Both the position numbers and the translations under genes were made by a program. Below, piece after piece: positions 1-64,000 of a stretch of DNA of 64,000 bases. The first letter of the stretch is position 1. Every line of letters starts with the position of its first letter. Location: contig LODT01000051.1 in NCBI GenBank assembly GCA_001606155.1, positions 372,001-436,000 on the forward strand, read 5' to 3'. A model generated the notes under the pieces. That model searched no databases and was not told the DNA's origin. It was given only the letters and a program-made list of their open reading frames with translations. The DNA is from Tieghemostelium lacteum (taxonomy: Eukaryota > Evosea > Eumycetozoa > Dictyosteliales > Raperosteliaceae).

Positions 1-267
1 TAACTAGTGTAATAATAGAAAATAGATCCACAAAGAAAAATTAAATTAAAAAAACCTCACAATTATTATTTATTTAGTGTGGATGGCGTTAATCTCAGGG
101 AGATACCCCACACACATATTTTAAACACAAATATTCACTACCATCATCTTAGCATAGAATGGGTGTTTTTTATTTTTAATGTTGTGCAAAAAAAACCACA
201 TAAACCCCACATGTGATGAACTCAACATTTTTTTTTTAATACATTAATTATTCCTATAGTAAATACA
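1..267. other. 5' intergenic region
   Basis: AT-rich spacer before the peptidase gene; no reading frame that I can support. It holds CA-rich stretches (CCCCACACACAT near 106 and CCACATAAACCCCACATG near 197-215) resembling the CA/GT-rich boxes that the dictyostelid factor GBF binds, and a T-run just before the start codon, usual for dictyostelid promoters. The regulatory reading is inference only. Confidence 0.35.
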
Positions 268-2506
268 ATGAAAAGAGCTATAGTATTTCTAACCTTTATA
301 ATTATTTGTATTAGTGGAGTTTTATCTCTACGTGAAAGAACATTAATTGCGAATCCAATAATACCAAATTATTGGGTTAAACAGAGATCATCAAATACCA
401 ATGATTTCATTTCTTTTAAAATCCTATTAAAACAAGTAAGTTTAAAATATTAAATACCATTTGTTTTTCTATTCTTTAAATAAATATTAATATAAATTAA
501 ATATTTTTACCAAATCTGTGAATATAACCATTCAGAGAAATTTAGAGAAATTAAATGAATATTTTTGGCAAGTGTCTGATCCAAAATCATCTTTTTATCA
601 AGAGTATCTTACCAAAGTGGAAATTGATGAATTGATTAGACCATCAAGTAAAACATTTAAAGAGGTGCTTGGGTTCCTTGATCAACATGATATCACCATT
701 TCAGAGAGAACTGTATTTTCAGATTATATTCTCATTGAAACATCTGCTAAAAAGGTTGAAGAAATGTTTGATTGTCAATTGGTTAAATATCAGAACCTTA
801 AGGATGGTACCTCTAGATTGAGACTTGATGGCAGTGCATCAGTGCCTACAGAACTACTAGACCACATTGACTTTGTAATTGGTCTATCAGAGTTCTTTGA
901 CCATAATCTAAAGATCCCACACTACGATGTAAAAACAAACTATGATAACAGTGATCTTGTAACTAATGATATTCTCATAACTCCACAGATTCTAAAAAGT
1001 TACTATCAAGTTCCATCAGATGCCAAAGGTACACAATCTAATAACTATCAAGGTATTGCTGCTTTTACTGATTACTTTAGTATGGGAGCTCTTCAACAGT
1101 TTGATAAGGCCTATAATATCCCAGCTCCAAATCTCACTAGAAATGGTACTGATTGTCTAGACCAAGGTTGTGATCAATATGAAAGTGATCTAGATGTACA
1201 ATATATGACTGCGATGGCTATAGGTGTTCCAACTATATTTATGGCACATCCAAATGGTGCTTGGATCCTTGATTATCTCCAAGGTGTACTCTTGCTTTCT
1301 GACCCTCCATTAGTACAAAGTATCTCCTATGGGTGGGCAGAACTCTCACAATGTGAAGTCACCGATGGGTGCTCTGTATATGGTTACAACTCCGTTCAGT
1401 ATGTGCAAAGATGCGATGTGGAATTCCAAAAACTCGGTACAATGGGTGTTAGTGTATTTGTCAGTGATGGTGACGATGGTGCACCTTCTCTAGGTGGTGC
1501 ATCTGGAAACTGTCCAATGGACCATGGTACATACTGTCCAACTGGATGTCCACATTCCACTTCATTGTGTTCAGAATTGACATTTGAATACACAAATAAT
1601 GGAACACTTTGTTTCTTCCCAATGGGTATTGGTGCTGACAGTTGCTCAAATCTTTTAAATGATCCATCTCTACAAGAGGTATTAAACAAATTTGCAGATG
1701 CAAATAAGAAATGTAAATTAGCATTCGAGACTGACAGAACTAATCTACCTCATGTCTATTCAGCATGTGAATGTAATCAATTAAATAATATAACATCTAA
1801 TGGTATAACTGTTGGACCATATAATTTCTATGCTGAAAATGGTGCTATATTCACTAGTGAATACCCAACATCATCACCCTATGTAACCTCTGTAGGAGCC
1901 ACACAATTCCTAGTCTCTCCTCCACCACACCAAAACATCTCTCAAGAAGTTGGTGCCTCTATCCTTACACAAGCTAAAATCACAACTGGTGGAGGTTTCT
2001 CAACTTTCCAACCAATGCCATCGTACCAACAAAAAGCAGTACAAACCTATCTCTCCAACCAAAATAATAACATTCCACCTAGTTATGCATTTGATAGTTC
2101 AATGAGAGCTTACCCTGACATTGCCTTCAACGGTCACAATTACAATATCTATGCAAGTACCAATCAAGATGATCAAGATAAATGTCCATGTTCGGCTCTA
2201 CCTGTTGATGGAACAAGTTGCTCATCACCAGCATTAGCAGGTCTCATCAGTCTTATAAATGACAAACTATTGGCAAATGGAAAGAAACCATTGGGTTTCT
2301 TGAATCCATTACTCTATCAAATGGCAGTTGACAAACCAGAGGCATTCAATGATATCACTGAAGGTAAAAATAACTGTAATCGTAGTTATTGTTGTCTATA
2401 TGGTTATTCAGCTGCTGAAGGTTGGGATAGTGTAAGTGGTTGGGGTAGTATTGTATTTGATCAATTTGAAAGTTATATTTTAGATATGCAAGGTATTCCA
2501 CATTAA
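268..2506 (+). CDS. Tripeptidyl-peptidase I (sedolisin, S53 family) like protease
   Basis: Secreted or lysosomal serine-carboxyl peptidase that removes tripeptides from N-termini. Exons 268-435 and 536-2506 join in phase 0 (donor GTAAGT, acceptor ATTCAG), giving 711-712 residues. A signal peptide (residues 1-21, hydrophobic IVFLTFIIICISGVLS) is followed by a pro-kumamolisin-type activation domain to about residue 210, then the catalytic domain. The sedolisin residues are visible: Glu and Asp in YESDLDVQY (about 272 and 276), the oxyanion-type Asp in VSDGDDGAPS, and the nucleophile Ser in DGTSCSSPALAG (about 616). GGGFS before the last third is also family-typical. All catalytic motifs are intact, so it should be active. 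D. discoideum has several paralogues of this family, so I do not assign a specific symbol. Confidence 0.9.
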
Positions 2507-2657
2507 CTATTTTAATCAATAAATTTGAAATTTCGTTGTTATAAAATTGTATAGTTCATAACTCAAATTTGGTATTAGGAATGTGCTACGATTTGTAAAA
2601 AAAAAGGGGGTAAAAATTATTTCTAGATTTTTTATTTATTAATTTTCTCAGTTTTGA

Positions 2658-4022
2658 ATGATTTCGGTTCGAACAATTTTAACAATTTCAAAACAACAAA
2701 CCACAAAATCAATTAATTACCTATTTAACAGTAATAATTATAATATTAAATATTTAAATACTAGACATAATAATTTTGAAATTTTTATAAACCCTTTAAT
2801 GGAATATACGATCACAACGAATAATCACAGTAATAATCATAGTAGTGCATTTAATGCAAAATGTAAAATTGTAAAACCAACTATAGATAACCTGAAAGAA
2901 GCAGGTAGAAAAATTCAACAAGGTGGATTAGTTGCATTTCCAACTGAGACTGTATATGGATTGGGAGCTAATGCATTGGATAAAGATGCTGTACTTTCCA
3001 TTTTTACATGTAAAGGTAGGCCACTTACCGATCCTGTTATTGTGCATATTGTAGATGTTGAATATGCACACACACTATTGGATCTTACAGATAAGCAAAA
3101 AGAGATTTTCAATATACTAGCACAGGAATATTGGCCAGGTCCTTTGACAATGGTTGCTAAAGCCAGTCAATTGATACCAATGATTGTAACTGCTAATACA
3201 GGTTATGTAGGTGTACGTTATCCCAGACATGTTATTGCACAATCTTTGATTAGAGATTCGGGGTTACCTATTGCCGCACCTTCTGCCAATAGATTTGGAC
3301 ATGTATCCCCAACTAGAGCACTACATGTACACGACGATTTAGGACATTCACCAATTACCATTATAGACACAGACGATAGTGAACATTCACATTCTCAACC
3401 ACCTTGTGAGTTTGGAATTGAATCTACAGTTTTAAAATTCAAATCAGATAACGAACTTATCATACTTAGAAAAGGTGGTGTTTCAGAGAGTTCACTAAGA
3501 ACAACACTTTCAAAAATCAGTAGAGATATCAATTTGACAACCATCACCAAAACAGTGTCAATGACAACAAAAGAAAATCAAGAAGCACCAGGACAATTAA
3601 TTACTCACTATGCACCTGATATCCAAACCTATATTTTAGATCAAGATACAAACACTAGTAATCATAATAATAGTAGTACAGATAGTAATAACGAAATTAA
3701 ACAAATAATTCCAATCAAAGATTGTATATATATTGACTTTGGTGGACAATTAAATAATCCAACTTTAAAATCACAATTTTTAGCATATAAAGATTTATCG
3801 GAAACATCAAATATTCTAGAGGCTGCTAATCAATTATTTTCACTACTAAGATGGAGCGAATCCATCAGTACGGCAAAAGTCATTCTTTTACCAGATTTAA
3901 AAAATAGTTTACACTTTAAAACTTTTGATCATTCAGAAGCTGTTTTTGATAGAATATTTAGAGCTAGTAGTGGTAAATTCGCTACAATCGACACTATTAA
4001 CAATAATGTCTTAATTAAATAA
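2658..4022 (+). CDS. SUA5: Threonylcarbamoyl-AMP synthase (Sua5/YrdC family)
   Basis: Makes threonylcarbamoyl-AMP from threonine, bicarbonate and ATP for the universal t6A37 tRNA modification. Single exon, 454 residues. The YrdC fold starts near residue 74 with GGLVAFPTETVYGLGANAL, followed by FTCKGRPLTDPVIVHI (the KxR signature), YWPGPLTMV, VGVRYPRH and LPIAAPSANRFGHVSPT. The Sua5 C-terminal domain begins after APGQLITHYAPD and is interrupted by an Asn/Ser-rich insert. Before the YrdC domain lie about 70 extra residues that are basic and Asn-rich. A second in-frame ATG at 2799 (MEYTITTNN) would remove a possible mitochondrial presequence, which matches the dual cytosolic and mitochondrial need for this enzyme known in yeast and human. 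Confidence 0.92.
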   Translation: MISVRTILTISKQQTTKSINYLFNSNNYNIKYLNTRHNNFEIFINPLMEYTITTNNHSNNHSSAFNAKCKIVKPTIDNLKEAGRKIQQGGLVAFPTETVYGLGANALDKDAVLSIFTCKGRPLTDPVIVHIVDVEYAHTLLDLTDKQKEIFNILAQEYWPGPLTMVAKASQLIPMIVTANTGYVGVRYPRHVIAQSLIRDSGLPIAAPSANRFGHVSPTRALHVHDDLGHSPITIIDTDDSEHSHSQPPCEFGIESTVLKFKSDNELIILRKGGVSESSLRTTLSKISRDINLTTITKTVSMTTKENQEAPGQLITHYAPDIQTYILDQDTNTSNHNNSSTDSNNEIKQIIPIKDCIYIDFGGQLNNPTLKSQFLAYKDLSETSNILEAANQLFSLLRWSESISTAKVILLPDLKNSLHFKTFDHSEAVFDRIFRASSGKFATIDTINNNVLIK

Positions 4023-4117
4023 ACACCCCAAATCCCCTATTATAATATTTATCAACATTATTATGCTTTTAAATAATTTATTTGATAAAAGCTTTAAAAC
4101 TCTCAACTCTTTTAGTT

Positions 4118-5293
4118 TTAACTATTTATATTAATGTTATTGTTGTTACTGCTGGAGTTGACTGCTGTTGGAGGTGGTGGAATGTTGAGAAGTGATTCAC
4201 CACATTCAAAACAAAATTTAGTTTTTCCATTTACCTGACCACAATAAGTACATATGACAGTGTGATTAGAGAGATTTTTAAAATCAACTATAACATTATC
4301 ATGGTGATTATCTTGCTGTTTATCGGGAAGTGAATTATACCAAATGTTTCCTTTTTTGTATCTTTTGCCTTCCATAACCTGGTTTCCAATATCAATGGCA
4401 TCTAATCTCTTTTTGAGTGAATTCAAAGTAGTCTGCTGAAATATTAACCAACCAAGGAAAATTAAATTAAATAGTCCCAGTAAAGAGAATGCAACCCAAT
4501 TGATAATCGGAGCTTGCATAGACTCTACTTGAAGATTTACTGGAATTGAATTACTACCTTGTATAATTAAACTAATGGGAATAGTTGACTGATTAGAAGG
4601 ATGAAGATTTAGTGCCATTGGTAGAGTATCCGAATGTATACTAATATTATAAGTCATATTTTTGGCAGCAAATGTCAGTGGAAGTTCAACATTTGGAGAA
4701 TATAAAAATACATCTGAAATATTTAAATTATCAGCTATAATAGACAAAGGAAGTGACATTGTACTATTAGTGACATCCATGGTTATATTCATTGGTGGTA
4801 ATTCAAATTTTGGTAATATTCCACCTAAAGATTTCGATGGCTTGAATTGGTCAATTAGAAATACAGGTTCCTCTTCATTCTCCGATATCGGATTCTCCAA
4901 TGTATGTCTATTTTCATTTTGGTCTCTGCTCATTGATTTTGAAGCCTCTGATCTTTCAATTGGCTTCTCAGAAGGTCCTGTATTCTTATTGTCAATATCT
5001 AATTCCTTTAGAATCTGGTTTGAAAAGTCTCTATAGAGTTGTCTTTCATTGTCAAGATCTTTTGGTTCAATTGCAAAACATGATACTAATTATAAAAAGT
5101 ACCTAATATTAGAAGATCCATATACTAATTATAAAAAGTAGTCCTAAAACATGATATTCTAAAACTCCTTTAGGAAGTCAGATGTTTGATGATATTTACT
5201 AGCTTCCCAAAATAAAATATATAATATACCAATACTGAATAAATAAAGTGATCTTTGCTTTATTTTTATAGCTTTTTTAAAAGATGAATTCAT
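4118..5293 (-). CDS. Two-pass membrane protein with C-terminal zinc ribbon
   Basis: Function not recognised. I read two exons on the minus strand: 5293-5200 and 5085-4118 (donor GTAAAT, acceptor ATAATTAG, phase 1), 353 residues. Exon 1 supplies the start and a hydrophobic segment (LYLFSIGILYILFWEA). An extended middle domain full of N-glycosylation sequons (NITMDVTNST, NMTYNIS, NQST) follows, so it is probably lumenal. A second hydrophobic segment (INWVAFSLLGLFNLIFLGWLIF split around residue 240) leads to a cytosolic tail with a zinc ribbon, CTYCGQ...CFECGES, and an Asn-rich end. The reading frame is open upstream of the internal Met at 4933, which is why the 5' exon is needed. The intron contains a duplicated acceptor (see findings). 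It could be an ER or Golgi adaptor, but that is a guess. Confidence 0.65.
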
Positions 5294-5634
5294 TCTAAAT
5301 TGTTATTTCAAAATATAAATATTTCTACACAATTAAATGTAAGTATTGAAATAGACAATGAAAATTTTCAAAAAATAAATTTGTGGAGTGGGTAAAGAAA
5401 AATTCTAGAGTGGTGAACATTTTTTTAAATTAGGAGATATTGCATAATGATTATGAAAATTCATTTAATTTCCCATTGGCATCATGTATATGTACATTTG
5501 GGAAATATTTTGGAGCGTGATATCTAGATAGTGTAGCTATAAAAATATTTTTGATCTTTTTTAAAATCTGATCTGAAAATTAATGAATTTGTCCACAAGT
5601 CTATATTCGATATTCTATTAACCCTATGCTATAT
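5294..5634. other. Intergenic spacer between divergent/convergent neighbours
   Basis: About 340 bases of AT-rich sequence between the start of the two-pass membrane protein gene and the 3' end of the bL27 gene, both on the minus strand. It should hold the promoter of the former and the 3' UTR end of the latter. I see no reading frame or repeat worth calling. Confidence 0.4.
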
Positions 5635-6267
5635 TTATTGAGAAATTTGTTGTACCTTTTGAGTAGTACCAGCTTTTAAAAATCTTTCTTGTTCTTGTTG
5701 TGCCTTTAATAATTTAAATTGTTCTAGTTTTGCTTTTGGCATTGTAGTTTGAATCTCTAAGCTTGGATTAGAAGATGGAATAACTGAAATATATTTACGA
5801 ACTTTCTTTGTACCTGGAATTATAGCTTCATGGAAATGAACATTTCCATCAACTTTTGAAAATATAGTATGATCTTTACCCATTCCAACATTCTCTGATG
5901 GATGGAATTTAGTACCTCTCTGTCTCATTATAATGTTTCCTGGCATTGCTCTTTGTCCTCCAAATATCTTTACACCAAGAAATTTTGGTCTAGAATCTCT
6001 ACCATTTTGTGTAGAACCTGCTGTTTTTTTTGTTGCAAATCTCTTGCATATATTTATATTGAATACTGTTTCTCCTAATAAATCACCTAATTTTCAATTT
6101 TCAATCTCTATTAATACTCCTCACCTAAATATATTCATTTTATCACTAAATCTTATGGATCCTACATTGTTTATAAACCAAATTAAAAATTGATTTAGAG
6201 TTGTTAAAAAATGCCATTTCTTACAAAAAATGAAACGAAAAAAAAACTTTTTAGTTTTTGATTCCAT
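5635..6267 (-). CDS. mrpl27: Mitochondrial large-subunit ribosomal protein bL27
   Basis: Structural protein of the mitochondrial ribosome near the peptidyl-transferase centre. The last exon (6086-5635) reads [36 protein letters not shown] and continues [25 protein letters not shown], the bL27 signature; the conserved N-terminus lies upstream of the internal Met at 5946. The C-terminus is a 40-residue Gln-rich extension. The first exon is uncertain. Model A uses ATG at 6267 with donor GTAAGA at 6224 (164 residues). Model B uses ATG at 6217 with the weaker donor GTAGGA at 6165. Both give a short basic, hydrophobic presequence and join in phase 1 to the acceptor AAAATTAG at 6087. Identity of the core is near certain; the 5' end is not. 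Confidence 0.85.
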
Positions 6268-6326
6268 TTGGAGTGAAATTAGAGGGGATGAACATAAATA
6301 GTAGACACTTTTATTTTAATAGAATT

Positions 6327-8375
6327 TTAAACAGAGTTATTATTATTATTGTTATTATTATTATTATTAACGGTAGCTTGATTGATATTATTACAATGAT
6401 TTAATCTAGAGTATCTGAGTAGTGATAAAAAGAAAACCACAGGTTCGGGTATTTCACCTTCTACTATCCATTCACCAGTACCTGTTTTTAGAGTTAGAAA
6501 ATGTCGTGTCCATTTCCAAGACTGTGAGTCATCCTCAGTAAGATATTCTCTCTCTGATTCCTCCCAATAATATTCCAATACTTTTGGTGACTTATCGTTT
6601 GCTACATCACCAAGTCTCCATTCAAATATGAAACCATTCCATTTACCCCAACCCAATGAAAATGATCCATTTTGTGGTAATAGTCTTTGTCCGTCCCACA
6701 GATAGACAATATTACTGGCTCCACCATTCTCTTGATTCCAATTTGCTTCTGTACATTGTAATATTCCATCTGAACTATATGACCATTCCTCATCAAATGA
6801 TGATTTTATAAATCCACCTTTATGATTTTCTTTATATAAATTGTGTAATAGTACTCTCTATAAATATATTGTATATTAATATTAGTATTTTCTAATAAGT
6901 TTATAAAATAATTGTAGAAAATTTTAGATTTATATTTGTATAAATCTAAAGATATATGATTATAAATCTAGAGATATATACAAAATCTAAAATTTTTCTT
7001 ATTTTTAATCTCGGAAGTTTGTATCAATCAATTTATAATACTTTAATAAAATCGACTTTCTAATGTACTTCCTTATTGTGGTTGTGGGGGGAGAAAAAGT
7101 AAACATACCTTTAAAAATTGATTTAAACAGGAATTATAACATCTAAATTTAAGTCCATCAATTGCTAAAATCCATTTAGCCATTGTGAGACGATCGTCAC
7201 ATGAGAATATCAATTTATGATTACTTGCAGAGGAACCACTGCTACTACCTATACTTCCTGTACCTGAAAAATTCAAAAGACTATTACTATTCTCTTTTAG
7301 TAATATTACAAATGTATGTGGATGTGTGGATTGTTCATCCAAAGTTATGGACTCTATATCTTTTAGAACGACTTCAGTCAATGGTGACTGATCTGGATCA
7401 GTCTCTGAATTGTATAAACGTATTCTGATACCATCCAAAATCACCCACTGTTTTTTTATACTCTTTTGTTTACCACTAACTCTGTTGAGGTAACCCTTCT
7501 TGTAGACTCTCGATACATTAGTTCTGATTTTCAACGACTGTTGATTTTCTTCTAACATTGATTGAATATCATGCATTTGTAACTCTGTTGATAATTGATG
7601 TGCTAATTTATATGATTCTGCATCTGATCCATGTTCCAACAATAATTTAATAGCTCCTTTATATCCTGCTCTAATTGCAAATGATAAACATGTTTCTCCA
7701 TTCCTATTTTAAGTTGTGTTGTTAGACATTCTCTCCTTCTGGCTCTTATATATATACACATACTTTGATCTCAAATTTATATTAGAGTTATGTTGTAATA
7801 AAAATGCAATTGATTCTTCACAATTTTTTAAACATGCATGATGTAGTGGTGTTTCTTGATTATGACCTGTTATATTCACTACAGTTGGATCATGTTTGAT
7901 AATGATAGCTAAAAGTTTTGGTGATATTACTGGATCCCATCTTCTAACTAAATAATGAAAAGGTGTTGTTAAATCATTTGCGGGTATTAATGCTAATGAC
8001 ACATCCTTTGAAATTAAAACTTCACAACATTTGAAATGTCCTGCACTGTAAATTAGTTTTTTGGCCAAATGTGGGTAATATTGTTAATACTCTCTCTTTG
8101 TCTCTCAACAACAAATAAGCATTTTAAATATGCCCTAAAACTAACCTTGCAGCACAATGTAAAGGTGTCCAACCATTTCTGTCTTTTTGTTCAATTTTTG
8201 AACCTTTTTTCACCAGTAATGAAACTACATCGGTGTAACCCTCAAAACAAGCCACGTGAAGTGGAGTCTGTTCAAAAGAGTCTTTTATAAACAGAATCTC
8301 TTTGGTATTTTCTTTTAGTAATCTAGTAACCTCCTCTTTGTTTCCTTCTTTGACATATTGAAAGATAGATGTCAT
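6327..8375 (-). CDS. Ankyrin-repeat and PH-domain protein
   Basis: Four exons, 8375-8146, 8045-7764, 7703-7109 and 6857-6327, joined in phases 2, 2 and 0 with good GTTAGT/GTATGT donors; 545 residues. Residues 1-190 are ankyrin repeats (TPLHVACFEGYTDVVSLLV, GWTPLHCAA, ETPLHHACLKNCEESIAFLL, NGETCLSFAIRAGY). A PH domain follows at about 235-350 (YKKGYLNRVSGKQKSIKKQWVILDG ... WILAID), with a Ser/Gly-rich insert. The final 180 residues form an unrecognised Trp/Tyr-rich domain (WDGQRLLPQNGSFSLGWG, WKWTRHFLTLKTGTGEW) ending in an Asn run. The layout suggests a membrane-phosphoinositide-recruited scaffold or signalling adaptor, but no enzymatic motif is visible. Two introns fall between ankyrin repeats. 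Confidence 0.85.
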
Positions 8376-9035
8376 CTCTTTATTTCTCGAGCAAAGGCTT
8401 TGATATATAATTAGCAGAAAAAAAATTTTAAAAAATCTTTAAATTTAAATTTTATCAAAAAAAGATTTGATTAACCGTTAGAAGTAAGTCACACTGATAT
8501 ATATTAAAAAAAATAAATAAAACTATAGATCTTTTATTGTTATCTATATCAAAAACCACAAAATTATTTGTTCAATTAATTTGTTCACACCACCCACCAC
8601 ATTAACAACTCTCACTATTTTTTTTTTAACAAAAGCAACACCCACATTTTTTATTAACCTTTATGGAGTTTGATTGTGATAAATGGTTGATTATATCTTT
8701 CATCAAATACTGGGTAGATAAACAAACACCAATTTATTATTTGTAAAAGGCTGCAGTGTAGAGTTACCAATTTATTTATAAAAACCTCATCAAAAAACTA
8801 TTTTTAAAAAAAAAAGGGTGTGAAAGCTCACCCTAAAGCCCCCTTTTGTTGCTCAAATTTGAATACTTGAAAAATCGACGAAAAATTTTATTTAGTTTTG
8901 CTCTTCAAACAAAGAAAGGATAAGAAACAAAGAAAAATATTTTTTTTTCTCTTTCTTGCTTACCAAAACCAAAGACGGATATACAATTCTTACAATCCCT
9001 CAAAGATCATTACAACTAGAAGTTAAGGTGAAGGG
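8376..9035. promoter_or_regulatory. Divergent promoter region
   Basis: 660 bases between the start of the ankyrin-PH gene (minus strand) and the LRR receptor gene (plus strand). It contains homopolymer A and T runs and CA-rich blocks, CACACCACCCACCACA near 8586 and ACACCCACAT near 8640, which resemble GBF-type G boxes. No coding sequence is visible. Shared control of the two genes is possible but not shown. Confidence 0.35.
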
Positions 9036-12000
9036 ATGTTTTTTAGAATTCAATATAATTTATTTATAATTTTTTTAATACTTCTTCTATCGGATTTTGC
9101 ATCTCCTGTAATCTGGGCCAAATCTCTAAATAAAAACCCAAATTTTGAAAAAAATCAAGATATCAAGAAAATTCATTTGGATGCAGTTAGAAATGCAAGA
9201 GGATACAGTCAGAGGGCACTAATGTCCATGACAGCATTACCAAGTGCTGAGAAATTAGCTTTGGAGAAACTGTATTTGAAATGGGGTGGTGATAAGTGGT
9301 TTAGGAATGATGGGTGGACACAAGGTGGAGACCCATGTGATGATCAATGGTATGGTGTGAAATGTAAAGATATTTCTGGTCAGAACCATGTCTATCAATT
9401 GAAACTCTCTGATAATAATCTGAATGGAACACTGGATAATGACAATTCACTCTCTGAACTTGTGTATTTGGAGGTCTTGGATCTGTCATTTAATGCGCTC
9501 TATGGTACTATTCCAGCAGGTATATTTCAAGGTATGACTAATCTCTATGAATTGACATTAAATTACAACTCATTTCAAGATACATTAGAATGGACTGATT
9601 CTCTACCGTTAGGTATTGGAATTCTCTGGGTTGCCTACAATCAATTCCATGGTTCTCTTCCAACAACATACTCCAAATATACTTCACTCTATCTCTTATT
9701 CTTTGAAGAGAATTCAATATCTGGTAGCATTCCACCACAATTCTTTAATCCACCAATGCAAAATATTTCCTTATTAGATTTAGGTTTTAATTTATTAACA
9801 GTATGTAAATGATTTATACAAACTCTCTCAATTCAATCACTAATATTATAATATTACAGGGAAGTATTCCAGAGAGTTTAGGTAACACTACATCGTTGAC
9901 CAACCTGTGGTTATACGATAACAGTTTTACAGGTGAAATTCCCCACACTTTTTCACATCTAACAAATTTGGAATTATTGGAGGTAACAACCAATCAAATG
10001 ACAGGTGATTTGAATGGTAAATTTAATAATTTATCTAATCTCAAGACATTGAGATTGACAGGTAACCAATTTTTTGGTGATCTTAGTTGGTCATGTGATT
10101 TACCATCTCTCAGTCAATTATTAGCAGATAATAATAATTTTACAGGTTTACCAAATTGTTCAACACCACAATACAGTCTTTCACATTTAGTAATGAGTAA
10201 TAATTTGTTATCTGTAATTATAATATCACTCCGATCTATTATTGATAAAAATATATTCTAATAATAACAACAATTGTTACTATATAGGGTGTAATACCAG
10301 ATGGAATTGGTAATTTCTTTGGATTATCATTTTTAAAAGTATCATATAATCAACTAACTGGTAAAATTCCATCAACATTTAAAAATTTCCATAATCTCTC
10401 TAGATTGGATATATCAGAAAATCTATTTAATTGTGAATTGATTGAGATTATTGAACCAATTAAATTTCATAAGACTGTAAGTATAAATTGATATTTTAAT
10501 GGGATCTCCTTTTTAGTTGTATACTAATATTTATGGGTTGATATAGTTATCTATATTGTCACTTTCAGGTAACCAAATATATGGTGAGTTTACCGAGAGT
10601 ATGGTTTGGGATGCACCAACTCAAACTGAGACATTAACAGCACTGTTTGTATTTGATATCGCTAGAAATAATTTAACTGGAAGTGTTCCTGAGTATCTCT
10701 CATGGATACCAAATCTAAATGAACTGGATCTCTCTTATAATCATTTAACAGGTCCAATTCCAGATCTAAACTATCTATCTGTTCTCTATTTGGAATCTAA
10801 TAATTTGACTGGTAATGAATATAATTTACCAGATTACATGGAAATTGGACAACAAATGATAAATCAACCTGGTGAAAACTTTGCTTGTCCATCTATAGTT
10901 GGTAAACATATAAATATGAGAATTAATTTGGACCCTGGTTACTATAACTATAGCTACTGTTCCTGTAATTTAGGGTATAGAGGCTTCAATGGATCTTGTC
11001 AGAAATGTCCAGATGAAGCTGTTTGCCCAGGTGGAGGTAACCTCATACTCGTACCATCAGGATACTTCCCAATGCCATCTTTCGAAGACCCACAAGTACT
11101 ACTAAAATGTGGTACATCTAATTTTGGTGATACATCATGTAACCCATCAAATAGCTACAATTTCACATGTAGAGAAGGATATGTTGACAGATTATGTTCA
11201 CGTTGCGATGAAGGATACTTTAGCAGAGGTTTAGAATGCAAAAAGTGTCCAAACGGTCCTAGCAGTATAGCCATCTTTGTTGTGGTTGTTATCATTTTCA
11301 TTCTATTATTCCTCTTCTTTATCTTTACCGATCCCAAAAGATCACTGCCATCAAGTACCAGAAAGACACTTATTTATTACTACCAAGTATTCAATTTACT
11401 CTTGTCCAAGTTATCACCATGGCCAACCTTCTTTTCATTCTTTTATTCAGGATCATCATGGATTAATTTCTCATTTGGATTCCTGTGTATTGGAAACCTG
11501 TCCTTCTGGCCCAACCTCTTTATAGTTATGATCTGTCTTCCTGTTATATTCTTTATTCTCACTGTTGGATTCACACTTGGTATGTATCTGGTAAGATTCC
11601 TTAGATACAAGTCCTCCGAACCCTTCTTTTACGATAAGAAATGGATACGGTCTGGTGTTAGAGTCAATCTATTGGCACTCAATTTCTTGTACCTCCCACT
11701 ATGCATTTACATATTCCAAAACTTTACCTGCAGATACGACGACTACACTGGTAATAGTTACATGTCATTCTTCCCTTACATACAATGCAACGGTTCAGAA
11801 TACAAGAGAATGTTTGCAGTCAGTGCCATTGCTATAGTTGTCTATGTCATTGGTATACCACTCCTATTCTTTGGTTTACTTTACCACTTTAGAAACCGTC
11901 TTGAAGATCCAGCTATTCTCCATAGTATAGGATCCATTTATATCGATTATAGAAAGAGTGTATACTGGTTTGAGGTAGTTACCATCCTTAGAAGATTCTT

Positions 12001-12739
12001 TATGGCAGTTTCACTGGCACTTATCGACCCCAAATCCTCATTCTCTGTATTTGTAGTATTATTAGTCATTGGTCTGTCCATCATCACACAAATTCGATTT
12101 AAACCCTTTGTATACAAGATTTCAAACTATGCAGAATCCACTGGAAATGGTGTACTTTTATTCAGTTATGCCTGTGTTTTAATTCTCTCTACATTGCGTG
12201 CTAATTCACTCTACGATGCCAACGGAATTGAGGTTATCTTAAGTGTAGTGGTTGTAGTATACACTATATTCCTAGGTCTTTTATTCCTATTTTCACTCAA
12301 ATATTTCCTACCAAAGAAAGCTCAGGAGAAGATTGACCAAGTCATTCTGAGATGTCTATTAGGATTCAAGAATATGAAAGCATACACTGACTCTAAACTC
12401 AGTAACATGTTTAGTAACTCCATTGACAATGACGATGGCTTCGAACTAACCATTGAACCAATCTTCCAAAAGACCAATTCCACATACGAAATTGAATTCA
12501 AGAGAAGAGTAACAGTTCTCTCAGCATCACAACAACACATACCTACTAAAAGTCCATCGATCAATGACTTACAAAACACCAATTCACTAACTCATTCATC
12601 ACCATGTCTAACAACACCACCAAATTCTGATAAATCACTTCTAGGTTCAAATGCAACTACTCTAGATGGAAGTGTGGTTAAATCCATATCTTTATTAGAT
12701 TTGAGTAGTAATAATAACAATAACAACAACAATGGTTAA
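9036..12739 (+). CDS. Leucine-rich-repeat receptor-like multipass membrane protein
   Basis: Exons 9036-9800, 9860-10213, 10288-10476 and 10547-12739, all in phase 0, give 1166 residues. A signal peptide is followed by a plant-type LRR cap ([28 protein letters not shown]) and about a dozen LRRs of the GxIPxxLxxLxxLxxLxLxxN type. After the LRRs comes a cysteine-rich stretch with [15 protein letters not shown] and [19 protein letters not shown], resembling GCC2/GCC3 or EGF-like modules. Then there are some eight or nine hydrophobic segments from about residue 675 ([20 protein letters not shown] onward) and a cytosolic Ser/Asn-rich tail. The arrangement of LRR ectodomain, Cys-rich neck and multipass C-terminus occurs in dictyostelid cell-surface proteins. 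Ligand and signalling output cannot be told from sequence; no kinase is present. Confidence 0.88.
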
Positions 12740-12840
12740 TGATAAATAAAATTAAAATTTATATTTATTAGAATTATAATTAAAGCATGTTTAAAGAATA
12801 ATCTTTTTAACTTTAAAAAATATTGTACAATAATATTATT

Positions 12841-15344
12841 TTATTTTTTTGAAGGTAATGGTGGTGAGGCCGTTGAGTTAATATTCTTTAGATCTATATT
12901 TATAATTTCAGTATCTTCATCATCATCATCCAAGTCATCTTGTTCAAATTGGTTTTCATCGCTTGTTGGTTCAGATGTAAGATCGTCATTTTGTGTGCTT
13001 TGATATGAATTTACATCATCTTCTTCATTTAAAACTAAATTGTCAATACTATTTATATTATTCTCTGTAACTTGTTGTGATTTTGTAAATAGTTTATCTT
13101 CAATCTGCTCAAGATTCCATTTTTTACTGTAGAATAATTTACTTCTGTTCAAGGAATTTTCAAAATCAGAGAGTAATTCCATACTAGCCTCGTCATTTTC
13201 ATCATAATCATCATTATCAGATATTGTTTCTTTGTTTGTCTGATCATCTTCTTCATCTTCGTCATTGGTTAAACTAATTGAAGAAGAGGAACTTGATAAA
13301 ATAGAGGAGAGTTTAGAAGTATTTTCAGCATCAGAAAACAAGTCAACACTAGAATCTTTTAAAATGTTATTACTATTGATATTGCTGGCACTATTATTAC
13401 TCGTTTTAATATTACCACTACTATTATTACTATTATTATTATTATTATTTACAAAATTATTATTATTATTATCATCACTACTGTTCCTGCTTAATAAACT
13501 AATTAAAAGTTCTTTGTTTTGGTTTATACTATTTACAAAATTTTCCATTTCTAATGATACATTATTATCGTTTTCGTCATCTTCTTCATTACCAGATTCA
13601 TCAGAAGATGATTCACTTTCAGTTTCATCATTTTCTTCCTCATCCTCCTCTTCTTGTTCCTCTTGATCTTCTTCCACCTGCTCCTCTTCTTCTTCTTCTT
13701 CTTCCTCTTCCTCTTCGTCATCATCGTCTTCTTCATTGTCAACCTCTTCATCAGAGGAAGTATCTAATTCCACTTGACTATCACCACTAGTTTCTTTATC
13801 AGTCTGCTGTTGAGTTGTATTGGAATTCTCTTCGACCACAGGCTCCTCAAAATAATTCTTTTGCTTGTTTTCTAATTGATTTATATATTGTTTAAGATCA
13901 TTGCAAAAATAGTAGTAACTCTGTGGTTTAAATGAGAACTGCAGTAATAGTACATCGTTTTCCGGTATGATGAATCCCTCATCAATTAAACCCTGTTTAG
14001 AAAAGAAATTTGGTATCAAAAATGTCTCTCCAGCTTGAAATGGTAAATCAAATTCAATGAGTTTGTTTAGATTTGATTTCTGGTTAATAATTGTAAACCT
14101 AAACATTAAATCAAATGTTAATCATCTCTTCTTCTTATCAAATAGTAACAATAGTGTACACATACATATACAAATATTTCCCATTAGAGTTACATTCCAA
14201 AACCTTTAGATTTAAAAAACAATTGTCATCTTCGAAACCACATTTAATCTCCCAAGACATACCATAAAATGATATACGACTTGAGAATACATCACCGCCT
14301 AGGAAATTATTTAGTTTTAATAGTCTGTGTTCAAAAGGTGGTACTAATTCATCAACTAAATCTGTATTTATAGGTTTATAGATATCCAATAATGAATTCT
14401 TGTGAATATCCTGTAGATTGGTGATAAATTGTGCATTACTATCTATAAATGATGATGGTGGCTTTTTGGAATGATTTAATAATTCATTAAATACATTATC
14501 TATATGGTTTAGTTCATCATTGATTTTCTCCTGTGCCTCTGTAAATTGTATATAACATATGATATATTAGATCTTTGATTCCTTTGTTTTTCCTAAATTT
14601 AACAAACAAAACCTACCTAAAATAGTTAAATATCTGCGTTCAATATCAAGAGTTAATCTTGATTTAATGGAATTTGTAACTTTAACAATCTCCTCTAAGG
14701 TTTCCGATTTGTTCTTAAATAGTTGATTTGCATCTGACTCTAAAAATGTGTTTAGTTCTAATAGTTCCTCTTGTCTTTTTCTATTTATAATAGAGATATT
14801 AATATCAATACTTTTTAGATTAAATACACTATAATTATATTCTAAAACTCACTTTAATGCGTCTTCTTCTATTTTTAGAATCTCTAAATTCTTATTGAAT
14901 ACCAAAGATAGTTTCTCAAGTTTATGATTCTTATGTTGAAATAGTGCACAATCTGAACATATAGATTCTTGACACTCTATACAAAAGTACAACCTTTCGT
15001 AACCATGAAGTATACAAATATCAGCTGCTATATATTCTTGAGATTTACTTAATTCCTATAGGTTTTATAACAAACAGGTTAACTAAGTTGTCTATTTACT
15101 TCTCTATTTCTAAACTTACATTTAAAATGTTTGATACAATTAAATTTGAATTCAAATTTTCATTAGTCAATAGTGTTCTACAAGCTGGACATGTTGGATT
15201 CTTTCCAATCCATTTATCAATACATCCAAAACAGAATATCGCCGAACATACTGGGCAAAATTTAGGATTTTTTGGGGAATTTAAACATATGGTACATTTT
15301 ATAATATCTTGAATTGTTTCTTGTAGTGAGTTTTTGGTGTTCAT
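12841..15344 (-). CDS. TRIM37-like E3 ubiquitin ligase (RING, B-box, coiled coil, MATH)
   Basis: Five exons on the minus strand: 15344-15120, 15055-14853, 14780-14617, 14538-14166 and 14098-12841, phases 0, 2, 1 and 2; 740 residues. The order of parts is that of animal TRIM37: a RING finger at 17-57 (CTICLNSPKNPKFCPVCSAIFC ... CPACR, written here in two pieces), a B-box (CILHGYERLYFYCIECQESICSDC ... H), a coiled coil rich in Glu and Leu, then a MATH/TRAF domain ending in FKPQSYYYFCNDLKQYI. The last 300 residues are strongly acidic, with long Glu/Asp/Ser and Asn runs. By family it should attach ubiquitin to substrates chosen by the MATH domain; animal TRIM37 acts on centrosomes and peroxisomes. 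The 3' end faces that of the LRR receptor gene, about 100 bases apart. Confidence 0.87.
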
Positions 15345-15499
15345 ATATCAAAAAACAACAACAAAAATGAAAATTTTGTCGACTTTTTTTTTTTTTATAT
15401 AACACACCTTCCTTTTTCAGATAAACGAAGAATAAATAGAGAAAAACAAGTTTGTTTTTTTATTATTTGAAATTAATGTTTAAAGTAATAATAAATGAA

Positions 15500-18400
15500 C
15501 TATTTCATAACTTTGGCAAGATCATCAGCAGATTTCAATAAGAGTTGAAGTCTGGTCATGTAAGAGTCCATCAGATTGTGGTTGTTCAACAGTGAATTGA
15601 GAATCTGTTCTGATTTTGAATTTGGATGATTGTCTTGGTAGGATCTGACATCTCTTTTAATGACTCTAAATAACTTGTATGGGAAATGATGGAGTTCATG
15701 AAAGAGTTCTGATCTCTTACTACAAAAAGATCCCAATTCAAATTTTGCAGATTTTTCTTCTTCTTGATAGAGTCTTTTAGGATTTCTAAAATATCCATCC
15801 CAAAAGTCTTCTACATTATAGGATTTACCAGACAAATGTACTAATATACTGACTGCATGTTTTGATCTCTTACAAGACTGACATTTCTCAGAAGAGGTTA
15901 CATCAAATTCCTGACTGTGGAAGAAAGGTCTTTCTGAGAGAGTCTGAGTATATGACTGTTCCCATTGACTTCCACGAACTAGTATCTCTTTCTTTAGTAC
16001 CACTGTGTCCCTTACTTTTTTAAATGCTTCTGAGAAGTAGGTTTCATCTTCACCTTGTTCCTTTACAGATTGAATGAAATCATCATCCAACACAGCACTT
16101 ATAACATACTGTATCAATATATCAAATGACTCTTTAAATGTAAACTTCTTACTGAAAATACTAGCAACTTGTTTCTTTATAACATTTGAATTCTCATGAT
16201 TTGATTTCAAATCTACACTATTATGTTTCTTTGGACTCTTACTTTCACTTGTTGTAGTTGTGGTTGTTGTTTCTTTTACACTATTATTATTACTATCTTG
16301 TGGTGTATAATGAACAGGTTCATTGGTATCAATGTCAATTGGACCGTTATAGACAGGTGTCTGATCATTGTTATCATCCTCTTCAATGTTGACTACATTT
16401 TTGTTTGTTCTATTTTTAAGTTTTTTAGATGTGGGTTCTTCAGAGTCTTTATGAGGTTTTTGAGGTTTCTGAAGCGGTTCGTCTTCTTTCTTTTTCTTTT
16501 TGGTTAAAATACTAAAGAGTATTTTTGAACTTGAACTTCTATGTACATCAGAACCATCAGATGATTCACTCTCTAACTTATTTTCATTTCTAACTTTTTC
16601 TTTGATTTTCTTTTCAATTTCAGTTTCTTTTAGATTTGCTATCAGTTCATCATCCAATTGATCGGATACCATTGAACTTGGAATATCAGGCATATCATAG
16701 TCATCTAGTTGTTTCTTTCTTCTTCCAGTTGGTCTCTTCTTTTTATTAACAACAATATCTTCTTCTTCAACTTCCTCAGGTTCAAGTAATGCCTTCTCCC
16801 TCTGTTCTCTCAATTTTCTAAGCTCCTTCTTTCTCATTTTCTTCATATCCTTCTCAAACGAGTCTTCTAAATCCTCCAATTCCTTTTCTTCTCTCTCCAC
16901 ATCCGAAGCATTATCAACTACAAACTCATCCAATTCATAATCTTCATCCTGTTTAAAATCAGAAGACTTTTCACCATCGATAAAGAATGAATGTTTTGTT
17001 GATATATTTCTCTTGTTAACCCTCTGAATATCTCTACTTTTCTTATTCTCCAAACTCGCATCAACATTCCCATTTTCATCTTCCCCATCTAAATCAACAT
17101 CAAACATCAGTTCAGGTTTACCATTACTACCCAATACAGGACCTCTAGCTTTCACCTTCCTTAACTTCTCTTCTCTATCCCTATCTCTATCCTTCTTATT
17201 ATTAATATTTGAATTATCTACTTCAATTACTGAAATTTCATTGTGTATATAATTTTGATTCAAGTTCGAATTACTATCATATTTAAAGTTTCTATTGGAC
17301 TGCGACAGAGACTGTTTAAAGTCATTCATTATATCTTCATCTTCAGAACCACTAGAAGATATAACTTCATATTGCTGCATTTTCTTTACCTCTCTACTAT
17401 ATATCTCTTGAATTTGAGATAGATTGGGTATCTGTTTAATCTTTGTGACACCATTATTATTAATACTATTACTATTACTCCCCAATGGTACAATAGATTT
17501 AAATTGTAGTATCTTTTTTGGAGGTGCCAATTCACTATCTCTTTGTAACCATTTTATATTGTTTTCTCTAATGGACTGTTGTTCAGTTGAATTGGTTATA
17601 AAGTAATTTGCAATATTACCTCTATCCTTAGCCATTAATTTATGATATTGTACACCCTTATATATTACACTACTTGGTTGAACCAAATCATCTTCAATCT
17701 CTTCATGTTTTTGCTCTTCTTTCTCTTCATTATCACTAATTAAATTTACATCCTCATCACCTTTATAAGCAACCATCGCCAGATTCTTTTGTGTTTGTGA
17801 ACTATTATTTACATTATTTTGAGTATCTACATTATTATTATTATTTACATCAATAGATTTTAGTTTTTTTAAAGGTGATTGTAATTCTTTATCTTTTTGA
17901 TTATGCTCTTTACTAGAAGTGTCTTTGTATTTACTATCATTTTCTTTTAGATCAAATGCATCGTCATTGTCTTTTATGACATTCAAATGATCATCTTCAA
18001 TCTCTATGATATCTATATTCTTTCTTTTCTTATTTGGTGATATGATATCACTACTATTACTCTTGTTTAGAGATTTCTGACTTGACTGGTTATTATTAAA
18101 AGGTGGTGTAGAATGTTGTGACAATTGATTAGACTGAAATATTACATCGTCATAAAGAGCTCTCTTCTTTCCTTTATAGTAATGTATGAAATCCAACTCC
18201 TTATCAACACAATAGTAAACATTCATAGGTTGGTTTGGTTTCATATCGTAGTTTGTCTGTGACTCTACAGTGACAAGTGTCATTCTTTTGATATCATTGA
18301 GTTTCAATATAGTAACCATTTTACTCTTGAAAACCTGTTTCAAACCATGACTTGACTTTCTACCACCTTCCAATTCCTCAGGTTTCAGTATATGAATGAG

Positions 18401-18730
18401 TTCCATATAAGTATGACCAAACTCTCTATTCTCCCAAATAGATGAGATTTTATACATTTTCATTATATCACCTGTATCACTATTCTTTTTATGTACACTA
18501 ATGAGTACTGTATTATCAGTGAAATAATCAATACCATTAAACTTTAAACCATTATAAAATTCCATAGAATCCACTGTAGCTATAATATCACCTATCCAAT
18601 TGGTACCCTGGTTTCTAGGTTTCCAATTACTTTGACTTTTCTTCTCTGTTGCCTCTATCTGTTGTGTTGAAAGATATTCATCTTCTAATTCAAAATCATC
18701 TTTTTTCGTTATCATCTTTTCATTAGACAT
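15500..18730 (-). CDS. Large nuclear protein with BAH-like and DUF4211 (CCDC82-type) domains
   Basis: Single exon of about 1076 residues. The frame is open to an ATG at 18754, but the bases just before the second Met (18730) read as a splice acceptor (TTTTTTCATTTTTAG), so I start at MSNEKM and suspect a 5' UTR intron. Residues about 40-200 look like a BAH domain (NWIGDIIATVDSMEF, VLISVHKKN, YYCVDKELDFIHYY). The long middle is charged and low-complexity with basic clusters (KKKRPTGRRKKQ). The C-terminal 190 residues match DUF4211: CQSCKRSKHAVSILVHLSG, an FWDGYFRNP segment and a Cys/His-containing end (GSFCSKRSELFHELHHF). The combination suggests a chromatin-associated factor; the biochemical role is unknown. 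Domain calls rest on motif recall, not a search. Confidence 0.75.
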   Translation of the reverse strand: MSNEKMITKKDDFELEDEYLSTQQIEATEKKSQSNWKPRNQGTNWIGDIIATVDSMEFYNGLKFNGIDYFTDNTVLISVHKKNSDTGDIMKMYKISSIWENREFGHTYMELIHILKPEELEGGRKSSHGLKQVFKSKMVTILKLNDIKRMTLVTVESQTNYDMKPNQPMNVYYCVDKELDFIHYYKGKKRALYDDVIFQSNQLSQHSTPPFNNNQSSQKSLNKSNSSDIISPNKKRKNIDIIEIEDDHLNVIKDNDDAFDLKENDSKYKDTSSKEHNQKDKELQSPLKKLKSIDVNNNNNVDTQNNVNNSSQTQKNLAMVAYKGDEDVNLISDNEEKEEQKHEEIEDDLVQPSSVIYKGVQYHKLMAKDRGNIANYFITNSTEQQSIRENNIKWLQRDSELAPPKKILQFKSIVPLGSNSNSINNNGVTKIKQIPNLSQIQEIYSREVKKMQQYEVISSSGSEDEDIMNDFKQSLSQSNRNFKYDSNSNLNQNYIHNEISVIEVDNSNINNKKDRDRDREEKLRKVKARGPVLGSNGKPELMFDVDLDGEDENGNVDASLENKKSRDIQRVNKRNISTKHSFFIDGEKSSDFKQDEDYELDEFVVDNASDVEREEKELEDLEDSFEKDMKKMRKKELRKLREQREKALLEPEEVEEEDIVVNKKKRPTGRRKKQLDDYDMPDIPSSMVSDQLDDELIANLKETEIEKKIKEKVRNENKLESESSDGSDVHRSSSSKILFSILTKKKKKEDEPLQKPQKPHKDSEEPTSKKLKNRTNKNVVNIEEDDNNDQTPVYNGPIDIDTNEPVHYTPQDSNNNSVKETTTTTTTSESKSPKKHNSVDLKSNHENSNVIKKQVASIFSKKFTFKESFDILIQYVISAVLDDDFIQSVKEQGEDETYFSEAFKKVRDTVVLKKEILVRGSQWEQSYTQTLSERPFFHSQEFDVTSSEKCQSCKRSKHAVSILVHLSGKSYNVEDFWDGYFRNPKRLYQEEEKSAKFELGSFCSKRSELFHELHHFPYKLFRVIKRDVRSYQDNHPNSKSEQILNSLLNNHNLMDSYMTRLQLLLKSADDLAKVMK

Positions 18731-18863
18731 TGAACCTAAAAATGAAAAAATCATAAATTTTGATAGAGAAATGTGTTTTTCTAAGAAAATGATATATTTT
18801 TAATTCTAAGATTTTAAATATTCAAATCACAAAACTAGTGTTTATTTTTAAATATTAAAGGAT

Positions 18864-20171
18864 TTATGAAAACCATATACTTGAAAATCTTTGTCTAGAT
18901 TTTATAACCATTGGATCCTTTTGATCTAAAGAATCTAGTATTTTTAATAGAATATCTTTAGTAGAGGTTGTATCTTGATATTTAAATTGTTTATCAGTTT
19001 TGAGTATAGTTAAGAGTAATTGAATAGATTCTTGGTAACGACCTACTTGGTAATAGATAAGTGATAGTTCATAGAGTTTAGATAGATCCAGTGGATCAGT
19101 TAACATTGTTTTAGATTCAAAAGACTGCAATGTTTCATTCTCCAATGCACTAGTATACACAAAAGCTACTTGTTTCTTTAGATCTACTATTCTCTTTAAC
19201 AATTGAATCTGTAGATTATTAACTTCATTTGGTAAATGTTCTTTTAGAACTACTAACTGTTCATCAAATTTATCAAATTGAGATAGCTGTGTGTATCCTT
19301 GTAGACATCCAATCACACATTTCAATAGAATTTGTGCTGTCATATCAGGTTTCTCTGCAATAGTTTTAAAAATCTCTATTGAATTTTCAACAGTATCATT
19401 AAAATTACTTTTTACACCTGACTCTGCTTGAGCTAATAGTTCCTCAACAGATTTCTCACCAATCATACCACCAGATAACTTTACAATATCCTCAATAATT
19501 GTATTTATTGAGATATCGTCTGGTAATCCTGTATACTGTTTTAAAACCACACCCTTATTGAGTGTAAAAAATGTTGGTAAACTCTGAATTCTCAATGTTT
19601 GTGTGATATCAACTTGTTCCTCTACATTCAGCTAATCATTTCATTATAATAGTTAGTTATCACAAACATTCGTATAGAATATAATTTTATAATAGATAGT
19701 TACATTACCAAGTATAAAACATCCATGATACTTTTGAGAATATTCTGTGAATTTTTGATTTAGTTTCTTTGAGAGATCGCTATTTTGGGAATAGCAATTC
19801 AAAATGACTGGAAGTTTTGATCTCATTACAACTGGTTCAAAGTTTGTAAGATTTAATTCGATTATATTGCTTGTTGTTGTGGTGGTTGATGTTTGATCAT
19901 TATTGGTGTTATTGTTGATTGGTTGTGTTTGTGTTTGTGTTTGTGGCTGTGGTTTTGGTATTGGTTTAGGTGAGAAAACTAATTCTTGAAGAGGTGGTTC
20001 GGCTGAGAATTTGTTTCCTTTGTTTAATGTGATTTTGGATTGGGAAAAATAGAATCTGTATCCTGTTGTTGAAAATGATAGATTCTTTGAATAGGTCAAA
20101 ACATTGTTTTTGTTTAAATGTTGTAGAGATTTTGATGAATTTAAAAGTAATCTATTACAGAATGTCAACAT
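18864..20171 (-). CDS. Mitochondrial thioredoxin-fold protein with TPR tail (YbbN/CnoX-like)
   Basis: Two exons, 20171-19704 and 19631-18864, in phase 0; 411 residues. The N-terminus is Ser/Asn/Lys-rich without acids until about residue 55, a likely mitochondrial presequence, followed by a Pro/Gln/Thr linker. The thioredoxin fold runs from SNIIELNLTNFEPVV to LRIQSLPTFFTLNKG, with the cis-Pro loop (SLPTF) kept. At the active-site position it reads NCYSQNSDLSK, so the CxxC pair is missing. The C-terminal 200 residues are helical TPR-like repeats (LSLIYYQVGRYQESIQLLLTI). E. coli YbbN/CnoX has the same plan, also with a degenerate active site, and works as a chaperone-holdase. I infer a chaperone rather than a reductase role. 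It starts only 56 bases from the divergent RBM42 gene. Confidence 0.8.
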
Positions 20172-20227
20172 TTTTGTAAATGAAGTACTAGTTTTTTAGT
20201 TTTTCATTTTTGAATTTTAGTGTGAGA
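20172..20227. promoter_or_regulatory. Very short bidirectional promoter
   Basis: Only 56 bases separate the start codons of the thioredoxin-fold gene (minus, 20171) and the RBM42 gene (plus, 20228). They are T-rich on the plus strand near the RBM42 start (GTTTTTTAGTTTTTCATTTTTG). Either the two genes share this element or their 5' UTRs overlap. A TTTTAG at 20215-20220 could also be an acceptor for an upstream non-coding exon of RBM42. Confidence 0.4.
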
Positions 20228-21067
20228 ATGTCAAACGATGATTTATTAGAGGATTTTTATAAAGAATTAAATGGTGAAGATACTGATGAGATAGTAAGTT
20301 CATCAAACCCAAAACCTACAGAAGAAATTAAAACTACAACAACTGTTATTAATGACACACCAAATAAATTAAAAAGAAAATTAGAAGATGAAAATACTTC
20401 TGATAATGTAAATACAAATACGAGCACAAACACATCGACAACAACAACAGCAACAGCTACAAGCAATCAAAATACATTTATACCTGCATCTTTAATGAAG
20501 AAGAGAATGCTGAATAAACCATCGAATACTACAGTTTCAACAATTGGAGGTGGGAATAGTGCAGCTGAAAAGAAGTCATCTTCAGTACTGGTTTCTAAAG
20601 CAGTTACCTATTCGGCATCCACCATAACAGCATTACAAGAATCAAAAGTAGAGGAATCTAAACCACCAAGTTACTATTCACAAATTGCTAAACTTCAACC
20701 ACAGGTTACAATGGAGCCTCCAAAACAAGTAAAATACAAATTAGCAGGTGGAGGTGAATCTTGGGAGGATCCTACACTTTCTGAATGGGATCCTAATGAT
20801 TTTAGAATATTTGTAGGTGAAATTGGTAATGATGTAACTGATGAAATGCTAAAACAAGCATTTACAAAATACCCTAGTTTTTTAAAAGCAAAGATTGTCA
20901 GAGATTCAAAAACACAAAAATCTAAAGGTTATGGTTTTGTTTCATTCTCTAATTCTAAAGACTATCTAAAAGCCCTCAAAGAAATGGATCGTAAATATAT
21001 AGGTAACAGACCAATTACCTTAAAAAAGAGTAAATGGCAAAAACGTGTTGTCACTGCAACTCAATAA
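20228..21067 (+). CDS. rbm42: RNA-binding protein RBM42
   Basis: Single exon, 279 residues, starting MSNDDLLEDFYKEL; the frame is open a little further upstream but without an ATG. The first 190 residues are Ser/Thr/Asn-rich and disordered. One RRM lies at about 190-270: RNP2 is RIFVGE and RNP1 is KGYGFVSFS, within the strongly conserved RBM42 block (GNDVTDEMLKQAFTKYPSF, KAKIVRDSKTQKSKGYGFV, IGNRPITLKKSKW). RBM42 in animals and plants is a spliceosome- and stress-granule-associated RNA-binding protein. The C-terminal placement of the RRM matches the family. Confidence 0.93.
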   Translation: MSNDDLLEDFYKELNGEDTDEIVSSSNPKPTEEIKTTTTVINDTPNKLKRKLEDENTSDNVNTNTSTNTSTTTTATATSNQNTFIPASLMKKRMLNKPSNTTVSTIGGGNSAAEKKSSSVLVSKAVTYSASTITALQESKVEESKPPSYYSQIAKLQPQVTMEPPKQVKYKLAGGGESWEDPTLSEWDPNDFRIFVGEIGNDVTDEMLKQAFTKYPSFLKAKIVRDSKTQKSKGYGFVSFSNSKDYLKALKEMDRKYIGNRPITLKKSKWQKRVVTATQ

Positions 21068-21343
21068 CTCAATACCTGTAAATCACTCAAATTTAAATAT
21101 TACTATCAAAAAACCATTTAAATATATATTAGAGTTACTTTAGCCACATTAAACTCAATAGATAAACGTAATAAATTGGTTTTAGAAAATAATTTATATA
21201 AAACAAACCAATACTTAATATCAATGTTATCCAAGACTTTTTGAATTTGATTTTTTTAAATAGGTTACACTTGTCATTCTATTTTGAGTTCCTTTAATAA
21301 CTTATTTATTTTTTTTTTTTATTTATTTGTAAATTATAGTCGA

Positions 21344-23155
21344 ATGGAAAATAACCACCTACACAATAATAATAATAATGGGAATAGTTTAGCAGTATTA
21401 CCAAGATATTTAATTATAAAGATAATGAATGAGGTTATGAATAAACATATTTATATAAATAGAGAGAATGAAATTCAATTTAGAATGACAAGTCTTAAAA
21501 TGATATGTAGATTCATTGGTGTGCTATCTAGAGTATCTCATGAGTGGAGATATGAGATTATACCTAAATTATATATACCAAGATACCATATACAGTCTGA
21601 AGAGTATATTGGATATATAGACTACCTCATTAAATTAGGTATAAAGTCACAAATTACCTTTAGATATTCAATGGATTTGAATAAGGTACCAAAGAGTATA
21701 CTACCTTATCTGTGTTCTACCTATTTGTCACATAAAAATCATAGAGATGAAATTCAGAGATTCTCAGTAAACTCCACAAATAAGGAGATTCTAACTCGAT
21801 TGAATTTAGAATCTACTAGAAATGCATATATCTATTTACTCTTTGAGAAAGTGGGAAAGAAACTTCAAATCAATCATTTAGAGATAAATTTCAGTACACT
21901 AAAGTTAAAAGACCAGATACAAGAGAACCAGATTCTGTCATTGGATAGATTGGTTGCCTATATACCTTCAAGTCTAAGTTCGTTAACTATTGGTAGTTGT
22001 TATCGAATTGATTCTATTTCGTCTCTGGTTTCTGTACAGTCACTCCGAAGTCTGGATTTAGGACAATTAGAGGGGAAGGACATCCTCTTACTCATTCAAC
22101 AATGTAAACAACTAGTTGATTTAAATTTGAATTTCCTGAACCCCAAAACAGAGGGTGTGAGAAACATTGATTTGGTTAGTGACATTTTCAAAGAACTAGA
22201 ATTAAATAAGAATTTAGAAAGATTCAAACTATTCAATACAGAGTATTCTATATTGTTCAGTCAACTAGTTAGATTCTTTCAAAACAATCATACTATAACG
22301 ACACTCTATTGCTCATTTAGTGAGATTGTAAGAGACTTGGATGTTCAAACTCAATTTGATTTGATAACCAATTACACCATTAGCAATCTTACTATATTTG
22401 ATTACAAAACCTCTAGATCATCACCATCACAGCTCTTTAGTCTGTGGTCACATGCATCTAGTATCGAAACTACATTAAATGGATTCATTTGTGAGGATAT
22501 ACCAGTCCTCTTAGAAAAGTTACCCAAATTAGAAAAAATTGCCCTATTAGTAGACAAATACAATTATTCCTATCTTTTGGATCTATTTAATCAAAATCCA
22601 CAACAGATAAAAACACTAGTTCTCAACCACGATTACGACCCACTTTACCAAACTCCCTATGAACAACCTAATATCTTAGGTGACCTCATAGGCAGTAATT
22701 ATCAAAATAACCTACAAGAACTATTTATAAAGTTTTGTAAAGGTGAAGAACTGAACCAATTCCTATTATATAATCACCAGTCTATTGAGAAACTTCACAT
22801 TCAAGTCATTAGTTTTGATATTCAACAATTCTGTAAATCCATTATACAAAACCACACTCTAAAATATCTAATTATAGATATTAAACTAAAAGATAGGGAA
22901 TTTTTTGAAACTTACTTTCAAAGTGTCATTGAGATTCTCAATAACAATAGTAACTTGATAATACTCTACATGACCTCACCTTCACTAGGTCCTGCTCCAT
23001 ACCACCTTATTGAATCATTTGAGAAATCAATCTCAAAAAACACCACAATACAATCCTTAAACATCTTTGGTAGTTCAGCCTATTTAAATCTAGATTTTAA
23101 ATCAAAAATCTTAAATATTCTAGATCGATTTCAAATTCAACAAATTATCAATTGA
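21344..23155 (+). CDS. F-box/LRR-like protein of the dictyostelid multicopy family
   Basis: Single exon, 603 residues from the ATG at 21344 (the frame is open further upstream without an ATG). The N-terminus, LPRYLIIKIMNEVMN ... VLSRVSHEWRYEIIPKLY, has the shape of an F-box-like motif (two hydrophobic helices and a W-x-x-x-I-P-K-L end). The rest is a long run of irregular leucine-rich repeats (SLRSLDLGQLEGKDILLLI, QLVDLNLNFLNP, LERFKLFNTEYS). The same layout recurs in the genes at 35.3 and 42.7-50.4 kb. If the F-box reading is right it would recruit substrates to an SCF ubiquitin ligase; this is inference and no member has a visible catalytic motif. Tandem Asn codons near the start are typical of dictyostelids. 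Confidence 0.75.
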   Translation: MENNHLHNNNNNGNSLAVLPRYLIIKIMNEVMNKHIYINRENEIQFRMTSLKMICRFIGVLSRVSHEWRYEIIPKLYIPRYHIQSEEYIGYIDYLIKLGIKSQITFRYSMDLNKVPKSILPYLCSTYLSHKNHRDEIQRFSVNSTNKEILTRLNLESTRNAYIYLLFEKVGKKLQINHLEINFSTLKLKDQIQENQILSLDRLVAYIPSSLSSLTIGSCYRIDSISSLVSVQSLRSLDLGQLEGKDILLLIQQCKQLVDLNLNFLNPKTEGVRNIDLVSDIFKELELNKNLERFKLFNTEYSILFSQLVRFFQNNHTITTLYCSFSEIVRDLDVQTQFDLITNYTISNLTIFDYKTSRSSPSQLFSLWSHASSIETTLNGFICEDIPVLLEKLPKLEKIALLVDKYNYSYLLDLFNQNPQQIKTLVLNHDYDPLYQTPYEQPNILGDLIGSNYQNNLQELFIKFCKGEELNQFLLYNHQSIEKLHIQVISFDIQQFCKSIIQNHTLKYLIIDIKLKDREFFETYFQSVIEILNNNSNLIILYMTSPSLGPAPYHLIESFEKSISKNTTIQSLNIFGSSAYLNLDFKSKILNILDRFQIQQIIN

Positions 23156-23315
23156 TAATAAAGAGTACTATACTGTATAAATTATGTTTTTTTGTAATGT
23201 AAACTAGTTTTTGTTTATTAAAGTATATAATTTTTGTTTTTTGATTTAAATCTAAGAATATTAACACATACAACAAGGTATTAGAATAGGAGTTGTGAGG
23301 AAGGGGGTAGAATTT

Positions 23316-24595
23316 TTATGCATAATAATCTAAAGATTTCTTTTTCTTTGCTTGAACTTCATTAACACCTTCAGTGAAATCATTGTGAACTAATTCAGTA
23401 CCATTACGACGAAGAGCAATCATACCAGCTTCAACACAGACAGCTTTAAGTTGAGCACCATTAAAATCTTCAGTAGAACGAGCCAACTCTTCAAAATTAA
23501 CATCTGGATGTACATTCATCTTACGAGAGTGGATTTGAAGAATATGAGCACGAGCCTCTTCATTTGGCAGTGGGAACTCAATCTTTCTATCTAGACGACC
23601 AGATCTTAGTAGAGCAGGATCAAGAATATCAATACGATTGGTGGCAGCAATAACTTTAATATTAGCATCAGAAGAGAAACCATCCAACTGATTGAGAAGC
23701 TCTAACATTGTTCTTTGGACCTCACGATCACCACTAATCTCAGAATCAAATCTCTTGGTACCTATGGCATCTAACTCATCGATAAAGATGATAGTAGGAC
23801 CTTTTTCTTTTGCCAGTGCAAAGGCATCACGAACCAATTTAGCACCATCACCAATAAACATCTGTACAAGTTGTGGACCAGCCAATTTAAGATAGGTAGA
23901 TTTAGTCTGAGCTGCACATGCTCTTGCCAACAGTGTTTTTCCAGTACCTGGAGGACCGTACATTAGTACACCTTTTGGTGGCTTGATACCAATGGCATCA
24001 AATCTCTCCTTGTGTGTCATTGGAAGTACAACTGCTTCCACCAGTTCTTGAATTTGTTTATCCAAACCACCGATATCAGAGTACTCTTCAGTGGGTTTCT
24101 CGTCAATTTCCATAGCCTTGACACGGGAATCATATTCAGGTGGTAAGGTATCCAAAATGATATAACTGTCTTTGTTGATACCTACCAAATCACCAGGTCT
24201 CAGTTTATCAACATCGACAATACCTGGGAATGCTAGGAATATTGTTTGTCTGGTACTGGCTTTAACTACTACACATTTTGATTGTTGAGTTTCTCCATCT
24301 AAAACCATATCAATAATCTCTACAACATTACCAACCAAATGTGGGAGTTGACTGTTTAATTGCAATTTATCATTATTCTCTTTAATTTTTTTTGTAAACT
24401 GTCAATATCAAAATGTTTACTTATATGTTCGGATCTTAGAATTTTAGTTTCATTCTCTAATAATTTGGCTCTCTTATTAATCTCATCTGATGTAAGTTGA
24501 AATATTTCATCTGGAACTACTGCTTCTCTTTCTGCTTGTAATTGAGTTTGTGCATCAACTGCTGAATCTTTTGTAACCCCCGTTCTCTTTGACAT
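23316..24595 (-). CDS. psmC3: 26S proteasome regulatory subunit 6A (Rpt5), with apparent frame slip
   Basis: AAA+ ATPase of the proteasome base that unfolds substrates. From 24595 the protein reads MSKRTGV..., with [19 protein letters not shown] matching Rpt5 N-termini. The large second part holds the OB fold, Walker A ([13 protein letters not shown]), Walker B ([12 protein letters not shown]), the second region of homology ([20 protein letters not shown]) and the C-terminal hydrophobic-Tyr-x motif (DYYA) that docks in the 20S ring. The two parts lie in different frames; the change maps to a run of eight A (24386-24393 on the plus strand). One more A would give [13 protein letters not shown] with exact spacing to human PSMC3. 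A 41-base intron is a weaker alternative. Predicted length about 426 residues, normal for the family. Confidence 0.95.
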
Positions 24596-25099
24596 CGATT
24601 ATCTATCTATATATAATATAAAAAAAGAAAATAAATTTACAAGAAAAAATAATAAAAATTAAATAAAAAAAAAAAAAAAAAAAGTGCAACTTCATTTTGA
24701 TGAAGATGAGAATAAAACACAAAATTTGCAAATAGTAGTTACAGAAACAAAAAAAGAAAATATTGTTTAAAGTAACAAAATAAAATCAAATAGGGCAATT
24801 TAGTGATTAAATTAATCTTGGAAACGCAGAAAAGATAAACAAAATGTATCAATAAAAACATCCAAACCACCTAAATCAATTTTTTTAAATTATTTTACCA
24901 AAATTGATAAAACACAATCAAATTTTTCTTTTTAAAATTTTATCTCAACACTCTTAAAATAATGTTCCAATAATGTTTTATTCATTCTTCATGGCAAATA
25001 TGAAATTAATCAAGTACTACAATAGAACCGAGTGTGATATATATTATATATCAACTCTACTTGACCCAATGACAAAGAAGTTGTTTCAGAATGATTATT

Positions 25100-25252
25100 T
25101 TAGTAAAGAGTATGAAAGAAGGCAGTTGGTCTACTAGAACAAGCTTTGGCTTCCATATGTCCAAGCAATACATTACCATCAAACTGAAACCACACAACTC
25201 CATTTTGGAGATCACTTCCAAAACTAATTTCCAGTTTATCAACAACAAAACT
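25100..25252 (-). other. Possible small exon or gene remnant
   Basis: On the minus strand a 50-codon open frame ends at a TAA at 25100 and reads FVVDKLEISFGSDLQNGVVW followed by FQFDGNVLLGHMEAKACSS and a short tail. The composition (Gly, Asp, Trp, balanced charge) looks more like protein than AT-rich noise, and a TTTATAG acceptor sits just upstream. I could not find a matching upstream exon with a start codon, and the family is not recognised. It may be the last exon of a small gene or a relic. Confidence 0.25.
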
Positions 25253-25333
25253 GCTATAAATCAATTTATACTACTTAAAAGAAAGAATCCAGCATTAAGA
25301 AGTATCCAAGATTCATTTTCAAATTAAAACTTT

Positions 25334-25412
25334 ATTATGGAGGGAAAAATGAAACTTCATTAAATTTATTCATGATAATAATTTTTGTGTAGTTTCATTT
25401 TCCCTCGTAATA
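25334..25412. repeat. Imperfect inverted repeat (hairpin)
   Basis: Left arm 25334-25356 (ATTATGGAGGGAAAAATGAAACT reads over two pieces: ATTATGGAGGG and AAAAATGAAACT) pairs with right arm 25391-25412 (AGTTTCATTTT, CCCTCGTAATAA). Arms match over about 21 of 23 positions with one bulge, around a 34-base loop. It lies in the spacer between Rpt5 and GTF2H2. It could be a hairpin RNA, a tiny inverted-repeat element or a regulatory cruciform. Confidence 0.55.
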
Positions 25413-25531
25413 ACTAAATTAGAAATACCATAGAATATACTTAAATGTTGAAAAAAGTCGAGGTTGTAATCATAAATAAATAATTTTATATTATTTTATT
25501 TTTTAATTCTTTTTATCAAAATCAGAAGAGA

Positions 25532-26801
25532 ATGTCAAACAATAAAAAAAAAATTATCAAAGAATAATGGATTAATTGACGATGATGATGATCCTGATCA
25601 TGTTTTACAAGTTGAAGGTGATGGTGTTAATAAATATAAATGGGAGAATAAATATGAAAGATCTTGGGATATGATAGAGGAAGATGAAAAAGGTCTCAGA
25701 CCTTCACTGCAAGAGGAACGAAAGATTAGGGATCGTAGATTGAGGCATGATGATAAGAGGGTTCGTAGAGGTATGCAAAGACATTTATGTTTGGTTTTAG
25801 ATTTTAGTAAAACCTTACTTTTACAGGACTTAAAACCTTCAAGATACCATTGTCTTCTATCAACTTGTGAGGCGTTTATTAAAGAGTATTTCGACCAGAA
25901 TCCTATCAGTCAACTATCAATCATCATTACAAAGAACAGTAAAGCAGAGAAGATTTCAGAACTCAGTGGAAATCCATCAAGACACATACAGGCAATGAAA
26001 GACTCTATCGCAACTGAAGGTGAACCTTCTATACAGAATGCATTAGATGTTGCACTGTCGACTCTCTGTTATGTGCCAAAGTATGGCAGTAGAGAGGTTA
26101 TCTTTATATCCAGTAGTTTGACGAGTTGTGATCCTACTGATATTCAAAAGACTACAATACCTCAACTCCAACAAGAACAAATTCGAGTTTCATTTATACA
26201 TTTAGCAGCTGAATTACATATTTGTAAATTCATTGCAGAGCACACGAATGGTAGTAGTAAAGTTATACTAAATGAAGAGCATTTTCAAGATACAATCATG
26301 CTGAGTTGTCAACCACCGCCTTCAATGGGAAAAGTAGAAGCATCTCTAGTGGAAATGGGGTTTCCTCAACGATACACATCAACTATACCCACACTCTGTA
26401 TATGTCATGAGAAATTTAAGTACTCTGGTTACATATGTCCGAGATGTGGAAGTAAGTCATGTGAACTACCTACAGATTGTCAGATTTGTAATCTCTCCTT
26501 GGTATCAAGTCCACATTTAGCTAGATCCTATCATCACCTATTTCAAATACCTCTCTTTCAAGAATTTAATTGGAGAGATTCTGATAGTATAATCAAATGT
26601 TTTTCATGTCTTTTACCAAGTCTAAATACATCACAACTCTATTTCTCATGTCCACGTTGTCACCAAGTTTTTTGTTTAGATTGTGATCTTTTAATTCACG
26701 AATCACTTCATAACTGTCCTGGTTGTGAAAATAATTTTGATCAATCTCATAATAATGATAATGATAATAATAATAATAATGGTAATGGTAATAGTCATTA
26801 A
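25532..26801 (+). CDS. gtf2h2: TFIIH core subunit p44 (GTF2H2/Ssl1), with apparent frame slip near the start
   Basis: Subunit of TFIIH, needed for transcription initiation and nucleotide-excision repair through contact with XPD. The protein shows the Ssl1-like VWA domain (LCLVLDFSKTLL, EYFDQNPISQLSIIITK, ELSGNPSRHI, EVIFISSSLTSCDP) then the C4 zinc finger (CPRCGSKSCELPTDCQIC), the HLARSYHHLF motif and the RING-like end (CPRCHQVFCLDCD ... HNCPGC). The conserved YKWENKYERSWDMIEEDE lies upstream of the internal Met at 25671. The natural start ATG at 25532 (MSNNKKK) is in another frame because of a run of ten A (25544-25553). Nine A would join it cleanly to LSKNNGLIDDDDDPDH. Full length about 422 residues. 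The 3' end faces TAF9. Confidence 0.93.
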
Positions 26802-26896
26802 GATAACTTAATTTTGTACAAAATAAAGGAATATATATATATATATTGAAATTAGGAGGGGTTTTGGGTGTATACATAAATTAAAAATGCTATTTA

Positions 26897-27850
26897 TTAG
26901 AATTCAAAGTTGTTGGCATCATCCATATCAACATCTTTGTTTTGGTCCTGTGATGTGGTTGTTGTTTGTTGTTGTAGATTTGGCATTGCTACAGAAGGTG
27001 GTTTTGCAGTGACTATAGGGGGTGCTGTTGTTTTTATTGTTGGTGGAGCTACAGTATTCAATACTGGTGGTTTAATAGTAGATGAAATTGGTAAAATGGG
27101 TGGTGGTGAGGTTATTGTGGATGGAATTGGTAATGTAGGTGGTGGTGATGTAATAGTTGTAGTTGTAGTTTCTTGAATTTGTTGATATAAACTACCACCT
27201 CCACTACCATTAGTATTCAATTTAATTGGAATTTGATTTGAAAACTTCTTATTATATTGTCCTTTCATTGTATTTGGTGGCAGTGGTTGATTAGGTTGTA
27301 CCAAAGGTTTATTTGGTACAATTTGATAATTTGGATTAGTTATACAGTATTCATCTGGTGGTAGGAAGACACCAAATTTATTTGGAATTGCAGGTAGGGG
27401 TATCTTATTTTGTTCCTCTGCTATTCCTACAACCATCTCTCTAGGTGGTGGTGTAGATGTGTGATTGACTCTCGACTGAATGGAGAGTCTCACATCGGAG
27501 ACATCCATTTCAGTCTTTCCAGAATGTTCAGCATAGACTTGCGAGTCTTGCAAGATATCAAATACATATTTGGTCATAAACTCTAGGAGTTGGTTAACAA
27601 CTCTTGGGTCATATGACTGCACACCCATAGTGTTTAATATGGATTTTATAATTCTAGCATCTCTAGGTTCATCTAAATTGGTTTGGGTTATATCTATATT
27701 GTTATTGTTGAGTGTTGGGTGTCCACCTGTAATCTCTTCTTCTACTCCAATATTATCTTTGCTCAATGACTGTTTGGAAAGTTCTGTAATGGTTATAGGA
27801 GAAGTTGAATTGTTTTCATTATCAATCATAGATACATCTTCTGATGACAT
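26897..27850 (-). CDS. taf9: Transcription initiation factor TFIID subunit 9 (TAF9)
   Basis: Histone-fold subunit of TFIID and SAGA-type complexes that pairs with TAF6. Single exon, 317 residues. The histone fold starts at about residue 60 (DARIIKSILNTMGVQSYDP, VVNQLLEFMTKYVFDILQD, VYAEHSGKTEMDVSDVRLSI) and is followed by the TAF9 block PREMVVGIAEEQNKIPLP and PDEYCITNPNYQIV. The C-terminal 130 residues are a Pro/Thr-rich repetitive tail (TSPPPTLPIPSTI and variants) that looks species-specific. It is tail-to-tail with the TFIIH p44 gene, 95 bases apart. Confidence 0.95.
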   Translation of the reverse strand: MSSEDVSMIDNENNSTSPITITELSKQSLSKDNIGVEEEITGGHPTLNNNNIDITQTNLDEPRDARIIKSILNTMGVQSYDPRVVNQLLEFMTKYVFDILQDSQVYAEHSGKTEMDVSDVRLSIQSRVNHTSTPPPREMVVGIAEEQNKIPLPAIPNKFGVFLPPDEYCITNPNYQIVPNKPLVQPNQPLPPNTMKGQYNKKFSNQIPIKLNTNGSGGGSLYQQIQETTTTTITSPPPTLPIPSTITSPPPILPISSTIKPPVLNTVAPPTIKTTAPPIVTAKPPSVAMPNLQQQTTTTSQDQNKDVDMDDANNFEF

Positions 27851-28530
27851 ATTACAAAAACAATTTCTGAATAGATCGATATGGGAGGAGGTGTAAAAAC
27901 TAAAAAAAAAATAAATTTAATTTTGAACACTTCACACCCAATCTCCAATAAAGGCAAAAATCAGCTTATAAATGTACTTATATAAAAAGATAAACAATGT
28001 ATATAACATTATTGATAATAGTATTCAATGAATCTGATAAAAAAATATATATAGAACCCCCTTTTTCCGTTTTGTGAAGAATGGTGATGAGTAAAAAGAA
28101 ATCAATTCTATTAAATTGTGTGGTGCATATAGTATTACTTGATTCACAATTCAATGTTATTATAACAATTTGATATACACTAATACACTATAAACCACAC
28201 TTTTATATACACTTACACCAAATTCAACTGAAATTTTAAATTTTAATTTTTACTCTTTTTGGTGTGGGTTAGTGAAAGGTGTGGTTATTTGTTAAATCGA
28301 AATTGAAGAGATATTATCACTATTATAATAAACAGTAAACTTAACTGTTTTTTTTAGATTTGATTAACTATATTCAGTTAACAGGAAGAATAGTGTACTC
28401 AAATTAGGAAACTGCCATCATAGAAAAAGATATTACAACAATTTTAAAAATGCTATAAATAAAAAGAATTTAATCACTTTTTAAATCATTAAAACAAGCA
28501 AGTTTAAATTAAACTAATAAATTAAATAAA
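27851..28530. promoter_or_regulatory. Spacer with GT-rich boxes upstream of the hssA-like gene
   Basis: 680 AT-rich bases between TAF9 (minus) and the hssA-like gene (plus). At 28260-28285 the plus strand reads TGGTGTGGGTTAGTGAAAGG then TGTGG, two GGTGTGG copies 17 bases apart, with CCACAC upstream near 28194. Paired GT/CA-rich boxes of this kind are what the dictyostelid factor GBF binds at developmentally induced promoters. That they act here is inference. Confidence 0.35.
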
Positions 28531-28827
28531 ATGTTATTCAGTAAGTACTTTAAATACTATATTAAGTATTTTTTAAAATACTTAATAAATACAAATTAAA
28601 TACTTATGATTATATTTTAAATAGAATCATTATCCTCAATGTCCAACCCAACTAAATCTGTCATGAAATCAAGTGTTTCAGGTACTTCATCTTCTCTAAG
28701 CTCACAATCAATGAACTCCGTTGCTTGTGGTTCTTGTGGTGGTCGTGGTTTCCTTGGAATCGATATTGATATTGACATTGACATTGACATCAACTTACGT
28801 AGATACAGAGGTTGTGGTTGTCATTAA
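28531..28827 (+). CDS. Small hssA/2C/7E-family protein
   Basis: Two exons, a 10-base first exon 28531-28540 (ATGTTATTCA before GTAAGT) and 28625-28827, phase 1; 70 residues. The start MLFKSLSSMSNPTKSVMKSS matches the N-terminus of the D. discoideum hssA/2C/7E family, including the tiny first exon that is usual for it. A Ser-rich stretch, ACGSCGGRGF, and a CGCH end replace the normal Gly-rich body. A run of alternating Asp and Ile (GIDIDIDIDIDIDIN) is unusual for the family. These proteins are abundant, often multicopy and developmentally regulated in D. discoideum; their biochemical function is unknown. Confidence 0.85.
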
Positions 28828-29434
28828 ATGAATTAATTATATCATTTAACTTAACCTATATGTACATCATCCATCATATTTAAATAAAAAAAAGTCAATT
28901 GATATTCAAATTTTTTAACTATTAAATAATTATAAATGGTTGCACAATAGTAATCTATAATTTAATTTCTAATTATTGAACTACTCAAAAATATCTTCTT
29001 TTTTTGTAATTTTGAAATTGAGATTAATTTGTTGTTGAAAATTAAAAAAAGTAAAGACATATCGGATACCGGTTAATTAAAATATCAATATATATCAAGT
29101 AATGTATTTGTGAATGTGAAGTATTTTAAAAAGGTGGAGTTTGTGTTTTTAACCCTACTGATTTCAAATCAGTAGGGTTAAAATTTTATCTCACAGTTGA
29201 TCTCGGGACAAAATACTATTTGATTTTTTCACTTGTGGATTTTTAAAAAATTATTATAAAATAAGATCCCAATTGCAGAAAACCCATCACAAAACTTATA
29301 GAAGATTTTCACTGTTGTTATGGATATTTTAAAAGATATTTTTAAATTTTCTGTTAGAGAAATACCTTAAAATTGATTTCTATGTTTTATTTTTCCTATA
29401 TTATTTCAAATTTCTTCTTTAAATTTGTACACAA
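28828..29434. other. Intergenic spacer containing a perfect palindrome
   Basis: 607 AT-rich bases between the hssA-like gene and the Sib-like receptor gene. The only structured element is the 37-base palindrome at 29147-29183, listed separately. No other open frame or repeat is convincing. Confidence 0.4.
29147..29183. repeat. Perfect 18-bp inverted repeat with 1-base loop
   Basis: TTTTAACCCTACTGATTT, one C, then AAATCAGTAGGGTTAAAA: both 18-base arms pair without mismatch. The core is unusually GC-rich for this spacer. The RNA would form a long hairpin with a minimal loop; the DNA could form a cruciform. It could be a protein-binding dyad, an RNA 3' end or a replication-error scar. It lies about 250 bases upstream of the Sib-like gene. 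Confidence 0.85.
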
Positions 29435-32400
29435 ATGAATTTACTTAAATTCATATTATTTGTAATTTTAATATTATCTCAAGTACTATATGTAAAATGT
29501 AATATTCTTTTAAATTTAAAAATCTATTAATTTTAAATAAATATAAATTCTAATTATACATTTTTTTTAAATTTAATTAATAGGTACTCATTTTAGATAT
29601 GCTTCTCTTCAATGGGCTAGTACAACAGTAGCTCGTACTGTAAATATAAATTTAAAAGCAGCATTCAGCATTTCACATTTCACCAATTTAGGTATTACCT
29701 ACCAAGTTGGAGATAAATTAAGCTATGGTGAAATATATTTTTATGATAAGGTATATTATGGTAATGATGCCTATGCATCAGTTTCTTTCACCATAACAGC
29801 TGTTCATCCACAAAAGGATTTGTATATTTGCATGTACTCTTATTCACTAACACATCAATATGCTGATATCAGTACCTTCACCGCATACTATCACTATGAT
29901 GATGGATATGTTGTAGGTGTGAGAGGTGTAAATCAAATTAATAATGCAGAATGTAAGTTTTTAACTAAATATTAGACTAAATCTTCAACCTCCTTCTAAT
30001 ACTAATATAAAATATTTTAGTACCTTTCTATATAGATACTGATTTGGCATTGGGAAGAACTGGTGTGGTTGGACCAACTGTTGGAATGTATCCAATTATT
30101 GATATGTACCAAGGTCAAGTTAACACATATCAGGTTGTTGTAGCTGATACTAATACACCTATAAGTCAATTAGTATTCAGTTTGCAACCTGGGTCTAAAT
30201 TTACAGGATATTCATCAAATCCAGGTGTACAGCCACCAGGTTTTTCCATTTCATCTACTGGTTTGATAACATTTAATCCACCAAGTATAGGATACTATAA
30301 TGCACAAATTAAAGTTTATGACCCAGTTGACCAAACCTATACCTCATCTGATTTTCTGATAAATTCCAGATCTGTACCTACTACCCCTCTTCCAATTGTA
30401 TTGACACCGCCTTTGGGATCTATTACCACCTTTATGGCCGATGAAGTCAATCAGATAATGATATCAGCTTATAGCCCTGATCCATCAACTTCAGTTAGTA
30501 TTCTAGTTGCTGATGCTCCTATGACTGCAACTTTGACAACCCAAATTGGTACCAACCCTTGTAATATTACTTTGATTTGGAAACCTCCCATAACTAATGC
30601 CAATAACTTCTATATTGTATCAGTTAATCTAGTTGATAGCTATGGAGTTTCCCTACTAGGTGCTCACTCCTTTGTTATTAAAGTTCAGTTACCTGTTTGT
30701 GGAAGTGGTACTAGACAATGTACTACTGCTAGTAGTTGTATATGTGTTTGTAATACTGGTTGGACAGGAGCACAATGTGATCAGTGTCTACCAAATACCT
30801 ATGGATTGAACTGTTCACCAGTGCAGACATGTGTTAATGGTGTCTCCAGTACAGGTGCTAATGGAGATGGATCATGTCTATGTAACCAAGGTTGGACAGG
30901 TCCATCATGTAACCAAAGTCTCATAGCAAGATGTACACCAACTCAACAAAGTTACATCATAGGTACAACTTCATCTGTATTAGTAACTCCATCCAATGCA
31001 CAAATCTACCTCTCACCAACAGTCTCACCAGTTCTAACTGTACCTATAACTCTGGCATCTAACCCACTAATCAATATTCTCCTTCTAGTAGATGAAACTG
31101 CATCTGCAACATCTGCCTATCAACAAATTAAATCTCAATACTCTCAATTTGTAGTTGGTGTTGCTAATGCAAAGGTTTCCTATGCACTTGGTAAATTCTC
31201 AGATTCATCATCAGTAATCGACCCATTCACATTAATAGCATCCTTCAAAGGTGATATCTCGGCAGAAGTTGCTAGCTTGAATCTTGTTGCCGGTACCCCT
31301 ACTGCAGGCCCACAATACCGAGCTATATCTCAAGCAGTTCTCTCAGCACCATGGACCCAAAATGCCTATAGAATTCTCATTTTAATCACTGATAATGATC
31401 TCTCAGGTGCCCCACAATCTGATGTAACCAATGCTGTAAGTCAATTGATTTTGAATAATGTTCAGTTTGGGGTTATGGCAGTTGACAGTGTATCTTCTTA
31501 CAATAGTTTCATATCACAACTTGGGTATGGTAGAGCATCAGCTTGGACAAGTTCTACTCCATGGCCTACAACAATGCTTAACAATATCTACACCCTTCTA
31601 CTTAACGATGTTTACATTATCAAAAAGAAGGATACCAATGGATTTGTGGTTCAAGCTCCTACCAACTCATCAAGTGGTCAGAAAACATTCAGTAGCACTC
31701 TTCAGATACCAAGTGGAAGTAATGCCTCATCTCCATCTGTTCAGTACCAAGTCGTTGGTTATGGATACCAGAACCTAAACATTCAGTTTAACCATCCACC
31801 AACTACAGCACCTCTACAATTAAGTCTCTACCAAGGCGGTCAATCAGCTACATTTTCGGTACAATCTTTTGACCAGGACCTCAATATCCTTACTGTTGAA
31901 TTCCAAAGTGTTCCTACAATAGGTATACTATCCTATTCAGGAGGTACAGTTCAAGCACTTACACAGTACCCTGCAAACACAGTTTTCACAGTAAACCCAA
32001 GTCTAACAAGCAGTGGTAACCAACCTATCCAATTCAACATCTCTGATGGTTGTTTGAGTGTAACTTCAACATTTACACTAACTATAATCGACCAAAACAC
32101 CCCACCAACATGTTTTGATCAACAGGTATCAAGTAGTCAAACTAGTAGCCAACCATTTACAATTCAAGGTACTGACAATGATGGTGATGTTCTGACTATT
32201 GCATTCCCCTCTCTCAGTGCCTTGTCATCTATAGGATCATTGGTATTCAGTAGTAATCAAAATATGGTTATTGAAGGTCAATCTTATCCATCACCTATGC
32301 AACTTACATTCAAACCACAAAGTACAGCATCTGAACAATCCATTCCAATTCAATATGTAGTATATGATGGAAGTGTATCAAGTCAATGTAAATTAACAAT

Positions 32401-35206
32401 AACCATAGTTCGTGTAAATAGTGCACCACTCTTGCAAATACTTGACAATCAAACTACAATTCCATATAGCACCAAAACCATTCCATTTGTAATGTCAGAT
32501 CTTGATGCTAACACTATTGTTAATGTGACTATAACTTCAATTACACCCAATGGAGGTACTTTTAAAGACCAAAATGGAGTTACAATCTCTTCAACACCTT
32601 ATTCTCTAGGTCAATGGCAATTGAACGGTACTACCTTAGAAGAAAGTTCCCTTTCATTTATAGCACCATCAACATCACCAACAGTTTCATCATTTAACAT
32701 CAAAATTCAAGATTCTGAAGGTTTATCCAACAACTATGATGTTCAAATCAATACAGTAGGATCACGTACCAATAGTCCACCAACAGCCACATTCGTCTCT
32801 CCGTTCTACATCAACCAAGGTTCTGAAACTGCACTCTTTAATCTCACAGGTACCGATCCAGATACACAATTTGATAAAACTCTCAATGTAATTATAAGTG
32901 CTTTACCAACTTTTGGTGAAATTTTGAATTCCCAAAATCAATCAGTTCTCTCCAATGGACCATCACCAATGCTTATAAAGTACCGTCCTACCCCAACATT
33001 CTATGGAACTGATGAATTGGTATTCAACGTTGAGGACACTTTAGGTACACTAGGTCTACAAAGTGTAACTGTTAAATTCTTTGTAGCCCATATTAACCAT
33101 TACCCAACTGGTTCATTACCTGATATCTATGCATCAAATTCCAATCAAGATCCAATACCTATAAACACTATTGCAAATGATTTTGATCATGATACTCTAA
33201 CTGGAATTATAGTTACTCTCCCTCAATATGGACAATTAACTCAATATGATGGTACTCCAATCACAACCTCCAATACCCAAATCACCAACAGTTCACTATT
33301 CTTATACTACCAGCAACCAACTAACTTCTTTTCATCCTTCAATACCACATATTCCATAAAAGTCTGTGATAATGCATCATTACCACTTTGTACTCCTTTG
33401 TCTGCCAATATCTACTACACCCATGTAAACACTCCACCTATTGCCTACGATCAACAAGAAGACTGTCAACAAGGAAAATCTGTTACCATTCAATTAAATT
33501 GCACCGATGCTGAATCCTCCAATCTCCAGGGTAAAATTGTTTCATTGCCACTACATGGATCTTTAAAGACAACAAGTGGTACACCTATAACCTCAACTAC
33601 GCAGTTGGTTCCAACTGTTATTGTATACACTCCAAATCCAGATGAATCCGATGCACAGACTACAGGTGGATTGGGTCCACTAGAGACTATACTGTACCTA
33701 GTTAGAGATGAGCAAGGTATAGAATCAATGCCTGCTAAAATTCAAGTATTTGTAGAACCTGCAGAAGCACCTGTCTACCAAGGTGCATTGTCAATGTCCA
33801 TCAATGAAGACACACCTCTTGTTATACCAATCAAAGCCACACCTGGATCTGGTGGAAATATCAACATGTATCTAATGGATTTCAATGGAAGAGGTACACT
33901 TCAGTTCCTAACTGGAGTACAGATAGTTGATGTCACAACAACACCTTCAAACTTCTCATTCACCAATCCCCAAAATATCTTTAAATATACACCAAATAAG
34001 GATGATACAGGCCAGACTGCATATCTAATCTTTAACCTCTATGACGGATCACAAGTTGGACCTACTTTGAATCTATCCATTTCAGTACTACCTGTTAATG
34101 ATATACCATTAGTTGTTCCTGTAAGCTATGAAACTGATGGCGATATACTGACCCTTCAAAATCTAGTGTTAATGAATGTTAACAGCTCTGCAGTCATCTC
34201 TTGGACTGACAATGACATAGATTCACCAGATAACGAGGTTCAAGGTATAGTAACCCAGATTCCTAAACTTGGAACACTATATAACTATGATCCAAATTCT
34301 ACAGATCACAAAGGTACCATAATAACTGAAAACGGTGTGATTGTAAACAGAACATCTGATGCATCATTCAAAGTTGTCTACCAAGGAATTTTAGGCGACA
34401 TTGGTATAAACTATACAGATTTCTCTGTTGCAGTTTCTGATTTATATAACCAATCATCTGCACATCAAATTAGAATTGATATACGTCCTATTAACCATCC
34501 ACCTTCAATACAAATACCAACAACTTTTTACCAGATTTCACCAAACTCTAACCTAAGTATAAGTGGTGTTTCTGTAGATGATCCTGATGCCTCTGTTCTA
34601 AACTCAACTATGCAAGTTACACTGTCTCTTGGAGCCCTTCCAGGGTCTTCGCTGACCAATGGTGACTGGTTAAAGGTACATCCAGTAGCAGGTACAAGTT
34701 GCATTACCTCAACCTACTCTATACAATGCAATAACACTAAATATCATTTGAATAGTTTTATCAATTCTATTGACATTCATATTGGAAAATCTGGAAATTA
34801 TACAGTTAGAATTGAAGCTAATGATCTAGGACTACAATTCCCAGGTGTCTTACCTCTGACCACCCAGAATCAAATTGCAGTTCTAGTAGGTGCACCTACA
34901 CCTGGTACCTCTACAACTGGGGGAGGTTCAGCTGATGCCATTGTAACTTCAGATAAACCAAAGAAGAATCTTGCACTAATGATATCTCTAATTGTAGTTG
35001 GTTGTGTATTGGTACTTTTAGTATTAGGATTCCTAGCCTATAGATACTATAAGAGAAGCAGACCTATTCCTCCACCACCACCTACAGGTAGCAGCTTTGC
35101 AGGTCAATTTAACATCTCCAATAACCCACTATACAATTCTGCAACTAAAACAATGAAACATAACAAAAAGCTAAAACTTGAATTGGCCAATATTCAAGAT
35201 TATTAA
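29435..35206 (+). CDS. Sib-like (similar to integrin beta) adhesion receptor
   Basis: Exons 29435-29498, 29584-29952 and 30021-35206, both junctions in phase 1; 1872 residues. The first 63-base exon encodes just the signal peptide. The ectodomain has a beta-rich N-terminal region, two EGF-like modules near residue 380 (CVCNTGWTGAQCDQC, CLCNQGWTGPSC), a VWA domain at about 490-670 (NILLLVDETASATSAY, YALGKFSDSS, RILILITDND) with a DxTxS variant of the metal-binding MIDAS, and about ten cadherin/CBM-like repeats with PPTxxxF and TDxDxD motifs. A single transmembrane helix (LMISLIVVGCVLVLLVLGFLAY) leads to a short tail with PPPPP and FNISNNPLYNSATKT. The VWA, membrane helix and NPxY tail are the plan of D. 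discoideum SibA, which binds talin in adhesion and phagocytosis. Assignment to Sib is by architecture. Confidence 0.82.
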
Positions 35207-35304
35207 AATTACCGATAAAAACTTTGAATTATCAAATATTGCAAAATTTAAACAGTCTTTTTGATTCTTTAGATATCTAGATATTTAATTAGCACAAATA
35301 CTTT

Positions 35305-36972
35305 TTATTTATATTTACAATCATATTTTATCAATAAAATTACAATAGGTCTTTCAATAAACGGAATACACTGAATTTGTTTGTTAAATTTAAGTATATC
35401 CTCTAATTGTAAAAGTTGATCAGGCTGAATGACATTCAAGTTGGTACCAAATGGTAAATTTAGTTTTCTTAAAGTGTGATTATGTGTAAGAATATCAATG
35501 ATGATAGGTATTTTTTGATATTTTTGGTTATTACTAGTTTGTTCAATTTCTAGACATTCTAAAATTACGTTAGATTGAATTTGTTGAATTAGACTGCTTA
35601 GCGGTTCATCCTCTGGAATCTGTAAGTAGTTTATAAGTAAACTACGAAGATTAGGTAGATTTAAACCAATGAAACCTATACATTGTTTTACAGTTATGTT
35701 CATAAATTTCATAGATGTTACATTGACAAATCTATCATTAAAACAATCCATGTATTCTGAAATGTTAAAGAAAAGCAATTCAAGTGAATGAATACTTTTG
35801 AAAACCTCAGGACTTGTTAAAAGTTTTGTTGTAAATAGTCTGATGTATATTGACTCCCCATCTTTGGAAAGTGAAGGATCGGTAGTGTTCCTAAGTACCA
35901 ATGATTCTAGATTCTGGAATATTGGATACTTATGAAAATTCCTCTGATGGTTTAGTAAAAGTGATGTATTTATAGCTAGTGATCTAATGTTTAACTTAGA
36001 GATACTAGATAGAAAATCAAGGGTTGATTCTTGGTTAATCATTATATCAAGATCTAAATGTGTTATTCGATTGTTGTTCACTATAGGTTGTGTAACACCT
36101 TCATTGTGAATATCAGAATTAGGAATTACAATAATGATTGATTGTATTTTTACTAGACTTGAAATGAGTGTTGAAATGGTACTGTGTTTAATAGATGATC
36201 CTTCAGAACCATAGTACTCAAATGTTTCTATAGTCTTTGATATTTTACTTTGGCTAACTCTACCAAGTATATCGTCATGTATATTGAGATACCCTGGTTT
36301 GTCATGTAACCTTATATTACTACATTCTAGTTTCTTTACAACCTCTAAATTATCAATGAGTGTATATAGACTTTCCAATGATGATATAGTCATTGGAAAT
36401 ATTGTTAATGATGTAATGGATCTATAAGCTCTACCACTACTTGGAAATTTGTAAGTTGGAGGTGCATTAATTAGATACAACCACACAATATCGTATTGGA
36501 AAATGTCATCATTGGAATACACAGAATCAAAACATGATACAGACACAATCAATTCTATTTGTTTCCTGGTACACATATTCAGGTTCTTAAAACCACATGG
36601 CTCTTTACCCACAACCACAGTCAAATATTTTAAATTTTGAAAATTCTCTATATCTACACTATGTATTTGTTTACAAAAGATACTGGATACCTTGTCAACA
36701 ATATCAGGTGTGATGATATCTTTCCAATTAGGTTTTTCTGTGTTAATATATATCTCAAACTGAATATCAGATCTCAGTAGAGTGTCAAGTATCTTCTTTG
36801 TGGTACCAACTACATTTTCATTAAAATATAGTTTTGGTAATATACACTTATTCCATTGCTTGGATATCAATGGAAACTTTTTACAACAATAGGTGAAATG
36901 TTCAAGACCGCCAACAAAATTTAAAACATAATCTAAGATCTTTACTATCAAGTGGTGAGAGATATTTAACAT
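35305..36972 (-). CDS. F-box/LRR-like family protein
   Basis: Single exon, 555 residues from ATG at 36972 (the frame opens a few codons earlier at a TTG). The N-terminus ISHHLIVKILDYVLNFVGGL and KFPLISKQWNKCILPKLYF is the family's F-box-like signature; irregular leucine-rich repeats fill the rest (LESLYTLIDNLEVVKKLECS, NLESLVLRNTTDP, LRSLLINYLQIP). It is more diverged from the A1-A3 cluster than these are from each other. Its role, probably protein-protein recognition, is inferred. It ends 99 bases from the 3' end of the Sib-like gene, tail-to-tail. Confidence 0.72.
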   Translation of the reverse strand: MLNISHHLIVKILDYVLNFVGGLEHFTYCCKKFPLISKQWNKCILPKLYFNENVVGTTKKILDTLLRSDIQFEIYINTEKPNWKDIITPDIVDKVSSIFCKQIHSVDIENFQNLKYLTVVVGKEPCGFKNLNMCTRKQIELIVSVSCFDSVYSNDDIFQYDIVWLYLINAPPTYKFPSSGRAYRSITSLTIFPMTISSLESLYTLIDNLEVVKKLECSNIRLHDKPGYLNIHDDILGRVSQSKISKTIETFEYYGSEGSSIKHSTISTLISSLVKIQSIIIVIPNSDIHNEGVTQPIVNNNRITHLDLDIMINQESTLDFLSSISKLNIRSLAINTSLLLNHQRNFHKYPIFQNLESLVLRNTTDPSLSKDGESIYIRLFTTKLLTSPEVFKSIHSLELLFFNISEYMDCFNDRFVNVTSMKFMNITVKQCIGFIGLNLPNLRSLLINYLQIPEDEPLSSLIQQIQSNVILECLEIEQTSNNQKYQKIPIIIDILTHNHTLRKLNLPFGTNLNVIQPDQLLQLEDILKFNKQIQCIPFIERPIVILLIKYDCKYK

Positions 36973-37665
36973 GTTAAACTGCAAATTGAAAATTTGAAAA
37001 ATGGATGTGTTGTGTCTTCACAAAAAAAAACCTAGAATTTCAGATAGATGTACAAATAGATATTTTGACAACCTTTCGGTAAAATTTACAAAGATAATTA
37101 TGTCACTATCCAAAAAACGACACGCAAATTAAATATCTCTATCTTTACTTGTTTCAATATTTTATAGTGTTGGTTGATTCTTTCAAATAATTATTGCAAA
37201 TTTAGAAAAATATTCGATCGATTTCTTTGCAAAAATTGGGTTTTTTATCCAAAGAAAATAAAAAAAATATAAAATTATTTCAAAGTATCAGTAAATGTGG
37301 GAAATTCACTATTTCCATCTTTTGATATGTGTCATCTTTGATTTGAAAAGGGGGTCAAAATAAATGTAAATTCTAGGTTTTTCATAAACATTTTAATATT
37401 CATTTCTTATACTACAAATACTTCACGAACAGTAAAGATTTTTTTCATAATCAAACAGATATTTCAAAAAAAAAAAACCCCAATTTTCTTTGATTAATTT
37501 GAATAAATACAAAGTCTTTCGATTTTTTCATCACTGTTAGATATCATTTTCCCACCACCCCTCATCTTTTCTATCATTAAAGTGATAGAAAAATAGTAGT
37601 AAAATCTTTACTTTTTTATATATATATAAACATCAAAATATTTTTAATGTATTAAACACAAGAAA
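36973..37665. promoter_or_regulatory. Divergent promoter region
   Basis: About 690 bases between the F-box-like gene (minus) and the VPS9 gene (plus). It is AT-rich with A and T runs and a CA/C-rich block CCCACCACCCCTCA near 37552, about 110 bases before the VPS9 start, followed by a TATATATATA stretch at 37618-37628 that may be the core promoter. No gene is visible. Confidence 0.4.
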
Positions 37666-40600
37666 ATGGTGAAATCAATGAGTGCTATTAATGTTAGTAC
37701 TACTTCATCATCAGGAGGTTCAAATTTGTCAATGGATTTATTTGAAACAGTGGACCAATTTATAGTAATTCAAGATAAAAAATCATTTTTATCCAATAAT
37801 AGCCCACCATTGCAAAAAAATAGTCACCCCACAACCACTACTTCTACAAATAGCAATAATGGTAGTAATCTTAGTAGCAATGGGTTACCGGAAAACCATA
37901 TATCATCCAGTAAAAGTTATTCATCTTCGACTTTGGATGTATTAAATTCACTTATAGATTTTGAATCACCATCATCATTCTATAAATCCAAACCATCTTC
38001 TTTGGAGAATTTGGATCAACAACAGCAACAGCAACAACAACAACAGCCAAATAGTACAACATTTGAAGATTTATCTATACTTGAACATCCAAAGAGAGAC
38101 CATTCAATTGAGAAAATTAAAAAATTAGATAATCAGGATATTGATAAGACGAATATCCTAGATAATAATACTGATGATATTGATTCTCTCATTATGGATA
38201 TTGATAATTTGGTTGTTGATTTGGGTGACATTGAAAATGATTTAAGAAATTCAAGAAAAGATCTAAGATCCCTGATGCTACCTAGAAATGTTGGATCACT
38301 TTTAGAAGAAGCCGTTAAAAGTGGTGATGATTCTTCACTATACTCTGTACAAACACTTCCAAATAAAAGATCAATACCATTTACAAAACCATCTATATCT
38401 TCAATGATATTTACAAAAGATCAACAACAAGATGATCAGCCTCAACATCAACAGCAAAAAGAAGAAAATGAAATTAAAGATGAATTGGATTTTGAATTAG
38501 AAAAAGACTATACACTAAAAGAGATTGAAAATTTAATTAAAATATCAACTCTTAATATAAATCAACATCTTGAACAGCAAAATCAACTACAAAAGCAAAA
38601 AAAGAAATTGGAAAAACAAAAACTAAAGGAACAACTACAAAAGGAAAAAGAAAGTACTATTATAACACCTCCATTACCATCCATGCCAAATTTAGAGTCA
38701 CATAGACCTTTACAAGAGAGTAATAGTTCTGATTCATTACAAAGTTCAACATCACCTAGATTACAAGGTAATAATAATAATAATAGTAATTACACACCAA
38801 CTACCACAACAACAAGCCCAAACTCCAATTCATGTACAGCTAAATGGACTTATGGAGCAGCTAGAAAGTCATTGACACAGAGTGGAAGTGGTAGTCCAAG
38901 TCCTACATTATCACCAACTAGTTTATCACCACCAGGATCACCAGTGATACAAACTACTACCAGACAACACATTTGGAGAAAATCACAATCTACAAGTCAC
39001 CATCCAAGATCATCTACAGATCCTTCATCATTAAATACATTTGATCGTAAATCTATCATAAATCTTGAACCTATAAATCCAAATAACAACAATATCAATG
39101 ATATGGATAAATCAACTAAACATAGATCAACATTTCCAGGCTCATTGGACGAGATTAAGAACCAAAACGATGGATCTCATATCATATCACCACCAGTATT
39201 AACAAGATCAACTATTACCACTAAATTCAGAGGTCATTTAGCACCACTTTTAACCTTTGATTCGAATACTATGGAATACTCCATTATGGATCCAAAAAAA
39301 CAAAAAATTGATTTAGAAAATCAAACTAAAATCAATAGAGTATGTACATACCCCAACATTCCTTATTAAATGTGAAATATTTTACAATTTACTAATATTT
39401 ATTTAAAGTTAAAAGAATTATTGAAAAATTATAGAAATAAGATTATATCATTGATTAATAAGATATCAAAGGTTAATGAAGATCTTCAGAGAGTAAAGAA
39501 TGGTTACATTTTGAAATTTGAAAAGAGAAATAAATTCTATTTGGCAGATCATCAATTCCACCTTAGTACACTGTATAGAGAGTATTACAGTGTAAAGATA
39601 CTGTCCATTGACCTCAACCAACAACTTGGTAAAGAAAGAATGGAATTCCTAAAATCCAAGTTAATACACATTGGTTCTTTAATTACAGTTCTAAAGAATT
39701 ACAATCAAGATAAATCTCAAAATATCATTGTCTATTCCAGTTTTTTCCTAAAAACCAATGAACTTTTAAATCCAAATATATCAATTCTATCAAAAATTAG
39801 AAAGTTAAAAGTATGTAAAATATTTTGAGAAATAGTCATGTAAATATACTAATTTAATTTTATTTTAAATTTAAGTTATTAAGTATTAAAGAAAAATTAT
39901 TGAAATCTAATTATAAGGTATTTATGGAAAATAATTATTATAATTCTACAATCGAGAAGAGAGCTAGAAAGTTGTTTGATATAATTTCAAGAGGGAAGTT
40001 ACATAAAGAGTTTAAGCATTACTATCCATGGGATGAAAACCATGAAATACAAATGGAGTTGTCTACCCTATTATGGGATTCTAGATTTAAAGAGGGTAAG
40101 CAAATTCACCATCTAATCAATATCATCAGTGACGATTGTACAGGTCCAAAGAATATCAAAGCCATTGATATTGAAATTTTTATTGAAAAGTTTTGTGAAA
40201 AGTTGATTGAAACCTATAACCTCAATGCACCACCACCTTTACCTAGTGGCACTGTGGTTATAAATAACACACTAAAGAGTAGTAATGCACTGTTGTCAAG
40301 TTCTAATACTATAGTTCCTCCTCCAAGTCACATTTCAACTCAACCTCTACAATCACCACACCAAATCACATTGGAGAATATCGAGGCTATATCATCTCTT
40401 CCTACTCCTCCATCCACTATGCCCCATGCCATATCAGTAAGTGGTAACAATGTGATTACTCAGGTTGAAATCTCTCCACAAGATCTTGTATCTTCAACCT
40501 CATCCACAACCCAAATCTATCATTTACTATCCCAACTCTTTAAGAGAATATTCTATCCTGAGATCTACCATCTTATGAAAATCATCATTAGTAAAGAAAC

Positions 40601-41264
40601 AGGAGGAGTCACATTAAAATATGATTATGACCTTGTAGACAAGATTAACCAGTGCCATAACCTCGATCTCCAAGACCTCAATCTAATGCCAACAGATTTC
40701 CCATCACTCTCAGTTGACCAGCTTAAACATCACTTCCAAGGACCTATATCCACCCTGAATGAACTCAATTTCCACGTGGTACCTATCGACCTTGTATACA
40801 CAATACAACAGACATTGTCATCAATCTACAATACCTGTATCGGAATACTAAACAACAAAGAACAGATATCTAACCCCCCACCACCAAAATCTCCAATCAA
40901 AAAATCATCAAAATCATTCCACATTAAAAATGATGGATCCAGATTAAAAACTGGTTCATTTATAGGTAAAGATCAGTATCTTTCATTTGAGCAAACATCA
41001 GACGAAGAGTCTATTGAAAAACCACATAAACCACAACAACAACAGAACCACCATCACATAGAACGTAAACCACCAGTATCATTAAGTGCTGATGATCTAT
41101 TCCCATTGTTAATCTATGTATTGATGAACTCTGATGTCATTGGATTCTCCAAATGCATTGTAACCATTATAGAACAATTCTCAAGTGAATTGGAATTAAA
41201 TGGTGAATTTGGATGGTGTTCAGTTTCTTTTCAAGCTGCCATATCTCACTTGAATCAACTTTGA
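37666..41264 (+). CDS. VPS9-domain Rab guanine-nucleotide exchange factor
   Basis: Exons 37666-39339, 39409-39810 and 39876-41264, both junctions in phase 0; 1154 residues. The first 560 residues are low-complexity (poly-Gln, Ser/Thr, Pro) with short coiled-coil segments. The second half has the helical bundle and VPS9 domain: YPWDENHEIQMELSTLLWDS, then the catalytic C-terminus SADDLFPLLIYVLMNSDVIG ... GEFGWCSVSFQAAISHL, where the Asp of the DDLFPLL helix and the E-x-G-[WY]-x-x-x-x-F motif are the family's contact elements. VPS9 proteins activate Rab5-family GTPases on endosomes. An unrelated Asn/Pro/His-rich insert splits the domain. The last 170 bases are copied as two relics further downstream, so this gene took part in the local tandem duplications. 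Confidence 0.85.
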
Positions 41265-41572
41265 AATTTTCCATAAACATTTCATTTTTATTTATTTAAA
41301 CATTAATATATTAATATAATATTTTGTTAAAGAATGTTGATAAAGTTTATTTCTGCTGATTAATCTTCCGCAATTGCATTTAATTCTCTCTTTACAATAC
41401 AATAGATGTATATCTTTATTTAACTCACACAATTTGAAAAGATGAACCAAAGGAAAAAGGTGAGAAATATGTTAAAAATAACTATCTATTATTCTTAACA
41501 AGTGTACACTTGGTGGATTCATATGTTAAAATAAATAAAAGTTTTTTGTTTAGTTTAATTGTTCATTGAAAA
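41265..41572. other. Spacer at the left edge of an inserted block
   Basis: 308 bases after the VPS9 stop. The first ~40 (to about 41305) match the sequence that follows the VPS9 remnants in the relics at 44.7 and 46.85 kb; the similarity then stops. I take about 41305-41310 as the left boundary of a 1.33-kb block absent from the duplicated copies. The rest is AT-rich without a recognised feature. Confidence 0.45.
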
Positions 41573-42343
41573 ATGAATACAAACAATAATAATCAACAAA
41601 CAACAACTACAACAACGACTAGCTCAACTAATATTAAAACACAGCAAATACCCAATGCTTTTACACTTACTGAAGGTACTACTGCTCAACAAATCATAGA
41701 TCACCTCAAAATTCCTGAGGGGGATGATAAATCAAATATTAGTAAATTTAACCTTAATGGTAGTTCACTATTGAATCCCGAAGTAACATTAGATATTCTT
41801 ATTCGTACCCTTGGAATTTCTCTACCAACAGCTTTATCATTACTTGCACTTAGAACCACAACCCCTTCAGGTATGTAAATTAAACACCTATCACTAATTT
41901 AAAGACCTTTTGTTCATTGAAACTAATATATTTTGTAACATAACCTCAATTCAAACACCTTTTGACATTCAACTACACAATAGGTACACAAGTAGAGCAA
42001 GGTATGTAGATTGTTTTGGATACTTTTTATAGGATTTATGGTTAATATGAATTAACTTTTAGATTTAAGTTCACACAAAAGAAAGTTAGATGAAGAATAA
42101 GTATATATACACAGGGATAAATTATTAAAACTTGAAAAAGATATTTTAGAGTTACAAGAGGTACAGTTAACAAATGATATTAAAAATATGAATATCTCTA
42201 ACTATTCAACCAATCTTTTTTAGAAAAAAAACATTCCCAGGGAACCAAAAGAAGGTATATTTCAAGGTATTTTGGGGAAATTCAAAAAAAATAAAGATAA
42301 AGAAAATACAGGTTCAACAACAACATCAATTATATATATATAA
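41573..42343 (+). CDS. Small Thr/Asn-rich protein with predicted coiled coil, up to five exons
   Basis: Family not recognised. Exon 1 is 41573-41870 (poly-Thr start, then FTLTEGTTAQQIIDHLKIPE and ILIRTLGISLPTALSLLAL), exon 2 an 18-base micro-exon 41984-42001, exon 3 from 42063. If exon 3 runs on, a TAA at 42098 closes a 117-residue protein. If a 30-base intron (42085-42114, GTTAGA to CACAG) is removed, the frame continues through exons 42115-42160 and 42224-42343 to give 167 residues with SSHKRKDKLLKLEKDILELQ and a Lys-rich end. The long model joins in the correct phase at every step, which argues for it, but a 30-base intron would be very short. It sits within the inserted block between the VPS9 gene and F-box gene A1. 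Confidence 0.6.
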
Positions 42344-42443
42344 CTTAGAGACATAATTTTGTTCGGATTATTTAAGAACAGAATAACAGAATAAGATAAA
42401 TATTTGATTCATTTTATTTATATTCAGAATATAATTGATAAAA

Positions 42444-42677
42444 ATGAGAAAGGAAATTATAATTCAATTGGATAATTCCGAAATTGAAGACATAAATTTG
42501 GTTTCCAATGGAAAAGTTGAAGAGAAATTATCTAAAAGTGTTTATAACTTTCTTGAACAAGGTAGAAAACAATTGGAAAAGAGATTAGTTGAAAATCATG
42601 TAATTTATTGTATAAATACTGGTTTTGGTGGTAATCTTTTTAAAATTTTTTTGATTTTTTTGGTTTGGTTTAGTTAG
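42444..42677 (+). pseudogene. Truncated 5' end of a histidine/phenylalanine ammonia-lyase gene
   Basis: Starting at ATG 42444 the frame reads IIIQLDNSEIEDINLVSNG, then KSVYNFLEQGRKQLEKRLVE and NHVIYCINTGFGGN. This matches the N-terminal 60 residues of the aromatic amino-acid lyase family, ending in the V-Y-x-I-N-T-G-F-G loop that precedes the active site; the Gly usually found before INTGFG is Cys here. Directly after GGN (about 42633) similarity ends and sequence homologous to the upstream regions of F-box copies A2 and A3 begins. The catalytic ASG motif and all the rest are missing, so it cannot make an enzyme. A remnant carried in with the inserted block is the simplest reading. Confidence 0.75.
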
Positions 42678-42740
42678 TTGAACAACACATTTTTGATTTT
42701 TTTGATTTAGTTATCAACTACACAAAAGCAGGAATATAAA

Positions 42741-44435
42741 ATGACATTGTTACCAAATTATTTAATAGTTCAAATTTTAAGGAATTTAATAAATTTTTGT
42801 CATAGGATTAAATATTTAAATTCATTTTTGGTTAGATTTACATTGGTCAGTAAAGATTGGAATCAAAATGTAATACCTAAACTTCATTGTACAAATACAT
42901 TAAATTATGAAGATGGGATTGAACAGTGCTCAAAGAGGCAATTTCAGAGAATCATAAAGTCTGGTGTAACATTTGAATTATCATTTATACCCAATAGAAC
43001 AGACACAGAGGATGTAAAGTATTTGGTGAAAGATCTAACTACAAAGTTATCAGGTGAAAGACTTTATAGAAATTTTGATGATTTTCCAAAAATCAAGTTG
43101 ATAAAATTATCAGTATATAATGATCTATCAGGTTTAGAGTTTCTAGATCACCAATACCTCATTGACAAAGGTATTAATCTTGATATTTCTGCTATACCAG
43201 ATCCCAAAGATACCCCTACGTTTTGTAGGACTTTATTAACATTACCTAATATAATCACTCTGTTTTTAATGGATATTCAACATTGTTTGAAATTTACCAA
43301 AGATTTCCCAAGCATATCTACACTGACCAACTTGACACTCTTCACAATTACATTTACCACCATTGAAGATTTCTATGCAATCATAGATAATGCAACTAAA
43401 CTGAATTTTTTAGATATTGAAAAAATAGACTTTTCAAAGGTCATTTCAAACCCATATGATAAGATTATAGAGAGAATTGTAAATTCACCATCCTCTAAAA
43501 CCCTAAATAACCTAAATCTCGGAAATTCTCAAGGTTCAATTTCATATAGTTCTATTCTAATGCTTATACAATATCTAGTTAAACTAACAAGATTGTCATT
43601 GTTTTCTGAAAAGTTAATAGTTGATAGTTACAATCAACCAACATCATCTGGTAAGATTCAATATATGAGTTTAGAATTTGACCAAATTGATAGTCCTACT
43701 TTTGATATGCTAGATATTTTCAGTCATTTTTCATTACTATCGCTTTCAATCTCACCAGGAACATTGTATAACAACGATCTTACCAAAGATTTCTGTTCCA
43801 GACCAATATTTAGAGATCTTTCTACACTCACAATTACCAGGTTATTAAATTGCACTGAAAATGAAGATTTTTCAAAACAAGAATCTCTCACCACATATTT
43901 TATAAATAAGGTTATAAGTGCCAATATAAAGTCACTGACTAGCATGTATCTATCTGGTGTAAAGGATGATTCTCCATTCATTTTCAAAGAATTCAAAGAA
44001 TCTCTACAAAGAAATACATCACTGACGCATCTGAATTTCAATCATATCGATATTGATAATTGTATAGAATTTCTAGAAAATTCACCTCCAACTATTAGAA
44101 AAATACAAGTGAAAATATTAGACATGTTAACTAGTAGTTTCAGTCGACTTATAAAACCACTACAAAATCATAAATATCTTTTATCATTTGATGTCAATAG
44201 ATGTTCAGTTTCATGTGATATCATTCCATTGTATTTGGAAATACTTAAACACAACAAAACATTAACATCATTACAATTTCCAACATCATATTCTAAAGAT
44301 GTAGTCACACCTGAACAATTATCCGAACTAAAAATAATTCTAAATTCCAATGACCAGATTAATACAATTAGAACTAATAATGATGAATTCCTGGCTTTAT
44401 TAACTAAATATATGTGTAAAGATAATTGTTATTAA
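42741..44435 (+). CDS. F-box/LRR-like protein, tandem copy A1
   Basis: Single exon, 564 residues. F-box-like N-terminus LPNYLIVQILRNLINFCHRI and VSKDWNQNVIPKLHC; then irregular leucine-rich repeats to the C-terminus. It is nearly identical to A2 (44819) and A3 (46933). It differs from both in residues about 85-110 (FIPNRTDTEDVKYL, LSGERLYRNFDD), but shares the TSSGKIQYMSLEFDQIDSP and SFDVN-CSVSCDII segments with A3 only. The upstream sequence with TTTTTTTGA runs and AACTACACAAAAGCAGGAAT is kept in A2. The frame is intact. A role in SCF-type substrate recognition is inferred from the F-box-like start only. Confidence 0.78.
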   Translation: MTLLPNYLIVQILRNLINFCHRIKYLNSFLVRFTLVSKDWNQNVIPKLHCTNTLNYEDGIEQCSKRQFQRIIKSGVTFELSFIPNRTDTEDVKYLVKDLTTKLSGERLYRNFDDFPKIKLIKLSVYNDLSGLEFLDHQYLIDKGINLDISAIPDPKDTPTFCRTLLTLPNIITLFLMDIQHCLKFTKDFPSISTLTNLTLFTITFTTIEDFYAIIDNATKLNFLDIEKIDFSKVISNPYDKIIERIVNSPSSKTLNNLNLGNSQGSISYSSILMLIQYLVKLTRLSLFSEKLIVDSYNQPTSSGKIQYMSLEFDQIDSPTFDMLDIFSHFSLLSLSISPGTLYNNDLTKDFCSRPIFRDLSTLTITRLLNCTENEDFSKQESLTTYFINKVISANIKSLTSMYLSGVKDDSPFIFKEFKESLQRNTSLTHLNFNHIDIDNCIEFLENSPPTIRKIQVKILDMLTSSFSRLIKPLQNHKYLLSFDVNRCSVSCDIIPLYLEILKHNKTLTSLQFPTSYSKDVVTPEQLSELKIILNSNDQINTIRTNNDEFLALLTKYMCKDNCY

Positions 44436-44458
44436 ATAAATTTAAAACCACACATTGT

Positions 44459-44732
44459 TTATGAAAATACCTAATATAACTACAATAGAATTAAAAAGTT
44501 TCAATTAGTTTATAATTAAAACTAAATTAAATTTCAAGTATTTAAACTTAGATTTTGTAACTGAATTAGATGATCTATTCCCATCGTTAATCTTTGTATT
44601 GATGAATATATCATTGGTTCCTACAAATGAATTGTAAACATTCTAGAACAATTCTCAAGTGAATTTGGTTGATCTTTAGTTTCTTTTCAAGCTGCCATAT
44701 CTCACTTAAATCAACTTTGAAATTTTCCTTAA
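44459..44732 (+). pseudogene. Relic 1: B-like gene 5' part fused to VPS9 gene 3' end
   Basis: The left half (44459-44576) matches the 5' coding part of gene B around 48711-49009, lacking about 190 bases in the middle. The right half (44569-44732) matches the last 170 bases of the VPS9 gene (41091-41264) and its 3' flank. The halves overlap in GATGATCT, present at the corresponding place in both parents. The VPS9 frame is broken by several small changes, so this is decayed sequence. It lies about 90 bases upstream of F-box copy A2. Confidence 0.85.
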
Positions 44733-44818
44733 ATATTAGACTTTTATTTCTATAATCAAATTTTTTTGATTTTTTTTGATTTTTTTGGATATCAACTACA
44801 CAAAAGCAGGAATATAAA

Positions 44819-46510
44819 ATGACATTGTTACCAAATTATTTAATAATTCAAATTTTAAGGAATTTAATAAATTTTTGTGATGAGATTGAATATTTAAATT
44901 CATTTTTGGTTAGATTTACATTGGTCAGTAAAGATTGGAATCAAAATGTAATACCTAAACTTCATTGTATAAATACATTAAATTATGAAGATGGGATTGA
45001 ACAGTGTTCAAAGAGGCAATTTCAGAGAATCATAAAGTCTGGTGTAACATTTGAATTATCATTTAGACCCGACATAACAGGTTCAGAGGATATACAGTAT
45101 TTGGTGAAAGATCTAACTACAAAGCTATCAGTTAAAGGACTTAATAGAAATTTTGATGATTTTCCAAAAATCAAGTTGATAAATTTATCAGTGTATAATA
45201 ATCGATCAGGTCTAGAGTTTTTAGATCACCAATACTTCATTGACAAAGGTATTAATCTTGATATCTTTGCTCTACCAGATCCGGATGATTCCCCTACCAT
45301 TTGTAGGACTTTAATAAAATTACCGAATATAATCACTCTGTTTTTAATGGATATTCAACATTGTTTGAAATTTACCAAAGATTTCCCAAGTCTATCCACA
45401 CTGACCAACTTGACACTCTGCAAAATTACATTTACCACCATTGAAGATTTCTATGCAATCATAGATAATGCAACTAAACTAGATTTTTTAGATATTGAAA
45501 AAATAGACTTTTCAAAGGTCATTTCAAACCCATATGATAAGATTATAGAGAGAATTGTAAATTCACCATCTTCTAAAACCCTAGAAATACTAGGTCTCAT
45601 AAATTCTCAAGGTTCAATTTCATATAGTTCTATTCTAATGCTTATACAATATCTAGTTAAAGTAACTAAATTATCATTGTTTTCTGGAAAGTTAATAGTT
45701 GATAGTTACAATCAACCAAGATTACCAGGTAAGATTCAACATATGAGTTTGGAATTTGACCAAATTGATAGACCTACTTTTGGAATGCTAGATATTTTCA
45801 GTCATTTTCCATTAGTATCGCTTTCAATCTCACCAAGAACATTGCACAATATCGATCTTACCAAAGATTTCTGTTCCAGACCAATATTTAGAGATCTTTC
45901 TACACTCACAATTACAAAGCTATTAAATTGCACTGAAAATGAAGATTTATCAAAACAAGAATCTCTCACCACATATTTTATAAATAAGGTTATAAGTGCC
46001 AATATAAAGTCACTGACTAGCATGTATCTATCTGGTGTAAAGGATGATTCTCCATTCATTTTCAAAGAATTCAAAGAATCTCTACAAAGAAATACATCAC
46101 TGACACATCTGAATATCAATCATATTGATATTGATAATTGTATAGAATTTCTAGAAAATTCACCTCCAACTATTAGAAAAATACAGTTGAAAATGTTAGA
46201 CCTGGGTAAAGGGAGTTACAGGTCACTTATAAAACCACTACAAAAGCATAAATATCTTTTATCATTTGATATCAAATGTTGGTTAATTTCATATGGTATG
46301 ATTCCATTGTATTTGGAAATACTTAAACACAACAAAACATTAACCTCATTACAATTTCCAACAACTTTGAGAGATGTAGTCACACCTGAACAATTATCCG
46401 AATTAAAAAGCATTCTAAATTCCAATGACCAGATTAATACAATTAGAACTAATAATGATGATATCCTGGCTTTATTAACTAAATATATGTGTAAAGGTAA
46501 TCGTTATTAA
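44819..46510 (+). CDS. F-box/LRR-like protein, tandem copy A2
   Basis: Single exon, 563 residues, one codon shorter than A1 and A3. The N-terminus LPNYLIIQILRNLINFCDEI is shared with A3. Distinctive stretches are KLSLFSGKLIVDSYNQPRLP and SFDIKCWLISYGMIP, whereas SMYLSGVKDDSPFIFKEFKE is shared with A1 but not A3. The frame is open throughout and changes between copies include many synonymous or conservative ones, so it looks functional. Immediately upstream lie relic 1 and the same 30-base leader as A1. Confidence 0.78.
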   Translation: MTLLPNYLIIQILRNLINFCDEIEYLNSFLVRFTLVSKDWNQNVIPKLHCINTLNYEDGIEQCSKRQFQRIIKSGVTFELSFRPDITGSEDIQYLVKDLTTKLSVKGLNRNFDDFPKIKLINLSVYNNRSGLEFLDHQYFIDKGINLDIFALPDPDDSPTICRTLIKLPNIITLFLMDIQHCLKFTKDFPSLSTLTNLTLCKITFTTIEDFYAIIDNATKLDFLDIEKIDFSKVISNPYDKIIERIVNSPSSKTLEILGLINSQGSISYSSILMLIQYLVKVTKLSLFSGKLIVDSYNQPRLPGKIQHMSLEFDQIDRPTFGMLDIFSHFPLVSLSISPRTLHNIDLTKDFCSRPIFRDLSTLTITKLLNCTENEDLSKQESLTTYFINKVISANIKSLTSMYLSGVKDDSPFIFKEFKESLQRNTSLTHLNINHIDIDNCIEFLENSPPTIRKIQLKMLDLGKGSYRSLIKPLQKHKYLLSFDIKCWLISYGMIPLYLEILKHNKTLTSLQFPTTLRDVVTPEQLSELKSILNSNDQINTIRTNNDDILALLTKYMCKGNRY

Positions 46511-46566
46511 ATAAATTTAAAACCATAATAATTTATTGCATTTTTAAAAATCATTGTAAAACATTG

Positions 46567-46870
46567 TTTATGAAAATACCTATTATAACTAAAATAGAAT
46601 TGAAAAATTTCAATTAGATTTTAATTAAAACTAAAATTCTATTTCAAATATATTTAAATTTAAATTATGTAACTGAATTAGATGATCTATTCCCATCGTT
46701 AATCTTTGTATTGATGAATATGTCATTGGTTCCTACAAATGCATTGTAAACATTATAGAACAATTCTCAAGTGAATTGGAATTAAATGGGATAATCAGTT
46801 CTTTTCAAGCTGCCATATCTCACTTAAATCAACTTTGAAATTTTCCATAAACAATTTATTTTATTTATTA
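46567..46870 (+). pseudogene. Relic 2: B-like gene 5' part fused to VPS9 gene 3' end
   Basis: Same chimera as relic 1, with the same internal deletion in the B-like half and the same GATGATCT junction (46681-46688). The VPS9 half is slightly better kept (GAATTGGAATTAAATGG is present here, lost in relic 1), but it is also frame-broken. Similarity to the VPS9 3' flank continues to about 46870. It lies about 60 bases before copy A3. The shared deletion and junction mean the two relics descend from one event and were copied together with an A gene. Confidence 0.85.
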
Positions 46871-46932
46871 AAATATCAATTACCATAGCCAATCTTTTTA
46901 ATTTTTTTTGATTTTTTTGATTTGGATATCAA

Positions 46933-48627
46933 ATGACATTGTTACCAAATTATTTAATCATTCAAATTTTAAGGAATTTAATAAATTTTTGTGATAAAAT
47001 TGAATATTTAAATTCATTTTTGGTTAGATTTACATTGGTTAGTAAAGATTGGAATCAAAATGTAATACCTAAACTTCATTGTATAAATACATTAAATTAT
47101 GAAGATGGGATTGAACAGTGTTCAAAGAGGCAATTTCAGAGAATCATAAAGTCTGGTGTAACATTTGAATTATCATTTAGACCCGACATAACAGGTTCAG
47201 AGGATGTACAGTATTTGGTGAAAGATCTTACTACAAAATTATCAGTTCTAAGACTTACTAGAAATTTTGATGATTTTCCAAAAATCAAGTTGATAAATTT
47301 ATCAGTATATAATTGCCCATCAGGTCTAGAGTTTCTAGATCACCAATACCTCATTGACAAAGGTATTAATCTTGATATCTTTGTTCTACCAGATCTGGAT
47401 GATACCCCTACCATATGTCAGACTTTATTAACATTGCCGAATATAATCACTCTGTTTTTAATGGATATTCAACATTGTTTGAAATTTACCAAAGATTTCC
47501 CAAGTCTATCTACACTGACCAACTTGACACTCTTCACAATTACATTTACCACCATTGAAGATTTCTATGCAATCATAGATAATGCAACTAAACTGGATTT
47601 TTTAGATATTGAAAAAATAGACTTTTCAGAGTTTATTTTAAACCCATATGATAAGATTATAGAGAGAATTGTGAATTCACCTTGTTCTAAAACACTAGAA
47701 ACACTAGGTCTCACAAACTCTCAAGGTTCAATTTCGTATAGTTCTATTCTAATGCTTATACAATATCTAGTTAAACTAACAAGATTGTCATTGTTTTCTG
47801 AAAAGTTAATAGTTGATAGTTACAATCAACCAACATCATCTGGTAAGATTCAATATATGAGTTTAGAATTTGACCAAATTGATAGTCCTACTTTTGATAT
47901 GCTAGATATTTTCAGTCATTTTTCATTAGTATCGCTTTCAATCTCACCAGGAACATTGTGCAATCACGATCTTACCAAAGATTTATGTTCCAGACCAATA
48001 TTTAGAGATCTTTCTGCACTCACAATTACAAAGCTATTAAATTGCACTGAAAATGAAGATCTTTCAAAACAAGAATCTCTCACCACATATTTTATAAATA
48101 AGGTTATAAGTGCCAATATCAAGTCACTGATTAGCTTGAATATATCTTGTACAAAGAAAGATTCTCCTTTCATTTTCAAAGAATTCAAAGAATCACTACA
48201 AAGAAATACATCACTGACGCATCTGAATATCAATCATATTGATATTGATAATTGTATAGAATTTCTAGAAAATTCACCTCCAACTATTAGAAAAATACAA
48301 GTGATAATGTTAGACCTGGTAACTAGTAGTTTCAGACGAATTATAAAACCACTACAAAAGCATAAATATCTTTTATCATTTGATGTCAATAAATGTTCAG
48401 TTTCATGTGATATCATTCCATTGTATTTGGAAATACTTAAATACAACAAAACATTAACATCATTACAATTTCCAACATCATATTCTAAAGATGCAGTCAC
48501 ACCTGAACAATTATCCGAACTAAAAAGAATTCTAAATTCCAATGACCAGATTAATACAATTAGAACTAATAATGATGATATCCTGGCTTTATTACCTATA
48601 TATATGTGTAAAGGTAATCGTTATTAA
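46933..48627 (+). CDS. F-box/LRR-like protein, tandem copy A3
   Basis: Single exon, 564 residues. The N-terminal third follows A2 (FRPDITGSEDVQYLVKDL), the middle follows A1 (TSSGKIQYMSLEFDQIDSP), and residues about 395-415 are unique (SLISLNISCTKKDSPF). Near the C-terminus it again resembles A1. The upstream leader lacks the CTACACAAAAGCAGG segment present before A1 and A2, so expression may differ. The frame is intact; function inferred as for the family. Confidence 0.78.
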   Translation: MTLLPNYLIIQILRNLINFCDKIEYLNSFLVRFTLVSKDWNQNVIPKLHCINTLNYEDGIEQCSKRQFQRIIKSGVTFELSFRPDITGSEDVQYLVKDLTTKLSVLRLTRNFDDFPKIKLINLSVYNCPSGLEFLDHQYLIDKGINLDIFVLPDLDDTPTICQTLLTLPNIITLFLMDIQHCLKFTKDFPSLSTLTNLTLFTITFTTIEDFYAIIDNATKLDFLDIEKIDFSEFILNPYDKIIERIVNSPCSKTLETLGLTNSQGSISYSSILMLIQYLVKLTRLSLFSEKLIVDSYNQPTSSGKIQYMSLEFDQIDSPTFDMLDIFSHFSLVSLSISPGTLCNHDLTKDLCSRPIFRDLSALTITKLLNCTENEDLSKQESLTTYFINKVISANIKSLISLNISCTKKDSPFIFKEFKESLQRNTSLTHLNINHIDIDNCIEFLENSPPTIRKIQVIMLDLVTSSFRRIIKPLQKHKYLLSFDVNKCSVSCDIIPLYLEILKYNKTLTSLQFPTSYSKDAVTPEQLSELKRILNSNDQINTIRTNNDDILALLPIYMCKGNRY

Positions 48628-48707
48628 ATAAATTTAAAACCATCGTAATTTATAGAAATAAATTAGAATTTTTTTATATTTCATTTTTGAATCAATGTTT
48701 TATAAAT

Positions 48708-50408
48708 ATGAATATGAAAATACCGAACACAACAACGATAAATATTCTAAATAATATAGTTAATATACGTCATAATGAGAAAGTAGTTTATTTAAATTCT
48801 ATAGAGTATCTATATGCATTTATTAGAAAGTTTACTTTGATTTCAAAAGAGTGGAATGAAAAAGTTATCCCTAAACTCTGCCCTAGAAATCCATTTATAT
48901 TAGACAATTACAATAGAATTGAAAAGTCTCAATTAGAGTTTTTAATTAAATCTAAAATACAGTTTCAGGTATATTTAAACTTAAATATTGTAAATGAATT
49001 AGATGATCTGAAAACACTGATAAAAGATCGTGTCTCAACTCTACACCTTTCCACAGTTCCTAATCACTTTGTTGTCACAGGTTACCCTAACCTGAAATCA
49101 CTATTATTATCAATTTCAGAATCTGATCAGTTAGAGGATTTAGATGATAAAAATCTAGAGAAACATGGTATTAAACTAGATCTATCTCTGTCCCCTAGTG
49201 ACGGGTTGGTAGATTCAAGAATACATGAATATATATTCAATATGAAGGCTTTATCATCATTTCAACTATACGATTACCACAAGGATTTTATAGTCTTGCC
49301 CAATGCCCCATTTTATAAAACTTTAAAATCATTGTCATTGATATCAGTTTTCTTTGATGAATATAATCATCTAGAACAACTATTCAAAAATCTAGAGATT
49401 ACAGAAGAAATTTATATTTCATCATTATCATTTATATCCTATCCCGAGAATATGAATGAAATGTTACTAGATTGTTTATCCAATATCAAAATTACACCAA
49501 CTATTAGTAATCTGACTGTAGAGGGTGTTACTGCTACACCATGGTCTTCACTAATTAAATTATTTAATAGTCTGGTCAGTTTAAAGAAATTTTCAATGTC
49601 CACCGAATGTTTTGAACCTGATAGTGAAGAATTACTAATTTCTCAACAAACATTGGACTTATTAAGCTTGGTTACATTTGAGCCCAGTACATGTATACTC
49701 CCAAAAATTAGTAGTCTAAAATGTAAATCATTAATCGTGTCCGACTTGTCAAATCCAGATATGATATTAGATGATTTATTCCCATCACCTCTACTTTCAA
49801 ATCTAATGGAATTTAAATTTCATAATTTAAATCAGTTTAACAGTTATTCGCATAATCTTTCGGAATTTTTCAATAGTTTGATTAGGTTTAATTCTGAAAA
49901 TCTAAAGTCCATAGAGGTTGAACTTGGGACCAATTTTTATGGCAACGCTTTAGTAGAGTCAATATCAAAAAATTCTAATCTAAAATGGCTTACTATCATA
50001 TCAAGTGATATAAATAGTCTGGTAAATCTATTGAAATCCTTGCCTCTTAGTATAGAGTATATTAAAGTTAATGTACTTCAAGTTCAAAAATTTGAAGATT
50101 TTAATACAATAGTACCACATTTACAATGCAACCAAAGTTTAAAGGTTTTTGTTATTGGTGATATTCAACCATCTATATTAACTAATAATATATCATATAT
50201 GCCAATGTGCATTGAAATACTAAGCAAGAATAACCATCTATCAACACTGATATTACCCTATTCCACTATGAGTACAGCAACCAATTCTGATTTGGAATCC
50301 TTAGAACACATTCTAAAATCAAATACGAACCTTTCCCATCTATATTCAAGTGATAAACGAGTGGTCTCACTAATGAATAAATATCTGTGTCTTGGTGGAC
50401 ACGAATAA
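48708..50408 (+). CDS. F-box/LRR-like protein, diverged copy B
   Basis: Single exon, 566 residues from ATG 48708 (a second Met follows at 48714). The F-box-like start is TTINILNNIVNIRHNEKVVY and LISKEWNEKVIPKLCP; leucine-rich repeats follow (LKSLLLSISESDQLEDLDDK, SLKKFSMSTECFEPDSEE). It is clearly paralogous to A1-A3 but much diverged. It is the parent type of the left halves of both relics, which match its codons for residues about 80-100. It starts only 80 bases after A3, so the genes are packed head-to-tail. Confidence 0.75.
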   Translation: MNMKIPNTTTINILNNIVNIRHNEKVVYLNSIEYLYAFIRKFTLISKEWNEKVIPKLCPRNPFILDNYNRIEKSQLEFLIKSKIQFQVYLNLNIVNELDDLKTLIKDRVSTLHLSTVPNHFVVTGYPNLKSLLLSISESDQLEDLDDKNLEKHGIKLDLSLSPSDGLVDSRIHEYIFNMKALSSFQLYDYHKDFIVLPNAPFYKTLKSLSLISVFFDEYNHLEQLFKNLEITEEIYISSLSFISYPENMNEMLLDCLSNIKITPTISNLTVEGVTATPWSSLIKLFNSLVSLKKFSMSTECFEPDSEELLISQQTLDLLSLVTFEPSTCILPKISSLKCKSLIVSDLSNPDMILDDLFPSPLLSNLMEFKFHNLNQFNSYSHNLSEFFNSLIRFNSENLKSIEVELGTNFYGNALVESISKNSNLKWLTIISSDINSLVNLLKSLPLSIEYIKVNVLQVQKFEDFNTIVPHLQCNQSLKVFVIGDIQPSILTNNISYMPMCIEILSKNNHLSTLILPYSTMSTATNSDLESLEHILKSNTNLSHLYSSDKRVVSLMNKYLCLGGHE

Positions 50409-50551
50409 AAAATAAACTTTATCAATATTGTATTTAAAATAAAGTAATCAATACATTAATGAAATATATTAAAATAAATAAATTTATTATGAAGAAAAAT
50501 CCTTCATTTTGTATTGATGAAAAAGTCTGTGAGATAGGTGTGAGGTAAGAT

Positions 50552-51292
50552 TTATACCCCACAAGTAAAGTTACCAGAAGAACATGTGACAGTGTTGGTA
50601 GTACTGCATGTGACTTTATTCAGGAATTGACATTCAATTTGTGAAGTGCTATCAAATGACTTACAATTTTGATTGTTATTGTAACAGAAGATGTCACCTG
50701 AGCCAAGACACTGAATAGCTGCTACGCTACTAGATAAATTCTCAACTTGTACCATACCAGTTGACGAATCACTCTTACATTTCAAATGATTCTTTTGTGG
50801 TGGTAAACATGCATATTTACTTGACATTACAATCTGATAATTACACACACTAATTTCTAAAGCACTTTGAATGATAGTTGGCTGACCTTCAGCACATTGC
50901 ATTTGAATATTTGTTTGTCTTGGTTGTCTATTAGCACATTGCAATCCATGTCCATAGGTAATTTGTGCACCTGTACCTTGAGTTAGTTTATTAAAAGTAC
51001 CAGCATTTAACATACCAGTAACTCTTAATGTGCTTCCAGCAATTTGACAACTACTAGCACCTGCCAAACCACCAGTTTGTGTTACACATGTAGGTGCAAC
51101 ATCGCAAATGTTATAAATATAGGTTGTATCTTTAGATGTATATGAATATTCATTCATAGTTGTTGAATAGTTTGCAGTCATTCTGGCATAATCAACACCT
51201 TTAAATGAGCATTGTGATAGTGATCCTTGTGCTGAAACTACACTTAAAATTCCAATAATAGACAATAAACAATTAAAAATATTTCTTTTCAT
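50552..51292 (-). CDS. Secreted MRH-domain (mannose-6-phosphate-receptor-like) protein
   Basis: Single exon, 246 residues with signal peptide MKRNIFNCLLSIIGILSVVSA. The body is one MRH-type domain: YIYNICDVAPTC, ITYGHGLQCANRQPRQTNIQ then MQCAEG, and ALEISVCNYQIVMSSKYACL, which place the Gln/Arg, Glu and Tyr of the sugar pocket in family order. The last 75 residues are Cys-rich (CLGSGDIFCYNNNQNC, VTCSSGNFTCGV). No transmembrane segment or ER-retention signal is seen, so it is probably secreted or delivered to lysosomes. D. discoideum uses methyl-phosphomannose signals on lysosomal enzymes, which might be the ligand, but I infer this only from the fold. Its 5' end is duplicated upstream. Confidence 0.75.
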   Translation of the reverse strand: MKRNIFNCLLSIIGILSVVSAQGSLSQCSFKGVDYARMTANYSTTMNEYSYTSKDTTYIYNICDVAPTCVTQTGGLAGASSCQIAGSTLRVTGMLNAGTFNKLTQGTGAQITYGHGLQCANRQPRQTNIQMQCAEGQPTIIQSALEISVCNYQIVMSSKYACLPPQKNHLKCKSDSSTGMVQVENLSSSVAAIQCLGSGDIFCYNNNQNCKSFDSTSQIECQFLNKVTCSTTNTVTCSSGNFTCGV

Positions 51293-52042
51293 TCTTTAAT
51301 GTATTTTAAAAATATGATGGACTAGTTATTTATATATTTTACATTTTCTTTGTTTTAAAAGAATTATATCAAAAAATCTTAATAAAAAATATCAAAATAT
51401 CTTTAAATAGATTGAAATTTCTAATTAAATCTACAAAATTACTTCTGAAGGGTAATAGAAGGTAACTGATTTCCAGATCATATAGCAACGCCAGATCATT
51501 AATTTGTATATAAACTCTTTAAAACCGTTTTTATTTGATTGATCTTTTATTATTTTTTATTATTCACCATATTTTATAAATATTTAAACTAAATTTGGAA
51601 ATGATTTTTGTCATTTTACCATAATCAACACCTTTAAATGAGCATTGATATAGTGATCCTTGTGCTGATATTACACTTAAAATTCCAACAATTGACAATA
51701 TACAATTAAAATATTTCTTTTCATTCTTTAATATATTTTAAACAATAAATTATTTATACATTTTTCATTTTCTTTTAAACAATTAAATCAAAGTATCTGA
51801 ATAAAATCTTTATTAAGATCTTAATCTTAAAGACTCGGTTTAAATTTTACCTGGTTAATTTTTATTTGGTTTATATTTGCCTACTTAAAAAATATAGAAG
51901 GTAAATGATTTCCAGATCCCTATAACAACGCCAGATCATTTATTTATTAAATAAACTCTTTAGAACCTTTATTTAATCTTTTATTTTTTATTCAACCTAT
52001 TTTATAAAAATTCATTTGGATAAAATTTGGAAATGATTTTTG
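51177..52042. repeat. Tandem direct duplication of about 433 bp
   Basis: Unit 1, 51177-51609, covers the first 38 codons of the MRH gene and 315 bases of its 5' flank. Unit 2, 51610-52042, repeats it in the same orientation. Well-kept blocks are ATAATCAACACCTTTAAATG, GATCCTTGTGCTGA, the start-codon region, AGAAGGTAA-TGATTTCCAGATC, AACGCCAGATCATT and AAATTTGGAAATGATTTTT at the end of each unit. AT-rich stretches between them have diverged with indels. Identity is moderate overall, so the event is not recent. Confidence 0.85.
51610..51735 (-). pseudogene. Truncated second copy of the MRH gene 5' end
   Basis: The minus strand preserves the signal peptide and first residues of the MRH protein: ATGAAAAGAAATATTTT at the start, then in another frame GILSVISAQGSLYQCSFKGV and DYGKM. 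One base is missing after the first 17 bases of coding sequence, and the copy ends at the duplication boundary after about 125 bases. It cannot encode the protein. Any promoter in unit 2 may still be active. Confidence 0.75.
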
Positions 52043-52160
52043 ATTAAAAAGTAATTGATTAAATATAATCTTAAATTTTCTTCTTAATTCTATAAAATTT
52101 CACAAGATTAATGAAATACATATAATTTTTTTTTTTTTTTTATTTAGAAAACACAAAAGA

Positions 52161-55100
52161 ATGAAGACTAGATTTTCATCTATTGATATTAGAACTACTG
52201 TTTCTAATCTTCAAAAAACTCTATTAGGATTGAGATTAGCAAATGTTTATGATCTCAGTCCAAGAGTATTTCTATTAAAGTTTTCTAAACCAGATTGTAA
52301 AAAGAATCTTATCATTGAATCTGGTATTCGTATTCACAGTACAAACTTTATTAGAGATAAAAGAGATAATACTCCAGCACCTTTCTCTTTAACCGTATGG
52401 ATTGATTATATTTTAAAGATTAAATGAATTATTATATTTACCAAATTACTTAATTTAGCTTAGAAAATACTTAAAAACTAAGAGATTAGAGAGTGTATCA
52501 CAATTGGGTGTAGATAGAGTTGTACAATTTACATTTGGATCAGGTGTTGCAATCCAACATTTATTTATAGAATTGTATTCTATAGGTAATATTATATTGA
52601 CAGATGGTGAATATAAGATATTAGCAATCCTCAGAACTCATCAGTATAATCAAGATGAGGCTGTGGCTGTTGGTGATGTATATCCAGTTGACAAGGCAAA
52701 GAAACCTGTTCATTTCACTGATGAGCTTATAGATGATATTGTAAAAAGTGCACAGGATAAGAAAGAATCACTTAAACCATTGTTTAATAAGACTTTGGAC
52801 TTTGGTCCTGAGTTGGTCGAACATTGTCTGTTGATGGCTGGACTATCGCCACAGACTAAAGTAGAGCAATATGATCATCTTAAATTCGGACCTGCTTTGA
52901 TTAAGTCTTTTAAAGATGCTCAATCGATTTACAATGTTACAGTGCAGTCTAAAGGCTATATTGTGCTAAAAGATCAAAAACCTGAAAAAATACAAAAAAA
53001 CAAAGAAACTGGGGAGGATTTAGTCATCTATGAGGAGTTTGTACCATACCTCTACAAACAGTACCAGTCGAGAAAGGTATTGGAATATGAGAGTTTTGAT
53101 TTAGCAGTCGATCAGTTCTTCTCTGAAATAGAATCTCAAAAGATTGAACAACAGAGAATTGTGCAGGAACAAAATGTACTAAAGAAATTGGATAAAGTGA
53201 AAGAAGAGCATCAAAAGAGAATTGATTCATTGCTCAATCAGGAGGAGTTGAATATCAGAAAAGCATCTTTGATTGAGCTTAACCTTCAAGAGGTTGACCA
53301 GTGTATTGCATTCATTAGATATGGTGTCAATGCAGGTATGGATTGGACAATGTTAGGGCAGATGGTAAAAGAAGAAAAGAAGAAGAATCCTTATTCAGTG
53401 GCCAACAAAATCAAGCAATTGAAATTAGAGCAAAACAAAGTCACCTTGTTACTCAGTGACCAACATCTCTTTGATGACGAGGACCTAGATGAAGAAACTC
53501 AAGATGGAAAGAAGAAAAAGAAGAAGAATGAACCACTTTCCATTGACGTTGATATCAGTATCAGTGCTCTGGCAAATGCCAAAACCTACTACGACACCAA
53601 AAAGAAATCACATCAAAAAGCTGAGAAAACCATTGCTCAGACTGAATTTGCATTGAAGGCTGCTGAAAAGAAGACTAGACAACAACTCGCAGAAGTCAAT
53701 CTAAAAGTGAAATCCAGTATGACTCAGATGAGAAAAGTCTTTTGGTTTGAGAAATTCCATTGGTTTATAAGTTCAGATAACTATTTGGTCATCTCTGGTA
53801 AAGACGCTCAACAGAATGAGTTACTATTCAAACGTTATCTTGAGAAAGATGATCTCTATGTACATGCTGATATCTTTGGTAGTACAAGTTGTGTTATAAA
53901 GAATCCAAATGGTGGTGAAATACCTCCAAATACTCTTACACAAGCTGGTACAATGACTATGTGCTATAGTAATGCTTGGTCTGCTAAAGTCGTTACATCA
54001 GCATACTGGGTATACGCTAACCAAGTCTCAAAGACTGCACCATCTGGTGAGTATTTGACTACTGGTAGTTTTATGATTCGTGGTAAAAAGAACTATCTAC
54101 CACACAGTCAATTGGTAATGGGATTTGGATTTATGTTTAAGATTGACGAATCGTGCATTGGTAATCATATAAACGATAGAAAACCATCTCAATATGCATT
54201 GGGACTTGATGATAGTCAGGAACTGGACCTTCCATCGAAAGACGATGAAAAGAGTGGCGAGAAGAATCTACGTAAATTTGAAAGAACCAAATTGAAAAAG
54301 GAGCAAAAAGAGATGGAGGAAATGGAGAAACAAGTAGAGTCTTTGAATCTTCCAAAGGATTTGGGCTCTAGTAATGATGGTAGTATAACTACTATTAGTA
54401 CTGGTACACCTCAAACTAATAATGATAAATTTAGAGTTAAATTAGTGACTAGTTATCAAGAGGATCTAGAAGATGAAAAGAATGAATCTGCTGAAAATCA
54501 ACAAAAAGATAAACCAAAAGCACATCTTTCAGCTCATCAAAGAAAACAGTTAAAGAAAAAAGGTCAACAAGGTGATGATGATACTGATCAACAAGAAGTT
54601 GAGGAACAACCACCACAACAACAACAAACTCCAAAAGTCAATAATGAACCTAAAGAAAAGAAATCAAAAGCTGAACCACAAAAACATCTCACCCCAGCAC
54701 AAAAAAATAAACTCAAAAAAATCAAAGAGAAATATGGCGATCAAGATGAAGAAGAAAGAAAAGAGAGAATGGAAATTCTGGGTTCTGCTGGAAATAAAAA
54801 AGATAAAAAGAAAGATAAAAAGAATAAAAATAACCAACAACAGCAGAATAAAGGTAGTAAACAACAACAACAAAATAATAATAACAATAATAAGAATAAG
54901 CCAACTTCTTCTACTACTACAACCACTACAACAACTACAACCACTAGTTTAAATGAAGAGAAACCAACAACACCTACAGCTGTTACAAAAGAGGAAAAAG
55001 AAGAAGTAGTTTTAGATGATATTGATAGTGACTCTGCATCTGATATGTCAGAAGGTGAGGAAGAAGAAGAAGAAGAAGAAAAGATTAAGGCAGAAGAAGA

Positions 55101-55626
55101 AGGTAAAACTCAAGAAGAGAGAGAATTAATTCAAGAGAAGAGAAGACAATTGAGAAAAGAGAAAAAGGAACAAATGAAAAAGGAACAAGAAGAAATTAAA
55201 AAGATATTGGAGGAGGAGAATAGTGGTATGGCTGTTGATCCAAATCTTGTGAATACTAATATTGATACACTTACTGGTCAACCATTGGAGAATGATATTC
55301 TACATTTCGCAATTCCAGTCATTGCACCCTACTCTGTGTTTAACAATTATAAATTTAAGGTTAAATTGACACCTGGACATCAAAAGAGAGGTAAAGCTGC
55401 TAAACAAGCTATGCAAGTACTCATTCAATTACAAAATATCACAAAGATTGAGAAAGATCTTATCAAGGGTATCAAGGATGAAGATTTAGCTGCTAATATG
55501 CTTTCTGATGTAAGAATTCACGCTCCTAATCTATTGGCAACCAAATTGCAAGAGAAAAAAGAAAAGAAAGCTAAAGCTATTGCAAAGAATAAGGAATTAA
55601 CTGAATCAAAAGAACAAAAAGAATAA
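52161..55626 (+). CDS. nemf: NEMF/Rqc2 ribosome quality-control factor
   Basis: Binds peptidyl-tRNA-obstructed 60S subunits with Listerin and adds C-terminal Ala/Thr (CAT) tails. Exons 52161-52394 and 52459-55626, phase 0; 1133 residues. The NFACT-N domain opens with MKTRFSSIDIRTTVSNLQKT and SPRVFLLKFSKPD, and continues LRKYLKTKRLESVSQLGVDR. A helical coiled-coil middle follows, then NFACT-R at about 480-600 (FHWFISSDNYLVISGKDAQQ, LYVHADIFGSTSCVIKNP), and the C-terminal NFACT-C block (HFAIPVIAPYSVFNNYKFKV, KLTPGHQKRGKAAKQAM). Residues 650-900 are a dictyostelid-style Lys/Gln/Asn/Thr/Glu-rich insert. The family's key D-R motif is visible as VDRVVQFTFGSG. Confidence 0.93.
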
Positions 55627-55675
55627 ATAATTCTTTGAAAGAGATTGTACAATAGATTTCTTTTAATTCATAAAA

Positions 55676-56065
55676 CTAAATGTAATATTTTATTTTAATT
55701 TGCAGGTTGAGGGTGCCTGTAATATTAACCTTAATACCAGTAGAATCATATAAATAATTATCATATTTGACCTGTAAGTCATAGGATACAGGAATTCTAT
55801 ATCGGTTTACTTCAGTTTTGAATAATTCGACATTATTAACTCTAATATTTACATCAGAGGATGTGTTATCAGTTCCATAGAACTGAGTTTGAAAATAGCT
55901 AATGTATGACTTTAAGTTTTTTTATTAAACACTTAAGTTTTACAAATATCTTATGTTAAACTTAAATATAAAAGAACTTTTAAAGGAACTACATTTTATA
56001 TGAAAATTTTTACAGCTTGAAATCTCTTTTCGCAATTGATAATTTACATTGAAATTAACACCTTC
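55676..56065 (-). pseudogene. Orphan 3' part of an unrecognised gene
   Basis: On the minus strand two coding-like pieces lie one after the other. The upstream one reads NEGVNFNVNYQLRKEISSCK; the downstream one reads SYFQTQFYGTDNTSSDVNIR, then VNNVELFKTEVNRYRIPVSY and DLQVKYDNYLYDSTGIKVNI, ending in a proper stop at 55676. Composition (Asn, Tyr, Val, alternating pattern) suggests a secreted beta-sandwich protein. There is no start codon or signal peptide upstream, and the Rab18 promoter follows directly. It may be the remnant of a gene cut off at its 5' side; an intron between the pieces is possible but not clear. Confidence 0.45.
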
Positions 56066-56139
56066 ATTTAAAATTATTTTATTTTTATATTTTTTTTTTA
56101 ATTTATTTTTAATATATTTTTATTTGTATAGTCAGCAGA

Positions 56140-56842
56140 ATGGAAGAAGAAAAACAATATAAAGTTTTATTAATTGGTGATAGTGATGTTGGTAAAACAT
56201 CAATTGTAAAGAGATTTTCAGATGACGCATTCGACGAAGATATTTTATGTACAATTGGAGTGGAATTTAAAATGAAGGTAGTAAATGTTGATGATAAAGA
56301 TGTTACGTTATGTATATGGGATACAGCAGGTCAAGAGAAATTCAGAGCTCTTATTAGTTCATATTACAGAGGTGCACATGGTATTATATTAAGTATGTTT
56401 TTAGATTCTATAGGTAATAATATATTACTTTAAAATATATTAATTATAGTTATTATATTCGGTTACAGCATATGATGTTACAAAAAGAGATTCATTTAAT
56501 AATTTACAATATTGGTTGAATGAGATTGAAACATTTTCAACTAGACCAAATGTTGTTAAATTGTTAGTTGCCAATAAAATCGATAAAGAGAATAGAGAAG
56601 TTAGTAGAGAGGAAGGCGAGGAATTTGCCAAAAAGAAGGCAATGTTCTTTATAGAGTGTAGTGCAAAAACAAAGATTGGTATTCAACAGGCATTTGAAGA
56701 GTTAGCTCACAAGATTATGGAAACACCTTCACTAGCTAATGAATCAGAAGTCTCAAAAAGAAAACAAAAAAGACCAGTAAATTTAGAACAAACTAATGAT
56801 AATAGTGATGACCAAGAAGGTGGTTACAGTTGTAAATGTTAA
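56140..56842 (+). CDS. rabC: Small GTPase Rab18 (RabC)
   Basis: Exons 56140-56392 and 56469-56842, phase 1; 208 residues. P-loop GDSDVGKTS, switch [10 protein letters not shown], switch [18 protein letters not shown] and ECSAK guanine-binding motifs are all present. [39 protein letters not shown] and [17 protein letters not shown] are diagnostic of Rab18, which is called RabC in D. discoideum. The C-terminal CKC supports double geranylgeranylation. Rab18 works on lipid droplets and ER contacts; in D. discoideum RabC is also linked to the contractile vacuole and endosomes in my recollection, so I keep the role general. No key residue is missing. Confidence 0.93.
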
Positions 56843-57090
56843 TATTTTATAAACAAAATATAGTATACTCATAGACGCAAAACACGGATATATGCCCCTC
56901 CCTCAAAACACAGAGCTAGTTTAACCTCTTTTTTTTTCCTAAAAATCCCAAACACCTTTTCCTTTATAAATAAAAAGGAAATCTCATAAGTACCCTTACA
57001 TTTCCTAATTTTTGTATATAAATCTACCTCCTCTCTCTAGTTCATTAAATTTATTCTGTACATTTTGATTGATTTATTATATTTTTATGT

Positions 57091-57522
57091 TTAACATTTA
57101 CATTTTCTAGCACAAACAGATATCATTAAACCCAGTAATATGATAAAACTAGCAGACCACCAAAGAATTGAAATGATATCTACAGTCTTTTGCTTAACAA
57201 ATTGAAAATGGTAGACACCAATAATTGCAAATGCAAATGAAATGACAAGACAAAGTAACATGAAAAATCTAACAATCATTGATCTTTTAGGTTTCTCTTT
57301 TTTAGGTATATCATTATGATGGTATTGATTTTTATCATTCTTTTCTAAATCTATTAAAGGTGCTGTTAATTCACTTGATTCACTATATATTAAAAATGAG
57401 TTAAAAACAAAATGTACAAAATTATGTTATTACAAATAATACTTTTTATTTAACCAAAATGGTCTATTAGGTGAATGATAACCTTGACTATAGTTTGATT
57501 GATAACTAGTAATTGAATCCAT
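57091..57522 (-). CDS. Small two-pass membrane protein
   Basis: Two exons, 57522-57443 and 57382-57091, phase 2 (donor GTATTA, acceptor ATATATAG); 123 residues. The N-terminus MDSITSYQSNYSQGYHSPNR is Ser/Tyr-rich, then an acidic-to-basic linker (ESSELTAPLIDLEKNDKNQY, KKEKPKRS), and two transmembrane helices, VRFFMLLCLVISFAFAIIGV and IISILWWSASFIILLGLMIS, ending in CARKCKC. The Cys/Lys tail could be palmitoylated. I do not recognise the family. Confidence 0.7.
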
Positions 57523-57850
57523 AAAAGCCTAATACTAATAATTTTAAAAAAAAGAACTAATAAATAAAACAAACACACACAACACACAACACACAACCCA
57601 CCATTCTCTACATGTTTACTCTAATAATGTTGTTGAGTTCTATCAAAATAGATAGATTTTTTAAATTATTGGAATATTATAATACAATAGAAACATGTTT
57701 CATTCATGACATTTTTAAAAATAATTGAAATAAAATTCATTCTTTGTTGAATTTTCACATGTTCAATTTTAATTTTTTTTAAATAACTAGAACCATAAAA
57801 ATGTGTGTGAAAAACATAAACAAGAAAAACTGAAAAACATTTAGTTCAGT
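57523..57850. promoter_or_regulatory. Upstream region of the U1 snRNA gene
   Basis: 328 AT-rich bases between the two-pass protein gene (minus) and U1 (plus). AACCATAAAA at 57791-57800, about 60 bases before the U1 5' end, is at the position and has a similar sequence to the Dictyostelium upstream sequence element (DUSE, an ACCCATAA-type box) known for small-RNA genes; it lacks one C of my recalled consensus. A CACAACACACAACACACAAC tract near 57572-57598 is simple sequence. Confidence 0.4.
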
Positions 57851-58012
57851 ATACTTACCTGGTTTTGGGTGTTGGTGATCAACAAGGCCAATACTCCCTT
57901 AGGATTTCAGACCCTTGCACATCTGGTTTGGTCCTGGTGGTAACTTTCGGAAATGGAAGTTTAAAACCTAATTTATGGTAGTGGAGGTTTCTGCGTTCGC
58001 GCAAAACCTCTT
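57851..58012 (+). ncRNA. U1 spliceosomal small nuclear RNA
   Basis: The RNA starts ATACTTACCTGG, identical to the U1 5' end that pairs with 5' splice sites (complementary to the CAGGTAAGTAT-type donor). Stem-loop I holds GATCAACAAGG, close to the U1-70K-binding loop GATCACGAAGG. Stem-loop II contains CTTGCACATCTGG, close to the U1A site. An Sm site AATTTATGG at about 57970 is followed by GTAGTGGAGG and stem-loop IV, GAGGTTTCTGCGTTCGCGC then AAAACCTC, with a TTCG tetraloop-like GCG-TTCG-CGC tip nearly identical to the human end. Length about 162 bases fits the usual 160-165. No tRNA or other small RNA was found in the window. Confidence 0.95.
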
Positions 58013-58093
58013 AAACAAAATTAAAACTAAAGAAAAAAATAATTAATAGTACTAAAAACAAATTAATGAATAATTCAACAAATATTAATAGTT

Positions 58094-59362
58094 TTATTGT
58101 TGTTGAATTTCATCATCATCATCACATCTAGATTCTTTTAATTTTTTAGCTTTCATTTTGTCCTTGTGTGAAATACTTCTTTTTCTTCCTTTGGTGTCAT
58201 CTTCTTCTGAACAAGAAGTTGCGGCGTTGTCTTTCAAATAGATTAAAATTCTATTTTCCAATACTGGTTTCTTGTCATTGTATTTTAAATTCTTTGATTT
58301 TAACCAACTCTTTAGATCCTTTAATAAGAAATTACCTAATTGTTCTTTAGTTATACCTTCTTTGATATCAGATATTGATGGTCTAATTGCTGGTTTATCA
58401 ATCTCAGAATCATCATCCTCATCTTGACTGTATATTGTAGTTGTTTCGTCTTCAGAGGAAGAGATATTTGAGGGTGTTTGTGGGTATGGTTTTTTAGCTT
58501 GATTTGGTATGGGAGAGGAGGGAATTGAGTGTTGAGTTTTCGAAGAAGATGAGGAAGAGGAAGAGGAGGAAGATGGTATTATATTAAATAAAAACTTTGT
58601 GATATTGGTTACAATATCAGAGAGCTTGTTGGGTTGGTTCATTGGAATTTCTAATTCCTTGTAGATTTGAAAAAGAATATTTTGGTTTTGTACAGAAAGG
58701 AGATTCTCAACACCAGAGAGAAGTATCTCTTTTCGGAGGTTCTCAATGATAGTGTCACAAAGTTGACCTTCAACTGCGCCGTCTCCATATAGGTTTTTAG
58801 GGTCCTCATAACGTGTGTAAAGTGACTTGGTTGACAATCTTGTTATAACAGCATTACCAACTTCATCTACATGTACCATATGTTTAGTATTATGAATATT
58901 ATTGGAATCTGCAATTTGTGGTGTTGTGGATTTTGATGGTGTTGAGGGGGTATTAAATGAAGAGTTGTTAGGAAGATTTGGTGTTTTAATTTGAAGTGAT
59001 TTGCAAATCTGATTTAACAAATATGGTGTGAGGGAATAAAAGAAGCCTTCAAGAGATTCCTGTTTTTTAATGTGTTCTTCCAACTGTGACTTTTGTTCGG
59101 TTTCATTGGTGGAATTGGATGATGATAATTCTAAAAGTGATCCAATTTCAGAGATTAATGGTATTTTAAGTCGTTCAATTAGATCTTCAATACCAAGTTC
59201 TCTGGCATCTAATACCAGTCTCTTTAGGGCCTGTTGTTTCTGATCTGGTGTTTCTGTGTACCCTAATTCACTAAGACAATCTGTTAATCTATTTAAAGAT
59301 AACTTTGATAGTGACTTGTAAAGAACTTCCTCACTAACCAATTTTCTATCAGTACCGACCAT
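58094..59362 (-). CDS. SAP-domain-like nuclear protein
   Basis: Single exon, 422 residues. N-terminal 90 residues are helical and SAP-like (LNRLTDCLSELGYTETPDQK); the block HMVHVDEVGNAVITRLSTKS then YTRYEDPKNLYGDGA looks conserved but is not one I can name. Near the C-terminus there is a clear SAP-type helix-turn-helix, DLKSWLKSKNLKYNDKKPVL, with a basic tail (KGRKRSISHKDKMKAKKLKE) that could be a nuclear signal. Poly-Ser and acidic linkers separate the parts. DNA or chromatin binding is the likely activity; the exact role is unknown. It is tail-to-tail near U1 and starts 141 bases from the next plus-strand gene. Confidence 0.65.
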   Translation of the reverse strand: MVGTDRKLVSEEVLYKSLSKLSLNRLTDCLSELGYTETPDQKQQALKRLVLDARELGIEDLIERLKIPLISEIGSLLELSSSNSTNETEQKSQLEEHIKKQESLEGFFYSLTPYLLNQICKSLQIKTPNLPNNSSFNTPSTPSKSTTPQIADSNNIHNTKHMVHVDEVGNAVITRLSTKSLYTRYEDPKNLYGDGAVEGQLCDTIIENLRKEILLSGVENLLSVQNQNILFQIYKELEIPMNQPNKLSDIVTNITKFLFNIIPSSSSSSSSSSSKTQHSIPSSPIPNQAKKPYPQTPSNISSSEDETTTIYSQDEDDDSEIDKPAIRPSISDIKEGITKEQLGNFLLKDLKSWLKSKNLKYNDKKPVLENRILIYLKDNAATSCSEEDDTKGRKRSISHKDKMKAKKLKESRCDDDDEIQQQ

Positions 59363-59502
59363 ATTATATATCTAAGATCTAGTCTTTACTTTGAAATAAA
59401 ATTTAAAAAATGAAAGTGGGAGTGAATTGACACAACTGAGTTCCAAATGAATTTTAATTTTTTTTTTTTATTAGAAATTACCTTTACACCAATTAACACA
59501 CA

Positions 59503-60141
59503 ATGCCCAGCAGTACCTCAAATAAAGATTTGGACAGTGACTTAGATTCTGAAGTTGAATGTTTGTTATTTTCATAATATAAATCATTTCAAAAGTGAAC
59601 TGAATATTAATATATAAATTTAGATAATGACTATAGTGGATATCAAGGTATACCAGAGGATCCAGATGAATCTGACAACAGTGACAACGAAAAAGTTGAA
59701 AATAACAATACAGATAATATAGAGTTTACAGAATTTTCAGAATACACAGATTTTAGCAACCATTCAAATGATTTTCATAATATAGATAAGGAATTTGAAT
59801 CATTTGACCCTTCATTTAAACTACCAAATACCAATTTAAATCCAAACGATTTCTTTCCAACAGATGACAATGATTTATTTTTTAGTAAAGCTACAGTAAA
59901 TAATAACAATAATAATAATAATAGTAAGTCTACAACAATAGAAGATAAAAAACCAGAATATTGTCAGTATAATGAAAAGGGTCATATGGTTTTAGAAAAA
60001 GATAAACTATTCCCACCTGAACATGTAGCTTTGATACAAGAGTGTATGAAAAATATAAAATTAGATGTGAAACCATCTTGGTCTCAATCTATACAGGATG
60101 AAATTTGGTTATCTACTATAAAAAATAGACTGAATAAATAG
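59503..60141 (+). CDS. Small acidic protein, possibly MEA1-like
   Basis: Two exons, 59503-59560 and 59624-60141, phase 1; 191 residues. The second exon has no early ATG, so the gene is easily missed. The protein starts MPSSTSNKDLDSDLDSEVEY, is Asp/Asn/Ser-rich to about residue 135, and ends in a more ordered block: LFPPEHVALIQECMKNIKLD then VKPSWSQSIQDEIWLSTI. That end resembles, from memory, the C-terminus of male-enhanced antigen 1 (a PPE-x-x-x-I, then PxW helix pattern), but the likeness is short. The donor is GTTTGT, unusual, and the acceptor AAATTTAG. Expression and function cannot be judged from sequence. Confidence 0.6.
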
Positions 60142-60210
60142 GGGATTCTCTTTTTTATATTTGTAAAAATGGTACAGATCTGAAGAATTAGTGTTATGGA
60201 GAGGATTTTA

Positions 60211-61377
60211 TTAAATATCAATACAGGATGTAAAAACAGTTGTGGCAGGACCAGTTTTGAAAACTGAGTTTTTACCATCCCATTGGATGGTTAGAATACC
60301 ACCTGGCATTTCAATTTTAACTGGTTTGTCAGTGGTTGCGTAGCCTTGTAGAATACAAGCTACTGCTACACCACAGGCACCTGTACCACATGCCAATGTC
60401 TCACCAGATCCATTTTCATAGACTCTTGATAGGAAATGGTTATCGGATTTCTTTAAAACAAATTCTACGTTACAACCAGACTTGAAGAGAGAGTGTTGTT
60501 GAAGGTATTTAGCAATAGTTGAAATATCCATTTCATAGAATTCATTGGCATTTAAAGTCTCTTGATTAATGTCAAAGAACAGTACGCAGTGGGGGTTACC
60601 CATAGACACCAATATACAATTGAGTTTTTTACCAGTTTGAGGATAGTCAATGGATACTTGATACTTTTCAACTGGTGTTTGTCCACTGACTAGAATCTCT
60701 TTGTCTGTAGTTTGGTTGGTTTGAGTGGTTGAACCTGAACTAGAACCTGAACCAATTGATGACGAACCACTTCCATTTCCGTAATTTGAACCTGAACCAC
60801 TCGAAGATCCACTTCCATAACCTGAAGCAGAAGATGCACTTGCAGAACCAGAGTTATTAGAACCACTTCCACTGCTACCCGAATTTGAATCAGTGGTAGA
60901 TAAAACATATGCATAACTCATGTCGACTTTAATCTGAATAGAAGTGCTATTTTGTAGTTTTTCAAGTGAGACATTATCAGTTATCTGAGGTATATAAGTT
61001 TTAATGATACCAGCTTTGGTATGAACCAATTGTTCGTCAGTTACTACTTTTCCGTCAATGCAATTTGCAATTTTGTTATCGAGTATATATTTTGAAAAAC
61101 ATCTTATTCCATTACCACACATGGAGGCTTCGGATCCATCAGCATTATAAACTAACATTTCATAATGTGTCTTCTCAGATTGATGTTTACTGTTGACAAT
61201 AATCAACTGATCACAACCCACACCAAGTTTTCTATGAGATAGTTTAGTGGCTATATATTTAAAATCTATATTTTCTCCTTTTAATGGAATGATATCCTTA
61301 GTTTCAAAAACTACAAAATCATTTCCAGCACCATGCATTTTACTAAACTCTTTTAGTCTATATCTTGGTGTAGTCAT
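60211..61377 (-). CDS. dapF: Diaminopimelate epimerase
   Basis: PLP-independent enzyme that interconverts LL- and meso-diaminopimelate through two Cys residues. Single exon, 388 residues from ATG 61377 (MTTPRYRLKEFSKMHGAGND). The DapF motifs are all here: KMHGAGNDFVV, GVGCDQLI, YNADGSEASMCGNGIRC (first catalytic Cys), VSMGNPHCVLF, NVEFV, ENGSGETLACGTGACGVAVA (second catalytic Cys), and MPGGILTIQWDG. Between the two halves is a 70-residue Ser/Gly insert, a species-specific expansion, not part of the fold. Bacterial enzymes are about 275 residues; the excess is this insert and small loops. No other lysine-pathway gene lies nearby. Horizontal origin is discussed in the findings. Confidence 0.93.
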   Translation of the reverse strand: MTTPRYRLKEFSKMHGAGNDFVVFETKDIIPLKGENIDFKYIATKLSHRKLGVGCDQLIIVNSKHQSEKTHYEMLVYNADGSEASMCGNGIRCFSKYILDNKIANCIDGKVVTDEQLVHTKAGIIKTYIPQITDNVSLEKLQNSTSIQIKVDMSYAYVLSTTDSNSGSSGSGSNNSGSASASSASGYGSGSSSGSGSNYGNGSGSSSIGSGSSSGSTTQTNQTTDKEILVSGQTPVEKYQVSIDYPQTGKKLNCILVSMGNPHCVLFFDINQETLNANEFYEMDISTIAKYLQQHSLFKSGCNVEFVLKKSDNHFLSRVYENGSGETLACGTGACGVAVACILQGYATTDKPVKIEMPGGILTIQWDGKNSVFKTGPATTVFTSCIDI

Positions 61378-61831
61378 TTTTCCTTTTCTCAAATCTGTAG
61401 TCTAAATTGTAAAAACAAAAAAAAAATCCTTTCGTAGCCCCTTACAACTTAAATAAAAATATCTTGATATTATATCAAATTTAAAAAGTAATCGTGTTCT
61501 CGAATAAATTTATACATCAGAACAAATCATTCATTTATATATATAACTTGTCCAATAAATTTTCAAAATTATCTATGGAACAAATTTTTTTTCATAAAAT
61601 AAACAAAATTTACATTTACATTTCTTTTTTAGTTTGATTCTAAATAATTATAATCATTTAATGAATTATATAATCAAATGATTCCTATTAGATTTGGAAT
61701 GTAATTTAAAGAAATAAATTTTAAAATTTTTTTTTTAATTGTAAAAACCATTGGGGTGCACATCGAAATACCACCTCAAATTTAATTTATTTATATATTT
61801 ATATATTTTATATAAATCATAAACAATAGAA
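61378..61831. promoter_or_regulatory. Divergent promoter region
   Basis: 454 AT-rich bases between dapF (minus) and the BLTP1-like gene (plus). T runs, TATATATATAA near 61535 and a TTTATATATTTATATATTTTATATAAA stretch (given here in two parts: TTTATATATTTATATA, TTTTATATAAA) just before 61832 look like core-promoter sequence. No gene or repeat is called. Confidence 0.4.
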
Positions 61832-64000
61832 ATGGAGATAGTAGATTCATTATATTTCATTATATTTTCAGTTGTATTTGGACTGTTTTTAATGTTTTTA
61901 ATGTTTCTATCATCGATACTATTTGGATTTATTGTATCAAAATTAGTATCGGCATTTCTATTACCTAAAGATATCTATTTCAGGGTATCTTCCTTTCAAT
62001 TGTCATTACTATCTGGTAAATTGATATTGAAGGGTGTAAAATTTGCAACTAAAAATACATGTCTTAGAGTAGTAGAAACCTCACTTACATTTAGGTATTG
62101 GAGTAAAGAGACTAGACACAACTTACTGGTGAATGATAATGCACCATGTAGACTATCCATTGAGATGTCTGGTGTAGAATATCTCATTTACAATAACTCT
62201 TACAAGTATGATAATATCAAACAGGTTTTGGAAAAGAGAAATAAGTTTACAATGAACGAGGTTGTAAATATAATTTCAGAGGTTACTCAACAGCAGACAC
62301 AACAGACACAACAGACACAACAACAGCAGAATGGTAGTGCTGATAAAGGAAGTTTAAGTGGAGCTGATCATAGTAATAGTGGTAGTAACAGAGACAAGAG
62401 TTTGTCAGATAAAGACAGTAGTCAACAAGTTAAAGAACTACCTCTTCCAGCAGTTAAAGATTTTATAATACCTAGATTTTTTAGATTATTTCCTGCTACA
62501 GATTTCACAATTAGAAGAGGTTGTTTAATGTTGAGTAACCCTGAACTACCTACAATACTAGTTACACTTTTTCAAAAAGGTCATGGTGTTTATACTATTG
62601 ATCAAGCACATTCCCCAGATTTAGATTATTATAGACAAGTTACCAATTTAGATCTAACTGATGTAAAATTATCTCTGATTCAAAATAAAGATTATAATGG
62701 TGAAGAGGAGTTATATGTAGATAGACCACAAAAAGAAGAGTAAGAATATATACAGATTTATAAGATATATAAAGATTTCTAATATAAATCTAATGTTTAT
62801 AAAGTTTTGTAACATATGCATTTGAAAGTTTTAAATCTGTATTTAAAGATATTAAATTTACATTTATCAATACAGATCAATTTGAAACTAGTGTACTACC
62901 TAGAAGAAGAAATGAAACTAAAGAGAAAGGTGAGGGTCTATTTGACTATGGAAGACATCCAGAACTATTACATTGTGGAAGAGTAGAGATAAACTATTAT
63001 AGTGATGTACCAGGACCTGTATGTCAAGATCAACTGGTATTCAAACCTAAAAGGGCACCAAAATGGGGTGTGGATTTGAATTTCCTTCTACCAGCTCATA
63101 TAGTGTATGGACCTTGGGCTGACAGAAACAGACTTTTATTCCAAAAGTTCTTTCTTCCAACTGACTACCAAATACAACCCATTTACAAACCGGTAGTTGG
63201 AGACGCACGTCAACATGCTGCCTTCCAATTCAACATGAATTTCATAAAGGGCTCTATTTTCAGAGTACCTTTTAGAGAGCTGTCAAAAGATGTAAATTTG
63301 ACAGCTGAGGAAATTCAAGCAAAGAAATTTGGGTGGGTTGATATCAAAATGGAGGAGAATTCAACCATTTCCTCCTTATCACCATTGTTTGCATATAGGG
63401 AATCTGGATATACATCAGAGCTGACAGTGTCATTAAAGAAGTGCTCTCTAATAACCAGTTTGACAAACACTGTATTCTTGCAATGCAGTGATATGCAGTT
63501 ACAAATGGATGTTGATTATCCATTACTATGGAATCAGTTGACAGAGTGGCGATTGAAATTCAAACTTGAAGACACACAGATATTCCTATTATCTGATATT
63601 TTGACTTTGTTTAAAGATTTGGGTAACGATTGGTCTGCTGGTGAGCCTTTGGATATCACCATGTTCATTCCAAAGAATTTCCATTTTGACTTTACTCTCA
63701 AAAACTTTAAATTGTTTTGTAATGTCAATGAACAGAATATTATCAATCAACCTAATAATCTCATGGAAAATGCTCATTATGTATTCACAGGTCCTAAACT
63801 AAAGGCCAATCTCTTGTTGCCATTTAGTAGTTTCCAATCACCAAAAACTGAGATTTCATTTGATATTCTCATAAAGAAACTTCAATTGAAACTTATATTA
63901 CCAGTGTACAATACCATTCATCAGCATCTAGAGGATATTGAATACTATGATCAAGATGGAAATGTTATATCCAATAGTGAGTATTTGAATATTGGTAATA
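61832..64000 (+). CDS. BLTP1/Csf1-type bridge-like lipid transfer protein (5' part)
   Basis: Start of a very large tube-shaped lipid-transfer protein at ER contact sites (human BLTP1/KIAA1109, fly Tweek, yeast Csf1). Exons 61832-62739 and 62805 onward, phase 2 (donor GTAAGA); the frame is open to the window edge. The N-terminus is a membrane anchor (SLYFIIFSVVFGLFLMFLMF), followed by the repeating-beta-groove start: DIYFRVSSFQLSLLSGKLIL then KGVKFATKNTCLRVVE and FRYWSKE. Residues about 155-195 are a Gln/Thr-rich insert. After the intron come YAFESFKSVFKDIKFTFINT, WGVDLNFLLPAHIVYGPWAD and LFQKFFLPTDYQIQPIYKP, in family order. The 3' end is outside the window, so length is unknown. Confidence 0.85.

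Follow-up and report, generated by a model that had tools for sequence, protein, structure and literature searches.

How multi-copy gene families have expanded is often deduced from copy counts only. In the 64,000-nucleotide stretch of DNA analyzed here (the window), three near-identical genes (A1, A2, and A3) stand in tandem with two short degenerate stretches between them, and the question is by which events, and in which order, one A gene became three.

Organization of the array

The array currently runs in the order VPS9, insert, A1, relic 1, A2, relic 2, A3, B (Table 1). The two relics lie between duplicated A copies, and each carries the 5' part of the downstream gene B and the 3' part of the upstream VPS9 gene on the same strand. 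The first-pass annotation had located the relics correctly (44459-44732 and 46567-46870), but its outer ends were only approximate and have been replaced by those given here.

Table 1. Features of the array (positions in the window)
Feature	Position	Strand	Evidence and remarks
VPS9-domain gene, last open frame (upstream parent)	39900..41264	+	ORF; Pfam VPS9, E 5.9e-12, 46.3 bits (above the cutoff of 27 bits)
VPS9 3' segment copied into both relics	41091..41307	+	blastn; starts with the octamer GATGATCT at 41091-41098
Younger insert, VPS9-A1 gap	41308..42635 (ends approximate)	.	Own-genome search, alignments
Gene A1, F-box/LRR-like, 564 aa	42741..44435	+	ORF; 88% aa identity to A3
Relic 1	44460..44758	+	B 5' part 44460-44576 and VPS9 3' part 44569-44758, joined at GATGATCT; first 28 nt less certain
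Gene A2, 563 aa	44819..46510	+	ORF; 88% aa identity to A3
Relic 2	46569..46880	+	B 5' part 46569-46688 and VPS9 3' part 46681-46880, joined at GATGATCT; first 28 nt less certain
Gene A3, 564 aa	46933..48627	+	ORF
Gene B (downstream parent), family member	48708..50408	+	Octamer at 49002-49009; aa identity with A1 to A3, 27-28%
B 5' segment with copies in both relics	48713..49009	+	175 nt (~48740 to 48915) appear missing from both relics

The relics join B to VPS9 at an octamer

Searches by blastn within the window matched relic 1 to B (44478-44576 to 48906-49009; 85% identity) and to VPS9 (44569-44758 to 41091-41302; 79%), and relic 2 likewise to B (46587-46688 to 48906-49009; 85%) and to VPS9 (46681-46880 to 41091-41307; 85%). 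Local alignment scores against VPS9 were 219 for relic 1 and 278 for relic 2, and those against B were 124 and 127, respectively. For relics 1 and 2, the highest scores of shuffled sequences were 39 and 43 (VPS9) and 35 and 41 (B) with 200 mononucleotide shuffles each, and 36 and 41 (VPS9) and 45 and 37 (B) with 100 approximately dinucleotide-preserving shuffles each. Chance similarity of the relics to the parents is thus ruled out (best shuffle, 45; real scores, 124 to 278), and the earlier reading of the relics as the 5' part of B joined to the 3' end of VPS9, for which an alignment of both relics to both parents had been proposed as the check, is borne out.

In each relic, the B and VPS9 matches overlap by exactly 8 nt (44569-44576 in relic 1; 46681-46688 in relic 2), and this overlap is the octamer GATGATCT. 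In both parents, the octamer lies in frame and encodes Asp-Asp-Leu (DDL), in agreement with the first-pass annotation. Since the octamer is preceded by 96 B codons and, counting from it, 57 VPS9 codons lead to the stop, the fusion would, by its coordinates, have been in frame when formed.

A search of the genome (23.3 Mb; 43 contigs) with relic 1 returned both relics, the tail of VPS9, and the start of B, plus two short matches to the 3' end of the relic, namely, the leader of A1 and one place on contig C30, the latter to a T-rich stretch. A 33-nt probe extending from the octamer into the VPS9 side, with up to 3 mismatches allowed, was found at three places, i.e., the two relics (0 mismatches) and VPS9 (2 mismatches). 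Thus, neither the relic 1 search nor the probe found a further copy of the VPS9 tail in the 23.3-Mb genome. Nor did the genome yield another close copy of B, the next best match having 28% aa identity.

Probable common origin and decay of the relics

The long B matches of both relics begin at a single B position (48906). A further 28-nt match (relic 1, 44460-44487; relic 2, 46569-46596; B, 48713-48740) suggests that the relics also include the B start codon and that both lack the same 175 nt of B between the two matched stretches. In the comparison that gave this match, relic 1 was the reference for the stretches of relic 2 and B. The score of the match to the B start region was reached by 1 of 1,000 shuffles for relic 1 and by 10 of 1,000 for relic 2; global alignment by itself did not place it. 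The 175-nt deletion is thus an apparent one, being based on a short match of modest significance. Two small deletions, one of 4 nt (VPS9 part) and one of 2 nt (B part), are likewise common to the relics.

Substitutions relative to the parents that both relics have in common occur at 8 of 184 VPS9-part sites and at 7 of 93 B-part sites. Private changes in the VPS9 part number 15 for relic 1 and 3 for relic 2; those in the B part number 6 and 4, respectively. Divergence from the parents, which ranges from 9.5 to 13.7% overall, amounts to 19/200 and 26/190 sites for the VPS9 part and to 13/98 and 13/95 for the B part. Some of the common substitutions may be changes in the parents instead, but the frameshifting deletions cannot be, since the parental frames are open.

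These shared deletions and substitutions point to a single origin of the chimera with later copying: most likely, the chimera arose once, decayed, and was then copied. Different junctions in the two relics would have spoken against this earlier proposal; instead, both use the same octamer, which together with the shared deletions rules out independent formation. Stops in the three forward frames number 6, 15, and 9 for relic 1 and 6, 13, and 8 for relic 2, and the first stop in relic 1 comes 15 codons after the B-type ATG.

A proposed first duplication

We propose that the starting order was VPS9-A-B and that DNA from the VPS9 octamer to the B octamer was duplicated head to tail and joined at the 8-bp microhomology. 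The product would have been VPS9-A-[B5'/VPS9 3']-A-B, with a fusion in frame at birth that subsequently decayed through the apparent 175-nt deletion and small frameshifting indels. In both relic units, the sequence runs from the VPS9 tail into the leader of A without the later insert; the relic units thus keep the older VPS9-A spacer, which supports this starting order. The makeup of the chimera fits as well, since the geometry of a tandem duplication places the 5' end of the downstream gene before the 3' end of the upstream gene.

The last VPS9 frame and B have 97 maximal strings of at least 8 bp in common, and random breakpoints in the two genes fall on at least 8 bp of shared sequence with a frequency of 0.0004. 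Given this rarity, the microhomology was probably used in the first join. At the junction, the parents have 8 bp in common, with no extended homology at the breakpoints; this length is very short for homologous crossing-over and falls within the 5 to 10 bp of the yeast precedent, microhomology/microsatellite-induced replication (MMIR). Template switching or end joining is therefore likelier than crossing-over, the most likely route being template switching during replication or microhomology-mediated end joining between sister copies. The annotation's order, parents, and junction for this step are thus retained, but its illegitimate crossover is not.

The same final sequence would also have resulted from an initial duplication of the whole VPS9-A-B block, followed by a deletion that ran from the first B into the second VPS9, used the octamer, and left the chimera; 8 bp of microhomology fits such a deletion equally. 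Sequence alone cannot separate template switching, end joining, and a larger duplication followed by deletion. We nevertheless regard the block duplication as unlikely, because it takes two events where one suffices and because neither the additional VPS9 tail nor the additional B was found in the genome searches described above. Direct duplication between the octamers is preferred.

A proposed second duplication and probable exchange among the A copies

After the first duplication, an unequal exchange between the two ~1.7-kb A copies would have given A1-relic-A2-relic-A3, and the relics would then have decayed separately. Extended homology for such an exchange is at hand, as the A copies differ by 6.4 to 7.2% (pairwise DNA difference) over ~1.69 kb. 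The two relics differ at 38 of 307 sites (12%), almost as much as they differ from the parents, which suggests that the time between the two events was short.

The exchange point could have been expected to appear as a hybrid A copy with one switch point; instead, A1 to A3 consist of several alternating blocks. At the 165 sites where one of the three copies is odd, we counted 71 class switches (permutation mean, 109.5; sd, 6.0), and none of 20,000 permutations gave so low a count. Such a mosaic is most simply explained by gene conversion or repeated crossing-over among the A copies, although bursts of change in one copy could be a partial source of the clustering. The synonymous divergence speaks against the scheme in its simplest form: dS among the A copies was 0.093 to 0.109, and the values for A1-A3 (0.093 to 0.097) were lower than expected had these copies separated in the first duplication, which makes conversion a necessary addition. 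The flanks fit the scheme, with the 3' flank of A2 following that of A3 up to 48653. The second, homologous round of the first-pass annotation is plausible by homology, but its exchange point is hidden by the mosaic.

The exchange that appears to act on the adjoining A copies also lends some plausibility to a triplication in a single event, after which gene conversion between the relics spread the changes that they have in common. Common descent explains the shared deletions and substitutions more simply, and we consider the single triplication improbable. Two successive duplications, the second by unequal exchange, are the reading used below.

The A frames, in turn, appear to have been kept open by selection. 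Among the A copies, there were 0 to 1 indel events per 109 to 122 substitutions, compared with 4 per 38 between the relics; such scarcity would be unlikely otherwise (Poisson P, ~1e-5 and 4e-5, with 4/38 treated as exact). The dN/dS ratios were 0.59 to 0.76, and bootstrap intervals of dN-dS were below zero for A1-A3 and A2-A3 and included zero for A1-A2. Positive selection on A as a whole is unsupported by these ratios.

A probably younger insert between VPS9 and A1

Today, 1.48 kb separate the VPS9 stop from the A1 start, compared with 50 to 60 nt from the end of the matched VPS9 tail to the A start in the relic units (44758 to 44819; 46880 to 46933). The difference corresponds to an insert of ~1.3 kb (~41308-42635) that is absent from both relic units. 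Its first part (~41319-42325) is a fragment of a dispersed gene family, to which most of at least 51 matches in a search of the own genome belonged. The second part (42356-42635) is a 5' fragment of an aromatic amino acid lyase gene, an intact 532-aa copy of which lies on contig C42 (Pfam E, 3.1e-140); we take this lyase to be of the histidine ammonia-lyase type. The first-pass annotation did not mention the insert.

The lyase fragment differs from the intact gene at 9 of 256 sites (3.5%), less than the relics differ from their parents (9.5 to 13.7%), and the insert therefore looks younger than the relics. By the same comparison, the alternative that the insert predates the duplication and disappeared from the copies is disfavored. 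The composite of dispersed gene fragment and lyase 5' fragment would thus have entered between VPS9 and A1 at a later time.

Possible functions of the relics

A reading that is compatible with the duplication history, and not its alternative, holds that the relics are short functional genes or noncoding elements, e.g., promoters that A2 and A3 acquired from the tail of VPS9. One block of the VPS9 part (41225-41280) did change less than the rest (4/56 versus 23/128 sites), but the difference is not significant (Fisher P = 0.07), and special conservation of this block was dropped as a candidate. In relic 1, the block lies ~83 to 138 nt upstream of the A2 start. With their frames broken by the stops counted above, and with A1 still open despite having lost its proximity to the VPS9 tail through the insert, functional relics are very unlikely.

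A related scenario, to which we attach only slight credence, is that the VPS9 tail carries a putative promoter of A. Duplication from inside VPS9 would then have moved A with its own promoter, the relics would have been retained as the promoters that drive A2 and A3, and a different expression would be expected for A1, which the insert separates from that tail.

Protein nature of A and B

The Pfam F-box-like model scored below its cutoff in all three A copies (E, 0.43 for A1, 0.023 for A2, and 0.024 for A3), and no Pfam F-box match was found in B. At E 0.01, none of 16 family members matched the F-box domain model, and one of the 16 matched the LRR model of F-box proteins (E, 0.00047). A profile of the 16 members matched solved LRR proteins (best E, 2.4e-6).

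A predicted model of A3, built from 5 sequences (pLDDT, 77; pTM, 0.73), has N-terminal helices (residues 6-20, 23-36, and 38-43; pLDDT, ~66 to 74, with only 66 to 69 in the first 40 residues) followed by an alpha/beta repeat. This arrangement resembles that of the plant proteins D3, TIR1, and COI1, which, with another plant LRR-F-box ubiquitin ligase, made up the top seven Foldseek matches in the PDB (E, 2.4e-8 to 7.3e-7; TM-scores by query length, 0.27 to 0.46; rmsd, 8.7 to 13.8). LRR proteins without an F-box matched nearly as well (ribonuclease inhibitor; E, 8.1e-7). The profile matches and the model thus agree in predicting an LRR solenoid for the A family. In the model, A3 has an LRR-type fold and the F-box part is uncertain, and "F-box/LRR-like" appears to be a fair label for the A copies. 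They differ from F-box/LRR proteins, for which the Skp1 interactors of Dictyostelium described in the available part of PMC9485057 serve as a comparison, in their subthreshold F-box scores and low N-terminal pLDDT; a role as Skp1 partners is putative.

Other family loci and known systems

Family searches gave 66 and 47 matches, and loci were taken from 20 of each. Of the 42 loci with family frames, 5 belonged to this array and 15 repeated the same genes, leaving 22, mostly with flanks of ~1.5 kb (one, L025, is inside the window; L034 and L058 overlap). Partial, decayed family fragments lay beside intact copies in at least 4 of the 22 (L035, L055, L058, and L067). In the two of these that were read further, L055 and L067, no fusion to the 3' end of another gene on the same strand was recognized. 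In this limited test, family fragments occur elsewhere, and the chimeric kind was seen only in this array among the loci examined.

Chimeras formed by tandem duplication are already known, and the array is an unusually legible example of them. In Drosophila yakuba, 76 chimeras were reported among 1,116 tandem duplications in a population sample of 15 lines, 24 of the 76 with increased expression (PMC5460883, from the portion available). As in the cases described there, tandem duplication has here brought the 5' end of a gene together with the 3' end of a different gene; unlike them, the chimera here is old, decayed, and itself duplicated, so that two rounds can be placed in order. Segmental duplications by MMIR in yeast, as presented in the part of PMC2518615 consulted, arise by a replication template switch with junction microhomology of 5 to 10 bp and are prone to gene fusions. 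The array resembles them in the length of its junction microhomology and in the gene fusion at the junction. The yeast mechanism was shown genetically (Pol32 dependent and Rad52 independent; PMC2518615), whereas what the array shows is an 8-bp footprint.

Literature searches on F-box, dictyostelids, tandem duplication, chimeras, and microhomology found no description of the locus in the titles and abstract openings listed; they were run without locus names and do not establish its absence from print. The accessible part of one article (PMC8535579) contained no mention of F-box or tandem.

Implications

Taken together, the array is quite probably a record of two successive tandem duplications from VPS9-A-B, with subsequent exchange among the A copies and a later insertion. 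With respect to the first-pass annotation, the main inference on the duplication history is sound; the mechanism of the first step has changed, and the insert and the A exchange have been added.

The two relics between three near-identical A copies record how one copy became three. Within ~9 kb, the array presents the founding breakpoint and its microhomology, a decaying fusion relic that helps to order the steps, a later insert, and exchange among the copies that were kept. It thus illustrates on a small scale how an F-box/LRR-like family expands in an apparent social amoeba, and it makes a clear prediction for related genomes.

The insert between the VPS9-domain gene and A1, the first of three tandem F-box/LRR-like copies (A1 to A3), contains two gene fragments. 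Within the dispersed-family fragment, the part at about 41870-42022 is the one that recurs most often; an apparent member of that family lies in two frames on the minus strand of another locus (L060, 1443-1778 and 215-1270). The lyase fragment matches C42:711147-711428 of the same genome at 93% identity, the site of an intact aromatic amino acid lyase gene.

Features in the window and at loci elsewhere in the genome (L, local coordinates)
Feature	Location	Strand	Remark
A/B family member upstream of VPS9	window 35305-36984	minus	26-27% identity to A3
Dispersed gene family, fragment	window 41319-42325		many places in genome
Aromatic amino acid lyase gene, 5' fragment	window 42356-42635		upstream region and first codons
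Decayed partial family copy	L035 117-452		adjoins intact copy
Decayed partial family copy	L055 612-731		adjoins intact copy
Decayed partial family copy	L058 2134-2509		adjoins intact copy
Decayed partial family copy	L067 1404-1652		adjoins intact copy

At the two loci read further (L055 and L067), no foreign gene part was recognisable in the decayed copies, which like those at L035 and L058 are of A/B family members.

The leaders of A1 and A2 share approximately 23 nt beside the start codon that are missing from the A3 leader (window 46905-46932 versus 44773-44818).
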